From Vibrio astriarenae (lineage in GTDB: Bacteria; Pseudomonadota; Gammaproteobacteria; Enterobacterales; Vibrionaceae), in assembly GCF_010587385.1 (NCBI RefSeq), contig NZ_CP047475.1, positions 558,001 to 622,000 of the forward strand: a stretch of DNA of 64,000 nt, given 5' to 3'. Position numbers and translations under genes: made by a program. Shown here in pieces: positions 1 to 64,000 of the stretch. A model generated the notes under the pieces. The model was not told where the DNA came from. It did no database searches and worked only from the letters and a program-made list of their open reading frames with translations. Numbering within the stretch: position 1 is the stretch's first letter; the number at the start of each line of letters is the position of its first letter.

Positions 1-263
1 TTGAAACAATTCGCAATATGCCGTTAGGAGAGCTAGTTGAGTGGGTTCGCAGTGATGAAAACCAACAACGTGGTGAGATGGTGCTATTGGTTCATGGCTT
101 CCGTGAGGAAGCGAGCGATGAGATTCCTGATGAAGTAACGCGTAGTTTGTCGATTTTGGTTAAAGAGCTGCCGCTCAAAAAAGCCGCCGCAATGTGTGCT
201 GAAATTTATAATTTGAAGAAAAATGCTCTGTATAAATGGGGTCTAGAAAACCTCGATAATTAA
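1..263 (+). CDS. rsmI: RsmI, 16S rRNA (cytidine-1402 2'-O)-methyltransferase, 3' end only
   Basis: Only the C-terminal ~87 residues are inside the window; the reading frame is open from base 3 with codon phase 3-5. RsmI uses S-adenosylmethionine to 2'-O-methylate C1402 in the decoding centre of 16S rRNA. The visible tail contains the segment MPLGELVEWVRSD followed by QQRGEMVLLVHG, which I recognise as the conserved C-terminal region of this tetrapyrrole-methylase-fold family, and the small helical C-terminal domain ending at TAA 261-263. The ATG at 18 is internal, not a start. The gene sits just upstream of rnpB, which has its own promoter. Confidence 0.85.
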   Translation, partial: ETIRNMPLGELVEWVRSDENQQRGEMVLLVHGFREEASDEIPDEVTRSLSILVKELPLKKAAAMCAEIYNLKKNALYKWGLENLDN

Positions 264-290
264 TGATTTGGCTTGGGTTGGAGTTTTACC

Positions 291-319
291 TAGACACTTA
301 AGTGATAACTCTATACAAT
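291..319 (+). promoter_or_regulatory. Sigma-70 promoter of rnpB
   Basis: A TAGACA -35 element (291-296) and a TACAAT -10 element (314-319) are separated by 17 bp. Each differs from consensus at one position. The predicted start site falls at about 326-328, exactly where the RNase P RNA homology begins. Confidence 0.65.
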
Positions 320-327
320 CCGCCACC

Positions 328-755
<428 letters not shown>

Positions 756-762
756 ATTCGAG

Positions 763-796
763 ACCCACCATGACATCTGTTATGGTGGGTTTTTTG
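763..796 (+). terminator. Intrinsic terminator of rnpB
   Basis: A perfect 8-bp stem, ACCCACCA (763-770) with TGGTGGGT (783-790), is followed by a T run to 795. It lies just after the mature 3' end of the RNA. Confidence 0.9.
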
Positions 797-965
797 CTTT
801 TTGCTGACGAAAATGTCTCGATAAACCGTAAACTTAGCGAGAAATCACAGCCTGTGTAACGCTAATGGTAGCGATATGACATTAAATCAGTACACTGGAT
901 AACAAATATTAACGATTATTATCGCCTACGCTTTATTTACGTATGCAAGGCCCAATGAGATAACC
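797..965 (+). other. Leader of the dcw cluster; no mraZ
   Basis: This 169-bp stretch holds no credible gene. A weak promoter candidate is ATGACA (876-881) with GATAAC (898-903) at 16-bp spacing. The TGGGN repeats that MraZ binds upstream of its own operon in E. coli are not seen on the forward strand. rsmH starts at 966. Confidence 0.5.
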
Positions 966-1916
966 ATGAGCGAATCTTTCCAACACATTTCTGTTTTACT
1001 TAATGAATCTATCGATGGTTTGGCGATCAAACCTGATGGCATCTATATCGATGGTACGTTTGGCCGTGGTGGGCACAGTCGCACGATTCTTTCAAAGTTG
1101 GGCGAGAATGGTCGTCTTTATAGTATTGACCGAGATCCGCAAGCGATTGCTGAGGCAGGTAAAATCGACGACCCACGCTTCACCATTATTCATGGTCCAT
1201 TTTCAGGCATGGCGGAATATGCAGAGCAATACGGGTTAGTCGGTAAAGTCGACGGAGTGCTATTGGATCTTGGTGTGTCATCACCTCAGCTAGACGATGC
1301 CGAGCGTGGTTTTAGCTTTATGAAAGACGGCCCGCTAGACATGCGTATGGACCCAACGACAGGTATCTCGGTTGCTCAATGGTTGATGGAAGCGGATCTC
1401 GATGACATTACTTGGGTGATTCGAGAGTTTGGTGAAGATAAACATGCTCGACGCATTGCCAAGGCCATTGTTGCGTACCGTGAAGACGAAGAAAATGAAT
1501 CTCTGACTCGCACTGGGCAACTAGCAAAGCTTATCTCAGATGCGGCGCCAAAAAGTTTCAAAGAGAAAAAGCACCCAGCAACTCGTGCTTTCCAAGCGTT
1601 TCGTATCTACATCAACAGTGAGCTTGAAGAGATCGATACGGCACTAAAAGGTGCAGCAAGTATTCTAGCGCCGCAAGGACGCTTATCCGTCATTAGCTTC
1701 CACTCGTTAGAAGATCGTATGGTGAAGCGTTTTATTCGTAAAGAGAGCCGCGGTCCTGAGGTACCACATGGTATTCCAATGACTGAAGCTCAAATCAGCG
1801 CTCTGGGTAGTGCGAACTTGAAAGCCGCGAGTAAAGCCATTAAGCCTTCAAAAGAAGAAGTCGAGATGAACCCACGTTCACGTAGTTCAGTGCTACGTTT
1901 GGCGGAAAAACTTTAA
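966..1916 (+). CDS. rsmH: 16S rRNA (cytosine-1402 N4)-methyltransferase RsmH (MraW)
   Basis: Cytoplasmic SAM-dependent enzyme that N4-methylates C1402 of 16S rRNA, the same nucleotide modified by RsmI, whose gene end lies 700 bp upstream. The product is 316 aa, normal length. It begins [11 protein letters not shown], typical of the family, has the SAM-binding loop [10 protein letters not shown] at 29-38, the [10 protein letters not shown] motif near residue 100, and ends in the family tail [14 protein letters not shown]. It is the first gene of the dcw operon and lies 12 bp from ftsL. Usually mraZ precedes it; here it does not. Confidence 0.97.
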
Positions 1917-1928
1917 GAAAAACGACCA

Positions 1929-2246
1929 ATGAGTGATAAAGCGCCTAACCTTGCCAAAATCATCGCCATGGATGTACTCACTGTCGGGCGCTTACCTCTA
2001 TTGCTCATGCTGACCCTATTGGTGAGTGCGATGGGCGTTGTGTTTGTGACACACCAGTCTAGAACGGCGATTACTGACAAAGATGTCACTCTGGTCGAGC
2101 GTGAGCGTCTTGGAAATGAGTGGCGCAATTTGCTGTTGGAAGAGACAGCGCTCGCAGAACATAGCCGCGTGGAACAACTCGCGATTCGTGAACTTGAAAT
2201 GAAAAGACCAGATGCTGATAAGGAAGTCTTGGTATCTCTAAAATGA
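1929..2246 (+). CDS. ftsL: Cell division protein FtsL
   Basis: Small bitopic inner-membrane protein that forms the FtsQLB complex with FtsQ and FtsB and helps activate the septal synthase FtsWI. The product is 105 aa: a short cytoplasmic tail, one membrane span at about residues 22-42 (LPLLLMLTLLVSAMGVVFVT), then a periplasmic coiled-coil rich in Glu, Arg and Leu. FtsL diverges in sequence, so the call rests on topology and on its fixed place between rsmH and ftsI. The stop overlaps the ftsI start (ATGA at 2243), suggesting translational coupling. Confidence 0.93.
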   Translation: MSDKAPNLAKIIAMDVLTVGRLPLLLMLTLLVSAMGVVFVTHQSRTAITDKDVTLVERERLGNEWRNLLLEETALAEHSRVEQLAIRELEMKRPDADKEVLVSLK

Positions 2247-3979
2247 CCGCAAAGTCCCGCGTAAAACAGAAAGATTCTGAACCAGATAACACAGCAGCAG
2301 AAGCGCCACTCATACGTTGGCGCTTCTATCTTGTGCTTGGCGCCGTATTTATTATTTTTGCCGCTTTGGTTGGCCGGATTGGCTATATTCAGATCATTGA
2401 GCCAGACAACTTGATTCGCCAAGGGGATATGCGCTCAGTGCGTGCCCAAACTCTCCATTCAGCACGAGGCATCATCTCCGACCGCAATGGTGAGCCACTG
2501 GCAGTGAGTGTACCCGTTGAGGCTGTATGGGCGGATCCTTACACTATTTTCAAAGAAGGCGGCCTAACGGATATTGAACGTTGGTATGCCTTGGCTGACG
2601 TGCTTGGTATCGACCGAGAACGAATGCTTGAGCGTATCTCATCGAACCCTAATCGCCGCTTTGTTTACCTTCAACGCCAAGTAAGCCCTGCAATGGCAAC
2701 TTATATACGAGAGCTCAAGTTGGCCGGGGTTGGGCTGAAAGCGGAGTCTCGACGTTATTACCCGTCAGGGGAGGTGAGTGCACATCTTATTGGTGTAACG
2801 GGCATTGATGGCCATGGCTTAGAAGGCGTTGAGCGCAGTTACGATAAATGGTTATCTGGTGAAGCAGGCAAACGTATTATCCGTAAAGATCGCTATGGCC
2901 GAGTCGTTGAGAATATTGCCCTTGAAGAGCGTGAAGAAGGTAAGCCTCTCGATCTTACGATTGATCAACGCTTGCAGGCGATCGCTTATCGAGCGATCAA
3001 ACAGTCAGTGGCTGATCATCGAGCAACCTCCGGATCTGCGGTGTTATTAGATGTGAAAACCGGTGCGGTGCTTGCGATGGTGAATGCCCCCTCCTATAAC
3101 CCGAATAACCGTAACGATCTCCAAAGTTTTAAAATGCGTAATCGTGTGATTACCGACGCGTTTGAGCCGGGGTCAACCATTAAACCGTTCGTCGTCTTAG
3201 CGGCTTTGCAAAACGGCACCGTTGATTACGATACGGTGATTGATACCGGCAATGGCATCATGCCACTGGGTGGCAGCCGAGTGCGAGACACTTCTAAGGT
3301 TGGTAAGGCCGATCTCACCACCGTGTTGAAAAAGTCGAGTAACATTGCGGTGGCCAAGATGGCGTTAGATATGCCGTTAGAAGACTTACTGGATATGTAC
3401 AGTGACGTTGGATTTGGCCAAACCTCAGGTCTTAACTTGATTGGTGAGAGCACGGGTATTTTTCCCAACCGTCGTCGTTGGTCACAGTTTGAAATCGCGA
3501 CACTTGCCTTTGGTTACGGCCTTTCCATTACGCCACTTCAGTTAGCCCACGCATATGCGACGTTGGGCAACTATGGTGAGTACCAGCCTGTTCATATTAT
3601 CGAGAACAATCAACAAGACCTATCACGTCAAGTGATTGATCCTGAGCATGCAAAGAATGTCCTAGCGATGCTGGAAACGGTAACGCAATCAGGAGGTACC
3701 GCCACAAGAGCGGCGGTACCTGGCTATCGTGTTGCTGCAAAAACGGGTACCTCTCGAAAAGCGGCAGCAGGTGGTTATAGTGACGAATATTTTGCTTATA
3801 CCGCAGGGGTAGCACCAGCCAGCGATCCTCGCTTGGCACTAGTGGTGGTTGTCAATGAGCCACAAGGTGATAACTATTATGGTGGTTCAGTGGCAGGCCC
3901 TGTCTTTGCTGACATAATGAAAGGGGCGTTACAAATCTTGAACGTAACGCCTGATGAAAATCGTTTTAAGAACGAGTAA
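2243..3979 (+). CDS. ftsI: Peptidoglycan DD-transpeptidase FtsI (PBP3)
   Basis: Septal class B penicillin-binding protein; it cross-links peptidoglycan at the division site together with the FtsW glycosyltransferase. The product is 578 aa. A membrane span lies near residues 27-49, followed by the PBP dimerisation region (the RGIISDRNGEPLA motif at about 75-87) and the transpeptidase domain. All three active-site motifs are present: S311-T-I-K314, S365-S-N367 and K500-T-G502. It overlaps ftsL by 4 bp and is followed by murE after a 12-bp gap. The tail ends LQILNVTPDENRF, with no long extension. Confidence 0.98.
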   Translation: MTAKSRVKQKDSEPDNTAAEAPLIRWRFYLVLGAVFIIFAALVGRIGYIQIIEPDNLIRQGDMRSVRAQTLHSARGIISDRNGEPLAVSVPVEAVWADPYTIFKEGGLTDIERWYALADVLGIDRERMLERISSNPNRRFVYLQRQVSPAMATYIRELKLAGVGLKAESRRYYPSGEVSAHLIGVTGIDGHGLEGVERSYDKWLSGEAGKRIIRKDRYGRVVENIALEEREEGKPLDLTIDQRLQAIAYRAIKQSVADHRATSGSAVLLDVKTGAVLAMVNAPSYNPNNRNDLQSFKMRNRVITDAFEPGSTIKPFVVLAALQNGTVDYDTVIDTGNGIMPLGGSRVRDTSKVGKADLTTVLKKSSNIAVAKMALDMPLEDLLDMYSDVGFGQTSGLNLIGESTGIFPNRRRWSQFEIATLAFGYGLSITPLQLAHAYATLGNYGEYQPVHIIENNQQDLSRQVIDPEHAKNVLAMLETVTQSGGTATRAAVPGYRVAAKTGTSRKAAAGGYSDEYFAYTAGVAPASDPRLALVVVVNEPQGDNYYGGSVAGPVFADIMKGALQILNVTPDENRFKNE

Positions 3980-3991
3980 AGGAAATCACAG

Positions 3992-5479
3992 TTGCAAACT
4001 CAATCTGTAGATTTGGCGTCGTTAGTTGCGCCATGGTTAGATTTATCAAGCTCACCTTATGCTGATAAAGCCGTAGGGGAGTTACACCTAGACAGTCGTC
4101 AGATTAAAGCCAATGATACGTTCGTGGCGATACCAGGGCATCAGGTTGATGGCCGCAGCTTTATCCCAAAAGCAATTGAGCTAGGGGCAGCCATCGTTTT
4201 ATCTCAGGCCAGCGATGCCCATCCCCACGGTGAAATTGAGGTAGTGGAACATTGTGTGATCGTGCATATCGCCGAGCTCAATCAGCATTTATCACAGTTA
4301 GCGGGTCGAAAGTACACGCATCAAAATAATCGGTTGATTGGCATTACGGGGACCAACGGTAAAACCACAATCAGTCAGTTGATTGCTCAATGGCTCATCC
4401 TCGCAGAGCGTAAAGCAGCGGTCATGGGAACAACAGGCAATGGTTTTCTGGATGACCTTAAACCAGCCGCAAACACGACAGGCAGCGCAATTGAAATTCA
4501 AAGAACGCTCGCTGAACTTGATCAGCAAGGCGCGCAATATACTGCGTTAGAAGTGTCTTCTCATGGTCTTATCCAGGGGCGTGTTGCGGCGCTCGAGTTT
4601 CAGGTTGGTGTCTTTACCAACCTTAGCCGTGACCACCTCGACTATCACGGAACAATGCAAGAGTATGCGGGTGCCAAACAGAGACTCTTTACGACTCATC
4701 GTTGTCATGCGGCAGTCATTAATGCCGATGATGATGTTGGTAAGCAGTGGGTTCGAGAGGTTGATGGCGCGATTGCCGTCTCTCTTGGTCAACACCGAGA
4801 TAACAATGGTGTGTTTGCAACCCGAGTTGACTACGCGACCAGTGGAATCACGATTGAATTTGATGGCTTTGCAGGCTCAGGTAGACTTCATGTACCACTG
4901 ATTGGTGAGTTTAATGCGAGCAATGTGCTGTTGGCATTTTCCACGCTGTTAAAACTCGGTGTGACCAAGCAAGTTCTGCTTGATACCGCAGCTCAGCTTA
5001 AGCCAGTTCTAGGTCGAATGGAGCTATTCAGTCAGCCACGCAAAGCTAAAATTGTGGTGGATTATGCACACACGCCAGATGCGCTGGAAAAGGCACTAGC
5101 CGCGCTTCGTGTTCACTGTGAAGGCAAACTTTGGGTCGTTGTCGGCTGTGGCGGTGACAGAGATAAGGGTAAGCGCCCTATGATGGCAGCCTCGGCTGAA
5201 AAGCTGGCTGATCATGCCATTTTCGCTGACGATAATCCGCGCAGCGAAAACCCTGCGGCAATTGTCAGCGACATGCTAGCGGGGGTGACCAACCCAGAAG
5301 TCATTACCGTTGAGCACGATAGATTTGCCGCAGCGCAGTACGCGATAGAGCAAGCGAGCGATAAGGATATTATCTTATTGGCCGGCAAGGGTCATGAGGA
5401 CTATCAAGTATTTGCTAATGGCAATACCCATTACTCAGACCGCGAGACGGCAGCAACACTGTTGGGGGTTACGCTATGA
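3992..5479 (+). CDS. murE: UDP-MurNAc-L-Ala-D-Glu:meso-DAP ligase MurE
   Basis: Adds the third residue, meso-diaminopimelate, to the stem peptide using ATP. The product is 495 aa from a TTG start at 3992, preceded by AAAGGA; no in-frame ATG sits close by. Mur-ligase signs are the ATP loop G-TNGKTT at 120-126 and a central domain with the [10 protein letters not shown] segment. D414-N-P-R417 is the signature for meso-DAP rather than lysine, so the cell wall is of the Gram-negative mDAP type. The stop overlaps murF by 4 bp. DapB, encoded at 21737, supplies the mDAP pathway. Confidence 0.97.
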
Positions 5480-6846
5480 TTGAAGTCACACTGGAACAGA
5501 TTGCTCAGATCACTGGGGGAGAACTGCATGGTAACAACACCACAGTCAACTCAGTGTCCACCGATTCTCGTCATGTTGAAAGTCAAGGTCTGTTTATCGC
5601 TTTGGTTGGCGAACGGTTTGATGCGCATGAATTTATTGATGAGGCGCTGGCGAAAAAGACTGGCGCGGTTCTAGTTGCACATCCTATCGAGCAACAGGTT
5701 GCTCAGGTTGTTGTAAAAGACACCAAGTTAGCCATGGGGCAATTGGCTGCTTGGGTGCATCAACAGTGCGATACCAAAACTTTGGCCATCACAGGTAGCT
5801 GCGGTAAAACGACAGTGAAAGAGATGTGCGCAGCGATTCTTGAGCAGAAAGGCTCAGTGCTATTTACCGCTGGTAATTTCAATAATGATATTGGTGTGCC
5901 TCTGACACTGTTTAGAACGACTCCAGAGCATGACTACTCAGTGATTGAGCTGGGGGCAAATCATGTGGGTGAAATTGCTTATACCACTCAACTGGTGAAG
6001 CCAAGTGTTGCGATAGTGAACAATGTCGCAGCTGCACACTTGGAAGGGTTTGGCTCCATTGATGGCGTCAAGAGAGCCAAAGGTGAGATTTACCAAGGCC
6101 TGACAGCAGACAAAGTCGCTATAGTCAACTTAGACAGTCAAGGTGAGGCGCTGTGGGGTGACGTTCTGAGTGATAAGCACGTGCTGACGTTTTCTGCGAA
6201 CAATGAGCAAGCGGATTATTACGCAAGCAATGTCACCGTTAATGAAGATGGGTACCCAAGCTTCCTACTTCATTCACCTGCCGGCGAGCAAAGGGTCACA
6301 TTAAACCTGATTGGTCAGCACAATGTCGCTAACGCCCTAGCGGCAGCGGCCTTGACGGCTCAATTTGGTGCTACATTGAAAGAGATTGCACATGGCTTAA
6401 GTCATCTTGCACCGGTGAAAGGGCGTGTAGAGACTGTTGAGCTAAACGCGAACGTGCGTTTGATAGATGATAGTTATAACGCGAGTGTTCCCGCGGTAAA
6501 AGCTGCGATAGAGCTACTGGGTCAGTTTACGGGTAAACGTTGGTTAATTTTGGGCAATATGGCGGAATTGGGTCAACAAAGTCTTGAACTTCACCGTCAA
6601 CTTGGCGAACATGCTGCCCCATTCAATTTTGATTATATTTTGACGTATGGTGAAGATGCTCGCGTGATCAGCGAAGAGTGCCAAGGCATTCACTTTGACG
6701 ATCACGATACGATGATCGAGTACATTCGCACCGAGTTAGCGAACTCACTCACTGCGTCACAACAAAAGCACACCTTGCTTGTTAAAGGAGCCAATAGTGC
6801 TGGCATGTTTAAGGTGGCAAAAGCTCTTAAGGAGAGAGTTTTATGA
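5476..6846 (+). CDS. murF: UDP-MurNAc-tripeptide:D-Ala-D-Ala ligase MurF
   Basis: Completes the UDP-MurNAc-pentapeptide by joining D-Ala-D-Ala. The product is 456 aa, with the ATP loop GSCGKTT at 107-113, the [10 protein letters not shown] segment of the central domain, and the [15 protein letters not shown] motif of the C-terminal domain. It overlaps murE and mraY by 4 bp each (ATGA), so these three genes are probably translationally coupled. The D-Ala-D-Ala ligase gene ddl that feeds it is not in this cluster. Confidence 0.97.
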
Positions 6847-7925
6847 TTATTTGGCTAGCTGAATTACTCCAGCCATACTTTTCCTTTTTTCGCCTGTTTG
6901 AATACCTATCATTTCGAGCAATCGTAAGTATCTTGACAGCGCTGTCTCTCTCTTTGTGGATGGGGCCTCGTTTGATCAAACGTCTGCAAATGTTGCAGAT
7001 TGGTCAGGTGGTTCGTGATGAAGGTCCTGAGTCACACTTTAGTAAGCGTGGTACGCCGACGATGGGCGGGGTGATGATTCTCACCGCGATTTCAGTGACC
7101 ATCTTACTATGGTCTGATCTTTCCAACCCTTACGTATGGGCAGTGCTGTTTGTTCTTGGCGGCTATGGCACGGTCGGTTTTGTTGATGACTACCGAAAAG
7201 TGGTGCGTAAAAACACAGACGGTTTGATTGCTCGCTGGAAGTATTTTTGGCAGTCGATGATCGCCCTTGTCGTGGCGTTTGCGCTGTATGCACATGGCAA
7301 AGATACCGCAGCGACGCAACTGGTTGTGCCGTTCTTTAAAGATATTATGCCTCAATTGGGGCTGTTCTATATCGTGCTGACTTACTTTGTGATTGTCGGT
7401 ACAAGTAATGCGGTTAACCTGACGGATGGTCTGGATGGTTTGGCCATCATGCCAACGGTTATGGTGGCATCAGGCTTTGGTATCATTGCTTGGGCAACGG
7501 GTAACGTTAATTTCGCAGCATACCTAAACATCCCTCATATACCGTACGCATCTGAATTGGTCGTGGTGTGTACCGCAATTGTGGGTGCAGGACTTGGCTT
7601 CTTGTGGTTTAACACCTACCCAGCTCAAGTGTTCATGGGCGATGTAGGCTCTCTGGCTCTGGGTGGCGCTCTGGGGACGATTGCCGTGTTGGTACGCCAG
7701 GAGTTTGTTCTGGTGATCATGGGCGGTGTCTTTGTTATGGAAACCCTATCGGTGATCCTTCAAGTTGGCTCTTACAAGTTGCGAGGTCAGCGTATTTTCC
7801 GCATGGCACCGATTCATCACCACTATGAACTGAAAGGGTGGCCGGAACCACGAGTGATTGTCCGTTTTTGGATCATCTCAATTGTCCTAGTTCTTATCGG
7901 TTTAGCGACACTGAAGGTACGTTAA
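6843..7925 (+). CDS. mraY: Phospho-MurNAc-pentapeptide transferase MraY
   Basis: Polytopic inner-membrane enzyme that transfers phospho-MurNAc-pentapeptide to undecaprenyl phosphate, giving lipid I. The product is 360 aa with about ten hydrophobic spans. The DD pair in GFVDDYRKV (D115-D116) is catalytic in the family. Also present are [10 protein letters not shown], the [14 protein letters not shown] motif and the HHHYE histidine motif near residue 325. Its TAA overlaps the murD ATG by one base. Confidence 0.98.
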
Positions 7926-9247
7926 TGAATCACTGGCAAGGGATTTCCAATGTGGTGGTAGCAGGGCTCGGTATTACCGGGCTCTCTGTGGTTAATTACC
8001 TTGAGAAATATCACCCACAATTAAGCATCAAGGTTATTGATACTCGTCCTAAAGCGCCCAACGCTGATCAATTGTCGAGTTCGGTTGAGCTGCACACTGG
8101 GAGTTGGAATCACGTTTGGCTGGAGCAGGCCGATCTGATCATTGCTAACCCCGGTATCGCCTTAGCAACCCCAGAGCTTGAGCAAGCAATAGCCAAAGGC
8201 ACACCCGTTGTCGGAGACATCGAGGTTTTTGCTTGGCATGTTGAGGTGCCAACGCTAGCCATCACCGGGTCGAATGGAAAAAGTACCGTCACAGATTTAA
8301 CCGGTGCACTTGCCAAGGCCGCAGGACTAAAAGTCGCGGTTGGAGGCAACATCGGTGTTCCTGCCCTAGACTTGATCGCTGATGACGTGGAGCTTTATGT
8401 ATTAGAGCTATCGAGTTTTCAGCTTGAAACAACCACAAGCTTGACGCTGCAAGGTGCGGCGTTCTTAAATCTATCTGAAGACCATATGGACCGATACCGT
8501 GGCATGGATGATTACAAGCAAGCCAAACAACGTATTTTCGACCACGCTCAAGTGGCTGTCGTGAATGGCGATGATGCCGAGACGCTTCCTACACAGTCTT
8601 CACTAAAGCGCAGTATCTTTTCTTTACAAGATCAACAAGCTGCGTATCACGTTGAATTACTCGATGGAAAAGAGTGGCTGGTGGCTCATAATCAGCCCGT
8701 TCTGCCTACAGAGAAGCTCTCGCTGGTGGGGCGCCATAATGTCGCTAATGCACTTGCGGCTATTGCCCTGCTAGACACCGTTGGCATTAAACGAGAGAGC
8801 TACGTAGCTGAGTTGCAGCGCTATAACGGCCTAACTCATCGTTGTCAGCTTGTGGCCGAGCACGATGGTGTCAAGTGGGTGAATGACTCTAAAGCGACGA
8901 ACGTCGCGAGCACTCTGGCAGCGTTATCTGGGTTAGAGTGTCAAGGTATGCTCTATCTGCTTGTAGGAGGCAATGGCAAAGGCGCAGATTTCTCTGAGCT
9001 ACAACCTGTGTTGTCCTCACTCAATGTCACACTTGGCTGCTATGGCGCTGATGGTGATGAGTTTATGGCGTTGCATGACAACGCGGTGCGTTTTGAAACA
9101 ATGCAGCAAGCGATCGCGGAGTTTGCACCTAAAGCAACAACAGGCGATATCATTATGCTTTCACCGGCTTGTGCAAGCTTTGATCAGTTCCCTAACTTCA
9201 TGGTTCGTGGGGACGTATTTACCGAAATCGCACAAAGTTGGCACTAA
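7925..9247 (+). CDS. murD: UDP-MurNAc-L-Ala:D-Glu ligase MurD
   Basis: Adds D-glutamate to UDP-MurNAc-L-alanine. I place the start at ATG 7925 ([16 protein letters not shown]), giving 440 aa; the frame stays open upstream to 7838, but that part lies inside mraY and the N-terminal Rossmann segment [10 protein letters not shown] fits the shorter start. The ATP loop GSNGKST is at 115-121, and [15 protein letters not shown] is the C-terminal domain signature. It shares one base with mraY; ftsW follows after 6 bp. Confidence 0.96.
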
Positions 9248-9253
9248 CTCAGG

Positions 9254-10465
9254 ATGGAATCAGCAGTGAAGGAACGAATACAACGTGTAGCCTCTTGGTT
9301 TCACTCAACACCTCAACTCGCCTTGTATGATCGTCAGTTGGTTTGGATCGCTATCGGTCTGATGGTCGTGGGATTGGTTATGGTCACGTCGGCTTCTTTT
9401 CCCGTTAGCTACCGATTGACTGGGCAGCCTTTCCACTTTATGGCTAGGCATGTTGTGTTTCTTGGGTTGGCGATGATCGTATCAACGGTAGCGCTGCAGG
9501 TTCCAATAAAAAAATGGATGCAGCATGGTCATTGGTTGCTCGTCATATCCTTCGTCTTGCTCATGGTGGTGTTGTTGGTGGGTAAGTCGGTTAACGGTGC
9601 CTCACGCTGGATTCCATTAGGGTTATTTAACCTTCAACCCGCCGAAGTAGCCAAGCTGTCGCTATTCATCTATATGGCTGGCTATCTCGTTCGTAAACAC
9701 AGTGAAGTGCGACAAACCTTTTTTGGTGGTTTCTTTAAGCCGATTGTCATCTTTGCCTTACTTGCCGGATTGCTGTTAGGGCAGCCCGATTTGGGTACTG
9801 TGGTTGTGATGCTTGTTACTCTGTTTGGTATGCTGTTTATCGCAGGAGCAAAGCTGATTCAATTTATCGGTTTGATGGTGGCGGGTATTGTGGCCGTCAT
9901 TGGTTTGATCATTATCGAACCTTATCGTATGCGCCGCGTCACCTCCTTTTTAGATCCCTGGCAAGACCCATTTGGTAGTGGTTACCAGCTTACTCAGTCC
10001 TTAATGGCTTTTGGTCGTGGAGAGTGGACCGGGCAAGGCTTGGGCAACTCAATTCAAAAATTAGAGTATCTTCCAGAAGCACATACCGACTTTGTTTTTG
10101 CCGTTCTTGCGGAAGAGCTCGGTTTTATCGGTGTGGTGCTTATTCTGCTACTTATCTTCAGTTTGGTGGGTAAGGCGATATTTATTGGGAAGCGTGCACT
10201 AGAGCAGGAGCAGATGTTTGGCGGTTACCTTGGGTTTGGCATAGGTATTTGGTTTGCGTTTCAAACCTTAGTCAATGTTGGTGCAGCAGCAGGTATGGTG
10301 CCGACGAAAGGTCTAACACTGCCGCTAATCAGTTATGGTGGGTCGAGTTTGATCATCATGGCCATTGCTGTGTCCATTTTATTGAGAATTGATTTTGAGT
10401 GTCGTTGGGTTGCCGAACATGGCGATGACGAACAACAGATAGAACAAGAAGATGAAGAAAAATAA
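9254..10465 (+). CDS. ftsW: Septal peptidoglycan glycosyltransferase FtsW
   Basis: SEDS-family membrane glycosyltransferase that polymerises lipid II at the septum with FtsI. The product is 403 aa with about ten membrane spans. SEDS motifs are visible: the [10 protein letters not shown] segment near 115, QPDLGT near 177, and [16 protein letters not shown], which contains the family's conserved Asp/Glu residues. The C-terminal tail, rich in Asp, Glu and Gln, lies in the cytoplasm. It overlaps murG by 14 bp. Confidence 0.97.
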
Positions 10466-11525
10466 ACGTTTGATGGTGATGGCTGGAGGTACTGGGGGGC
10501 ATGTCTTTCCTGGGCTCGCTGTTGCGAAGAAACTTCAGCAGCAGGGCTGGGAGATCCGTTGGTTAGGCACACAAGATAGAATGGAAGCAGACCTTGTTCC
10601 TAAACATGGTATTGAGATCGATTTTATTAAAGTTAAAGGATTGCGTGGGCAGGGGATTCTTAAGCTGGTTCAAGCTCCGTTTCAAATTTTCAACGCCATT
10701 TTGCAGGCGAGAAAGCACATCAAAGCATGGCAACCGGATGCCGTTCTTGGTATGGGCGGTTATGTGAGTGGTCCGGGTGGCGTTGCAGCTTGGATGTCAG
10801 GGATTCCTGTGGTTTTGCATGAGCAAAATGCCGTGGCAGGTTTAACCAATCAATGGCTATCAAAGATTGCTACCCGAGTATTTCAAGCTTTTAAAGGCGC
10901 TTTTCCTAACGCACAAGTGGTAGGTAATCCAGTACGTCAAGATGTAGTCAGTATTGCAGAGCCTGAAATGCGTCTTGCAGAGCGAAATGGCAATATTCGT
11001 ATTCTCGTTATGGGGGGCAGTCAAGGAGCACGTATTTTGAACCAAACCTTGCCTGAGGTGATGGCACAACTGGGCGAAGGCTATGAGATCTTGCACCAGG
11101 CAGGTAAAGGAAGCCAGCAGCTGGTGGAAGCGGCTTACACACAAAATCAAGTCGCTCACTTTACAGCAACAGAGTTTATCGATGATGTGGCAGAGGCTTA
11201 TCAATGGGCGGACTTGGTGGTTTGCCGCTCTGGTGCGTTAACCGTTTCCGAGGTTGCGGCTGCGGGTGTTGGCGCCATATTTGTCCCATTCATGCATAAA
11301 GATCGTCAACAGGCGTTGAATGCTGATCACTTGATTGATGCGGGTGCAGCCCACATGATTGAGCAACCAGATTTAACAGTAGCCAAAATGACTGATAGTA
11401 TTCGTCAACTTGATCGTGCAGCCCTACTTTTGATGGCACAACGTGCCCGTGCTGCTGCCCAGTTAAATGCCGATGAAGTGGTTGCCAATGCCATCATCGA
11501 GATTACCGAACAACGAGACAAATAG
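10452..11525 (+). CDS. murG: Lipid II synthase MurG (GlcNAc transferase)
   Basis: Peripheral membrane GT28 enzyme that transfers GlcNAc from UDP-GlcNAc to lipid I. The product is 357 aa. The N-terminal glycine-rich loop AGGTGGH is at 11-17; [26 protein letters not shown] and the C-terminal [12 protein letters not shown] nucleotide-sugar motif are all present. The start lies inside ftsW, and the stop abuts the murC ATG with no gap. Confidence 0.98.
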
Positions 11526-12989
11526 ATGACCATTCAATATAAACAAGATTTAGCTCAAATTCGCGCTATGGTTCCAGAGATGCGCCGAGTGAAGTGTATC
11601 CATTTTATCGGTATCGGTGGAGCGGGTATGAGTGGAATCGCCGAGGTTCTTCTTAATGAAGGTTATCAAATCACTGGCTCTGACATTGCTCGAAATGCAG
11701 TAACTCAACGCCTAGAAGATAAAGGCGCCACAATTTTTATCGGTCACCAACAAGAGAACGTCGCACAAGCGAGTGTGGTTGTGGTCTCAACGGCAATCAA
11801 TGAAGAGAACCCGGAGATTGTTGCGGCACGAGAGGCGCGCATTCCCGTTGTACGCCGAGCAGAAATGTTGGCTGAACTGATGCGTTTCAGACACGGTATT
11901 GCCGTGGCTGGCACCCACGGAAAAACAACGACGACTGCACTCGTTACCCAAATTTACTCAGAGGCTGGCCTAGATCCAACGTTTGTGAATGGCGGTCTTG
12001 TCAAGAGTGCGGGCACGAATGCGCGATTAGGCTCAAGCCGCATTCTTATCGCCGAAGCGGACGAGAGTGATGCGTCGTTTTTACACCTTCAACCAATGGT
12101 CAGCATCGTTACAAACATTGAAGCAGACCATATGGATACTTATGGTGGTGATTTCCAGACCCTAAAACAGACCTTTATCGATTTTCTGCACAACCTACCT
12201 TTCTACGGTCAGGCGATTATGTGTGTCGATGACGAAGTGGTTCGTGAGTTGATCCCGCAAGTCAGTCGACAAGTGATCACTTACGGCTTCTCAGAAGATG
12301 CTGACGTGAAGATCACCAATTACCGACAAGATGGACAGCAGGGTAAGTTTGTTGTTACTCGTAAAGATCGTGCTGATCTTGAGATTACGCTGAATATCCC
12401 AGGTCGTCATAATGCACTTAATGCGGCTGCGGCTATTGCTGTTGCCACAGAAGATGATATCTCGGATGAGGCGATCTTAGCGGCCATGGTGGGAACTCAA
12501 GGGACAGGTCGACGCTTTGAACATCTGGGTAGTTTTGACTCGGGTAAGGGCAATGTGATGCTGGTGGATGATTACGGTCATCACCCGACAGAAGTGGATG
12601 TGACTATCAAAGCAGCCCGTAACGGTTGGTCTGATAAGCGTTTGGTGATGATTTTTCAGCCTCACCGTTATAGCCGCACTCGTGATCTGTATGATGACTT
12701 TGCCAATGTTCTAGAGCAGGTCGATGTTTTGGTTATGCTGGATGTCTATTCTGCCGGAGAGCAGCCAATTGCAGGTGCTGATAGCCGCTCTTTATGTCGA
12801 ACGATTCGCGCTCGTGGTGGTATTGACCCAATTTTCGTTGCTGAGCAAGATGCGTTGCCAGCCGTCTTAGCCAATCTCATTCAAGATGGTGACTTAGTCT
12901 TGACACAAGGTGCAGGCGATGTCGGTAAAGTGGCAAAAACACTGGCTAATTTAGAGCTCAATGTCAATAAAATGGCGAGTGGTAACTGA
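11526..12989 (+). CDS. murC: UDP-MurNAc:L-alanine ligase MurC
   Basis: First stem-peptide ligase, adding L-Ala to UDP-MurNAc. The product is 487 aa, with an N-terminal Rossmann domain ([12 protein letters not shown] near 26-37), the ATP loop GTHGKTT at 129-135, [10 protein letters not shown], and the [10 protein letters not shown] motif. It starts immediately after murG. In E. coli ddlB follows murC; here a 139-bp gap with a likely promoter leads straight to ftsQ. Confidence 0.98.
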
Positions 12990-12999
12990 ATCACGTTTT

Positions 13000-13021
13000 A
13001 AATCACATCCCATTGTGATTT
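13000..13021. repeat. 8-bp inverted repeat after murC
   Basis: AAATCACA (13000-13007) and TGTGATTT (13014-13021) are perfect inverted arms around a 6-base loop, 11 bp after the murC stop. No T run follows, so it is not a clear intrinsic terminator; it may stabilise or partly end the upstream transcript. Confidence 0.55.
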
Positions 13022-13035
13022 ATTGCTTTCTTTGT

Positions 13036-13063
13036 TTGCTACTTTTCTTTGCCTTTGTATAAT
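13036..13063 (+). promoter_or_regulatory. Candidate promoter for ftsQAZ
   Basis: A consensus TATAAT -10 (13058-13063) has TTGCTA (13036-13041) 16 bp upstream. A 6-bp hairpin, CCCTGT (13090-13095) with ACAGGG (13100-13105), lies in the resulting leader, before the AAAGGA ribosome site at 13115-13120. Confidence 0.5.
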
Positions 13064-13128
13064 CGCAAGATTGAAGTAAGTGAAAATATCCCTGTAGCAA
13101 CAGGGGCGTCTTAGAAAGGATTGCCAGT

Positions 13129-13911
13129 GTGTTATTAAACACCCTTCAAATGGACGAGAGTCGCACTTATAAATCACTAGTAAAAAAGCATGCCGGAGGC
13201 ATGACATTTTTACTGGTGGTTTTGTTGTTACTTACCTTTCTAATACACTCCGTTATTTCTTGGATGTGGGACGAGGATCGCCTCCCCTTATCAAAGCTCG
13301 TGCTACAAGGTGACTTAAATTATGTCACTGCAGAAAATGTACAATCGGCACTGTCTAACCTAGACCACATTGGTACTTTTATGTCGCAAGATGTGGATGT
13401 TATTCAGCAGTCAGTACAAACGCTGCCGTGGGTTGCACAGGCTTCAATTCGTAAACAGTGGCCAGATACTATTAAAGTCTATCTCACGGAACATACCGCA
13501 GAGGCTGTATGGAACGGCCAAGCGCTACTTAACCCTGCAGGGGAAATATTTGAAGGAGATTTAGGTCTACTTCATGACGATACGGTTAAGTTATACGGGC
13601 CTATCAGTACTCAAGCAGAAGTAATGAAAATATGGCGTTATTTGACCCCGACATTTAAAGACTTGGGGCTAGCGATAACATCATTGGTGCTGAATGAGCG
13701 CCGCGCTTGGCAGATAATACTCGATAACGGTATGAGACTTGAGCTTGGCAAAGAGTCTATGGATGAGCGCATTGATCGCTTCGTATCACTGTATTATCAG
13801 TTAGGCGAGAAAGCGCAGCGCGTTAGCTATATTGACCTAAGATACGACACAGGAGCCGCAATAGGCTGGTTCCCCGAACAGGACATAGAACAAGAGATTA
13901 TCAATGACTAA
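13129..13911 (+). CDS. ftsQ: Cell division protein FtsQ
   Basis: Bitopic inner-membrane divisome protein that recruits FtsL/FtsB. The product is 260 aa from GTG 13129, eight bases after AAAGGA; a later ATG at 13150 has no comparable ribosome site. It has a cytoplasmic tail, a membrane span at about residues 26-43, the POTRA domain (starting LSKLVLQGDLNYVT) and the FtsQ beta domain with VLNERRAWQIILDNGMRLELG. Weakly conserved in sequence but unmistakable in place. It overlaps ftsA by 8 bp. Confidence 0.95.
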   Translation: MLLNTLQMDESRTYKSLVKKHAGGMTFLLVVLLLLTFLIHSVISWMWDEDRLPLSKLVLQGDLNYVTAENVQSALSNLDHIGTFMSQDVDVIQQSVQTLPWVAQASIRKQWPDTIKVYLTEHTAEAVWNGQALLNPAGEIFEGDLGLLHDDTVKLYGPISTQAEVMKIWRYLTPTFKDLGLAITSLVLNERRAWQIILDNGMRLELGKESMDERIDRFVSLYYQLGEKAQRVSYIDLRYDTGAAIGWFPEQDIEQEIIND

Positions 13912-15166
13912 GGCCAGTGACGACAACATTATTGTTGGATTGGATATCGGTACTGCCACAGTGTCCGCGCTGGTGGGTGAAGTACTTCCCGATGGACAAA
14001 TAAACATCATCGGTGCAGGCTCTAGTCCTTCTCGAGGCATGGATAAAGGTGGTGTTAACGACCTAGAATCTGTGGTGAAGTCTGTCCAAAGAGCTATCGA
14101 TCAAGCTGAATTGATGTCTGAATACCAGATCAGCTCAGTCTATCTCTCTCTTTCAGGCCGACATATTGCGAGCCGTATAGAGAAAGGAATGGGAACCATC
14201 TCTGAAGAAGAGGTGTCCCAAGATGATATGGACCGTGCTATTCACACTGCGAAATCAATTAAAATTGGTGAAGAGCAGAGAATTTTGCATGTGATCCCCC
14301 AAGAGTTCACCATCGACTACCAAGAAGGTATCAAGAATCCGCTTGGCTTATCGGGTGTTCGCATGGAGGTCAGTGTTCATCTCATCAGCTGCCATAACGA
14401 TATGGCAAGAAACATTATCAAAGCAGTTGAGCGTTGTGGGCTTAAAGTCGAGCAACTGGTGTACTCAGGTTTAGCCGCGAGTAACGCAGTCATCACCGAA
14501 GATGAACGTGAACTTGGCGTCTGTGTTGTCGATATTGGTGCTGGTACCATGGATATCTCAATCTGGACAGGCGGAGCTCTGCGTCACACTGAGGTATTTA
14601 CCTATGCGGGCAATGCCGTGACAAGCGATATTGCTTTTGCCTTTGGCACGCCAGTCGGTGATGCTGAAGAAATAAAAGTGAAGTATGGTTGCGCTCTCAG
14701 TGAACTGGTGAGTAAAGACGATACAGTTAACGTTCCTAGCGTTGGCGGGCGTCCATCACGCAGTCTACAGCGACAAACGCTGTCAGAAGTGATAGAGCCG
14801 CGCTACACTGAACTAATGGGACTGGTCAATCAGACATTAGATTCAGTTCAAGCTAAGTTGCGCGATGATGGTATCAAACATCATTTAGCTGCTGGTGTGG
14901 TTCTCACCGGTGGCGCTGCGCAAATTGAGGGATTAGTAGAATGTGCGGAGCGAGTGTTCCGCAATCAAGTACGAGTGGGCAAGCCCTTAGAGGTAAGCGG
15001 TCTTACAGACTATGTAAAAGAACCGTACCACTCCACGGCAGTTGGATTACTTCATTATGCGAAGGATAGTCAAGTAGGGGATGAAGTTGAGTTTTCTGAG
15101 CCAAAGCGCCAGTCAGTCTCTAACCTATTTGGTCGCTTGCGTAATTGGATACAAAAAGAGTTTTAA
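13904..15166 (+). CDS. ftsA: Cell division protein FtsA
   Basis: Actin-like ATPase that tethers FtsZ filaments to the inner membrane. The product is 420 aa. Phosphate-binding loops are IIVGLDIGTATVSALVGE near residue 9 and CVVDIGAGTMDISIW near 205; the VVLTGGAAQIEGL motif is near 328. The C-terminal FGRLRNWIQKEF is the amphipathic membrane-targeting helix. It lies 32 bp upstream of ftsZ with GGAGATAAC before the ftsZ start. Confidence 0.98.
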   Translation: MTKASDDNIIVGLDIGTATVSALVGEVLPDGQINIIGAGSSPSRGMDKGGVNDLESVVKSVQRAIDQAELMSEYQISSVYLSLSGRHIASRIEKGMGTISEEEVSQDDMDRAIHTAKSIKIGEEQRILHVIPQEFTIDYQEGIKNPLGLSGVRMEVSVHLISCHNDMARNIIKAVERCGLKVEQLVYSGLAASNAVITEDERELGVCVVDIGAGTMDISIWTGGALRHTEVFTYAGNAVTSDIAFAFGTPVGDAEEIKVKYGCALSELVSKDDTVNVPSVGGRPSRSLQRQTLSEVIEPRYTELMGLVNQTLDSVQAKLRDDGIKHHLAAGVVLTGGAAQIEGLVECAERVFRNQVRVGKPLEVSGLTDYVKEPYHSTAVGLLHYAKDSQVGDEVEFSEPKRQSVSNLFGRLRNWIQKEF

Positions 15167-15198
15167 ACCTGAACAACAGGGTAAAACGGAGATAACAA

Positions 15199-16446
15199 AT
15201 GTTTGAACCGATGAATGAAATGTCAGACGATGCAGTAATTAAAGTCGTAGGTGTTGGCGGCGGCGGCGGTAATGCTGTCGAACACATGGTTAGAGAGTCT
15301 ATCGAAGGCGTACAGTTCGTTAGTGTTAACACTGATGCACAGGCACTTCGCAAGTCTACAGTAAACAGCGTAATCCAGATCGGTGGTGATATGACCAAAG
15401 GTTTGGGTGCTGGTGCAAACCCTCAAGTAGGGCGTGACGCAGCTCTCGAAGACAGAGAAAGAATTAAAGAAGAGCTAGTAGGCGCCGATATGGTGTTTAT
15501 AGCTGCCGGTATGGGCGGCGGTACAGGTACCGGTGCTGCACCAGTGATTGCTGAAGTGGCGAAAGAGCTTGGCATTCTTACTGTTGCTGTTGTGACGAAA
15601 CCATTCAGTTTTGAAGGTAAAAAGCGTTTGGCGTTTGCCGAGCAGGGTATTGATGAGCTTTCTAAGCACGTTGACTCTTTGATTACAATTCCAAACGAGA
15701 AACTGCTTAAGGTTCTTGGCCGAGGAATCACACTGCTAGAAGCGTTTGCTAGCGCGAACGATGTTCTAAAAAATGCGGTTCAGGGTATTGCCGAGCTGAT
15801 TACTCGCCCAGGTATGATTAACGTCGACTTTGCTGACGTTCGTACTGTGATGTCAGAAATGGGTCACGCTATGATGGGTAGCGGTATTGCCAAAGGTGAA
15901 GATCGTGCAGAAGAAGCGGCTGAAATGGCGATTTCTAGCCCGCTACTAGAAGACATTGATCTCGCGGGAGCGCGTGGTGTTCTTGTTAACATCACGGCAG
16001 GCTTAGACATGCGCCTTGATGAGTTTGAGATTGTTGGTAATACGGTGAAAGCGTTTGCTTCGGATAATGCCACTGTGGTTATCGGTACTTCTCTAGACCC
16101 AGATATGGCAGATGAGATTCGCGTTACTGTTGTTGCTACAGGTATCGGTAATGAGCGTAAGCCAGACATCACACTAGTGGCGGGTGGCAAGGCGAAGCCA
16201 GCACAGTCAGCTCAATCAGCACCAGTAACAACTCAACAACCAGTAGCGGCAAAAGAAGAGAAAGTGGCACCAACTTTGCAAAACCCAAGTGTTCAGCAAA
16301 GTGCGGCAGAAACTAGCCCTGCACCTTCTCAGCCAGCATCACCTTCTGTAGGTTCTGCAGGCGCTCAGACTGCTGCGGCTCCGAAGCAAGAAAAAGAGAA
16401 TGGATACCTTGATATTCCAGCATTCTTGCGTCGTCAGGCTGACTAA
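15199..16446 (+). CDS. ftsZ: Cell division GTPase FtsZ
   Basis: Tubulin homologue that polymerises into the Z ring. The product is 415 aa. The tubulin signature GGGTGTGA is at 106-113 and the T3/T4 loops are complete; [15 protein letters not shown] forms the T7 synergy region. An unstructured linker rich in Ala, Gln and Pro (about 325-400) leads to the C-terminal peptide [13 protein letters not shown], the docking site for FtsA, ZipA and other partners. It ends the division part of the cluster; lpxC follows after 119 bp. Confidence 0.99.
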
Positions 16447-16473
16447 GTCGAGAAAAGAACATCTCCGACCACG

Positions 16474-16536
16474 GTCAAAATTTGACTTTGGTCAAAAAGC
16501 TGGTAGCATTTGCGGTCGCTGGTAATGTCGACCGCA
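16474..16536 (+). promoter_or_regulatory. lpxC upstream region: promoter, overlapping palindromes and leader hairpin
   Basis: GGTCAAA occurs at about 16473 and again at 16490, with TTTGAC between, giving two overlapping inverted repeats. The central TTGACT (16482-16487) also makes a -35 with TAGCAT (16504-16509) at 16-bp spacing. Further down, TGCGGTCG (16511-16518) and CGACCGCA (16529-16536) form an 8-bp hairpin in the lpxC leader. A site where a repressor covers the -35 would look like this; that is inference. Confidence 0.45.
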
Positions 16537-16565
16537 GTTTGTAACATTGTTGTAGAGGCAAGCAG

Positions 16566-17483
16566 ATGATTAGACAACGTACATTGAAAGAAATAGTGAA
16601 AACAACTGGTGTGGGTCTCCACTCTGGTCGTAAAGTCACGCTTACGCTACGTCCAGCTGCTGCTAATACAGGTGTTATCTACCGTCGTACTGACCTAACT
16701 CCACCTGTTGATTTCCCAGCAGATGCAGAGTCAGTGCGCGATACTATGCTTTGTACCGCTTTGGTTAATGATCAAGGTGTGCGTATTTCGACTGTTGAGC
16801 ATTTGAATGCTGCGCTCGCTGGAATGGGCATTGATAACGTGATTATCGAAGTCGATGCGCCTGAAATTCCAATTATGGACGGCAGTGCGAGTCCGTTTGT
16901 TTACCTTATCCAGCAAGCGGGTATTGAAACACTCAATGCACCAAAACGATACATTCGCATCAAGAAACCAGTGCGTATTGAAGATGGCGATAAGTGGGCA
17001 GAGCTTGTTCCATTTAACGGCTTCCGCATGGACTTTGAGATTGAATTTGATCACCCAGCGATTGACTCTGATGAGCAACATTTGCTGTTTGATTTCTCAT
17101 CACAAGGTTTTGTGAAAGACATCTCTCGTGCTCGTACATTTGGCTTTATGCGTGATATCGAATACTTACAATCACAGAACCTTGTTCTGGGTGGCAGTTT
17201 CGACAACGCTATTGTTCTGGATGAGTACCGTATTCTTAACGAAGAAGGCCTTCGTTTCGAAAATGAGTTTGTCACTCACAAAGTGTTAGATGCTATTGGT
17301 GACTTATACATGTGTGGTCACGCTATTGTTGGTGAATTACGTGCATTCAAATCAGGTCATGGCCTAAATAACCAACTTCTACGCGCGGTTCTTGCAGACC
17401 AAGAAGCGTGGGAGTGGGCGACCTTTGATGAAGAAGTGGGCTCACCAGTGGCGTTTGCTGAACCTAATATGGTGCTAGCGTAA
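16566..17483 (+). CDS. lpxC: UDP-3-O-acyl-GlcNAc deacetylase LpxC
   Basis: Zn-dependent deacetylase that commits UDP-3-O-acyl-GlcNAc to lipid A synthesis in the cytoplasm. The product is 305 aa, the usual length. It starts [21 protein letters not shown] and contains [15 protein letters not shown] (the first zinc His) and [11 protein letters not shown] (the His and Asp zinc ligands). The C-terminal region needed for FtsH-dependent turnover in E. coli is present but ends in its own sequence, FAEPNMVLA. It sits directly after ftsZ, as in E. coli. Confidence 0.98.
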
Positions 17484-17502
17484 ACCTACGCGAAGATTTC
17501 TG

Positions 17503-17530
17503 AAAACCAGGCCTCGAGCCTGGTTTTTTT
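17503..17530 (+). terminator. Terminator after lpxC
   Basis: A 10-bp perfect stem, AAAACCAGGC (17503-17512) with GCCTGGTTTT (17518-17527), around CTCGA, runs into a T tract to 17530. It marks the end of the dcw/lpxC transcript; the A run on its left may also let it work on the opposing dciA transcript. Confidence 0.9.
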
Positions 17531-17541
17531 ATACCTGCGAA

Positions 17542-17997
17542 TTATGAGGGCCGCTTTTTAGATAGTTGAGCAATGCGCTCCAAGCGTCTTTTCACTTTAT
17601 CGGGGGCATTTGCTGCTATATGCAATAGGTTATTTGCAGCATTTTCGGAGATAGGCTCTCGTTTAGGACGGAACTCTTTTTGTTGGCGCTGACGATAGAT
17701 CTCTGGGTTGATCTTGACTTCAATGCCCATCAAGCGACCATAGCCAGATTGTCTCGCTTGGTTAAGAATGTTGAGGCGGTCGTAGTCGAGACGCATTTTA
17801 ACCGCAGCGGATGCGGCCTCAATGATCAATAAATTATTTTCGATGTTAGCGACACGACAGTGTGCTTCTACTCCAGGCGGTAAGATCGAGTTGATCAACT
17901 GTTGTAGCGCTAAGATCTCTTGGGCTTTCTCCTGGATCTTTTTAAGCGCATCACTACCAGCGATGTCTGAAGTCGAGGTCGGTCTATGATCGCGCAT
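17542..17997 (-). CDS. dciA: DciA (DUF721), replicative helicase loader
   Basis: DciA is the ancestral bacterial loader of the DnaB replicative helicase, used where DnaC or DnaI is absent; Vibrio cholerae DciA has been studied. I choose ATG 17997 (MRDHRPTSTSDIAGS), which has AGGAT seven bases upstream, giving 151 aa. A GTG at 18051 would add 18 residues and also has a purine-rich tract before it. The DUF721 KH-like fold spans about residues 20-100 (ALQQLINSILPPGVEAHCRVANIENNLLIIEA); the basic tail, rich in Arg and Lys, is likely disordered. It lies between lpxC and secA, transcribed against both. Confidence 0.88.
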   Translation of the reverse strand: MRDHRPTSTSDIAGSDALKKIQEKAQEILALQQLINSILPPGVEAHCRVANIENNLLIIEAASAAVKMRLDYDRLNILNQARQSGYGRLMGIEVKINPEIYRQRQQKEFRPKREPISENAANNLLHIAANAPDKVKRRLERIAQLSKKRPS

Positions 17998-18051
17998 GGT
18001 ATATCCTATGTGGGCTGAAGCGTCTTGTTTTATGTTACGCCACAAATTCAC

Positions 18052-18336
18052 CTCCCTCCAGCAATAGTGGTGTTTACCCCCAGTTATTTGCCTAGTTCGT
18101 CAGCAATCTCTTGTCGAAAACTAAGTATGCTTCAAACAAATGCATACTTAATTGGTTGTTATTGGAAAAATTCCTTAAACTGTGGGCACTTTTTTGTTTG
18201 ACGCCTTGAAAACAAAGACGTTTGCCTCCATATCACTGATACATGATTTATCTCAGTATCCTTAGTTTTTTGAACGGGTAGAGACACAAGGCTTAAGAGT
18301 GATCCGAAAGGATTGGACAACGAGAGATTCACAGAA
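18052..18336. promoter_or_regulatory. dciA-secA intergenic region with a 9-bp inverted repeat; no secM
   Basis: Divergent control region. TAAGTATGC (18122-18130) and GCATACTTA (18142-18150) are perfect inverted arms around 11 bases. I find no open frame with a signal peptide and an arrest sequence like E. coli SecM. A TTGACG at 18198-18203 could be a -35 for secA but lacks a good partner. Confidence 0.5.
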
Positions 18337-21066
18337 ATGATAACTAAGTTACTGACCAAAGTTATTGGTAGTCGTAATGATCGAACATTACGTCGTTTAA
18401 GAAAAATTGTAAAAGAAATCAATAACTACGAGCCTACGTTCGAGGCGCTTAGTGATGAAGAACTGAAAGCGAAAACGATCGAGTTTCGTGAGCGTATTGA
18501 GAAAGGTGAATCGCTAGATCAACTTCTACCAGAAGCGTTCGCAACGGTACGTGAAGCGTCTAAGCGTGTTTACGGCATGCGCCACTTTGATGTACAGCTC
18601 ATTGGCGGCATGGTATTGAATGCCGGTCAAATCGCAGAGATGCGCACGGGTGAAGGTAAAACCCTAACAGCGACGCTACCAGCTTATCTGAACGCACTGG
18701 CAGGTAAGGGTGTTCACGTTGTAACAGTGAATGACTACCTAGCAACACGTGATGCTGAAACCAACCGACCACTATTCGAGTTCTTAGGTATGACCGTTGG
18801 TATCAACGTACCAAACATGCCGCCTCAAGCGAAAAAAGAAGCCTACCAAGCAGATATTCTTTACGGCACCAACAACGAATTTGGTTTTGACTACTTGCGT
18901 GACAACATGGCGTTCCGTAGTGAAGACCGCGTGCAGCGCGAGCGTTTCTTCGCGGTTGTCGATGAGGTTGACTCAATTCTTATCGATGAAGCGCGTACTC
19001 CTCTTATTATCTCTGGCCCAGCTGAAGATAGCTCTGATCTTTACACTCGTATCAACACGCTGATTCCTTCTCTTGAAAAGCAAGATCAGGAAGATTCAGA
19101 AGAGTACCGCGGTGACGGTCACTACACTGTGGATGAGAAGTCTAAGCAAGTACACTTGACTGAAACGGGTCAAGAGTTCGTTGAAGAGCTGATGATCAAA
19201 AATGGTCTAATGGAAGAGGGTGATACGCTGTACTCACCAACCAACATTAGCTTACTACATCACGTTAATGCCGCGCTTCGAGCCCATGTTCTATTTGAAA
19301 AAGACGTGGACTACATCGTTAATGAAGAAGGCGAAGTGGTTATCGTCGATGAACATACTGGCCGTACGATGCCTGGTCGCCGTTGGTCAGAAGGCCTGCA
19401 TCAAGCGGTGGAAGCGAAAGAAGGCGTTAAGATTCAAAACGAGAACCAGACGCTGGCTTCTATCACGTTCCAGAACTACTTCCGTCTTTACGAAAAACTG
19501 TCTGGCATGACTGGTACAGCAGACACTGAAGCATTCGAATTCCAGTCCATCTATGGTCTGGAAACGGTGGTTATTCCAACCAACAAACCGATGATTCGTG
19601 ATGATATGGCGGATGTGGTGTACCGTACGGAAGCAGAGAAGTTCGCTGCAATCATTGAAGATATCAAAGCTCGCGTAGAAAAAGGTCAGCCTTCATTGGT
19701 AGGTACCGTCTCTATCGAGAAGTCTGAATTGCTATCCAATGCCCTGAAAAAATCGGGTATCAAACACAATGTTCTTAACGCCAAATTCCACGAGAAGGAA
19801 GCGGAGATTGTCGCTGAAGCAGGTATGCCAGGCGCTGTAACGATTGCGACTAACATGGCTGGTCGTGGTACGGATATTGTACTTGGCGGTAGCTGGGCGG
19901 CAAAAGTTGAACAACTAGACAACCCAACCAAAGAGCAAATTGACGCGATCAAAGCAGAGTGGAAAGTCATTCACGATCAAGTGCTAGAAGCGGGTGGTTT
20001 GCACATCATTGGTACTGAGCGTCATGAATCACGCCGTATCGATAACCAGCTACGTGGTCGTTCTGGTCGTCAGGGTGATGCGGGCTCTTCTCGTTTCTAC
20101 CTATCGATGGAAGACTCGCTATTGCGTATTTTCACTTCAGAACGTATGGCAAGTCTTATCCAAAGTGGTATGGATGAGGGTGAAGCGATCGAGAGTAAGA
20201 TGTTATCTCGCTCTATCGAAAAAGCGCAGCGTAAAGTAGAAGGCCGTAACTTCGATATTCGTAAACAGCTTCTTGAATTTGATGATGTGGCGAATGATCA
20301 GCGTAAAGTCGTTTACGAACTTCGTGACGAGTTAATGGGTGTTGATGACATCAGTGAAATGATCGAACACAACCGCGAAGATGTGTTCACTTCAATCATT
20401 GATGAGTACATCCCACCGCAATCGCTTGAGGATATGTGGGACGTTTCAGGTCTAGAAGATCGCTTGAAAGCAGACTTTGATTTGCATCTAGAGATCCAAT
20501 CATGGCTAGACGAAGACGATAAGCTTTATGAAGAAGCGCTGCGTGCGAAGATCCTCAACGCTTCTATCGACGCTTACAAGCAGAAAGAAGAAGTGGTTGG
20601 CGCACAAGTGCTGCGTAACTTCGAAAAATCTGTGATGCTACAAACACTCGATACATTATGGAAAGAGCACCTAGCGGCAATGGATCACTTGCGTCAGGGT
20701 ATCCACCTGCGCGGTTACGCACAGAAAAACCCGAAACAAGAGTATAAGCGTGAATCGTTTGAGCTGTTTGAAGGTCTGCTAGAAACTCTAAAGTTTGATG
20801 TGATTCAGGTGCTATCTCGCGTTCGCGTTCAGCAACAAGAAGAAGTTGAGCGTATGGAGGCTCAACGCCGAGCTCAAGCTGAAGAAGCGGCTCGCCGTGC
20901 TCAAGCGCAACATGCTGCGGCAGAAAATCAACTTGCAGATGGCGAAGAAGCGGTTCAAGACCACAATCAACCTATGGTTCGTGAAGAACGTAAAGTAGGT
21001 CGAAACGAGCCTTGTCCTTGTGGCAGTGGTAAGAAATACAAACAGTGTCACGGTAAAATCAATTAG
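18337..21066 (+). CDS. secA: Preprotein translocase ATPase SecA
   Basis: Motor ATPase that drives unfolded preproteins through SecYEG. The start is ATG 18337 ([15 protein letters not shown]), giving 909 aa; a TTG at 18313 is in frame but would add atypical residues. Walker A RTGEGKT is at 103-109, Walker B IDEAR follows, NBD2 has [10 protein letters not shown], and the C-terminal zinc-binding motif [13 protein letters not shown] that contacts SecB is intact. An Ala/Gln/Glu-rich linker precedes it. The neighbours lpxC, dciA and mutT match other vibrios as I recall them. Confidence 0.98.
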
Positions 21067-21090
21067 CGTGATAGTTGTAAATTAATAGAA

Positions 21091-21114
21091 AGAGTCGCTT
21101 AGGCGGCTCTTTTT
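21091..21114 (+). terminator. Terminator after secA
   Basis: AGAGTCGC (21091-21098) pairs with GCGGCTCT (21103-21110), with one G-T pair, and TTTT follows. The ribosome site of mutT (GGAGAAAGG) begins seven bases further on. Confidence 0.8.
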
Positions 21115-21130
21115 GTATCGGGAGAAAGGT

Positions 21131-21532
21131 ATGAAAAGAGTACACATAGTCGCAGGAATTATTCTTAGTGCTGATAAGCGTCAGGTATATATCACCAAAA
21201 GGCCGAGCGATAAACATAAGGGGGGCTTTTGGGAGTTTCCAGGTGGCAAAGTTGAGGATGGTGAAGCGATAGAACAGGCGATGTCACGCGAGTTGCTTGA
21301 AGAGATTGGCATTGAAGTGACAAAGCAGTCTCATTATCAGCACTTAGAGTTTGATTACACAGATAAATCATTAAAGTTCGACTTTATCTGTATTGAAGCG
21401 TTCCAACATCAACCTTTTGGCAAGGAAGGGCAGCAGGGAAAATGGGTCGATATCCGTCAATTGCCAGAATACGCTTTTCCTGAAGCCAACGTGCCAATCT
21501 TAGAGCGTGTGGTAAAGGAATTCGCAGAGTAA
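21131..21532 (+). CDS. mutT: 8-oxo-dGTP diphosphatase MutT
   Basis: Nudix hydrolase that removes oxidised guanine nucleotides from the pool and so prevents A-to-C transversions. The start is ATG 21131, with GGAGAAAGG just upstream; the product is 133 aa, standard length. The Nudix box G-x5-E-x7-RELLEEIGI is complete at 39-61. It lies just after the secA terminator, as in E. coli, so expression probably depends on read-through or a promoter inside secA. Confidence 0.95.
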   Translation: MKRVHIVAGIILSADKRQVYITKRPSDKHKGGFWEFPGGKVEDGEAIEQAMSRELLEEIGIEVTKQSHYQHLEFDYTDKSLKFDFICIEAFQHQPFGKEGQQGKWVDIRQLPEYAFPEANVPILERVVKEFAE

Positions 21533-21613
21533 AGAGGAACTCACTCTAGTCAGCGCTTGAAATAATTGGTAGGTTAATTAGTTGAGTTAACATCCCCCAC
21601 AAAAACTTGCTGA

Positions 21614-22546
<933 letters not shown>

Positions 22547-22554
22547 TTACATAA

Positions 22555-22582
22555 CTATGCGCTGGTTTATACCAGCGCATAG
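22555..22582 (+). terminator. Strong hairpin after dapB (no T run)
   Basis: CTATGCGCTGG (22555-22565) and CCAGCGCATAG (22572-22582) form a perfect 11-bp stem, eight bases after the dapB stop. Only CCATTTCCC follows, so intrinsic termination would be weak; it may protect the transcript's 3' end. Confidence 0.55.
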
Positions 22583-22893
22583 CCATTTCCCATCGTTTTC
22601 TCACCCAATTTTTCTTCAATAAATTGTGCTTTATTGACCTTTAATTTGTCTATTTCTAGCGCTTTAGTGTGGTTTTTGTTTTTTATGCTCAAAAGTAAGG
22701 GTTTTAGCTGTAAAGCCAACGTTTGCTTTTTTCGAGAAACTATAATTACCTTTTGCTGAACACTAAATATCCAAGCATTTCTTTAAACCGTCATTAAGCT
22801 GCCATTTTTGGCGAGTAAACATGATGTTTTGAGCCTAAAGATGAGATTTGTGTAAATTCGCTTAGAAACAGACAATTTTATTTTCCCTTTTTC
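22583..22893. other. AT-rich intergenic stretch, no gene seen
   Basis: No credible coding frame, RNA or long repeat is visible in this 311-bp region between the dapB hairpin and the carA promoter. Confidence 0.5.
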
Positions 22894-22922
22894 TTGACAG
22901 TGTAAGGGGCGATCAATAGAAT
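22894..22922 (+). promoter_or_regulatory. Sigma-70 promoter of carAB (P1-like)
   Basis: A consensus TTGACA (22894-22899) and TAGAAT (22917-22922) are separated by exactly 17 bp, about 105 bp upstream of carA. By position it corresponds to the upstream, pyrimidine-responsive promoter of E. coli carAB. Confidence 0.75.
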
Positions 22923-22980
22923 ACCGCCAATTTGTCTAATTTCCGTAAAAACGCAGTTTTACGCGTTGAAGGAAGGTAGA

Positions 22981-23019
22981 ATTGCAAGTTAATTCGATTT
23001 TAATGCATTTTTATTCTGG
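22981..23019 (+). promoter_or_regulatory. Pair of ARG boxes (ArgR operator) at carA
   Basis: Two 18-bp boxes (22981-22998 and 23002-23019) are separated by 3 bp, the classical ArgR arrangement. Their cores are TGCAA-GTTA-ATTCG and TGCAT-TTTT-ATTCT against TGAAT-N4-ATTCA. The second overlaps the TGGAGG ribosome site. Arginine-bound ArgR would repress here. Confidence 0.7.
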
Positions 23020-23027
23020 AGGTTGTC

Positions 23028-24167
23028 TTGAGTAAGTCAGCACTGCTAGTCCTAGAAGATGGGACAGTATTCCACGGTGAATCCATTGGCGCAGATGGTT
23101 CTGCTGTTGGTGAAGTCGTTTTTAATACCTCGATGACGGGGTACCAAGAAATCCTCACTGATCCTTCCTATTCTCAACAAATCGTTACCCTTACTTACCC
23201 TCACATTGGCAATACCGGAACCAATTCCGAAGACGAAGAATCTTCTTCAATCCACGCACAAGGCCTTGTGATCCGCGATCTTCCTCTTATCGCTTCTAAC
23301 TTCCGTAATGAACAGTCTCTTTCTGATTATCTTAAGTCGCAAAACATTGTAGGTATTGCAGACATCGATACTCGCAAACTGACGCGTATCCTTCGTGAGA
23401 AAGGCGCACAGAATGGTTGTATCGTAGCAGGTAACAACATCGATGAAGCTTTAGCGCTCGCCAAAGCAAAAGAGTTCCCAGGCCTAAAAGGCATGGATCT
23501 CGCGAAAGAAGTTACAACTAAAGAAGCGTACGAATGGAAACAGGGTTCGTGGACTCTAGAGGGCGGCTTGCCTGAAGCGAAAGCGGACAGTGAACTTCCT
23601 TTCCACGTTGTTGCTTATGACTTTGGTGCGAAGCGCAACATCCTACGCATGCTTGTTGACCGCGGCTGTCGCCTAACGGTTGTTCCTGCTGAAACATCAG
23701 CAGAAGAAGTATTAGCAATGAACCCAGATGGTGTATTTCTTTCAAACGGCCCTGGTGACCCAGCGCCATGTACTTACGCTATCGAAGCAACAAAAGTCTT
23801 CCTAGATAAAGGCCTGCCTATCTTCGGCATCTGTCTAGGTCACCAAATTCTAGCACTTGCGTCTGGTGCGCAAACAGTGAAGATGAAGTTTGGTCACCAC
23901 GGTGCGAACCATCCAGTGAAAGACCTTGACCGTGATGTCGTGATGATTACTTCACAAAACCACGGCTTTGCTGCGGATGAAGAGACGCTTCCAGAGAACC
24001 TACGTGCAACACACAAATCTCTGTTCGACGGCACACTTCAAGGTATCCACCGCACAGATAAACCAGCGTTCAGCTTCCAGGGTCACCCTGAAGCGAGCCC
24101 AGGTCCACACGATGCAGCGCCATTGTTTGACCACTTCATTGAACTAATCAAAGAACACAAAGCGTAA
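23028..24167 (+). CDS. carA: Carbamoyl-phosphate synthase small subunit CarA
   Basis: Glutamine amidotransferase subunit; it releases ammonia from glutamine for CarB, feeding arginine and pyrimidine synthesis. The product is 379 aa from TTG 23028, five bases after TGGAGG; a TTG start is also used by E. coli carA. The nucleophile C269 lies in FGICLGHQ, and the catalytic His/Glu pair is in [10 protein letters not shown] near the C-terminus. carB follows after 16 bp. Confidence 0.98.
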
Positions 24168-24183
24168 GTTGGAGTAGTAGAGA

Positions 24184-27100
24184 ATGCCAAAACGTACTGA
24201 CATTAAAAGTATTCTGATTCTTGGTGCTGGCCCGATCGTTATCGGTCAAGCATGTGAGTTTGACTACTCTGGTGCTCAAGCTTGTAAAGCACTGCGTGAA
24301 GAGGGTTACCGAGTTATCCTAGTGAACTCTAACCCAGCAACAATCATGACTGACCCAGATATGGCGGATGCGACTTACATCGAGCCAATCCAATGGGAAG
24401 TTGTACGCAACATCATCGCTAAAGAAAAGCCAGATGCCGTTCTACCGACTATGGGTGGTCAGACTGCATTGAACTGTGCGCTTGACCTTGAAAAGCACGG
24501 CGTGCTTGAAGAGTTCGGTGTAGAGATGATTGGTGCGACTGCGGACGCAATCGACAAAGCGGAAGATCGCTCTCGCTTTGATAAAGCAATGAAATCAATT
24601 GGTCTTGAGTGTCCACGTGCAGATACTGCGAAAACAATGGAAGAGGCTTACAAAGTTCTCGATATGGTTGGTTTCCCATGTATCATCCGCCCATCATTCA
24701 CCATGGGTGGTACTGGTGGTGGTATCGCATACAATAAAGAAGAGTTCGAAGAGATCTGTCGCCGTGGTTTGGACTTGTCTCCAACCAACGAGCTTCTGAT
24801 TGATGAGTCTCTGATTGGTTGGAAAGAGTACGAAATGGAAGTGGTTCGCGACAAAGCGGACAACTGTATCATCGTATGTGCGATTGAAAACTTTGACCCG
24901 ATGGGTATCCACACCGGTGACTCAATCACGGTTGCACCAGCTCAAACGCTAACAGACAAAGAATACCAGCTAATGCGTAACGCCTCTCTAGCAGTACTGC
25001 GTGAGATCGGCGTTGAGACTGGTGGTTCAAACGTACAGTTTGGTATCAACCCGAAAGATGGCCGTATGGTTATCATCGAGATGAACCCACGTGTATCTCG
25101 CTCTTCTGCACTAGCTTCTAAAGCAACCGGTTTCCCAATCGCTAAGATTGCAGCGAAACTGGCTGTTGGCTTCACACTAGACGAGCTAATGAACGACATT
25201 ACTGGTGGCGCAACACCAGCATCGTTCGAACCGACTATCGACTACGTTGTGACCAAGATTCCTCGTTTTAACTTCGAGAAATTTGCAGGTGCTAACGACC
25301 GTCTAACCACACAGATGAAGTCTGTTGGTGAAGTGATGGCGATTGGCCGTAACCAGCAAGAATCGCTACAAAAAGCCCTACGTGGCCTAGAAGTTGGCGC
25401 GACTGGTTTTGACGAGATGGTTGACCTAGATGCACCTGATGCCCTAACTAAGATTCGTCACGAATTGAAAGAAACTGGTGCAGAGCGTATCTGGTACATC
25501 GCAGATGCATTCCGCGCTGGTATGTCAGTAGACGGTGTCTTCAACCTAACGCAAATTGACCGTTGGTTCCTAGTTCAAATCGAAGATATCGTTAAGCTAG
25601 AGCAAGAGCTGAAAGCGAAAGGCTTTGCTGGTCTAAACAAAGAAGCGTTGAACAAGCTTAAGCGTAAAGGCTTTGCTGACGCACGCCTGTCTAAGATTCT
25701 AGGTGTTTCTGAAAGTGAAATTCGTCGTCTACGTGACCAATACGATATTCACCCAGTCTACAAACGTGTAGATACGTGTGCGGCAGAGTTCTCTTCTGAT
25801 ACGGCTTACATGTACTCATCATACGATGACGAGTGTGAAGCGAACCCATCAGACAAGAAGAAAATCATGATCCTTGGTGGCGGTCCTAACCGTATCGGTC
25901 AAGGTATTGAATTTGACTACTGCTGTGTACACGCATCTCTAGCACTGCGCGAAGACGGTTACGAAACCATAATGGTGAACTGTAACCCTGAGACAGTATC
26001 AACAGACTACGACACATCAGATCGTCTGTACTTCGAACCTGTCACTCTTGAAGATGTACTAGCGATTGCTCGCGTAGAGAAACCAACGGGCGTTATCGTA
26101 CAGTACGGTGGTCAGACTCCACTGAAATTGGCTCGTGCTCTTGAAGCGGCAGGCGTACCAATCATCGGTACTAGCCCTGATGCAATCGACCGTGCAGAAG
26201 ACCGTGAGCGCTTCCAAGTTGCTGTTGACCGTCTAGGTCTCCTACAGCCAGAGAACGCGACAGTAACAACAATGGATCAAGCGATTGAGAAATCTCGCGA
26301 AATCGGCTACCCATTGGTTGTGCGTCCTTCTTACGTTCTTGGTGGTCGTGCGATGGAAATCGTATATGACGAGCAAGATCTACGCCGCTACTTCAATGAG
26401 GCAGTAAGCGTATCTAACGAGTCTCCGGTTCTTCTAGATAGCTTCCTAGATGATGCAGTAGAAGTGGATATCGATGCTATCTGTGACGGTGAGCGCGTTG
26501 TTATCGGCGGTATCATGGAGCACATCGAGCAAGCGGGCGTTCACTCTGGTGACTCTGCATGTTCTCTTCCTGCATACACGCTAAGCGCTGAAATCCAAGA
26601 CGTCATGCGCGAGCAAGTTGAAAAGCTAGCGTTCGAGTTGGGTGTTCGCGGTCTAATGAACACTCAGTTTGCGGTTAAGAACAACAAAGTATACCTAATC
26701 GAGGTGAACCCTCGTGCAGCGCGTACAGTACCGTTCGTATCGAAAGCAACAGGTGCACCAATCGCGAAGATTGCAGCGCGTGTAATGGCGGGTCAGTCTC
26801 TAGAAGCTCAAGGCTTTACTAAAGAGATCATCCCACCTTATTACTCAGTGAAAGAAGTGGTACTGCCATTCAACAAGTTCCCTGGTGTAGACCCACTATT
26901 AGGCCCAGAAATGCGTTCTACTGGTGAGGTTATGGGTGTGGGTGCAACATTTGCTGAAGCTTACGCGAAAGCAGAACTAGGTTGTGGCAATGTTTACCCA
27001 GAAGGTGGTCGTGCACTACTGTCCGTTCGTGAAGGCGACAAGCAGCGCGTAGTAGATTTAGCATCTAAGCTAACGAAACTTGGTTACCAACTAGATGCAA

Positions 27101-27408
27101 CGCACGGTACAGCAGTCATCCTTGGTGAAGCGGGTATTAACCCACGTCTAGTGAACAAGGTACACGAAGGTCGTCCTCACATTCTTGACCGTATCAAGAA
27201 TAATGAGTACACGTACATCGTAAACACTGCAGCAGGTCGTCAAGCGATTGAAGACTCTAAAGTACTACGTCGTGGCGCTCTTGCTGAGAAAGTGAACTAC
27301 ACAACAACGCTAAACGCGGCGTTTGCGACTTCTCTCGCGCACACTGCTGATGCGAAATCGACAGTAACTTCAGTACAAGAGCTTCACGCTCAAGTTAAGA
27401 ACGCTTAA
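24184..27408 (+). CDS. carB: Carbamoyl-phosphate synthase large subunit CarB
   Basis: Makes carbamoyl phosphate from bicarbonate, ammonia and two ATP. The product is 1074 aa, the standard size, with two homologous ATP-grasp halves (about 1-400 and 553-935). Each starts with a GGGPxx[13 protein letters not shown] loop and the CEFDY/EFDYCC segments. The oligomerisation region (about 400-550) and the C-terminal regulatory domain that binds IMP/UMP and ornithine are present. Codon use is strongly biased toward a few codons, as in highly expressed genes. Confidence 0.98.
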
Positions 27409-27434
27409 TTGTCTGAAAGATTGTGTTAAACAAC

Positions 27435-27467
27435 AAAGCCCGCTCAATTGAGCGGGCTTTCTTTTTC
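27435..27467 (+). terminator. Terminator after carB
   Basis: AAAGCCCGCTC (27435-27445) pairs with GAGCGGGCTTT (27450-27460) around AATT; CTTTTTC follows. It is symmetric, so it could also act on transcripts from the other side. Confidence 0.9.
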
Positions 27468-27506
27468 TGCGGGAGCAAAAGCGGGAAATTCAATTAGGTG
27501 ATTGCA

Positions 27507-28505
27507 CTATAGTTCAACAATCAGTTTGCCCTTGTTATCTCCGGTGAAGAATAGGTTGATACCGTCCATTGCACTCTCTAACCCTTTCAGTGTGTGTGCG
27601 CGGTATTTGATCTTACCCTGCATGACATAGGGGGTAAGCTTCTCCAGCAGTGCGGGTGCATCTTGGAAATGGTCGGTCATCGCGAAGCCTTGCATTGTAA
27701 GACGCTTCTTGATCATTGGAATCCAGTTAGGGGCTAACGCAGGTTGCTCTGTCGTGTAGTCCGCAATCATGCCACACACCACGATACGACCGAACGTGTT
27801 CATACGCTCAAAAATCGCATGCTGAATAGGACCGCCAGTATTCTCAAAGAAGACATCGATGCCGTTCGGTGTTAGCTCTGCGAGTTGCTGCTCAAGGTTG
27901 TCTGATTTGTAATTGATAGCAGCATCAAAACCAAGCTCATTGACTATCCATTCCGCTTTCTCTTGACTGCCCACGACACCAATCACTCTTAACCCATCCG
28001 CTTTTGCTAGTTGACCAACAATAGACCCGACTGAGCCGGCCGCACCTGTAACGACGAGAGTTTCTCCAGCTTTAGGTTTGCCGATGCTGAAAAGCCCTTG
28101 GGTTGCGGTTAGGCCAGGCAAGGCAAAAATAGACAGTGCCATTTCTGGATTCAATCCAGGTTGAATTTTATTGATGCCTTGGCCATCGGAGACAAAGTAC
28201 TCACACCATCCGGTCATGCCCATCACTTGATCTCCGACTGAAAAGTCGGGGTGGTTCGAAGCGATAACCTCACCAAAGCCACTCGAACGCATCACATCGC
28301 CTAACGCCACAGGTGGAATGTAGCTTTCTGTATCCGGGTGCATCCAGCCAATCATTGCAGGGTCTAGAGACATATGAGTTTGTTTGATGAGAACTTCGCC
28401 TTGTGCAGGTTGTGGAATTTGAGGTTGCTTGAGTTCAAAAAGGTGAGGGCCGATACCTCTCTCATCAGGTCGAGCAATAAGGCGAATTTCCTTGTGAGTT
28501 GACAT
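27507..28505 (-). CDS. NADP-dependent oxidoreductase, MDR superfamily (CurA / leukotriene B4 dehydrogenase type)
   Basis: Zinc-independent medium-chain reductase; relatives reduce the double bond of alpha,beta-unsaturated ketones and aldehydes with NADPH. The substrate here is unknown. The start is ATG 28505 (MSTHKEIRLIARPDERG), with AAGGA upstream, giving 332 aa; the frame stays open to 28556 without a ribosome site. Features are a GroES-like N-terminal domain, the nucleotide-binding motif VVTGAAGSVGSIVGQLAK near 150-168, and DVFFENTGG. No zinc-ligand cysteines are seen. It is divergent from a LysR-type gene 111 bp away, the classical layout of a regulator with its target. Confidence 0.85.
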   Translation of the reverse strand: MSTHKEIRLIARPDERGIGPHLFELKQPQIPQPAQGEVLIKQTHMSLDPAMIGWMHPDTESYIPPVALGDVMRSSGFGEVIASNHPDFSVGDQVMGMTGWCEYFVSDGQGINKIQPGLNPEMALSIFALPGLTATQGLFSIGKPKAGETLVVTGAAGSVGSIVGQLAKADGLRVIGVVGSQEKAEWIVNELGFDAAINYKSDNLEQQLAELTPNGIDVFFENTGGPIQHAIFERMNTFGRIVVCGMIADYTTEQPALAPNWIPMIKKRLTMQGFAMTDHFQDAPALLEKLTPYVMQGKIKYRAHTLKGLESAMDGINLFFTGDNKGKLIVEL

Positions 28506-28616
28506 AGTAGTGTGTCCTTTTCTTATTAGGTTGATCACATTATTACTAATCACCACGTAAGGATATATAGGAGCAATTGCTAAACTCTATTGTCTTTAAA
28601 GCAATAATAACTCGAT

Positions 28617-29479
28617 ATGGACCAACTTAGAGCGATTCGCTATTTCATCGTTACGGCTGAAAAGGGCAGTTTCACACACGCGGCAAAGCATTTTAATGTG
28701 CCTGCGTCTTCAATCTCACGACGCATTGCTAATTTAGAGCAGAATCTAGACGCTCAGCTATTCAGTCGAACGACACGCAGCCTGTCCTTAACAGAGGTGG
28801 GGGAACAGTATTACAACCAAGTTCGGTCGGTTATTCAGCAACTAGAGCAATGTGATCAAGCCGTGCGTGATTATCAGTCAGTGCCAAAGGGCACACTAAA
28901 GATCACCTGTATGTCTGGATTTGCAGAGCGTGAATTAATCCCAGTACTCAATCTGTTTTCACAAGCCTATCCTGAGATCACCCTTGATCTCGAGCTCAAT
29001 GATGCATTGTCTAATTTACAGCGTGATGATGTTGATATTGCGATTCGAGGTGGATTTGTTCCTGATGAGCGCGTTATCGCGCTGAGGCTGATGAGTAATG
29101 AGTTTATCGCTGCCGCCTCTCAGGGGTATTTAGCGCAATATGGTGTGCCAAGTTCAACCTTAAGCTTACGTCACCACAAAGGTCTTTATTATAAAACCCC
29201 CTCCGGCAGCACGCCTTGGCTATCCGAAATTGAAGGTCAATGGCACAACGTCTCAGCTCCTACTGTGTTGTCCACCAACAGCGGTAATTGGTTAATAGAA
29301 AAAGCGATCGCAGGAGAGGGGATTATTATGTTGCCGCGATGGGTACTTGCGCCACATATAGAAGCGGGTGAGCTGGTCGAGTTGAAGTTTATATGCTTTA
29401 TCCACAACGCTCTTATGCGAGTCCAAAGGTGAAGGTTGCAGTGGACTTTATTAAGCAGCATTTTTTACAGCCGCAATAA
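28617..29479 (+). pseudogene. LysR-type regulator with a 3' frameshift (stop at 29432)
   Basis: N-terminal winged helix-turn-helix (MDQLRAIRYFIVTAEKGSFTHAA and on) followed by an effector-binding domain. The frame as read ends after 271 aa at TGA 29430-29432, with a tail (ICFIHNALMRVQR) unlike the family. Adding one base at about 29390/29391 (for example TTTGATATG in place of TTTATATG) restores a family-like ending: LYPQRSYASPKVKVAVDF and on to TAA 29477-29479, about 287 aa. So either a single-base deletion has removed the last ~28 native residues, or the read has an error. The DNA-binding part is intact, so partial function is possible. It faces the MDR oxidoreductase gene. Confidence 0.8.
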
Positions 29480-29503
29480 AAAAGCTCGCCAAAAGAGGCG
29501 AGC
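29477..29503 (-). terminator. Terminator of the first Na+/Pi cotransporter gene
   Basis: GCTCGCC (29484-29490) and GGCGAGC (29497-29503) form a 7-bp stem; on the reverse strand it runs into a T tract (29477-29483). It overlaps the native stop of the LysR gene on the other strand. Confidence 0.75.
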
Positions 29504-29542
29504 CTTGAGTCTGTACGGCTATCGCTTAAACGATATCATCAA

Positions 29543-30691
29543 TTAAGCGGTAACTGCGAGGATAAGCCCAGGCATGACAACAAATACCGATGCTAGATAT
29601 GCTGCAACAACGCTCTTGTTCTTCACTGCCATGTCAGAGATGAAATCAGCACCCTTGACTGGCAGTTCACGTAGGAACGGAATGCCGTAGATAAACACTG
29701 TCGCTAAGATATTGAATACCAGGTGAACGAGCGCGATTTGTAGGGCGAAAACCGCGAACTCACCAGAGACAGCAGTGGCAGCCAATAAGGCAGTAATACA
29801 CGTACCGATATTAGCACCAAGTGTAAATGGATACACTTCACGTACTCTTAGAACCCCAGAGCCAACCAGCGGCACCATCAAGCTTGTTGTCGTTGAAGAT
29901 GATTGCACCAATACTGTGACGATTGAACCAGAGACGATACCGTGAATAGGGCCACGACCGATAGCACCTTTCAGAATGTCTTTCGCACGACCTACCATTA
30001 GGCTCTTCATTAGCTTGCCCATAAAGGTGATGGAGACAAACACAACAGCAATACCCAGAACGATAAGTGCAACACCACCCATTGTCGAACCAAACGATGA
30101 TAGCGGCTCTTGAATCGCGCTCACTACAGGTTTAGTGATTGGTTTGATGAAGTTCAAACCTTTGATGCTCATATCACCCGTTGCTAGGAACGGTGAGACT
30201 AGCCAGTGTGAGATCTTGTCTAAGATGCCAAACATCATTTCGAGTGGCAAGAAGATCGCTACCGCAAGCAGGTTAAAGAAATCGTGAATGGTTGCACTGG
30301 CAAAGGCACGCTTGAACTCTTCTTTGCAACGTACATGTCCAAGGCTCACAAGCGTATTGGTCACTGTCGTACCGATATTAGCACCCATCACCATTGGAAT
30401 TGCTGTTTCGACAGGAAGGCCGCCAGCGACGAGACCGACGATTATGGATGTCACTGTACTTGAAGACTGGATCAGTGCGGTGGCGACCAAACCGATCATC
30501 AGGCCTGCAATTGGGTGAGAGGCAAATTCAAATAGGACTTTTGCTTGATCGCCCGTTGCCATCTTAAACCCACTACCCACCATAGAGACGGCAAGTAGTA
30601 ACAGATATAACATGAAAGCCAAGTTTGCCCAGCGTAGCCAGTTTTTGCTGTTCGCTCCCGCTACTGCTGTCGAGGTCGCTTGGTTAATCAT
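29543..30691 (-). CDS. nptA: Na+/phosphate cotransporter, NptA family (copy 1)
   Basis: Inner-membrane sodium-coupled phosphate importer of the SLC34/NptA type, known from V. cholerae. I choose ATG 30691 (MINQATSTAV), seven bases after GGAG, giving 382 aa; in-frame ATGs upstream (30721 and others) lie in the leader. Two inverted homologous halves each carry the QSSST motif (ALIQSSSTVTS and VLVQSSSTTTS) plus GANIGT, the family's substrate-binding signatures. About eight hydrophobic spans are visible. It is a close paralogue of the next gene upstream, of the same length. Confidence 0.92.
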   Translation of the reverse strand: MINQATSTAVAGANSKNWLRWANLAFMLYLLLLAVSMVGSGFKMATGDQAKVLFEFASHPIAGLMIGLVATALIQSSSTVTSIIVGLVAGGLPVETAIPMVMGANIGTTVTNTLVSLGHVRCKEEFKRAFASATIHDFFNLLAVAIFLPLEMMFGILDKISHWLVSPFLATGDMSIKGLNFIKPITKPVVSAIQEPLSSFGSTMGGVALIVLGIAVVFVSITFMGKLMKSLMVGRAKDILKGAIGRGPIHGIVSGSIVTVLVQSSSTTTSLMVPLVGSGVLRVREVYPFTLGANIGTCITALLAATAVSGEFAVFALQIALVHLVFNILATVFIYGIPFLRELPVKGADFISDMAVKNKSVVAAYLASVFVVMPGLILAVTA

Positions 30692-30784
30692 AGGTTTCTC
30701 CATTTTGGTCTTCATACTCAATAGACCGTTTTGTTTAATCTGAGCGAGATACTAGAACTGTAATATTTCAGTAATATTACAGTT
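30692..30784 (-). promoter_or_regulatory. Leader of nptA copy 1 with a 29-bp palindrome
   Basis: AACTGTAATATT (30756-30767) and AATATTACAGTT (30773-30784) are perfect 12-bp inverted arms around 5 bp, 65-93 bp upstream of the start. Between palindrome and gene, the block TGTTTAATCTG, six bases, ATACTA (30732-30754) is shared almost exactly, at nearly the same distance, with the leader of copy 2. A dimeric repressor or activator site is the natural reading; the protein is unknown. Confidence 0.6.
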
Positions 30785-31038
30785 TGAAACATTTGGAATT
30801 GAATTGTTACGCATTTGGCTGTTGGCTTACTGATGTCATTTAAGTTCTAAGTAATTGAAGTTAATGGGATATAAGTAGGTGAGGTGAAAAAGCCCAACAG
30901 GTAAGTTATTGATTTTTAAAGTGACTAAATATGACAGGATGGATTGCTAATTAAGGAATTAGTACGCGAAAGTTGAGTTAATTTCGGTTTATTCGTAGAT
31001 TTAATTGTCACATATTCACTTGGGGTGATATTCAGACG
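30785..31038. other. AT-rich intergenic stretch between the nptA copies
   Basis: No gene, RNA or repeat is recognised between the copy-1 palindrome and the copy-2 terminator. Confidence 0.5.
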
Positions 31039-31066
31039 AAAAAAAACCTGCTCGAAAGCAGGTTTT
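31039..31066 (-). terminator. Terminator of the second Na+/Pi cotransporter gene
   Basis: AAAACCTGCT (31043-31052) and AGCAGGTTTT (31057-31066) flank CGAA; on the reverse strand the stem runs into eight T residues. Copy 2 is therefore probably transcribed separately from copy 1. Confidence 0.88.
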
Positions 31067-31085
31067 ATAAAAGAGGGAAAATCGA

Positions 31086-32234
31086 CTAAGCAGTTAAAGC
31101 TAAGATAATGCCAGGCAGTAAGACGAAGATGCTTAGTAAGTATACCGCTACCATGAGCTTGTTCTTAACCGCGAGTTCTGCAATATAGTCGGCGCCCTTC
31201 ACAGGAATTTCACGCAGCACAGGCACCATAAAGATAACCAGAGTTGCTAAGACATTGAAGACAAGGTGCACCAGTGCAATCTGCAGAGCAAAGACTGCGA
31301 ATTCACCGGAAACTGCCGTTGCTGCGAGTAAAGCTGTGATACAAGTACCGATGTTTGCACCGACAGTGAACGGGTAAACTTCGCGTACTTTCAAAACACC
31401 AGAGCCTACGAGCGGTACAATTAAGCTGGTTGTTGTCGATGAAGACTGAACTAGGATAGTCACGGCTGTGCCTGATGCAATACCGTGCATAGGGCCACGA
31501 CCGATGGCACCTTTTAGAATGTCACGTGCACGACCGACCATCAGTTTCTTCATTAGCTTACCCATCACAGTAATGGCACTGATGATAGTGAAGATACCAA
31601 GAGCAATAAGAATGAGGCCGCCAGTCACATTGCCCATGCTCTCTAGTGGAGACTGAATAGCAGAGACGACAGGTTTGGTTAGAGGGCCAATAAAGTTGAG
31701 GCCTTTCATGCTCAGGTCGCCTGTTGACATGAATGGCGACACTAGCCAATGAGAAATCTTGTCCATGATACCGAACATGATCTCTAGCGGCAGGAAGATC
31801 ACTACAGCGAGCAGGTTGAAAATATCGTGGATAGTCGCACTTGCAAAAGCACGCTTAAACTCGGTGTTACAACGCACATGACCAAGACTCACAAGCGTAC
31901 TGGTCATCGTCGTACCAATGTTTGCACCCATCACCATAGGAATCGCAATTTGCACCGGTAAGCCACCGGCAACAAGCGCAACAATGATTGAGCTCACGGT
32001 GCTGGATGATTGTGTTAGCGCCGTTGCCACCAAACCAATCATTAGACCTGCAATTGGGTGCGAAGCAAATTCAAATAGTGCTTTTGCTTGATCACCTGTC
32101 GCTAATTTAAAGCCACTACCTACCATAGATACTGATACTAGTAGCAAGTACAACATGAATGCCAAGTTTGCCCAGCGCAACATATTTGTCTTTGCCAACT
32201 CAGGTGCCGCTGTCGTGTTCGCTTGGTTAATCAT
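31086..32234 (-). CDS. Na+/phosphate cotransporter, NptA family (copy 2)
   Basis: Paralogue of the adjacent gene: it has the same length of 382 aa with start ATG 32234 (MINQANTTAAPE). An ATG two codons earlier touches the GGAG, so the later one is better placed. The two QSSST motifs are kept (ALTQSSSTVSS and ILVQSSSTTTS), as is GANIGT. Most differences between the copies are conservative and lie in the N-terminus and central linker. Tandem copies with separate terminators suggest different expression or affinity. It is divergent from nhaR. Confidence 0.9.
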   Translation of the reverse strand: MINQANTTAAPELAKTNMLRWANLAFMLYLLLVSVSMVGSGFKLATGDQAKALFEFASHPIAGLMIGLVATALTQSSSTVSSIIVALVAGGLPVQIAIPMVMGANIGTTMTSTLVSLGHVRCNTEFKRAFASATIHDIFNLLAVVIFLPLEIMFGIMDKISHWLVSPFMSTGDLSMKGLNFIGPLTKPVVSAIQSPLESMGNVTGGLILIALGIFTIISAITVMGKLMKKLMVGRARDILKGAIGRGPMHGIASGTAVTILVQSSSTTTSLIVPLVGSGVLKVREVYPFTVGANIGTCITALLAATAVSGEFAVFALQIALVHLVFNVLATLVIFMVPVLREIPVKGADYIAELAVKNKLMVAVYLLSIFVLLPGIILALTA

Positions 32235-32240
32235 AATCAT

Positions 32241-32639
32241 CTCCGTTTGGTCAATGTTCTTTGTTTATGACCATGTGTTTAATCTGTCGGCGATAGTAGA
32301 AATCGAATATTTCATTTATATGACACTTTTGTGTAAGGGTTTTTCTGTCGTATTTCAGATGGATGGAGTTGTATTAAGTGGTTGTTTTTAAGTGATTATA
32401 TTTGTGGTTTGGCTAGGTGTAGGTGTTGTTTTATCATCTTGTCTATATGACATGTAATGATTTGGTTTCGGTTATAGTTTCACTAAATTGCTTTTAATTC
32501 GGTATTTATAGGCATGTGTAGGGAGGTGAGGGTGCCTCATTAACCTTTTGTTACATCTAATAGGCGAAATGAGAGCGTTTTTTAGCAAAAATGCGAGGTC
32601 TGGTTATTTGTTGCACAGCAGATGGTTTTTGATAGTAGG
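32241..32639. other. Intergenic region between nptA copy 2 and nhaR
   Basis: It holds the reverse-strand leader of nptA copy 2, including the block TGTTTAATCTG (32276-32286) and ATAGTA (32293-32298) shared with copy 1, and otherwise AT-rich DNA with no gene. Confidence 0.5.
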
Positions 32640-32667
32640 CTGACTATTTATCGCTGTTAGGTATAAT
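32640..32667 (+). promoter_or_regulatory. Promoter of nhaR
   Basis: A consensus TATAAT (32662-32667) is preceded at 16 bp by CTGACT (32640-32645). The predicted start lies about 33 bp before the nhaR ATG. Confidence 0.55.
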
Positions 32668-32706
32668 GTGGCGTTCATTTATCACGTTAGGGCTGCAATT
32701 TCGCGT

Positions 32707-33597
32707 ATGTCTCATCTTAATTACAATCACCTTTATTACTTCTGGATGGTCTGCAAGCAAGGCTCGGTAACCAAAGCCGCAGACGCCTTGTTCTTGACAC
32801 CTCAGACGGTAACTGGGCAGATCAAAGCGTTGGAAGAAAGAGTGGATGGTAAGTTGACTAAGCGCAACGGTCGTAGTGTCGAACCCACAGAGTTGGGCCA
32901 ACTGATTTTCAAATACGCTGATCGAATGTTTGGTTTGAGCTACGAGATGCTTGATATTGTAAATTACAGCCAACGTTCAAACTTGCTGTTCGATGTCGGT
33001 GTCGCTGACGCGCTCTCAAAGCGCTTGGTGAGTAAGATATTGATGTCGACCGTGCCGGAAGATAACAGCATTCACTTGCGTTGTTTTGAATCAACGCACG
33101 AAATGCTGCTAGAGCAACTCTCTCAGCATAAGTTAGATATTATCCTGTCTGATTGCCCTGTCGATTCAAGTCAAAGCCCGGGCTTGTTTAGTAAGAAGCT
33201 TGGGGAGTCCCACATGAGCTTTTTCTCTATCGGTCAAATTAAGGAAAATGAGTTCCCTGCAATACTGGAGAAGCGAAAGTTATTGATACCCGGCAGCCGA
33301 ACAGCGATGGGTCGCAAGGTATTACAGTGGTTTGATCGCCAAGGGTTAACACCAAATATTCTGGGTGAGTTCGATGATGTGGCATTAATGAAAGCCTTTG
33401 CTAGCTATCACAATGACGCGCTATTTTTAGCGCCGACAGTCTATCAGTCAGAAGTTGAAAAAGAGTTCCCTTTGCAGATCGTCGGCCACCTCGATGAGAT
33501 TCGAGAGGAGTACTACGTTATTTTTGCTGAGAGGATGATTCAGCACCCTGCAGTGAAGAATATCTGTGATGCAGATTATTCTGAGTTGTTTGAATAA
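32707..33597 (+). CDS. nhaR: Transcriptional activator NhaR (LysR family)
   Basis: Na+-responsive LysR-type activator, known in E. coli to control the nhaA Na+/H+ antiporter. The start is ATG 32707 ([15 protein letters not shown]), matching the family's N-terminus, giving 296 aa. The HTH spans about residues 14-40 ([25 protein letters not shown]); the middle contains [18 protein letters not shown] and [22 protein letters not shown], nearly identical to E. coli as I remember it. nhaA is not next to it. It sits upstream of hlyU by 14 bp, so the two may be co-transcribed. Confidence 0.94.
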
Positions 33598-33611
33598 AGG
33601 GACGTCGGTTC

Positions 33612-33905
33612 ATGGATATGAAGCAGATGGAGAAAAACTCCGCACAAGCCGTCACAGTGTTAAAGGCAATGGCGAATGAGCGTCGCCTGCAAATTTTATG
33701 TTTGTTGCTGGAAACAGAGCTGTCTGTCGGGCAGCTTAGTCAGCAGCTCGATCTCAGTCAGTCCGCTTTATCTCAGCACCTCGCTTGGTTGCGCCGCGAT
33801 GGATTGGTAGATACCAGAAAAGAAGCTCAGACGGTCTATTATTCGTTGAAGAGCCGAGAAGTGAAGGCGCTGATTGCGGTGTTACACCAGTTGTATTGTG
33901 AATAA
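33612..33905 (+). CDS. hlyU: Virulence regulator HlyU (ArsR/SmtB family)
   Basis: Winged-helix dimer that in vibrios relieves H-NS silencing of haemolysin and RTX toxin genes. The product is 97 aa from ATG 33612, preceded by AAAGGGA. The segment MANERRLQILC and the recognition helix LSQSALSQHLAWLRRDGLVDTRKEAQTVYYSL (split here over about 48-80) closely match V. cholerae HlyU. The two cysteines C30 and C96 have the same spacing as the redox-sensitive pair I recall in V. cholerae. The metal-binding cysteines of SmtB-type sensors are absent. It lies just downstream of nhaR. Confidence 0.93.
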   Translation: MDMKQMEKNSAQAVTVLKAMANERRLQILCLLLETELSVGQLSQQLDLSQSALSQHLAWLRRDGLVDTRKEAQTVYYSLKSREVKALIAVLHQLYCE

Positions 33906-33966
33906 GGTGGCAGGAAGAGAGTAGCAAAGGTTGCTGCTCAGCTTACTAGTGACAAAATTTAGATAT

Positions 33967-33994
33967 AAAAAAACCGGCAAAAGCCGGTTTTTTT
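33967..33994. terminator. Bidirectional terminator between hlyU and rpsT
   Basis: AAAAAAACCGGC (33967-33978) and GCCGGTTTTTTT (33983-33994) form a 12-bp perfect stem around AAAA, with T tracts on both strands. It serves the convergent hlyU (+) and rpsT (-) transcripts. Confidence 0.92.
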
Positions 33995-34018
33995 GTCACT
34001 GATAAACCAAAGGTTCTA

Positions 34019-34279
34019 TTAAAGAGCTTTGATTTGTGCAGCGAAACGAGACTTGTGACGAGCAGCTTTATTCTTGTGAATAAGGCCTTTAGTCGCCATG
34101 CGGTCTAGTAGTGGTGTAACTGCAGCGAATGCAGCAGTTGCAGCTTCTTTGTCGCCTGCTTCAATAGCAGCAACAGTTTTCTTCATGTAAGTGCGCATCA
34201 TAGAACGACGGCTAGCATTGTGCTGGCGACGTTTCTCAGCTTGGATAGCGCGCTTCTTAGCAGATTTACTATTTGCCAA
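34019..34279 (-). CDS. rpsT: 30S ribosomal protein S20
   Basis: Primary 16S-binding small-subunit protein. The start is TTG 34279 (then [20 protein letters not shown]), giving 86 aa. A UUG start is also used in E. coli rpsT and limits initiation, which is part of S20 autoregulation there. A further TTG at 34294 is in frame but lies in the Shine-Dalgarno region (TTGGGAG). The product is highly basic and helical. It is divergent from murJ. Confidence 0.97.
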
Positions 34280-34326
34280 GGGTCTAACTCCCAAAAACTT
34301 AGTTCGGTGACAATTTAAGGGCTGGG

Positions 34327-34355
34327 ACTATGCCTAATTCGCGCTTAAATGTCAA
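34327..34355 (-). promoter_or_regulatory. Promoter of rpsT
   Basis: On the reverse strand a consensus TTGACA (34355-34350) and CATAGT (34332-34327) are separated by 17 bp, about 40 bp upstream of the rpsT start. Confidence 0.65.
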
Positions 34356-34539
34356 ATGATTTGTGTAAAAACCACTCAATACCAAACAAATTTTGGTAAG
34401 AAAAGGTCTTCACGGTTAAGATGGCGGGGATTCTATCAGTATTTTTACACCAATGCTAATACTTATCTGCTCTTGAACCGATATTCATGTCACTATAAAA
34501 AGAGTAGGCAATGCTAGTGGTCATTAATCCGAGGTAAAA

Positions 34540-36102
34540 GTGAGTAAACGTCTTCTTAAATCAGGCATGATAGTCAGTGCTATGACGCTGATTTCCCGAG
34601 TGTTAGGCCTGATACGTGATGTAGTTGTCGCCAATTTAATGGGGGCGGGTGCCAGCGCCGATGTCTTTTTCTTCGCCAACAAAATCCCTAATTTTTTACG
34701 TCGACTATTTGCTGAGGGCGCTTTTTCACAAGCGTTCGTGCCCGTGCTCACAGAGTACCATGCTTCAGGTGACATGGATAAGACACGTGCCCTTATTGCG
34801 AGAGCGGCAGGTACGTTAGGCGTTATCGTCTCAATTGTTACGGTCATCGGTGTTTTAGGGTCCGGTGTCGTTACTGCGCTGTTCGGTTTTGGATGGTTCT
34901 TAGATTGGTTAAATGGCGGTCCCTCGGCCGAAAAGTTCGAACTTGCGAGCTTTATGCTCAAAATTACCTTTCCCTATTTGTGGTTTATTACTTTTGTCGC
35001 GCTGTCTGGCGCCATATTGAACACCCTAGGGAAGTTCGCAGTCTCTTCGTTTACCCCAGTTTTTCTCAATGTCATGATCATCCTGTGTGCTTGGTTGATC
35101 GCGCCACAACTCTCTCAACCAGAAATTGGCTTGGCGATTGGTGTCTTTTTGGGGGGATTGGCTCAGTTTCTATTCCAGATCCCGTTCCTGATTAAAGCCG
35201 GTGTGATGGTCAAGCCGAAGTGGGGCTGGCGTGATCCTGGCGTGGTTAAAATCCGCACGTTAATGATTCCCGCTCTGTTTGGTGTGTCTGTCAGCCAAAT
35301 CAACCTGCTGTTTGATACCTTTATTGCAAGTTTCCTTCAAACGGGTTCCATCAGTTGGCTCTACTATTCCGATCGTTTACTCGAGTTCCCACTCGGTTTG
35401 TTTGGTATCGCAATCGCTACGGTTATCTTGCCAGCTTTGTCTCGCAAGCATGTTGATGCCCACAGTGAGGGGTTTGCTCAAACCATGGACTGGGGTGTAA
35501 GAATGGTTCTGCTGCTGGGTATTCCGGCAATGTTAGGTTTGGTCGTGTTAGCTAAGCCGATGCTGATGGTACTGTTTATGCGTGGCGAATTTGGTGCGCA
35601 AGATGTTCATCAAGCCTCTTTATCTTTAGTCGCCTATGCGTCGGGTCTGCTTAACTTTATGTTGATAAAAGTCCTCGCCCCCGGCTATTACTCAAGACAA
35701 GATACCAAAACACCTGTGAAGTTTGGCATTATCGCGATGATCTCAAATATGGTGTTTAATGCTATTTTTGCCTGGTTCTTCAGCTATGTCGGTTTAGCCA
35801 TCGCTACCGCGTTGTCCGCATTTGTAAACATGAGTCTCCTTTATTGGGGATTACATAAAGACAATATCTATCGTTTGACAGCGACAACGTTGAAGTTTGT
35901 CGCTCGCTTAGCATTGGCTGGAGCTGCAATGGTCGCGTTGCTCGTGTGGCTGCTTGAGGACATGAGCGTTTGGCTACAGTGGTCACTGATAGAAAGAGTG
36001 ATGTCTCTCAGTATGTTGATTGCAGCGGGAGGCGCACTTTATTTATTCTGCTTGGCCTTAATGGGTATTCGTATGCATCATTTAAAAGCAATAACCGAAT
36101 GA
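34540..36102 (+). CDS. murJ: Lipid II flippase MurJ (MviN)
   Basis: MOP-superfamily integral membrane protein that flips lipid II to the periplasmic face, linking the mra/mur/ftsW products to cell-wall assembly. The product is 520 aa from GTG 34540, five bases after GAGG. It begins with SKRLLKSGMIVSAMTLISRVLGLIRD, including the SRxxGxxRD cavity motif, and FFFANKIPNFLRRLFAEGAFSQAFVPV; 14 hydrophobic spans can be counted roughly. It is followed 78 bp later by ribF, as in E. coli relatives. Confidence 0.97.
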   Translation: MSKRLLKSGMIVSAMTLISRVLGLIRDVVVANLMGAGASADVFFFANKIPNFLRRLFAEGAFSQAFVPVLTEYHASGDMDKTRALIARAAGTLGVIVSIVTVIGVLGSGVVTALFGFGWFLDWLNGGPSAEKFELASFMLKITFPYLWFITFVALSGAILNTLGKFAVSSFTPVFLNVMIILCAWLIAPQLSQPEIGLAIGVFLGGLAQFLFQIPFLIKAGVMVKPKWGWRDPGVVKIRTLMIPALFGVSVSQINLLFDTFIASFLQTGSISWLYYSDRLLEFPLGLFGIAIATVILPALSRKHVDAHSEGFAQTMDWGVRMVLLLGIPAMLGLVVLAKPMLMVLFMRGEFGAQDVHQASLSLVAYASGLLNFMLIKVLAPGYYSRQDTKTPVKFGIIAMISNMVFNAIFAWFFSYVGLAIATALSAFVNMSLLYWGLHKDNIYRLTATTLKFVARLALAGAAMVALLVWLLEDMSVWLQWSLIERVMSLSMLIAAGGALYLFCLALMGIRMHHLKAITE

Positions 36103-36105
36103 AGC

Positions 36106-36135
36106 AAGACAGATTGACGCTGTTTAGTATATAAT
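36106..36135 (+). promoter_or_regulatory. Candidate promoter of ribF
   Basis: A consensus TATAAT (36130-36135) has AAGACA (36106-36111) 18 bp upstream. The gene starts 45 bp later at 36181. Confidence 0.4.
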
Positions 36136-36180
36136 CCGGCAGTTTCACGCAATGAGATTAGCAGGTCAAAGACGATTCCG

Positions 36181-37122
36181 ATGGAATTAATTCGTGGTAT
36201 TCATAATATTTCCTCTCAGCATCACGGCTGTGTGCTGACGATTGGAAACTTTGATGGCGTTCATTTAGGTCACCAAGCGGTACTTGAACAAGTGACTGCA
36301 CAAGCTAAGTTACTTGGTTTACCTTCAACGGTTATGACGTTTGATCCACAGCCATTAGAGTTGTTTGCCGGTGATAAAGCACCTGCACGCCTGACTCGAT
36401 TGCGTGATAAGTATGTTCAACTGAGTAAGTTGAATTTAGATAGGTTATTGTGTGTAAACTTTAATCACCAATTTGCCAACCTATCTGCTGAAGCGTTCAT
36501 TAAAGATCTTCTGGTCCAAAAGCTGGGTGTGAAGTTCTTAGTTGTTGGTGATGACTTTTGTTTTGGCAAAGGCCGAGTGGGTAACTTTTCCATGCTTGAG
36601 CAAGCTGGACGAGAGTTTGGTTTTGAGGTAGTGAGTACCCAAAGCTTCTGCCTACAACAGCAACGGGTCAGCAGTACCGCCATTCGTCAGGCTTTAGCTT
36701 TGAATGATTTGGCAGCAGCAAAAACGATGTTGGGTCGTGACTACAGCATCAGCGGTCGTGTTTCCCACGGCCGAAAGTTAGGTCGAACCATAGGGTTCCC
36801 TACCGCGAACATCCCGCTTAAACGTTGCGTATCACCCGTGTCTGGTGTTTACGTAGTAGAGGCGCATGGTATTGGCAACCAACCCATTGGTGGGGTGGCG
36901 AATATCGGCCAGCGTCCGACGGTAAAGGGTGTTCGTCAACAATTAGAAGTGCACTTGTTTGATTTTCATGCCAATCTGTATGGTAGGCAATTAGAAGTGT
37001 CACTTTTGCACAAATTAAGAGATGAAAAGAAGTTTGATTCTTTTGATCTCCTCAAGCAACAAATTGAATTGGATGCTGAAGCAGCAAGGGTGTGGCTGCG
37101 TCAGCAAGTCCCAGTGGTTTAG
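36181..37122 (+). CDS. ribF: Bifunctional riboflavin kinase / FAD synthetase RibF
   Basis: Phosphorylates riboflavin to FMN and adenylates it to FAD. The product is 313 aa. The N-terminal FAD-synthetase domain has the nucleotidyltransferase motif TIGNFDGVHLGH near residue 21 and VVGDDFCFGKGR; the C-terminal kinase domain has HGRKLGRTIGFPTANI and GGVANIGQRPTV. The gene opens the ribF-ileS-lspA-fkpB-ispH set, conserved with E. coli. Confidence 0.97.
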   Translation: MELIRGIHNISSQHHGCVLTIGNFDGVHLGHQAVLEQVTAQAKLLGLPSTVMTFDPQPLELFAGDKAPARLTRLRDKYVQLSKLNLDRLLCVNFNHQFANLSAEAFIKDLLVQKLGVKFLVVGDDFCFGKGRVGNFSMLEQAGREFGFEVVSTQSFCLQQQRVSSTAIRQALALNDLAAAKTMLGRDYSISGRVSHGRKLGRTIGFPTANIPLKRCVSPVSGVYVVEAHGIGNQPIGGVANIGQRPTVKGVRQQLEVHLFDFHANLYGRQLEVSLLHKLRDEKKFDSFDLLKQQIELDAEAARVWLRQQVPVV

Positions 37123-37177
37123 TTCGCCACAGGGCATAATGTCTAACTGTCACCCAACACAACGGAATTAAGAATCG

Positions 37178-40006
37178 ATGAGTGAGTATAAAGATACCCT
37201 GAACTTACCTGAAACAGGGTTTCCAATGCGCGGTAATCTGGCGAATCGTGAGCCAGAAATGCTTAAGCGTTGGTACAAAGAAGACCTTTACGGCGCAATC
37301 CGTGAAGCGAAGAAAGGCAAAAAATCTTTCGTTCTACACGATGGTCCTCCATACGCGAATGGTGACATCCATATTGGTCACGCGCTAAACAAGATTCTTA
37401 AAGACATTATTATTAAATCCAAAACACTTTCTGGTTTTGATGCACCGTACATTCCTGGTTGGGACTGTCACGGTCTACCAATCGAACTAATGGTAGAGAA
37501 GAAAAAGGGCAAACCAGGCCAAAAAATCTCTGCTGCTGAGTTTCGCGAAGAGTGTCGCAAATACGCGGCAGGCCAAGTGGAAGGTCAGAAAGAGAGCTTC
37601 AAACGCCTTGGTATTATGGGTGAGTGGGATAAGCCTTACCGCACGATGGACTTCGGTACAGAAGCAAACATCATCCGTGCTTTGGGTAAAATCGCATCGA
37701 ATGGCCATCTGTTAAAAGGCTTTAAGCCGGTACACTGGTGTACAGACTGTGGCTCTGCATTGGCAGAGGCAGAAGTGGAATACAAAGATAAAGTATCGCC
37801 ATCGATCGATGTTCGCTTTAAAGCGGCAGATGAGGCAGCTCTTATCTCTAAGTTCGACTTAGCGGGTGACCACCAAGGTCAGGGTGACATCTCTATTGTT
37901 ATCTGGACAACCACACCTTGGACACTGCCAGCAAACCGTGCGGTGTGCCTACGTGACGATTTAGAGTACGTACTAATTCAAACGGAAGGTGACAACCCTG
38001 AGCGTATTATTGTTGCGTCTGAGCTTGCAAAAGACGTCATGGATCGTGCTGGTATTGAGCATTTCCATAACCTAGGTTTTGCTAAAGGTGCCGATCTTGA
38101 GCTGTCTCAGTTCAACCACCCATTCTACGACTTTACTGTTCCTGCGATTCTTGGCGATCATGTAACAACAGATTCTGGTACGGGTGTGGTTCACACAGCT
38201 CCGGGTCATGGTCAAGAAGACTTTGCGGTTGGTCAAAAATACGGTCTAGAAGTGGCAAACCCTGTGGGTTCAAACGGTGTCTACCTGCCAGATACTGAAC
38301 TATTTGCGGGCCAGCATGTATTCAAAGCAAACGATGCTGTTGTGGAAGTGCTAAAAGAGAAAGGCGCTCTGCTACACCACCACGCTTATGAACACAGCTA
38401 TCCACACTGCTGGCGTCACAAGACTCCAATCATCTTCCGTGCTACACCTCAATGGTTTGTATCAATGGACCAAGCGGGTCTGCGCGCTAAAGCACTCGAG
38501 TCGATCAAGAATGTTGAGTGGATGCCTGAGTGGGGTGAGAGCCGTATCGAAGGTATGATTGAAGGTCGCCCAGAGTGGTGTATCTCTCGCCAACGTACAT
38601 GGGGTGTGCCGATTGCTCTGTTTGTTCACAAAGAGACAGCAGAACTTCATCCAAACACGCTTGAGTTGATTGAGAAGGTCGCTCTGCTGGTGGAAGAGAA
38701 AGGCATTCAAGCTTGGTGGGATGTTGATGCGGCTGAGTTACTTGGCGCTGATGCAGATAACTACGAGAAAGTACTGGATACGCTAGATGTATGGTTTGAC
38801 TCGGGTGTTACGCACTTCTCTGTGGTTGATTCTCGTGAAGAGTACAACGGTAACAATGCAGATCTTTACCTAGAGGGTTCAGACCAACACCGTGGCTGGT
38901 TCCAGTCGTCGCTGATTTCTTCAATTGCGATGAAAGATGAAGCGCCTTACAAGCAAGTTCTGACACACGGTTTCGTGGTTGATGGCCAAGGCCGTAAGAT
39001 GTCTAAATCTATCGGCAACGTAGTGGCACCAAAAGATGTCACCAATAAGCTAGGTGCGGATATCCTGCGTTTATGGGTTGCTTCAACAGACTACACGGGT
39101 GAAGTAGCCGTTTCTGATGAAATCCTAAAACGTTCTGCTGACGCGTATCGCCGTATCCGCAACACCGCACGTTTCTTCCTAGCAAACCTAAATGGTTTCA
39201 ACCCAGAAACAGATATCGTTCCTGCTGAAGAGATGGTAGCACTGGATCGCTGGGCAGTAGGCCGCGCACTGGCTGCACAAGAAGAGATTGTGAAAGCATA
39301 CGGTGAGTACAACACGCATGCTGTGACACAGCGCCTAATGCAGTTCTGCTCTATCGAGATGGGCTCATTCTACCTAGATGTGATTAAAGACCGTCAATAC
39401 ACAGCGAAGAAGGGCGGCCACGCTCAACGCAGCTGTCAGACTGCGCTTTACTACATCGTAGAAGCTCTCGTCCGTTGGATGGCGCCAATCATGTCGTTCA
39501 CTGCAGATGAAATCTGGAACGAAATGCCAGGTCAACGTGATAAGTTTGTCTTCACTGGCGAGTGGTTCGAAGGTCTATTTGGTCTTGCAGAAGGCGAAGA
39601 GCTAAACAATGAGTTCTGGACAGAAATCCAATCAGTTCGCGGTGCAGTGAACAAGCTACTAGAAGCTGCTCGTAACGAGAAGACGATTGGTGGTTCGCTA
39701 CAAGCAGAAGTGACGTTATTTGTAGAAGACGCACTAGCAGAGAAGCTAAATAAGCTGGAAGACGAACTACGTTTTGTTCTTCTGACTTCAGCAGCAACGG
39801 TGAAACCTATCAGTGAAAAGACTGACGCGGCTCAAGCAACAGACATCGAAGGTCTGTTGGTTGAAGTGAAAGCAACAGAAAACGAGAAGTGTGACCGCTG
39901 CTGGCACCACACTCCAGATGTGGGCACCATTGCTGGTCATGAGAAGATTTGTGGTCGCTGTGCATCAAACGTTGATGGTGAAGGCGAAGTACGTAAGTTC
40001 GCATAA
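37178..40006 (+). CDS. ileS: Isoleucyl-tRNA synthetase
   Basis: Class I synthetase charging tRNA-Ile, with an editing CP1 domain that clears valyl-tRNA. The product is 942 aa, standard. The HIGH-like motif ([19 protein letters not shown], residues near 58-76), KMSKSIGN (near 605) and the CP1 editing region ([14 protein letters not shown] near 245) are present. The C-terminal zinc motif CxxC (CDRCWHH and CGRCASN) marks it as the bacterial type I enzyme, normally sensitive to mupirocin. It is biased in codon use like carB and secA. Confidence 0.98.
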
Positions 40007-40032
40007 GCCAATCGCTGATATTTAACGTAGTT

Positions 40033-40062
40033 ACAACCCCAGTTTTTACTGGGGTTGTTTTT
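40033..40062 (+). terminator. Intrinsic terminator between ileS and lspA
   Basis: ACAACCCCAGT (40033-40043) and ACTGGGGTTGT (40048-40058) form an 11-bp stem around TTTT, followed by TTTTTAGG. It lies only 10 bp before the lspA start, so lspA expression probably relies on read-through. Confidence 0.85.
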
Positions 40063-40072
40063 AGGAAGGTCT

Positions 40073-40579
40073 ATGAGTGAACAAGCACTAACCCTAAAAC
40101 AATCGGGTATTCGTTGGCTATGGCTTGCGGTGGTTATCTTCGTCGCGGATATCGCGATTAAGTTTGTTGTCATGGAGAACATGGGTTACGGCTGGTCGAA
40201 TCGTATCGAGGTTCTGCCATTCTTTAATCTGCTCTATGTTCACAACTATGGCGCTGCTTTCAGTTTCCTTAGCGATCAGTCTGGCTGGCAGCGCTGGTTC
40301 TTTACCGCGATCGCCTTTGCTGTGACAGGCATGCTCAGCTATTGGATGAGTAAGCTTCCTGCAAAAGAGAAGTGGAATAATATTGCTTACGCCATGATCA
40401 TTGGTGGAGCCGTCGGCAATGTATTCGACCGAGTCGTACACGGCTTTGTTGTCGACTACCTGGATTTCTATTGGGGCACATACCACTGGCCAGCATTCAA
40501 CTTGGCTGATACGACGATTTGTATCGGCGCGGCGATGATCATTATCGATAGTTTCCGCAGTGAGAAGAAAAGTGATTAA
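40073..40579 (+). CDS. lspA: Lipoprotein signal peptidase LspA (signal peptidase II)
   Basis: Aspartyl protease of the inner membrane that cleaves signal peptides of diacylglyceryl-prolipoproteins. The start is ATG 40073 ([12 protein letters not shown]), with AGGAAGG upstream, giving 168 aa. There are four hydrophobic spans; the catalytic aspartates lie in [22 protein letters not shown] and [11 protein letters not shown]. Substrates would include the DUF2799 lipoprotein at 44441. Confidence 0.97.
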
Positions 40580-40602
40580 ACCCAGATAAGAGCAATATCC
40601 CT

Positions 40603-40636
40603 AGGCGCTGTCCGTTGATTCGGGTGGCGCTTTTTT
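40603..40636 (+). terminator. Likely terminator between lspA and fkpB
   Basis: AGGCGCTGTCC (40603-40613) pairs with GGGTGGCGCTT (40622-40632) through four G-T pairs; a run of T to 40636 follows. Confidence 0.6.
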
Positions 40637-40679
40637 ATATAACAAACACCACAATAATAAAGCACAAGGAAGAAATAAC

Positions 40680-41111
40680 GTGAGCATGATTACCCAAGAC
40701 TCAGCAGTCACCCTGCACTTTACCATCAAGATGAAAGATGGCTCTGTCGCTGACAGCACCCAAAACATGGGTAAGCCTGCGAAATGTATTATTGGCGATG
40801 GTAGCTTGAGTGAAAACTTTGAAAAGTGTCTACTTGGTCTTGAGCAGGGTGACAAAAAATCGATTGAACTAAAGGCCGATGATGCCTTTGGTCAGCCTAA
40901 TCCGGACCACATTCATCATATGGACCGTGCTAAATTTGTCGGTGATGCTGAAGTTGAAGTTGGCACCATCATGGCGTTCTCTGGCCCGGAAGGGGCTGAA
41001 ATTCCAGGTATTATTACTGAGATTGCCGGCGACTCCGTGACCGTTGACTTTAATCACCCACTAGCTGGCCAAGATGTGACTTTTGAAGTTGAAATTTTAT
41101 CAGTAGAATAA
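40680..41111 (+). CDS. fkpB: FKBP-type peptidyl-prolyl isomerase FkpB (SlpA)
   Basis: SlyD-like prolyl isomerase/chaperone of the cytoplasm. The product is 143 aa from GTG 40680, preceded by AAGGAAGAA; an ATG two codons later (40686) is also possible. Features are the FKBP half VTLHFTIKMKDGSVADST, an insert-in-flap domain from about residue 70, and DVTFEVEILSVE at the end. It lacks the metal-binding His/Cys tail of SlyD. It is followed 24 bp later by ispH, as in E. coli. Confidence 0.94.
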   Translation: MSMITQDSAVTLHFTIKMKDGSVADSTQNMGKPAKCIIGDGSLSENFEKCLLGLEQGDKKSIELKADDAFGQPNPDHIHHMDRAKFVGDAEVEVGTIMAFSGPEGAEIPGIITEIAGDSVTVDFNHPLAGQDVTFEVEILSVE

Positions 41112-41135
41112 CGGCCATTAAGAAGATAAAACGCC

Positions 41136-42098
41136 ATGAGTAGTAACATGAAAATTCTATTAGCGAATCCACGCGGTTTTTGTGCGGGTGTTGACCGAGC
41201 CATCAGTATTGTAGAGCGTGCTCTCGAGATGTATCAAGCACCTATCTATGTACGCCATGAAGTGGTGCACAACCGTTTTGTGGTTGAAGGACTAAAGCAG
41301 CGCGGCGCTATCTTTGTTGAAGAGCTGCATGAAGTGCCGGATGATAATATCGTTATCTTCTCTGCTCATGGTGTGTCCCAAGCAGTGCGTAAAGAGGCAA
41401 AGGCTCGAGATCTCACCGTGTTTGATGCTACCTGTCCATTGGTGACCAAAGTTCATATGGAAGTTGCTCGAGCAAGCCGTAAGAACATGGAAGTCGTGTT
41501 GATTGGCCATGCCGGACACCCTGAAGTAGAAGGCACGATGGGTCAGTACTACAGTGAGACTGGCGGTATGTACTTGGTGGAGACGCCAAAGGACGTAGCG
41601 ACACTGAAAGACATCGTTAAAGACCCAAGTAATCTTCACTATGTGAGTCAAACCACCCTCTCTGTGGATGAGACAGCGGATGTGATTGAAGAGTTACGTC
41701 GAGTATTCCCGGAGATTCAAGGGCCGCGTAAAGACGATATCTGCTATGCGACTCAAAATCGTCAAGATGCGGTACGTGAAATCGCAGAAAAGGTGGATGT
41801 GCTGGTGGTTGTAGGTTCAAAGAACTCATCAAATTCCACTCGCCTAAAAGAGCTGGCTGAAAAGTTAGGTACCGAGGGTTATTTGACTGACTGTCCTGAA
41901 GATGTCCAGCCACAATGGTTTGAGGGTAAGAAAAGAGTTGGCGTGACGGCGGGTGCTTCTGCGCCGGAAGAGTTAGTGAACAAGATTCTAAATCGCATTA
42001 AAGAGCTTGGCGCTGATACAATAGAAGAAGTACAAGGCCGTGAAGAAAACATGTTCTTCGAGGTCCCAAAAGAGCTACAGGTGAAACAAGTCGACTAA
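41136..42098 (+). CDS. ispH: 4-hydroxy-3-methylbut-2-enyl diphosphate reductase IspH
   Basis: Iron-sulphur enzyme of the last step of the MEP isoprenoid pathway, giving IPP and DMAPP (and so undecaprenyl phosphate for the cell wall). The product is 320 aa. Its three cluster cysteines are C16 ([10 protein letters not shown]), C100 (FDATCPLV) and C203 (DDICYATQ). The catalytic Glu lies in the [10 protein letters not shown] segment. The ATG at codon 5 is an alternative start. Confidence 0.97.
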
Positions 42099-42117
42099 CG
42101 ATTTGATACTCTCAGAC

Positions 42118-42142
42118 AAAGGCAGCTTAAGGCTGCCTTTTT
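42118..42142 (+). terminator. Terminator after ispH
   Basis: AAAGGCAGC (42118-42126) and GCTGCCTTT (42132-42140) form a 9-bp stem around TTAAG, with TTTTT at the end. It ends the murJ/ribF-ispH block and faces the reverse-strand gene at 42147. Confidence 0.9.
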
Positions 42143-42146
42143 AGAT

Positions 42147-42623
42147 CTAGTGGTTGAGGTTCGCCATATAGTCTGTGATCAGTCCACTAGGTAATCCATC
42201 CACGAGTAACTCATCCATTCTTAATATTCTGGGCTTGAGTGTGTTGGCGACACTTTCTGCGTGTTGATAAAGGCTATTTTTGTTGGCGTGGTAGCCAGTA
42301 GGAAAGGCCTCTATCTGCCAACTGACTCTTATTCCGTTTGCCATCCATTTCGGTGTCGGCTCACCTTGTAAGCTATCGCACAAGGTCACCACGATATCGG
42401 GCTCGAAGGCAATGCGCTCATCCCACGAGTGAGCGTGATGGTGAGGGATGGGAAGTTGATTATCTTCAAGATAGGACTTCACCAAGGGGTTGATGTTGCC
42501 GCTGGGCTCAACGCCCCCACTGGCAATGCTAAAGCGATTATTTGGTAAGTAATGTTGCGCGAGCGATTCAGCAATGACGCTACGACCAGCATTGTGCCGA
42601 CAGACAAACAGAACTTTATACAT
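42147..42623 (-). CDS. ArsC-like / low-molecular-weight phosphatase-fold protein, incomplete active site
   Basis: 158 aa with the phosphate loop C8-RHNAGR-S (CX5R) at the N-terminus, as in low-molecular-weight protein tyrosine phosphatases and thioredoxin-type arsenate reductases (VLFVCxxNxxRS). C82 in VVTLCDSLQGE aligns with the resolving cysteine of those reductases. The third cysteine (about 89) is missing, and the general-acid Asp of the usual DDPxG segment is replaced in SWQIEAFPTG. Either the active site is unusual or the protein is not a normal arsenate reductase. No other ars gene is nearby. It lies downstream of the CstA-family gene, past a terminator. Confidence 0.7.
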   Translation of the reverse strand: MYKVLFVCRHNAGRSVIAESLAQHYLPNNRFSIASGGVEPSGNINPLVKSYLEDNQLPIPHHHAHSWDERIAFEPDIVVTLCDSLQGEPTPKWMANGIRVSWQIEAFPTGYHANKNSLYQHAESVANTLKPRILRMDELLVDGLPSGLITDYMANLNH

Positions 42624-42699
42624 GGGAACCCCCAGCCTTGGTTACTCTACTCTCCCTGATTAAGTTTAGTTGCTGCTGAAAGATTTAGCCTATCGACAA

Positions 42700-42729
42700 A
42701 AATGAAAAAGGCTTCCGAAGAAGCCTTTT
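42700..42729 (-). terminator. Terminator of the CstA-family gene
   Basis: AAAAGGCTTC (42706-42715) and GAAGCCTTTT (42720-42729) flank CGAA. On the reverse strand the stem runs into T-rich sequence. Confidence 0.85.
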
Positions 42730-42745
42730 AGTGACTCATTACCCA

Positions 42746-44230
42746 CTAGGCTGTTTTTGTATCAGCCTCAACCTTCTCTTCATCGGCAAGGTCATCTTCA
42801 CCTTTACCTTTAGAGCGTTTGATAACCAGTGCAGTGACACCAAGGGAGAACACCATACCAGCAATAGTTGAGATGTTCATTGGTAGACCGAAGCCTAGAG
42901 TGCTGTTATTTAGAATAAAGGTGACAACAACAGTCGTCATGAACATAGCGGGAAGCGTCGTTACCCAGTGCAGCTTGTTGTGGCGCAGTAGGTAGGCAGA
43001 AGCTGTCCAAAGCATCATTACCGCTGTGGTTTGGTTAGCGAAACCGAAGTAACGCCAGATAACACCGAAATCAACTTGAGTCAGGATGCCGCCGATAATA
43101 AACAGTGGAATTGCCATTAGTAGACGGTTGCGCAGAGAGCGCTGCTCCATGTTGAAGTATTCAGCCAGAATTAAGCGACTTGAACGGAACGCGGTATCAC
43201 CGGATGTGATTGGGAGAATAACAACACCAAGGAAAGCGATAATGCCACCGAATACACCAAGCAGACCAAACGATGCGCTGTAGACAACATTACCCGGACC
43301 ACCGTTCGCAACGGCTTCACTCAATAGCTCAATTGAGCCGAAGAAAGACAGAGCAAGCGCACACCAGATTAGGGCGATGATACCTTCACCAATCATTGCA
43401 CCGTAGAAGACGAAGCGACCGTTCTTTTCGTTCTCCATACAACGTGCCATCAAAGGTGATTGAGTTGCGTGGAAGCCAGAAATTGCACCACAAGCGATGG
43501 TGATAAATAGCGCAGGCCAGATAGGCATGTCGTTCGGGTTCAAGTTAGTGAACATGTCGCTCACTTGGAAATCACCCATCACAGTGTGTTCGCTAGATAG
43601 GCCAACGGCAGTGATAAGACCAACGGACATAAAGATCAATAGCGCGCCGAATAGAGGGTAGAAGCGGCCAATGATCTTATCGACTGGAACGATGGTTGCG
43701 ATGATGTAGTAGCCAAAGATAATGGCAACCATGGTGCCCATCGAAACAGTAAGACCTGTTTGATCGTTGATTAGGTTAGTGATCATGCCAGCAGGTGCTG
43801 AAACGAAAACGACACCAACAAGAAGCAGTAGGACAATGGCAAAAATGTTCATAAAATGTTTGGCGCCATTGCCTAAGTAACGACCAGTGATGGTTGGCAC
43901 TGATGCACCACCATTACGCACAGATAGCATGCCAGAGAAGTAGTCGTGAACAGCACCGGCAAAGATACAGCCAACGACAATCCACAACATAGCAGCAGGG
44001 CCATAAAGTGCACCCATGATAGGGCCGAAGATTGGACCAACGCCTGCAATGTTCAATAGCTGAACTAGGTAGACTTTCTTGGTTGACATCGGAACATAGT
44101 CAACGCCATCGGCTTTAGTGTGAGCAGGGGTTTGACGTTTTTCGTTGATGCCAAAAATCTTCTCGATGAACGTGCCATAGAAAAAATAGCCGGCTAAGAG
44201 TAGGGCGACACAGGTCAGAAACCACAACAT
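42746..44230 (-). CDS. btsU: CstA-family transporter, probable pyruvate transporter BtsU
   Basis: Polytopic inner-membrane protein of 494 aa, the short CstA type (E. coli CstA and BtsT are about 700 aa). The start is ATG 44230 with AAGGA eight bases before. CstA features are STKKVYLVQLLNIAGVGPIFGPIMGALYG (residues about 49-77, split), GAVHDYFSGMLSVRNGG, ITSGDTAFRSSRL and about 13-15 spans; the tail is charged (EDDLADEEKVEAD). CstA members carry peptides or pyruvate. A btsSR two-component pair 4 kb away and five BtsR-like operator repeats upstream make pyruvate the best guess. The symbol follows the name I recall from Vibrio campbellii. Confidence 0.82.
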   Translation of the reverse strand: MLWFLTCVALLLAGYFFYGTFIEKIFGINEKRQTPAHTKADGVDYVPMSTKKVYLVQLLNIAGVGPIFGPIMGALYGPAAMLWIVVGCIFAGAVHDYFSGMLSVRNGGASVPTITGRYLGNGAKHFMNIFAIVLLLLVGVVFVSAPAGMITNLINDQTGLTVSMGTMVAIIFGYYIIATIVPVDKIIGRFYPLFGALLIFMSVGLITAVGLSSEHTVMGDFQVSDMFTNLNPNDMPIWPALFITIACGAISGFHATQSPLMARCMENEKNGRFVFYGAMIGEGIIALIWCALALSFFGSIELLSEAVANGGPGNVVYSASFGLLGVFGGIIAFLGVVILPITSGDTAFRSSRLILAEYFNMEQRSLRNRLLMAIPLFIIGGILTQVDFGVIWRYFGFANQTTAVMMLWTASAYLLRHNKLHWVTTLPAMFMTTVVVTFILNNSTLGFGLPMNISTIAGMVFSLGVTALVIKRSKGKGEDDLADEEKVEADTKTA

Positions 44231-44263
44231 AGCTTTATCCTTTATGTAGGTCAGGGTGAATTT

Positions 44264-44291
44264 GTTATAGCGTGCATACTACGCCCATCAA
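44264..44291 (-). promoter_or_regulatory. Promoter of the CstA-family gene
   Basis: On the reverse strand TTGATG (44291-44286) and TATAAC (44269-44264) are separated by 16 bp. The predicted start at about 44257 puts the nearest operator repeat at about -63. Confidence 0.55.
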
Positions 44292-44316
44292 TATCGATAT
44301 TCTTGCGCTGCTTAAG

Positions 44317-44404
44317 TCAGTGGCAGTATCAATAATTAAGTGGTAGTGATAGGAATTAAGTGGTTTTTACTGTTAGTGAGCGGCTATTATCTACAGTGAG
44401 TGGC
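44317..44404 (-). promoter_or_regulatory. Five-copy, 20-bp-spaced LytTR (BtsR-like) operator array
   Basis: Read on the reverse strand, 8-bp units occur at 44317 (GCCACTGA), 44337 (ACCACTTA), 44357 (ACCACTTA), 44377 (GCCGCTCA) and 44397 (GCCACTCA). Each starts exactly 20 bp from the last, and all fit RCCRCTNA. From memory, the E. coli BtsR (YehT) consensus is ACC[G/A]CT[C/T]A in direct repeat. The flanking positions 44297 and 44417 do not match, so the array has five units. Confidence 0.78.
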
Positions 44405-44440
44405 ACTTGTTGATCATCAATGAAAAGAAAGGAATAGACA

Positions 44441-44782
44441 ATGAACAAGCGATTGATCGCTGGCTTAGTGGTCATTTTAGCTGGCTGTGCATCTTCAGCC
44501 GATGACCTGATTGCAAAAGGGGATTGGTATCAAGTTGGCTATCAAGAAGGCTTACGAGGCAATGTTTCGCGCTCAATGGCAGATTTGAGTCAATACAGCA
44601 ATGCGGAGCCAGCAGAGTATGACAAAGGGTATTTGTCAGGTATCGCTGAATACTGCAATCCGAATGTTGCATATCAGATTGGTCTATCAGGTCAATACTA
44701 CGAAGGCGTGTGTGAAAACACGGAAGAGGGACAGAAGTTTAGAATGGAGTGGCAGCGCGGGTGGATGGAATACAACAAGTAG
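44441..44782 (+). CDS. DUF2799 lipoprotein
   Basis: 113 aa with a lipoprotein signal peptide: positively charged start MNKR, hydrophobic core, and lipobox LAGC with the lipidated cysteine at 16. The mature part carries repeated GYxEG / KGYLSG / QIGLSGQYYEGVC segments typical of the DUF2799 family, whose role is unknown. AAAGGAA precedes the ATG. It is divergent from the CstA-family gene across the operator array; whether the array also affects it is unknown. Confidence 0.85.
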   Translation: MNKRLIAGLVVILAGCASSADDLIAKGDWYQVGYQEGLRGNVSRSMADLSQYSNAEPAEYDKGYLSGIAEYCNPNVAYQIGLSGQYYEGVCENTEEGQKFRMEWQRGWMEYNK

Positions 44783-44796
44783 CGACGCTCTGTTTT

Positions 44797-44840
44797 CAAT
44801 GGCTGCATAAGCACTCTCAGAGGGGCTTACACAGCCATTG
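44797..44840. repeat. Long imperfect hairpin between convergent genes
   Basis: CAATGGCTG (44797-44805) pairs with CAGCCATTG (44832-44840); after a mismatched step, TAAGC (44808-44812) pairs with GCTTA (44825-44829). There is no T run on either strand, so it is at most a weak terminator for the lipoprotein or murQ transcript. Confidence 0.5.
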
Positions 44841-44844
44841 GCTA

Positions 44845-45765
44845 TTAGGTCGCTTGTTGTATCGCTTTGCCTAAGAAGCCAGAGGTCTGCTGAATTTGAC
44901 GTCGAGCTTCTTGACAAGATAGGCCCGTGAGCTGAATGAGTATTGCGGTTTTCACCTCATACTCGCACTGCTCTAGTGCCTGTGTGGCTTGCTCCGCACT
45001 GCACTCTGTGGCTTGCATAACAATCCTTACTGCGCGAGCGACTAATTTTTTGTTGGTCGCCTTCACATCCACCATCAGGTTTTGATAGCTCTTACCAATA
45101 CGCACCATACTGGCGGTTGTGAGCATATTGAGCACCAATTTTTGTGCCGTACCTGATTTCATTCTGGTGGATCCGGTAAGCGCCTCTGGACCCACGACCG
45201 GCGATATTGCGATGTTGGCGCAATGAGCAATGGCTGAATCCGGATTGCATGAGAGTGCCACTGTCTGTGCGCCAATCGAGTTGGCATAGTTAAGAGCACC
45301 TATTACATACGGCGTGCGACCACTAGCAGCAATGCCCACAACGACGTCATTTGCAGTCAGTTGATGATTGATGAGATCGTCTTGCCCAAGCTGTGGTGAA
45401 TCTTCTGCCCCTTCCTGAGCACGAAAAATCGCTTCATGCCCGCCAGCAATCACACCAACCACCATAGACTCATCAACGCCAAATGTTGGTGGGCACTCGG
45501 ATGCATCAAGAATACCTAGACGACCACTGGTGCCTGCACCGCAGTAGAATAGGCGACCACCTTGACGAAATGCGTGACTAATCACGTCAACCGCTTTTGC
45601 GATGTTGGGGAGCTCTTTCTCTACCGCGAGTGGCACCAGTTTGTCTTGCTGATTAATTTTGCTAACAAGCTCCAAGGTACTCACAGAGTCTAGGTCCATG
45701 GTGTCGGGGTTTCTTCCTTCAGAGACCAGCTTTGAAAGGGTGTTTAGCAGTTGATTATCGCTCAT
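44845..45765 (-). CDS. murQ: N-acetylmuramic acid 6-phosphate etherase MurQ
   Basis: Cleaves the lactyl ether of MurNAc-6-P to give GlcNAc-6-P in peptidoglycan recycling. The start is ATG 45765 ([19 protein letters not shown]), with AAGGAT upstream, giving 306 aa; the open frame further upstream lies inside anmK. It has a SIS sugar-isomerase fold: [21 protein letters not shown] (residues about 64-84, split) with the catalytic Glu, [15 protein letters not shown] [11 protein letters not shown], and [11 protein letters not shown]. It overlaps the anmK stop as ATGA. Confidence 0.95.
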
Positions 45766-46877
45766 GAAAAATCCTTGATAGCAGGGTAGATGACCCCAAG
45801 AGAAACAGACTGTTTTGCCCCTGTCACTGAAGGCAGGTTGCTCGGTTGGTTGTGGACGCGTTGTCTTGCTAACCAAGCAAAGGCCATCGCTTCCATGTAG
45901 TCTTCACTTATGCCCTTTTCTGATGTCAGCATCACTTTCCATTGCGGTAATAGGGCAGCCAGTCTTTGCATCAATAGAGAGTTATTCGCGCCTCCGCCAC
46001 ATACAAGCAGCTCACATTCATCTCCTTGTTTGTGGATTGAGATAGCGTTAGCAATACTCTGCGCCGTAAACTCACACAAAGTGCGCTGAACATCTTGTGG
46101 CGCCTCATTGCCCGCCAACTGTTGCTGCAACCAGTCAAGATTATAGTGCTCTCGCCCTGTACTTTTAGGAGGAAGAGCCTGTAGGTAGGGGTCGGACATC
46201 AGTTTTCTGAGCAACGTTGAGTCCACCTCGCCACTCGCTGCCCAAGCACCGTTCTTGTCAAATCTAGAGCCAGTATGCATCTCACACCAAGCGTCCATCA
46301 GCATGTTGCCTGGTCCAGTATCATAGCCAGTGACATCGTGGGTCGTCGGAATAACGGAGACGTTCGCAATACCACCAATGTTGAGGATGACCGTGGTTGA
46401 GTCACGCAGGGCAAAGAGGTACTGGTGAAAGGCTGGAACCAGAGGGGCGCCTTGGCCTCCGACCGCCATATCTAAGCGGCGAAAGTCTGCAATAGTGTCA
46501 ATACCTGTTAATGCAGAGATTAGGTTGTTGTCACCCAGTTGTATGGTGAATGGCTCGTTCCCCTGGGGTTGGTGGAAAACGGTCTGTCCGTGATTACCAA
46601 TTGCTCTGATAGCGCTAGGAAGCAGCTTTGCCTTTTTGAGTAGCCGATGCACTGCTTTAGCATAGAGCTTGCCTAACAAGTGATCGATTTGGCCTACGAT
46701 GGGCAAATTGGTCGCTTGACCTGTACAAATATCAAGAATGCTCTTTCTTAGTTCGGTAGGGAAAGGGTATTCGTCGTGTTCAATCAGCTCAATCTTATGC
46801 TCATCAATCGCAACAACGACTGCATCCACACCATCAAGACTGGTTCCTGACATAAGACCTATATAGAGTTCGCGCAT
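45762..46877 (-). CDS. anmK: Anhydro-N-acetylmuramic acid kinase AnmK
   Basis: Phosphorylates and opens 1,6-anhydro-MurNAc, producing the MurQ substrate. I place the start at ATG 46877 ([18 protein letters not shown]), eight bases after AAGAG, giving 371 aa; an ATG two codons earlier crowds the ribosome site. The ATP-binding loop [12 protein letters not shown] lies at 7-18, with [21 protein letters not shown] and a VCGGGANN motif. It is coupled to murQ by a 4-bp overlap and divergent from nagZ, so the three recycling genes share a 97-bp control region. Confidence 0.95.
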
Positions 46878-46974
46878 TGTCATCACTCTTGGCAAATAAG
46901 AAATCCATTGTAATGCAATCATAAAGTGAATAGTCTCAATTAGCAGAGAAATTACCAAATTTTTGGAGTCAAAA

Positions 46975-47958
46975 ATGGGACCGTTATGGATTGATGTTGA
47001 GGGCTATGAACTGACAGCCGAGGATCGTGAAATCATTGAGCATCCGACGGTTGGCGGTATCATTTTGTTTGCAAGGAACTACCATGATAGTGAGCAGTTA
47101 AGTGCTTTAACGCAATCAATGCGCAAAGCCGCCAAGCGTCCAATCTTGATCGGTGTTGACCAAGAAGGTGGGCGAGTACAGCGTTTCAGAGACGGATTTA
47201 GCTCAATCCCAGCCGCTCAGCTTTATGCTGAGAAACCCGACGGTGAAGACCTTGCCGAACAAGCTGGTTGGCTGATGGCGGCAGAAGTGATGGCACATGA
47301 TATTGATTTAAGTTTTGCACCTGTACTCGATCAAGGGCATGAGAGCAAAGCGATAGGTAATCGATCTTTTGGTGAAGACATCGAGACGATTTTGCGTCAC
47401 AGCAGGGCATTTATGCGCGGTATGAAGTCAATTGGCATGGCGACCACCGGAAAACATTTTCCAGGTCATGGAGGAGTGACAAGTGACTCCCATCTAGAGA
47501 CACCCTTTAATCACAGTGACAAAATCTTCGAGACAGACATGGCGATATTCAAGGCGCAGATTGACGCTGGTGTTCTTGATGCCATGATGCCGGCCCACGT
47601 CGTCTATCCACACTATGATAATCAACCTGCAAGCGGCTCTAGCTATTGGCTCAAGAAGGTTCTGAGAGAACAGCTAGGCTTTCGAGGTATAGTGTTCTCA
47701 GACGATCTGACTATGGAAGGCGCTTCTATTATGGGGGGACCTGCTGATAGAGCAATGCAAGCTCTTGAGGCGGGCTGTGACATGTTGTTGATGTGCAATA
47801 AACGCGACGCGCAGGTTGCGGCACTTGATCGTTTACCGATTCAAAAAGTAGACGCAAAAACACTGTTAAAGCGCCAGAGCTTTACTTTCGATGAGCTCAA
47901 GCGCTCCCAAGAGTGGAAATCGGCTTCACAGGCGATGGCCAAAATGCTCGACCAATAA
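46975..47958 (+). CDS. nagZ: Beta-N-acetylhexosaminidase NagZ (GH3)
   Basis: Cytoplasmic glycosidase that removes GlcNAc from anhydro-muropeptides; in many bacteria it also controls AmpC induction. The start is ATG 46975 ([13 protein letters not shown]), six bases after TTGGAG, giving 327 aa. GH3 signs are [11 protein letters not shown], the catalytic-loop motif [14 protein letters not shown] near 160-173, and [10 protein letters not shown] with the nucleophile Asp near 246. It ends 8 bp from the stop of the convergent btsR. Confidence 0.96.
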
Positions 47959-47966
47959 TGGTGAAT

Positions 47967-48683
47967 TTAGTGGAACCCCAGTTTCTCTTTGAGGTTTTTT
48001 AGATAGCGGCGGCTAACGGGGACCGTATGGCCGCTGCAGGTGACTATTTCGGCTAATCCGTTTTCGAGTAGCTTGATCTCTTTGATTGATTTTATATTGA
48101 TCAAATATTGGCGATGACAACGCAGCAGAGAGGTTTTTTCCTCAAGCACTTTCAAGGTAAGCTGCGACGTGGCAAGCTGCTCATGAGTTTGAACTTGTAC
48201 ACCACTAATGTCGCTGTAAGCAAACTGCACCTCTTCAGCAGGGATGATCATAATGCGATTGAGTCCGATACACGGCACATGAATCAACTGTTCTGGTGCC
48301 AGTTGGCTGAGGTTGACTTGCTTAGTGTGAACCTTGCCAAGGCGACATATCGTCTTTTCAAGGCGCTGTGGGTCGACGGGTTTTAGCAGATAATCAAAGG
48401 CGTTGTCCTCAAAAGCTTGGATTGCGTACTGATCATACGCAGTGACAAAGACCACCTTGGGCATGGTGTCAGGATCAAGCATACCAAGCAGCTCGATACC
48501 GGTAATTTGTGGCATCTGGATATCAAGAAATACGACATCCGGTTTCAACTGATTAATCTTTTTGAGTCCCTCAATCGCATTACTTGCGGTGTCGATCACT
48601 CGGATTTTGTTCGACTCTTCAAGAAGCTCTGATAGCTCCTCACGAGCCAATAGCTCATCATCAATTACTAAAGCGGAAAGCAT
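47967..48683 (-). CDS. btsR: LytTR-family response regulator BtsR (YehT-like)
   Basis: 238 aa: receiver domain (about 1-120) with the acidic pocket D8-D9, phosphoacceptor D54 and K101, then a LytTR DNA-binding domain (about 137-238, ending VPVSRRYLKNLKEKLGF). It pairs with the histidine kinase gene 8 bp upstream. In E. coli BtsR binds direct repeats upstream of the pyruvate transporter gene btsT; here similar repeats lie upstream of the CstA-family gene at 44230. The kinase match to BtsS is strong, so the BtsR name is well supported. Confidence 0.9.
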   Translation of the reverse strand: MLSALVIDDELLAREELSELLEESNKIRVIDTASNAIEGLKKINQLKPDVVFLDIQMPQITGIELLGMLDPDTMPKVVFVTAYDQYAIQAFEDNAFDYLLKPVDPQRLEKTICRLGKVHTKQVNLSQLAPEQLIHVPCIGLNRIMIIPAEEVQFAYSDISGVQVQTHEQLATSQLTLKVLEEKTSLLRCHRQYLINIKSIKEIKLLENGLAEIVTCSGHTVPVSRRYLKNLKEKLGFH

Positions 48684-48691
48684 GGCTGCCC

Positions 48692-50368
48692 TTATATGGT
48701 CATCTTACCGGGAATGATAAAGCTCATTCGTGTGTACTGGTTAACTTTAACATCGGTCGTGAGTTTTGCCGCGGGTCCAAATTGATTAACGAGACGCTTG
48801 TCGACAATTTGCATGCCAAGCCCGAGGTGTTTCTTATCAGGAACGCGATAGCTACCCGCATTATCTTCCACCACTATTTTGTAGCCACAGCTCATCGGCT
48901 CACTGTAGATATTGAGTTGACCATCTTCTAGCAGGTTGGAAATACCATGTTTAATCGCGTTTTCTACTAACGGTTGCAGGGTGAAACTAGGCACCTGTCG
49001 CTCAAGCAGTTCCTCAGCAATATTGATATGAACCGCGAGGCGATCAGAAAAGCGAGCTTGCTCAATCGTCAAATAGGCGCTCACATGTGCGAGCTCTTCT
49101 CTCAGCGTCACCGTTTCAATATTCTGCTTTAAGTTGCTGCGGAAAAATTGCGATAGGTGCTGAATCAGGCTGCGCGCTTTCGTTGGGTCTTTGCGTATCA
49201 CAGCACTAATCGTATTGAGGGCATTGAACAGGAAATGAGGGTTAATTTGGGCTTGTAGTAGTTTTATCTCTGCTTGAGACAGTAGGTTCTGTTTCTGTTG
49301 ATATTCACCGTACAAGATTTGGCTTGAAAGCAACTGTGCAATACCCTGTGCCATGGACATATTGACGGTCGAGAAGAGCTTACGTTTCGGCTCATAGAGC
49401 TTGATGGTACCCACCACGCGGTCTCCAGCACGCAATGGGATGATCAACGCTGAACCCAGCCTACATGATGGGGAGATAGAGCACTGGTAAGGCTGTTCTC
49501 TGCCGTTAAGGTAGATGATACGATTCTGTGACATTGAATCTAGGGTACTTTGTGAGGAGATGGGTCTTCCTGGAACATGATGATCTTTTCCCATGCCCAC
49601 AAAAGCCAAAATCTTATGATTATCCGTGATTGCTACGGCACCAACGCTGGTTTCCTCAAAGATGATGTTTGCGATCTTTTCCGCATTGTGGATCTCGAAC
49701 CCTGACGCCATAATGCCCACCGAGCGTTCGGCGATTCGCAATGCTCGTCGCGAAAACATGGCGGAATACTCGTCGAAAATGGTTTTTCTGTCTTGCAAGA
49801 TACTCATAAACAGTGCCGCACCGATGGAATTGGCAATGATCATCGGTGCCGCGATATCTGAAACCAGTGCATAGGCTTGGCTAAATGGTTTAGCTATCAT
49901 CAAAATAAGCACCATTTGGGCAATTTCGGCGAACAAAGTGACGCAAAAGACCATCAATGGATTAAATATCTGGTCAGTGCGGTTGTTACGCACAAAGTAG
50001 AGGTGAACCAAGCCGCCAATCAGTCCCTCTGTCGTGGTTGAAACTGCGCAAGCAAGGTCAGTAAAGCCACCCAAGCTGTAACGGTGCAGCCCACCAGTCA
50101 AACCAACAAAAAAACCCACCACTGGGCCACCGAACAACCCTCCCATTACAGCGCCAATAGCTCGAGTGTTGGCTATCGCATCATTAATTTGTAGACCAAA
50201 GTAGGTACCGAGAATACAAAATGAAGAAAAGATAAAGTAGACGCTAATTCGGTGACTTAGGTGGTCGGAAGCACCAAGCAAGGGCCTGAATATGGGGGTT
50301 TTACTCAACATGTATGCCAGCATCAAATAGACACACATTTGTTGTAGTAGTGAAATAATCAGATCCAT
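48692..50368 (-). CDS. btsS: Sensor histidine kinase BtsS (LytS/YehU type)
   Basis: High-affinity pyruvate sensor in E. coli. I place the start at ATG 50368 (MDLIISLLQQMCVYLMLAYMLSKTP), aligned with the E. coli start, giving 558 aa; a GTG at 50461 would add 31 residues without support. It has a 5TM LytS-YhcK region (about 1-190) with NTRAIGAVMGGLFGGPVVG, a GAF domain (about 220-350), and a HisKA_7 part with the phosphoacceptor H378 in INPHFLFNALNT. HATPase motifs LVENAIKHG and LGLGMQIVDKRL complete it. It is divergent from aroF. Confidence 0.92.
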   Translation of the reverse strand: MDLIISLLQQMCVYLMLAYMLSKTPIFRPLLGASDHLSHRISVYFIFSSFCILGTYFGLQINDAIANTRAIGAVMGGLFGGPVVGFFVGLTGGLHRYSLGGFTDLACAVSTTTEGLIGGLVHLYFVRNNRTDQIFNPLMVFCVTLFAEIAQMVLILMIAKPFSQAYALVSDIAAPMIIANSIGAALFMSILQDRKTIFDEYSAMFSRRALRIAERSVGIMASGFEIHNAEKIANIIFEETSVGAVAITDNHKILAFVGMGKDHHVPGRPISSQSTLDSMSQNRIIYLNGREQPYQCSISPSCRLGSALIIPLRAGDRVVGTIKLYEPKRKLFSTVNMSMAQGIAQLLSSQILYGEYQQKQNLLSQAEIKLLQAQINPHFLFNALNTISAVIRKDPTKARSLIQHLSQFFRSNLKQNIETVTLREELAHVSAYLTIEQARFSDRLAVHINIAEELLERQVPSFTLQPLVENAIKHGISNLLEDGQLNIYSEPMSCGYKIVVEDNAGSYRVPDKKHLGLGMQIVDKRLVNQFGPAAKLTTDVKVNQYTRMSFIIPGKMTI

Positions 50369-50464
50369 TGGGCTATCCGTTCGGGCAAAGAGTGACCCTA
50401 AAGGGTAATCAATTTTGTGCTCAATGGGAGGGAAAAGGGTCTCAAAATAACAATATAACACGAG

Positions 50465-50482
50465 TGTAAATTATTTTTTACG
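50465..50482. promoter_or_regulatory. TyrR box 1 upstream of aroF
   Basis: TGTAAA-N6-TTTACG matches the TyrR consensus TGTAAA-N6-TTTACA at 11 of 12 defined bases. Its right half overlaps a possible -35 (TTTACG) for a TATACA/TACACT -10 near 50498-50505. Confidence 0.7.
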
Positions 50483-50571
50483 GTGTGTTTTTTAATGTAT
50501 ACACTTGCAAATAATCTTTGAGCTGTTAACTTAGCTGGAAATTGTTATTCTACCGACAGAGGATTTGTCGG

Positions 50572-50589
50572 TGTAATTAAAAGTTTACA
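50572..50589. promoter_or_regulatory. TyrR box 2, next to the aroF start
   Basis: TGTAAT-N6-TTTACA matches the TyrR consensus at 11 of 12 defined bases. It ends ten bases before the chosen start codon at 50599, and so covers the translation initiation region, about 107 bp from box 1. Confidence 0.65.
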
Positions 50590-50598
50590 GGTATGGTT

Positions 50599-51672
50599 AT
50601 GCAGAGAAGTGAATTAAGCAATATTAACATCAGCGATGAGCAGGTTCTAATTACACCCGAGGAGCTAAAAGCGAAGATCCCTCTGAGTGACAACGCTCGC
50701 CGTTTTATCCAAGACTCTCGTGAAACAATCGCTAATATCCTTCACAAGAAAGATCATCGTCTGCTTGTGGTGTGTGGCCCTTGTTCTATCCACGACATTG
50801 ATGCTGCTAAAGACTACGCAAAGCGTCTGAAAGCTCTTTCCGAGGAGCTAAGCGATCAGCTTTACTTAGTGATGCGTGTTTACTTTGAAAAACCAAGAAC
50901 AACGGTCGGTTGGAAGGGCTTGATCAATGACCCACATCTCGATGGCTCATTCGATATAGAGCATGGTCTACATGTGGGTCGTCAACTGTTAGTTGAGCTG
51001 GCTGAGATGGAGATCCCGCTAGCGACTGAAGCCCTTGATCCTATCAGTCCTCAATACCTAGCCGATACCTTTAGCTGGGCAGCGATCGGTGCTCGCACCA
51101 CAGAATCGCAAACTCACCGTGAAATGGCGAGTGGTCTGTCAATGCCAATTGGATTTAAAAATGGTACTGATGGTAGCCTTTCGACGGCAATCAACGCGAT
51201 GCAAGCCGCTTCTTCAAGTCACCGTTTTATGGGGATTAACCGTGAAGGCCAGGTTGCGTTACTGACAACACAAGGCAATGCCAATGGCCACGTTATTTTG
51301 CGTGGTGGTAAACAGACTAACTACGACTCTGTCTCTGTTGCTGAGTGTGAACAGGAGATGGCGGGTGTCGGTCTTGATGCCGCATTGATGGTTGATTGCA
51401 GTCATGCAAACTCTCGCAAGGACTACCGTCGTCAGCCTTTAGTCGCTGAAGATGTGATTCACCAAATCCGTGAGGGCAATAAATCGATTATCGGTGTGAT
51501 GATCGAAAGCCATATTTATGAGGGCAATCAATCGTCAGATATTCCTCTTCCAGAGATGCAGTACGGTGTTTCTATCACGGATGCATGTATCAATTGGGAT
51601 TCAACTGAGGCACTATTACGTCACGCACACAAAGAGTTAGTGCCTTTCCTAGAGAATCGTCTGAAAGGATAA
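50599..51672 (+). CDS. aroF: 3-deoxy-7-phosphoheptulonate synthase (Tyr-sensitive DAHP synthase)
   Basis: First step of the shikimate pathway: PEP plus erythrose-4-phosphate. With the start at ATG 50599 ([16 protein letters not shown]) the product is 357 aa and residue Asn8 aligns with the E. coli AroF residue linked to tyrosine feedback; an ATG at 50593 is two codons earlier. Class I motifs are [28 protein letters not shown] and GFKNGTDG. It is paired with tyrA 20 bp downstream and preceded by TyrR boxes, both as in the E. coli aroF-tyrA operon. Confidence 0.94.
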
Positions 51673-51692
51673 AGAAGGTAACAAGGAACATC

Positions 51693-52820
51693 ATGGCAGT
51701 TGAACTGAACGAATTACGCGATCAAATTGACGCAGTTGATAAGCAGATGCTTGACCTACTGGCTCAGCGCTTAGCACTGGTTGAGAAAGTTGGTGAAGTT
51801 AAGAGTGAACATGGCTTGCCAATTTATGCACCAGACAGAGAAGCTGCCATGCTGGCTTCTCGCCGCGCAGAAGCAGAGAAAAAAGGCGTACCTCCTCAAT
51901 TAATCGAAGACATTTTGCGCCGCACTATGCGTGAGTCTTATGCGAGTGAGAAGGATTCAGGGTTTAAATGCCTCAATCCATCGCTACGTTCAGTGGTGAT
52001 TGTGGGGGGTAATGGTCAACTGGGTGGTTTGTTTGGACGCATGTTTGCGCTATCTGGCTATCAAGTTAAAGTGCTGGGTAGCAAAGATTGGGATCAAGCC
52101 GATGAGCTACTCAAAGATGCAGGGCTGGTGGTCGTCACAGTGCCAATTCATTTGACCGAAGGCGTCATTGAAAAGTTGGGCAGCTTGCCAAGCGATTGTA
52201 TTCTTTGTGATTTGACGTCGATAAAGTCTAAACCACTGCAAGCAATGATGAACGCGCACTCAGGACCTGTGGTTGGTTTACATCCGATGTTTGGTCCAGA
52301 TGTTCCAAGTCTTGCTAAACAGGTGATTGTGTACTGCGATGGACGAGGCCAGGATGCTTATCAATGGCTGCTTGAGCAGTTCTCAATTTGGGGTGCAAGC
52401 TTGTGTCCGATTGAAGCCAGTGAGCATGACCATGGTATGACTTTGATTCAGGCACTGCGTCACTTCACGTCATTTGCTTACGGTTTGCACCTGAGCCGTG
52501 AAAACCCGAAAATTGATAAGCTTCTGCAGCTAAGTTCTCCGATTTATCGCCTGGAGTTGGCAATGGTAGGGCGTCTGTTTGCGCAGGATCCGAATCTATA
52601 TGGTGATATTATCCTCTCTTCACAAGAGAATATCGATATGATTAAGCGCTTCCACCGCTGTTTCGGTGAAGCCCTTGAGATTCTTGATGGCAAAGATAAA
52701 GGCCATTTCGTAGAGAGCTTTAACCAAGTCAGTGAGTGGTTTGGCGATTACTCTCAGCAGTTTATGAATGAGAGTCAAAACTTGCTCAAGCAAGCCAACG
52801 ACAATATCCATCGCGGTTAA
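51693..52820 (+). CDS. tyrA: Bifunctional chorismate mutase / prephenate dehydrogenase TyrA
   Basis: Converts chorismate via prephenate to 4-hydroxyphenylpyruvate for tyrosine. The product is 375 aa: an AroQ-type chorismate mutase domain (about 1-90, [27 protein letters not shown]) fused to an NAD-binding dehydrogenase with [14 protein letters not shown] near 105-118 and [10 protein letters not shown] near 193. It is co-directional with aroF and is followed by a strong terminator. Confidence 0.97.
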
Positions 52821-52834
52821 CTGCATTCAGATAT

Positions 52835-52869
52835 AACAAAGGCGACCTCTGGTCGCCTTTGTTGTTTTT
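52835..52869 (+). terminator. Terminator after tyrA
   Basis: A 13-bp stem, AACAAAGGCGACC (52835-52847) with GGTCGCCTTTGTT (52851-52863), around TCT is followed by GTTTTTA. It lies between tyrA and the convergent M23 gene. Confidence 0.9.
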
Positions 52870-52879
52870 AGGTTACCTA

Positions 52880-54010
52880 CTATTGAGTCGCAACGCCCGC
52901 TTCGTGCTCTTCGCCCCGACTTGCAGTGTCAACCGATTCGTCACTCTGTGGCTTGTTGGTCAGGCTGACCTGCATACGCACAGAGTTGTCGACCAACTCT
53001 ACCAGTGGTGCCCAGTTAACCTTCTTCTCTTTTTCAAATAGATAGTCAAAGTTATCGGGTGTCCAGTCCATCGTGTACTGGGGGTTGAGCGAGTGGCCTA
53101 AGAAGCGTACCTCGTAATGAAGGTGTGGTCCGGTAGAGTTACCCGAGTTACCACAGGTTGCTATCTGTTGTCCTTTCGCGACAAACTCCCCGCTGCGAAC
53201 TTTAAAGCGGTGCAGGTGAGCGTATGAGCTCATGAAGCCATAAGCGTGACGCACTGTTAGGAAGTTACCAAAGCCTGATTTGCTTGGACGAACGGTTTCA
53301 ATAACACCATCGGCAGGGGCATAGATAGGCTCACCGACATTACAGGTTAAGTCGATACCCGTATGCGTATGTACTTTGCCGGTTATGGGGTTTGTCCGAC
53401 GTCCATAAGAGGATGAGATGCGGTTGTAGTTAATTGGTGTATCGTTTGGAATCAACCTAAACAGCGTGGCTCTAACTGCAGAGTCGAGCGCCGCTGCATC
53501 AATACGCGCTTCCAGAAGATGCTCGGTAGGCTCATCATTGTCATCGGTCAGCCCCAGCACTGACTCTACATCAAATACACGCTGGCCCAGCATTTTGATT
53601 TCATCTTGCTTGAGGGCGAGATCCTGGTTCAGCTGATGGACTTCATCAGCCTGCTGTGAGAGCTCAGTTTCTAGCGCTTGGTTTTCTGTCAGTAGCGCCA
53701 GGTTTTGTTGTTGTGAAAGCTCTGTCTTAACGCGGTAAGCAGAAAGCTCGCTTTGCTGCTGCGTGAGTTGTTTTTGGGTCGAATAGACATACACACCCGT
53801 CGCGGAAAGTAACGTTGTACCAAGAATAATGGTGCTCGTGAGTCCGGTTTTAGACAGGTGGAAGTGTTGCTTTCCCTGTTTCGCAGGAATAGAGATTGTT
53901 ATTTTATTAGACATAGCTTTAAGGTTCTGATTCAGCAGCCAATTCGAAAGATGTTCAAGTTCTCGATAGGAGCTGGTCATCACCGATGTTGGTTTTAAGA
54001 TACGCTTCAT
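52880..54010 (-). CDS. Membrane-anchored M23 (LytM) family peptidoglycan peptidase
   Basis: 376 aa. An N-terminal cytoplasmic segment is followed by one membrane span (about 57-75), a Gln/Glu/Leu-rich coiled coil (about 78-150), then a LytM domain with HTHTGIDLTC (the HxxxD zinc motif), and GNSTGPHLHYEVR (the HLH motif). All zinc ligands are present, so it should be an active DD-endopeptidase rather than an EnvC/NlpD-type activator. The first ATG (54010) is used; a later ATG at 53914 (MSNKITISIP) is a real alternative, and neither has a strong ribosome site. Confidence 0.85.
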   Translation of the reverse strand: MKRILKPTSVMTSSYRELEHLSNWLLNQNLKAMSNKITISIPAKQGKQHFHLSKTGLTSTIILGTTLLSATGVYVYSTQKQLTQQQSELSAYRVKTELSQQQNLALLTENQALETELSQQADEVHQLNQDLALKQDEIKMLGQRVFDVESVLGLTDDNDEPTEHLLEARIDAAALDSAVRATLFRLIPNDTPINYNRISSSYGRRTNPITGKVHTHTGIDLTCNVGEPIYAPADGVIETVRPSKSGFGNFLTVRHAYGFMSSYAHLHRFKVRSGEFVAKGQQIATCGNSGNSTGPHLHYEVRFLGHSLNPQYTMDWTPDNFDYLFEKEKKVNWAPLVELVDNSVRMQVSLTNKPQSDESVDTASRGEEHEAGVATQ

Positions 54011-54198
54011 TGACTCACGTTTGTCCCGTTCACTGGGTAACGGACTCGCGGATCAATTGTTGACGTAACTCTTTAAGTCATTGTTCAAGTTAGTTCTGCT
54101 TCATGCCCTTGTGGCAGTCGGACTACCGTTATTTGTTTATCAAGGTGGCAGGGCAAAGATGTTACATTTGTATTGTGCCAAAAATATGAAGCAAGATC

Positions 54199-54228
54199 AC
54201 AAAGGCCGCTAATAATAGCGGCCTTTGT
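54199..54228 (-). terminator. Hairpin downstream of ettA
   Basis: ACAAAGGCCGCT (54199-54210) and AGCGGCCTTTGT (54217-54228) form a perfect 12-bp stem around AATAAT, 26 bp after the ettA stop. The reverse strand has no long T run after it, so termination is less certain. Confidence 0.6.
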
Positions 54229-54253
54229 CTAAAAATCAAACAGTAATGACAAA

Positions 54254-55921
54254 TTACTTAGTCACACGCTTGTACTTAATGCGATGCGGTTCAGCAGCTT
54301 CTGGACCAAGTTCTTTCTTGAGCCATTCCATATACTCGTTGTAGTTACCTTCGTAGAAGTTAACCTGACCCTCATCACGGTAGTCAATGATGTGTGTTGC
54401 GATACGGTCCAAGAACCAACGGTCGTGCGAGATAACCATTGCACAGCCTGGGAACTCGAGAAGTGCTTCCTCTAGTGCACGCAGCGTCTCAACGTCAAGG
54501 TCATTGGTAGGCTCATCGAGTAGCAGTACGTTACCGCCCGCTTTAAGAAGCTTAGCAAGGTGAACACGGTTTCGCTCACCACCAGACAGCTCTCCGATGA
54601 TCTTCTGTTGGTCAGAACCTTTGAAGTTGAAGCGAGAACAGTAAGCACGCGCAGGGATCTCGAAGTTGTTGATCTTGATAATGTCAGCGCCTTCAGAAAT
54701 CTCTTGGAATACAGTTTTAGTGTCATCCATCGCATCACGGAACTGATCAACAGACGCCAGCTTAACCGTTTCACCCATCTCGATGGTACCCGAGTCAGGT
54801 TGCTCTGTGCCGCTTAGCATCTTGAATAGTGTTGATTTACCCGCACCGTTGGCACCGATGATACCCACGATCGCACCCTTAGGCATGTTGAATGATAGGT
54901 CATCGATAAGAACGCGACCGTCAAACGACTTAGTCAGGTTGTTGACTTCAATCACCTTATCACCTAGACGCTCACCTGGTGGGATGAACAGTTCGTTCGT
55001 CTCGTTACGCTTCTGACGATCGCCGCTTTGCAGTTCTTCAAAGCGAGCCATACGCGCCTTCGATTTTGACTGACGACCTTTAGGGTTTTGACGAACCCAT
55101 TCAAGTTCTTTCTCGATAGTTTTTTGACGAGCTTTCTCTTGAGACGCTTCTTGTTGTAGACGCGCGTCTTTTTGTTCAAGCCAAGAGGTGTAGTTACCTT
55201 CCCATGGAATACCTTCACCACGGTCAAGTTCTAGGATCCAACCCGCTGCATTGTCTAAGAAGTAACGGTCGTGGGTGATTGCCACAACAGTGCCCGTGTA
55301 ATCCACTAGGAAGCGCTCTAGCCAAGCTACAGACTCTGCATCCAGGTGGTTGGTTGGTTCGTCTAGTAGAAGCATGTCTGGCTTCTCTAGCAGTAGACGA
55401 CAGATAGCAACACGGCGACGCTCACCACCTGATAGGTGTGCAATCTTCTGATCCCACTCAGGTAGGCGAAGTGCATCAGCAGCACGCTCTAGTGAGTTTT
55501 CTAGGTTGTGACCATCTTTCGCCTGGATAAGTGCTTCTAGCTCGCCTTGCTCTTTTGCAAGGGCGTCGAAGTCTGCATCGGGTTCTGCGTATGCTGCGTA
55601 AACTTCATCCAGACGCTTCATTGCACCCGCAACATCGGAAACGGCTTCTTCAACGATTTCACGAACCGTCTTTGATTCATCTAACACTGGCTCCTGTGGC
55701 AAGTAGCCAACATTGAGACCTGGTTGTGGACGTGCTTCACCATCGATATCAGTATCGATGCCAGCCATGATGCGTAAAAGAGTCGATTTACCCGCACCAT
55801 TAAGACCAAGAACACCGATTTTTGCACCAGGGAAGAAGCTAAGAGAGATGTCTTTTAGAATTTGACGCTTTGGTGGCACGATTTTGCTCACCCGCGACAT
55901 GGTATATACGTATTCAGCCAT
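54254..55921 (-). CDS. ettA: Energy-dependent translational throttle protein EttA (ABC-F)
   Basis: ABC-F ATPase that binds the ribosomal E site and gates the first elongation step according to the ATP/ADP ratio. The product is 555 aa with no membrane spans. Two ABC domains: Walker A GLNGAGKST at 39-47 and GANGAGKST in the second half; signatures LSGGERRRVAICRLLLEKPDML (split) and LSGGERNRVHLAKLL. The arm insertion in domain 1 and the linker rich in Lys, Arg and Gln (KARQKTIEKELEWVRQ) are typical. It is divergent from slt, as in E. coli. Confidence 0.97.
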   Translation of the reverse strand: MAEYVYTMSRVSKIVPPKRQILKDISLSFFPGAKIGVLGLNGAGKSTLLRIMAGIDTDIDGEARPQPGLNVGYLPQEPVLDESKTVREIVEEAVSDVAGAMKRLDEVYAAYAEPDADFDALAKEQGELEALIQAKDGHNLENSLERAADALRLPEWDQKIAHLSGGERRRVAICRLLLEKPDMLLLDEPTNHLDAESVAWLERFLVDYTGTVVAITHDRYFLDNAAGWILELDRGEGIPWEGNYTSWLEQKDARLQQEASQEKARQKTIEKELEWVRQNPKGRQSKSKARMARFEELQSGDRQKRNETNELFIPPGERLGDKVIEVNNLTKSFDGRVLIDDLSFNMPKGAIVGIIGANGAGKSTLFKMLSGTEQPDSGTIEMGETVKLASVDQFRDAMDDTKTVFQEISEGADIIKINNFEIPARAYCSRFNFKGSDQQKIIGELSGGERNRVHLAKLLKAGGNVLLLDEPTNDLDVETLRALEEALLEFPGCAMVISHDRWFLDRIATHIIDYRDEGQVNFYEGNYNEYMEWLKKELGPEAAEPHRIKYKRVTK

Positions 55922-56125
55922 TGCCGATCGTTCCTAAAAATATGATTGCAAATTCAAACCTCTATTTTATACCAAATCTAACCAAGATGTTACTGGGCTT
56001 AAAATTAATGAACCAAAATGGTCATCTTGCTGCCTTATCCTAAACTTAGATCTATTACATTTTCTCCCTTTACTTTTAAGTGCGTAATGGGAAAGAAGAC
56101 TTAGTGTTGGTATAAGGAAATATCG

Positions 56126-58048
56126 ATGAACAGGCTTAGTACAACAGCACTTGGAATGGGCATATTACTCAGTGCGACCAGTTCAGTTGCGAGTGCAGCG
56201 ACACTGGATGAACAACGCAAGCTATACGATGACGCACAAGCACTGCTCGACATGCGTCAAGTAGAGCGTTATCAGGTATTACGGCCTCAAATAGCGAATT
56301 ACCCTTTAACACCTTATGTGGATTACCGGGCTTTTTTAGTCGGGCTATCAGAACGCTCTTCCAAAGAGGTGGACCAGTTTATCAGCGACTATCGCGACTT
56401 TCCCTTTTCCACACGAATTAGAGCCCCCTACCTAGATGGCTTAGCAAAGAAAGGTCGCTGGCAAGAATGGTTAACGTTTCAGTCTTCTTTGCCTAATGGT
56501 GAGCGCTATCAATGTCACTATTATTGGGCTCACTTGAAACAGGGTCGTGCCGAGGACGCGTATCGCGGGGCCAAAGATCTTTGGCAAAGTGGCAGTAGTG
56601 TCAACGATGCCTGTGACCCTCTTTTTAAAGCGTGGTCAGATTCTGGTGAACGAACCGATCTGGACATACTCCAACGAATGGTGCTGGCCTTTGAAGCCCG
56701 CAATGTGAGCTTGATGAGTTACTTGAGCAAACAGGTCAAGGGCGGTCGCGAGAAGCAACAAGCGCAGCGAATGCTTGAACTGAATAAAAAACCACTGTCA
56801 GTGGTGAGCTTTTCTCAGCAAAACGAAGCGACTGTGTTTAATCAGCACCAAGCGGTGATTGCTTTGAAGAAGCTCGCTCGCTCGGAGGTAGGTGAAGTTC
56901 CTAGCACACTCAATGCTCTAAAATCTGGTTTTTTGAGCCCAGAACAGCAACAAGAGGTAAGGAATTTTGCAGCTTTTCGCCTCATGAATACAGATGATAG
57001 CGAGTTAACACGCTGGCGTGATGATGCTATTGCACAAACGAGTAATGAGAAGCTGATTGAGCGCAGAGTGCGCCTCGCTATTGGCACGGCAGATTGGCAA
57101 GGTGTGATGGATTGGAGTCGTCGATTAACGGATGACAATCAAAGTTCTTTACGTTGGGCGTATTGGCAAGCGCGGGCGAATCATGAGCTGGGGCAAGAGC
57201 AGCTTGCTGGGACTCAGATGAAATCCCTGCTAGGGCAGCGTAATTTTTACAGTGTTGCTGCTGCTGTTGCTTTGGATAAAGAGTATCAATACACGACGAG
57301 TCAAGTCACGCTGGATAAGTCACAGCTGACGCCCTTCAACTCTGCGCTAGTGCGAATAGAGGAGCTGATCAAGCGTGATAAAATCGCAGCGGCAAAGAGT
57401 GAATGGCGTTTCTTATTAAACCGCGCTTCTCAGGAGCAAAAAGAGATGCTCGCTGCGTATGCTGGGACCAAACGGTGGCACCACCTAACCGTCACAGCAA
57501 CCATTGCTGGAAAAATGTGGGATAACACCCTGTTGCGGTTCCCAACGGCTCACAAGTGGTGGTTTAACTTCTATGCCGAGCGGCATAACCTTGATTTAAT
57601 CACGCTGCTCTCTCTCGCTCGCCAAGAAAGTGCATTGGATGTCGATGCTCGTTCGCCTGTTGGGGCGCGAGGAATTATGCAGATAATGCCAGCAACCGCG
57701 GAGCATACAGCGAAGAAATATGGCATTAGCTACCAAAATAGTGACCAACTCTATGATGTGCAGAAGAACATAGAGATCGGAAGTCAGTACCTAAAAAGCC
57801 TAATGACGCAATATGACAATAACCGAATTTTTTCTTTAGCGGCCTATAACGCGGGGCCGGGGCGAGTGAAACAGTGGCGTGAACGCAGTGATAACCAATT
57901 AGACGTGTTTGCCTTTATTGAGAGTATTCCGTTTTACGAAACGCGCGGGTATGTGCAGAACATTTTGATGTTTGAAACCTACTATCGCAGTAATCTGGAT
58001 CAGCCCAATGGCTTTTTAACCGAGCAAGAGCTAAATGCGCGTTATTAG
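56126..58048 (+). CDS. slt: Soluble lytic murein transglycosylase Slt70
   Basis: Periplasmic exolytic transglycosylase that releases 1,6-anhydro-muropeptides, which feed the recycling genes nagZ, anmK and murQ in this window. The product is 640 aa with a signal peptide (cleavage about after ASA, residue 24), a long alpha-helical ring domain, and a C-terminal lysozyme-like SLT domain with the catalytic E501 in LARQESALD, then GIMQIMPATAEH and the AAYNAGPGRV motif. trpR follows, as in E. coli. Confidence 0.96.
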   Translation: MNRLSTTALGMGILLSATSSVASAATLDEQRKLYDDAQALLDMRQVERYQVLRPQIANYPLTPYVDYRAFLVGLSERSSKEVDQFISDYRDFPFSTRIRAPYLDGLAKKGRWQEWLTFQSSLPNGERYQCHYYWAHLKQGRAEDAYRGAKDLWQSGSSVNDACDPLFKAWSDSGERTDLDILQRMVLAFEARNVSLMSYLSKQVKGGREKQQAQRMLELNKKPLSVVSFSQQNEATVFNQHQAVIALKKLARSEVGEVPSTLNALKSGFLSPEQQQEVRNFAAFRLMNTDDSELTRWRDDAIAQTSNEKLIERRVRLAIGTADWQGVMDWSRRLTDDNQSSLRWAYWQARANHELGQEQLAGTQMKSLLGQRNFYSVAAAVALDKEYQYTTSQVTLDKSQLTPFNSALVRIEELIKRDKIAAAKSEWRFLLNRASQEQKEMLAAYAGTKRWHHLTVTATIAGKMWDNTLLRFPTAHKWWFNFYAERHNLDLITLLSLARQESALDVDARSPVGARGIMQIMPATAEHTAKKYGISYQNSDQLYDVQKNIEIGSQYLKSLMTQYDNNRIFSLAAYNAGPGRVKQWRERSDNQLDVFAFIESIPFYETRGYVQNILMFETYYRSNLDQPNGFLTEQELNARY

Positions 58049-58124
58049 CCACGTAACAGGTATAGGCTTTTTCATTCTCTAGCGTTAGTATTGGGGTTTA
58101 GCTGTCACTACAAGGAATGCCTGC

Positions 58125-58421
58125 ATGTCGTTAAAACCGGATTACAATCAGTGGGAAGAGATCATCGCTCTTATCAAAGAGTCGGTAGAGCAAGAGCAAC
58201 ATGAGTTGCTATTAACCCTGTTGATGACCCCGGATGAGCGAGAGGCAATGCTGACACGAGTGAATATAGTCTCTGAGCTGCTCAAAGGAGATTTGTCTCA
58301 ACGTCAGATCAGTCAGATGCTTGGGGTGGGTGTGGCGACAATTACGCGTGGGTCGACAGAGCTAAAATCCAAGACAGCCGAAGAGAAAGCAGTGATTGAG
58401 CAGCTCGTTCTCAAACCATAG
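58125..58421 (+). CDS. trpR: Trp operon repressor TrpR
   Basis: Tryptophan-activated dimeric repressor of trp and related genes. The product is 98 aa. The family core is seen as LLTLLMTPDEREAMLTRVNIVSELLKG; the helix-turn-helix is LSQRQISQMLGVGVATITRGS. The ATG has AAGGA ten bases upstream. It lies 76 bp after slt. A clear trp operator was not found in that gap. Confidence 0.95.
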   Translation: MSLKPDYNQWEEIIALIKESVEQEQHELLLTLLMTPDEREAMLTRVNIVSELLKGDLSQRQISQMLGVGVATITRGSTELKSKTAEEKAVIEQLVLKP

Positions 58422-58487
58422 GTGTGCTTAGTCAGCAAACGTGTCATTAGAGAAGAGGGCCAAGTGCCCTCTTTGTGTCTCTGTCGT

Positions 58488-59003
58488 TCAGAAGTGGTCA
58501 GGATTAGTAAAGGGAATCAATGCCAGAATCAGCGCCTGATGATAAACACTGCTTCTGGTTAATTGGTGCTGAGTAAGCAAACCGATGGCACCGCCTTTTT
58601 GCTTGATGTTCTCGGTGAAAAAGACTTCATCCATGACATCCCCAAGCTCCTTCCCTTGATGAATCTTTTCGATGACAATCGGTGGAAGGAGGAGACTCGC
58701 GGAACGTGACTCTCCCCTTAGACCATTTGCTTCAACGATCATCCAAGCGAAGGTTGCCTTGTCTTCAATTCCAGCCTCTAACCCCACATAAAAGTCAGCG
58801 TCAGGCAGCGCACTACGAGCGTTCTTTACTCGATTGATAGCGCCTGCTTTTGTCTCTTCATTGCTCATGGGTTGATCGGCGACGTCACTTGCGACCGAGA
58901 CACCCTGATAGTCGAAGGCTTGTTCTGGAAATGCTGCAGTAAAAGCGCTTTGCACTGCTTTAATCTTGGCTGGATTAAGCGAGGCGATAATGACTTTTTT
59001 CAT
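58488..59003 (-). CDS. yjjX: Inosine/xanthosine triphosphatase YjjX
   Basis: NTPase that removes non-canonical purine nucleotides (ITP, XTP). The start is ATG 59003 (MKKVIIASLNPAKIKAVQSAF), giving 171 aa; the frame is open further upstream inside mbaA. It has the Maf/HAM1-like fold, with VASLNPxK start, SNEETKAGAINRVKNA and FYVGLEAGIE. It overlaps the 3' end of mbaA by 29 bp, so it is probably the last gene of the nspS-mbaA-yjjX transcript. Confidence 0.93.
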   Translation of the reverse strand: MKKVIIASLNPAKIKAVQSAFTAAFPEQAFDYQGVSVASDVADQPMSNEETKAGAINRVKNARSALPDADFYVGLEAGIEDKATFAWMIVEANGLRGESRSASLLLPPIVIEKIHQGKELGDVMDEVFFTENIKQKGGAIGLLTQHQLTRSSVYHQALILALIPFTNPDHF

Positions 59004-61329
59004 TGCTATCTTTGAGTTGAATAACGTTACTGGCTTTCCTTTGTAACTCATCTAAGCTCAACGGTCCAGAAAAGTAGAACCCTTGTAAGTGATCACATTG
59101 ATGTTCAGCTAACCAAGTAAACATCTCTTCAGACTCAATACCTTCTGCCGTTACCAGCATATTTTGTGAATGGCACAGGTCGATAAGTGGTTTCACGACT
59201 TTTTCTTTACTGGTCATCATCAAGGTTTCCAGGAAGTAGCGGTCCAGCTTGATTTTCTGTACCGGGTATTGAACCAACTGAGTGATGGACGTATAGCCCG
59301 AGCCAAAATCATCAATCGTCAGCGAGAACCCCAGTTGAGATAGATGATGAAGTAGTGGGAACCCTTGTGACTGCCCTGCAAACGTCTCGGTTATCTCAAA
59401 ATCAATCAACCTAGGGTTAACGTCATAGACACTTAGGCAGTCCTCAATGAAATGCGCCAAGCTGGTGGAGTCTAGTTCCGCAGAAGATAAGTTGATCGAC
59501 AGATGGATACTGTGCGAGAAGATCGCTTGTATTTCCGTGAAGTTTTGGAACGCATGCTTGATTACCCATCGGTCGATAGACCCAAATAGACCAATTTGTT
59601 CTGCGATAGGAATGAACTCATCGGGTGATACGCTGCCTAGCTTGTCATTCTCCCAGCGCAGTAGTGCCTCGACGCCAACGATCTCTTCTCCAGTGCGATC
59701 AAAATAAGGCTGATAAGTCAGGGAGAACTCATCATCGAACTGCTTGGTTCTCAATGCACGCTCTATTTGTGTTCGCCTCTGTACAACTCGGTCGAGCTCT
59801 TTTGAATAGTAGGCAATTTGGTTTTTGCCTGCTTTTTTCGCTTGGTACATTGCAGTATCTGCGCTTGATATAAGCGAAGTAATCTCATGCCCATCTTCTG
59901 GGTAACTGGCTATGCCTATCGATGCGGTGATAGGAAAATTACCGATGACGGAAGATCGTTTGTTTTGAATTGGGGCAAGCAGTTTGTTGGCGAGATCTTT
60001 AGCAACCGATCGGTCTTGATGTTGCGTAACGATAAAAATCGCAAACTCATCACCCGAAAGTCTCGAAGGCAGACCAGTAAAGCTCCCCTGAGCTTGGCAG
60101 CGTTCGACAAGCTTGTTGAGGTGATCGGCAAATCGAGTGAGCACTCGGTCACCGATTTGGTGACCATACTTGTCGTTCACATACTTAAAGTTATCGAGAT
60201 CAATATACAGTAAATACGCGTGCTGTTCTGAGGTGAGGTTGGCCAGTGCAGAACGTACATGGTGTTGGAAGACGCGGCGATTCGGCAGACCAGTCAGTTG
60301 GTCATTTTCAGCCAGCACTTTGGTTTTTTCGTAACTTTTAGCCAATTTATCGTACATTTCGTGAAAGCTAAGCGATAAGCGTCCAACTTCGTCGTCAGTG
60401 TAGAGGACTTCGATGTTATCGCGTTGACTGCGATTCACTTGCTTTAATTGTTTATCCAAGCGTTCAATAGGGCGGATAACATGGCGATAGAGCAGGGCAA
60501 GCAAGATCAAAATGCTTAGAACGGATGATAGCGAGAAAGCGACAACCAAGTTACTCGCCATCTTTTTCAGTTTGCTATCGAGAATATATTGTGCAGGATC
60601 AAGCGTGGCATAGAAGTTATTCATCAAAGCAACCGTGTGCGCCAGGGGCTTATTTTGCAGATCCGGCGGTATGTCGCTAAAGAAGATCGCACTGTCGTTG
60701 TCAAACTCGACATGTTTGCGCGTTTGATTGAATTCGTTGAGTGATACCACCACCACAATAAACATCAGCTGGTTGCGATTATAGCTTAGAGGTGGTGCTA
60801 ACGTGTTGGCATCAAGCGCGTCATAGCGAACCAGAACACCTTCCCCTTGCAGGTTTTGGGTGTAGCCAGTATGTGAGCTTTGCTTGGATTCAAAATATGC
60901 AGAGCGAGTGTATTGAAACAACTGGGGGTCAAAGGTAGAAAAAGGCTCTTTGCTGTTGTCTGAGTAATAGCGGATACGCAGTTTATCATCAAGAATGGCA
61001 ATACCGACAAAGCTGTCAGGGGTTGCTTTTAGCGTTGATATTGTCTGTTGCAGCCGATCAACCAACTGTAACTCGCGATAGGGATCGGAGTAATTGAGGT
61101 AATAGTCGCGAATAATATCGCTCTTGGTCAGGGTGAGCGAATAACTATTGAGCATTGAGATGGCATTTTTAAAGTGGCTTGCTAGCTTGCCCATGCTGAG
61201 TTCTAAATAGCTGTCTTCTCGCTTGGATAACGCATCTTTTTGGTTGAGGTAGATGCTATACCCTGATAACGCTGCACTTAGAATGATAACCGGTGCAACC
61301 AAAATTAAGATTCTAGTTTGTAGCTTCAT
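58975..61329 (-). CDS. mbaA: MbaA, membrane GGDEF/EAL c-di-GMP enzyme of the norspermidine system
   Basis: 784 aa: membrane span at about 8-28, periplasmic sensor region (about 30-260) that should meet NspS, second span at about 261-281, HAMP-like linker, GGDEF domain with S425-G-D-E-F429 in place of GGDEF, and EAL domain with E554-A-L. In V. cholerae MbaA links polyamine levels to c-di-GMP and biofilm; NspS binding shifts its balance between synthesis and breakdown. The Ser variant of the GGDEF motif is one I recall from V. cholerae MbaA too. The start overlaps nspS by 17 bp. Confidence 0.93.
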   Translation of the reverse strand: MKLQTRILILVAPVIILSAALSGYSIYLNQKDALSKREDSYLELSMGKLASHFKNAISMLNSYSLTLTKSDIIRDYYLNYSDPYRELQLVDRLQQTISTLKATPDSFVGIAILDDKLRIRYYSDNSKEPFSTFDPQLFQYTRSAYFESKQSSHTGYTQNLQGEGVLVRYDALDANTLAPPLSYNRNQLMFIVVVVSLNEFNQTRKHVEFDNDSAIFFSDIPPDLQNKPLAHTVALMNNFYATLDPAQYILDSKLKKMASNLVVAFSLSSVLSILILLALLYRHVIRPIERLDKQLKQVNRSQRDNIEVLYTDDEVGRLSLSFHEMYDKLAKSYEKTKVLAENDQLTGLPNRRVFQHHVRSALANLTSEQHAYLLYIDLDNFKYVNDKYGHQIGDRVLTRFADHLNKLVERCQAQGSFTGLPSRLSGDEFAIFIVTQHQDRSVAKDLANKLLAPIQNKRSSVIGNFPITASIGIASYPEDGHEITSLISSADTAMYQAKKAGKNQIAYYSKELDRVVQRRTQIERALRTKQFDDEFSLTYQPYFDRTGEEIVGVEALLRWENDKLGSVSPDEFIPIAEQIGLFGSIDRWVIKHAFQNFTEIQAIFSHSIHLSINLSSAELDSTSLAHFIEDCLSVYDVNPRLIDFEITETFAGQSQGFPLLHHLSQLGFSLTIDDFGSGYTSITQLVQYPVQKIKLDRYFLETLMMTSKEKVVKPLIDLCHSQNMLVTAEGIESEEMFTWLAEHQCDHLQGFYFSGPLSLDELQRKASNVIQLKDSNEKSHYRLA

Positions 61330-62362
61330 GACGTTTTACTATGCTGTCGATTATTCTGGCTCTTTGACGGATATTGATCACAGAGAGTTCTTCATCAAAG
61401 GCAACTTCGTCAAAAAAAGGGTCTTCAGGGTTCAAGTTTCTATCATTCAAGTAGCTTGCAGGCATGAGTTTTAGTGCATTTTGGTTAGGAGTCGCAGCTC
61501 TGATATCAATTGCATTTATTGCAGCAATTTCTGGAATCATTAAAAACGAGAGAAAGGCTTTAGCTTGCTCTTTGTTACTTGAATGAGCATTCACAGCTAA
61601 GCAGTCGGTCCAAATAAAACTCTCGCCCTCAGGGACTTTAAAGCGCCACTGTGAATGATGTTGGAAGCGATTCATTGAGTACTCATCGCCTGCGTAAGCA
61701 AGCGCTATTTTCAGTTCGTTAGATTGGCTGTTGCTTCGAATATAGCTGAGCGCATACTCAAACGTGAGTATCGAAGGTGCAAGGTTGTTAAGAATATCAT
61801 AGGCCTGTTTGAGCTCACTTGAGGTCTCACTAGTCGGTGAATATCCGAGCCCATACAGAGCAGGCAGAAGCGTTTCAGTGCTGTCTTTAATCCATCCAAT
61901 ATGCCCCTTTAGCTCGTCAGATGGTTCGACAAGTTCTGCCCACGTTTTGGGTGGGGTGGAAATGAGGTCTTGGCGATAAACATAACCAACTGGGCCCCAA
62001 AAGTAAGGAACCGCATGCGTTCCGCATAGCGCATTCCATCGAGCATGATTGTTGTCGCGGTTATTGAGTTCGGACAAGTCTTCAAACATATTGTGCCGCG
62101 CATAAATTTGTGCGGTGACGTTATCGAGAACGACGATATCAAACGGCAGAGATTTGCTATTGAGCATCAATAGACTGCGCTCATCGTCATTATCAAAATG
62201 GATCTGTTCGATTGGCTGAGTGTGTTTTTCTAGCCATTGTTCTGCAACCTGTTCAGAGAGCGTGTCTTCCCATAGGTAGATCCTCAATGGCGGGTTGGTG
62301 GTATTGGCTGAGGCACAAGCCGCAGCGAACAGTACTGCACAACAGAGACTGCGGAGTTTCAT
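61313..62362 (-). CDS. nspS: NspS, periplasmic norspermidine-binding protein
   Basis: PotD-like solute-binding protein that senses norspermidine and spermidine and signals through MbaA rather than a transporter. The start is ATG 62362 (MKLRSLCCAVLFAAACASA), with AGGAA upstream, giving 349 aa with a signal peptide; an open extension to 62467 lacks a ribosome site. The mature part starts PPLRIYLWEDTLSE, and PYFWGPVGYVYRQDL and FIWTDCLAV fit the family. No potABC genes accompany it. It overlaps mbaA by 17 bp, so the pair is translationally coupled. Confidence 0.92.
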   Translation of the reverse strand: MKLRSLCCAVLFAAACASANTTNPPLRIYLWEDTLSEQVAEQWLEKHTQPIEQIHFDNDDERSLLMLNSKSLPFDIVVLDNVTAQIYARHNMFEDLSELNNRDNNHARWNALCGTHAVPYFWGPVGYVYRQDLISTPPKTWAELVEPSDELKGHIGWIKDSTETLLPALYGLGYSPTSETSSELKQAYDILNNLAPSILTFEYALSYIRSNSQSNELKIALAYAGDEYSMNRFQHHSQWRFKVPEGESFIWTDCLAVNAHSSNKEQAKAFLSFLMIPEIAAINAIDIRAATPNQNALKLMPASYLNDRNLNPEDPFFDEVAFDEELSVINIRQRARIIDSIVKRHEATN

Positions 62363-62550
62363 GCAAATTCCTTTTGCTTGGTGAAACTGTGTATAGCGAG
62401 TTAAGAGCTCACACTTGAAACCGGTGTTTGGCTGGTTATGGTGACATAAAATAGAGAGATAGGTCACGAATTAATCGTCAAGAATATGACGAGTCTATCG
62501 TTGTGACAGAATTTATCTGGCTTTCGGTATGGTCTTCTAGTTTGGCAGGG

Positions 62551-62582
62551 ATACCCACTGCACGGAGTGTGACAGTGGGTAT
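62551..62582 (-). terminator. Hairpin downstream of pheA
   Basis: ATACCCACTG (62551-62560) and CAGTGGGTAT (62573-62582) form a perfect 10-bp stem with a 12-base loop, 8 bp after the pheA stop. No T run follows on the reverse strand, so its terminator role is uncertain. Confidence 0.55.
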
Positions 62583-62590
62583 GACAAGTA

Positions 62591-63766
62591 TTAACCCAAT
62601 TTAACCTGAGTCGGTTTGACATTCTCAGTCGGGTAGCAGCCTAGGACTTTGAGGTGTTTCGTTATCTTAGTGAGCTCAACCAGAGCTTGTTGCATCTCTT
62701 TCGAGTCTAAGTGTGCTTCTAGGTCAACATAGAACATCTCTTCCCACGGGTTACCCATAATTGGACGTGACTCAAGTTTAGTCATGTTGATGCCGTAACG
62801 TTGCAACACTAGTAAACTTTGAACCAGAGACCCGGCCTGCTGAGAGGTCGACATAATCAGAGTCGTTTTCGCTGGAATCTGTGTTGAAACCTCAACAGGT
62901 TTACGAGCGACAACGATAAAGCGAGTGTGGTTTTCGGTTTGATTAGCGATATTACCCTGAAGTGGCTGTAAGCCATAAAGCTTACCACTTGATGCGTTGC
63001 CGATGGCTGCAATATCAGGTCGGTTGAGCTCTTGTACTTTTTTCATCGCATCTGCGGTGCTTGCACACGTTTTTAGCTTGACACCCTTGAGGCGACTCAG
63101 GAACTCACTGCATTGTTGATGCGGTTGTGGGTGTGAGTACAGCGTTGTGATTTCCTCAAGGCGTATGTCACTGACACCGACTAAGCAGTGCTCGATCGGT
63201 AGAGTAAGTTCACCCACAATATAGAGCGTCGTGTGCTGAAGTAGGTCATAAACCTCATTGATTGAACCTGAGCTGGTGTTTTCGATAGGCAAAACACCGT
63301 AATCTGCATGGCCACTCTCGACTGTTTTGGCGACCTCTTTGAAAATCTCGCAGTTAAGTTCGACCAGCTCCATATTCTTGCGTGAGAAAAACTCGCGGCT
63401 TGCAAGATGAGAGTATGAGCCTTTTGAGCCAAGAAAAGCCACTCGAGCTAGAGGCTTTTGATGATCTGGGTTCGCTAATTCTTGCAGGTAGGCTTGTTGC
63501 AGCAGAACCGAGTCTTCGATAATTGTGTGGAATAGTTTAGTAATGTACTCAGCGTCAAGTTGGTACTTAGACTTGCCATTATTGATCAACTTCACCAGTA
63601 ACTCTTGTTCTCGGCTTGCGTCACGAACTGGCTTTGACGTTTGAACTTTGCTCTTAGCTACCTCAATGCTCATTTGCCTACGCTCAGAGAGTAGGTTGAG
63701 TAGCTGGTCATCGAGTTCGTTTAATCGCAGTCGAATCTCGTCCAAAGAATACTGAGTGTCACTCAT
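62591..63766 (-). CDS. pheA: Bifunctional chorismate mutase / prephenate dehydratase PheA
   Basis: Makes phenylpyruvate from chorismate. The product is 391 aa: AroQ-type chorismate mutase (about 1-95), prephenate dehydratase (about 105-285, with the NHTRFIVVARK segment carrying the TRF motif) and a C-terminal ACT domain (about 297-390) with the ESRP phenylalanine-binding motif, so feedback inhibition is expected. AAGGAC precedes the ATG. A leader peptide and attenuator lie directly upstream. Confidence 0.97.
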   Translation of the reverse strand: MSDTQYSLDEIRLRLNELDDQLLNLLSERRQMSIEVAKSKVQTSKPVRDASREQELLVKLINNGKSKYQLDAEYITKLFHTIIEDSVLLQQAYLQELANPDHQKPLARVAFLGSKGSYSHLASREFFSRKNMELVELNCEIFKEVAKTVESGHADYGVLPIENTSSGSINEVYDLLQHTTLYIVGELTLPIEHCLVGVSDIRLEEITTLYSHPQPHQQCSEFLSRLKGVKLKTCASTADAMKKVQELNRPDIAAIGNASSGKLYGLQPLQGNIANQTENHTRFIVVARKPVEVSTQIPAKTTLIMSTSQQAGSLVQSLLVLQRYGINMTKLESRPIMGNPWEEMFYVDLEAHLDSKEMQQALVELTKITKHLKVLGCYPTENVKPTQVKLG

Positions 63767-63779
63767 AATCTAGTCCTTA

Positions 63780-63806
63780 CAAAAAAGCCTCCCGTTTGGG
63801 AGGCTT
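63780..63806 (-). terminator. pheA attenuator terminator
   Basis: AAGCCTCCC (63785-63793) and GGGAGGCTT (63798-63806) flank GTTT; the reverse-strand transcript then runs into six U. Upstream, TTTAGCCTCC (63835-63844) and GAGGCTAAA (63865-63873) give the pause and antiterminator partners. It is 14 bp from the pheA start. Confidence 0.92.
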
Positions 63807-63849
63807 CAGTTCAAATATATTGCTACGCGAACGATTTAGCCTCCGGTGA

Positions 63850-63894
63850 TTACCAGATAAAAAAGAGGCTAAAGAAAAATCGTAGAGTTTGCAT
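63850..63894 (-). CDS. pheL: pheA leader peptide PheL
   Basis: A 14-residue peptide, MQTLRFFFSLFFIW, starts at ATG 63894 and stops at TAA 63850; five residues are phenylalanine. Ribosome stalling at the Phe codons when charged tRNA-Phe is scarce would free the antiterminator (63835-63844 with the descending arm near 63785-63793) and allow pheA transcription. Codons 8-10 (Phe-Ser-Leu) encode the first arm of the pause stem itself. Too short for routine gene finding, but position, composition and RNA arms agree. Confidence 0.92.
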   Translation of the reverse strand: MQTLRFFFSLFFIW

Positions 63895-63923
63895 AACTAT
63901 TTAAAATTAATTGATGTGTGTTA

Positions 63924-63952
63924 ACAATAAGCAAGCGAACGAGGAGCGTCAA
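63924..63952 (-). promoter_or_regulatory. Promoter of pheL-pheA
   Basis: On the reverse strand TTGACG (63952-63947) and TATTGT (63929-63924) are separated by 17 bp. The start at about 63917 would give a leader of about 150 nt before pheA. Confidence 0.65.
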
Positions 63953-63954
63953 GC

Positions 63955-63981
63955 AAAAAAATAGCGCCCTTGTGGGCGCTA
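63955..63981 (-). terminator. Terminator of a reverse-strand gene outside the window
   Basis: TAGCGCCC (63962-63969) and GGGCGCTA (63974-63981) flank TTGT; on the reverse strand the stem runs into seven T. It ends a gene transcribed toward pheA; raiA (hibernation factor) is a likely guess from gene order in related bacteria. Confidence 0.85.
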
Positions 63982-64000
63982 CCTTTTAGAATTTTGTTTC

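Follow-up and report, generated by a model that had tools for sequence, protein, structure and literature searches.

Upstream of a gene of the CstA family in Vibrio astriarenae, an eight-base sequence of the form RCCRCTNA is repeated five times on the minus strand, and every step from one copy to the next is exactly 20 bp (44317-44404). This raises the question of what reads such a regular array, which gene it serves, and whether the number five has any meaning. The repeats are found in the window (here and below, the whole stretch of DNA that was analysed, 64,000 nucleotides), where they occupy a 210-bp intergenic region between the divergent genes 42746-44230 and 44441-44782. We consider it very probable that the array is a promoter-anchored set of five head-to-tail operator units for BtsR, the response regulator of the BtsS/BtsR system that senses pyruvate, and that it activates the BtsU-type gene at 42746-44230. 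The features needed for the argument are listed here.

42746..44230, minus strand: BtsU-type CstA-family transporter, 494 aa, predicted pyruvate importer (PF02554)
44276..44281, minus strand: predicted -10 element TAGTAT, at +43 counted from where the proximal unit starts
44302..44309, minus strand: block at +15 to +22 from the proximal unit, AGCGCAAG, in the -35 position (from column frequencies in 80 promoters)
44317..44324, minus strand: unit 1 (promoter-proximal), GCCACTGA, predicted BtsR operator, on the same lattice as in related promoters
44337..44344, minus strand: unit 2, ACCACTTA, predicted BtsR operator
44357..44364, minus strand: unit 3, ACCACTTA (the same letters as unit 2), predicted BtsR operator
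44377..44384, minus strand: unit 4, GCCGCTCA, predicted BtsR operator
44397..44404, minus strand: unit 5 (distal), GCCACTCA, predicted BtsR operator, 36 bp short of the DUF2799 start codon (ATG)
44441-44782, plus strand: divergent DUF2799 lipoprotein gene, starting 36 bp past the distal unit
47967..48683, minus strand: btsR, response regulator of the LytTR type, predicted to read the array (NF008677)
48692..50368, minus strand: btsS, 5TM-LYT/GAF/histidine kinase, predicted pyruvate sensor (Pfam)

The transporter matches PF02554 well above threshold (8.5e-59, 200.1 bits with a cut-off of 27), and is 88% identical to the 494-residue protein of V. harveyi (L034) encoded directly before btsS-btsR. 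Import of pyruvate is predicted for it because it resembles the product of the V. harveyi/V. campbellii gene that adjoins btsSR. An assignment to the E. coli type of CstA was rejected, the score against the equivalog model NF011590 being 99.7 bits with a cut-off of 1188, and the protein is of the short BtsU type instead. The window BtsR scores 367 bits against the NCBIfam BtsR equivalog NF008677 (cut-off 246), and has both a receiver domain (PF00072) and a DNA-binding LytTR domain (PF04397), each above its cut-off. A search of the genome for the LytTR family found one protein, namely BtsR at 47967-48683. The btsS reading frame opens at a GTG at 50461, and alignment to E. coli favors the ATG at 50368. 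The pyruvate-site residues R72, R99, C110 and S113 of E. coli BtsS and the histidine H382, as named in the available text of PMC10653868 and PMC3875573, are all identical in the window BtsS (5/5), which is predicted to be a sensor of extracellular pyruvate. The btsSR pair is about 4 kb from the transporter, beside nagZ. Downstream of btsU, at 42147-42623, there is a gene resembling low-molecular-weight phosphatases and arsenate reductases; tblastn (E 1e-5) with this gene gave no match in the available flanks of 80 related loci, some of which are short.

An earlier note on this DNA had described five RCCRCTNA repeats, 20 bp apart, between 44317 and 44404, and all five are indeed there, on the minus strand. 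It had placed them at -63 to -143 from the gene start; counted from the ATG at 44230, the units start at -94, -114, -134, -154 and -174. It had also put all of them strictly on one face of the DNA, which by simple arithmetic is true only at about 10.0 bp per turn. At 10.5 bp per turn each 20-bp step gives a rotation of -34 degrees, amounting to -137 degrees over the five units, and the common face is lost.

The occurrence of RCCRCTNA was rejected as evidence when taken alone, since the window contains 32 copies where 30.9 are expected, much as in shuffled sequence. The remarkable feature is the phasing and not the frequency of the 8-mer. First-order resampling of the 210-bp intergenic region (200,000 draws) produced a chain of two in 3 draws and a chain of three in 0, and chance is no explanation for five units. 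Across the whole genome (4,799,333 bases) there are five exact pairs at 20 bp, four of them in the array and one standing alone on contig 2, and there is one exact pair at 21 bp, on contig 1. As a search for a further target of the regulator, made with exact RCCRCTNA pairs, each of the two spacings leads to one place outside the array. By eye, the surroundings of the lone pair on contig 2 were taken for coding sequence.

Species genomes were scanned once for relatives of the transporter, and 258 stretches were found to encode one. The best 80 of the 258 were kept, all from Vibrionaceae or Vibrionales by their titles, and together with the window these form a set of 81 promoters, in which the window groups by its transporter gene with V. 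aestivus, V. mexicanus and Vibrio sp. SCSIO 43135. Within 400 bp upstream of the gene, these 81 promoters (the best 80 of 258 plus the window) contain 378 unit matches on the gene strand and 1 on the opposite strand. Pairs on the same strand are spaced by 20 bp in 203 cases, by 21 bp in 17 and by 22 bp in 2, with further peaks at 40, 60, 80, 100 and 120 bp; there are no opposite-strand pairs of units in the 81 promoters. Shuffling the promoter set 200 times gave a mean of 0.01 pairs at 20 bp, and no exact phased pair occurs elsewhere in the 1,418,353 bases of flanks and window.

The length of the array is variable. The longest exact 20-bp chain among the 81 promoters is one unit in 8 of them, two in 8, three in 38, four in 11, five in 9, six in 2, seven in 3 and eight in 2. 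Scoring with a matrix gives no units in 1 promoter, two in 1, three in 18, four in 22, five in 24, six in 5, seven in 3, eight in 2, nine in 3 and ten in 2, where the counts of weak units are somewhat circular, the matrix having been trained on the same 81 promoters, and the longer counts rest on slots with one mismatch. Ten units, of which nine are exact, pass the threshold in V. harveyi (L034) and V. owensii (L029), where they run from -100 to -280. Degenerate slots are often a single letter away from the consensus and keep the register. The core carries 12.5-13.5 bits of information in slots 0-2 (numbered from the promoter) vs 9.5-10.7 bits in slots 3-5.

Close relatives differ in the number of units, and five is therefore not a conserved number. 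Between V. fortis (L046) and Vibrio sp. D404a (L058) the difference is exactly one 20-bp unit, and two adjacent units of V. fortis are near-identical; in the alignment L039 is without one 20-bp unit that is present in L029, L034, L038 and L043; and the tree sisters L038 and L080 have 9 and 4 units. The earlier note had named loss of units in relatives that keep the gene as evidence against its reading. The number of units does vary in this way, but at least two phased units are present in 81/81 promoters when one mismatch per unit is allowed, including the promoter that scored zero with the matrix (L073). Comparison of 66 pairs of close species on the same lattice, which are not independent of each other, shows differences at 46/1290 of the fixed core positions (five per unit; 3.6%) vs 618/3144 spacer positions (19.7%), so that the spacers diverge about five times faster. 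The whole-unit differences, taken with the contrast between core and spacer, indicate that units are gained and lost whole, with the register kept, while the spacers drift. Judged from sequence, the array is a conserved BtsR-type operator of variable length.

Shorter versions of the same operator are found elsewhere. The btsT promoter of E. coli K-12 (NC_000913.3, L178) contains GCCGCTCA, ACCGCTTA and ACCACTCA at -184, -164 and -143 from the annotated ATG, spaced by 20 and 21 bp. The E. coli BtsR site had been described in the earlier note as a pair, and this needs correction, as a third unit is present on the distal side, 20 bp further upstream than the second. The binding-site probe for YehT given in Table 1 of PMC4847170 spans all three units. 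In family f19, which contains E. coli-like BtsT, allowing one mismatch per unit gives a chain of three in 16/17 promoters and of four in 1/17; three exact units are present in 5/17, and the third unit often has one mismatch. The presence of three or four units in 17/17 suggests that the model operator, E. coli btsT, is a three-unit site. Promoters of family f27 have two units in 20/23, three in 2/23 and none in 1/23, and 23/24 of their spacings are 21 bp. Chains of two and three units are the rule in the other families sampled. The counts in E. coli, f19, f27 and Vibrionaceae thus show one and the same operator with two, three or many units.

These numbers bear on how many of the units matter. 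It is possible, though we think it the less probable case, that only the two or three proximal units are functional, and that the distal ones act as a buffer that raises the local concentration of BtsR or titrates it, with no cooperative filament being formed. The fall in core information beyond slot 2 is what such a buffer would lead one to expect, as are the 19/81 promoters with just two or three scored units and the usual two- and three-unit chains of other families. A loose reservoir would not need its distal units to hold orientation and a 20-bp register as far as 280 bp upstream, nor would it need close species to differ by exactly one 20-bp unit.

The array is also tied to the promoter. 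When positions are counted from where the proximal unit starts, a TANNNT hexamer is found at +43 in 74/80 Vibrionaceae promoters and at +42 in the other 6/80; this count omits L073, and includes L025 and L028 after a shift of two slots by hand. The column frequencies of the same 80 promoters show no TTGACA at the -35 position. In its place the relatives (L006-L085) have a conserved AGCGAATG-like block at +15 to +22, which is weak in the window (AGCGCAAG). The first part of this block resembles an inverted degenerate unit (TNAGYGGY). In the window, the proximal unit and the block in the -35 position both depart from the family consensus, and slot 0 has the highest 5'-flank information of all slots. 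A consensus promoter scan of the region gave a single weak site on the minus strand, which lies inside the array, and no site at the position of the predicted -10 element; this element was located by comparing promoters instead. If transcription is assumed to start 7 nt past the -10, the unit centres lie at -51.5, -71.5, -91.5, -111.5 and -131.5. With its fixed register to the -10 and no canonical -35, the promoter is laid out like one that depends on an activator adjoining RNA polymerase. Beyond the named set the hexamer is at +42/+43 in further promoters of f1 (8/8) and in those of f10 (8/12), f12 (6/8), f25 (13/16), f6 (5/7) and f13 (2/2). The register is not universal, because the hexamer is found there in only 4/17 promoters of f19 and 3/23 of f27, where it is mostly at +41 (15/23), and E. 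coli btsT has CAACAT where TANNNT is expected.

The following sequence of events is suggested by this layout and by the established work on BtsSR and LytTR regulators. Extracellular pyruvate would activate BtsS, which in turn would activate BtsR. A point against this second step is the statement in PMC5431176 that BtsS could not be autophosphorylated. One BtsR would then bind per unit, and BtsR on the proximal unit, centred at about -51 from the assumed start site, would be placed just upstream of RNA polymerase at a promoter with no -35. Most likely, BtsR molecules bound head to tail recruit RNA polymerase to the btsU promoter. By analogy with YpdB and CoxC, neighbouring BtsR molecules may load cooperatively along the lattice, so that with more units the same amount of active BtsR would give a higher occupancy and a sharper or longer response.

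In Vibrionaceae (L006-L085), btsSR was seen directly behind btsU in 33 loci, apparently as btsU-btsS-btsR, a layout that would give positive feedback on the sensor itself. In 44 loci btsSR is upstream of btsU, beside nagZ in most Vibrio and without nagZ in five Photobacterium, and in 3/80 btsR was not found in the available flank. The length of the array shows no link to gene order, the mean number of scored units being 4.8 in the 33 loci with btsSR downstream and 4.6 in the 44 with btsSR upstream.

Because the array stands between divergent genes, it could in principle be an operator common to the btsU and DUF2799 (44441) promoters. This is improbable, even though the distal unit ends just 36 bp before the DUF2799 ATG and a plus-strand TATTAT is present between units 4 and 5, so that a promoter for DUF2799 may overlap the array (region 44385-44440). 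Arrays occur with no DUF2799 match upstream, for example in Grimontia (L044, L045, L067) and Photobacterium (L063, L071, L072, L082, L085), and the orientation of the units and their fixed register both point to btsU. Shared control with DUF2799 is not claimed, since the distance from the distal unit to DUF2799 differs between species.

The identity of the regulator was approached by comparison across the order. Among 394 genomes, a relative of the transporter (E 1e-20) is present in 224 and BtsR (E 1e-30) in 198. Upstream stretches were picked by hand over families from the listed matches, not at random, to a total of 80 (60+20). A phased pair within 300 bp, with at most one mismatch in all, is present in 58/61 stretches from genomes with BtsR and 0/19 from those without, and the corresponding figures for opposite-strand phased pairs are 2/61 and 0/19. 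The 19 stretches without BtsR are those of families f9 and f3, which have no BtsR match at E 1e-30. As a control they carry the caveat that the f3/f9 transporters are more diverged (53-65% identity), although BtsR families at 63-68% do have units. All listed BtsT orthologues at 83% identity or more (40 promoters) were treated in the same way; a chain of at least two units, with at most one mismatch per unit, is present in 39/40, and the one without, G231, is the sole one of the 40 with no listed BtsR match. Pooling the two sets, for which the criteria were slightly different, phased units are found in 97/100 promoters from genomes with BtsR and in 0/20 from genomes without. Wholesale absence of the units thus goes with absence of BtsR, apart from three exceptions. 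These are G093, G047 and G190 (L117, L149, L197), which have BtsR in the genome and no phased units upstream of the transporter; in these BtsR may act elsewhere or use an altered motif.

The idea that a transcription factor other than BtsR reads the units is therefore very unlikely. Binding of BtsR in this genome is a prediction, and the three promoters without units in BtsR genomes would be accommodated by another factor, but the motif and its geometry are those of the E. coli BtsR (YehT) probe, one LytTR protein was found in the genome, and presence or absence of the units tracks BtsR. The earlier note had tied btsSR to the transporter, and this prediction draws support from the presence of a sole LytTR protein that passes the BtsR cut-off, from the units that track BtsR, from the retained residues of BtsS, and from a precedent with an E. 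coli reporter in V. harveyi. There, according to passages of PMC5552118, an E. coli yjiY (btsT) reporter behaves much as it does in E. coli; the same passages state that the E. coli promoter reporter failed only in S. marcescens and A. hydrophila. Finally, that the repeats are a neutral minisatellite produced by slippage is likewise very improbable, as the recent duplication or loss of a unit between L046 and L058 and the adjacent near-identical copies in V. fortis are set against spacers that diverge some five times faster than the fixed core positions, pairs on the same strand only, a single promoter register, and no phased units without BtsR.

BtsR thus remains the favored reader of the array, and the spacing of its units changes with their number. 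Spacings of 21 bp make up 28/42 in chains of two, 32/138 in chains of three, 15/60 in chains of four, 12/128 in chains of five and 2/85 in chains of eight to ten. This trend is not independent evidence, because the families differ in both traits. The preference of long arrays for 20 bp suggests a geometry set by contacts between proteins, or curved DNA, and not one face of straight B-DNA. As a tentative proposal, which we would rate as rather doubtful at present, the long BtsR arrays might form a solenoid-like LytTR nucleoprotein, in which receiver-LytTR monomers, polymerised head to tail on a 20.0-bp lattice, curve or wrap the upstream DNA as has been proposed for RemA, and in which the number of units would be a dial for threshold or steepness that evolution can turn. 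Such a structure would explain why long arrays have 20 bp (about 10 bp per turn) and two-unit sites mostly 21 bp.

Among the closest known systems is BtsS/BtsR-btsT of E. coli. As there, the CstA-family gene of the window is preceded by RCCRCTNA-type units in direct repeat, with a spacing in the range of 20-21 bp, and the two systems share the regulator family, the head-to-tail arrangement on the transporter strand and the pyruvate-site residues of BtsS. They differ in the operator, which has three units at 20 and 21 bp in E. coli and five, all at 20 bp, in the window, and in the transporter, since E. coli BtsT has 716 aa and is 28% identical over 350 aa to that of the window. Another is that of V. 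harveyi, with its 494-aa transporter (L034), 88% identical to the window's and followed directly by btsS and btsR. For V. campbellii, the passages of PMC10653868 describe one sensing system and one transporter, BtsU. Unlike in this system, btsSR of the window is not directly behind the transporter but some 4 kb off beside nagZ.

Among other LytTR regulators, operators are described as pairs, with triplets exceptional, in the passages of PMC4847170 and PMC11347149. CoxC and RcoM1 are such exceptions: the same passages of PMC11347149 give three direct repeats of 8 bp, separated by 12-13-bp spacers in RcoM1 and recurring every 18-21 bp in CoxC, and for CoxC all three are required for efficient binding. 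Both have three repeats and concern regulation by CO, and CoxC represses by overlapping a -35 box, whereas BtsR arrays have up to about ten units and stand upstream of a promoter that is presumably activated. YpdB (PyrR) on yhjX is again a LytTR protein that responds to pyruvate, and its phosphomimetic form is reported in PMC4847170 (passages) to load the A and B sites sequentially and cooperatively; it has two sites and a different motif. BldC forms a head-to-tail oligomer covering direct repeats of varying number (PMC5859096, text passages), but has an unrelated MerR-like fold. RemA has a LytTR-related domain, with proposed wrapping of DNA, and a footprint of 7-bp protections and 3-bp gaps, which is a 10-bp period; as it takes a pair of RemA subunits to superimpose on one LytTR domain of AgrA (footprint and superposition from passages of PMC8481266), simple arithmetic gives 20 bp per LytTR equivalent. 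RemA forms a ring and has poorly conserved repeats, whereas BtsR is a receiver-LytTR protein with strong unit motifs. In the literature listings and passages searched, BtsR arrays longer than two or three units are not described. The regulator, the sensor, the transporter and the unit are all of known kinds, and what would be new is the variable array of up to ten units in strict register. For one regulator and one type of promoter, nature offers arrays that range from two to about ten units, always in a fixed register, across many species whose genomes are sequenced. They lend themselves to testing how the response of a two-component system depends on the number of operators and on their helical phasing.
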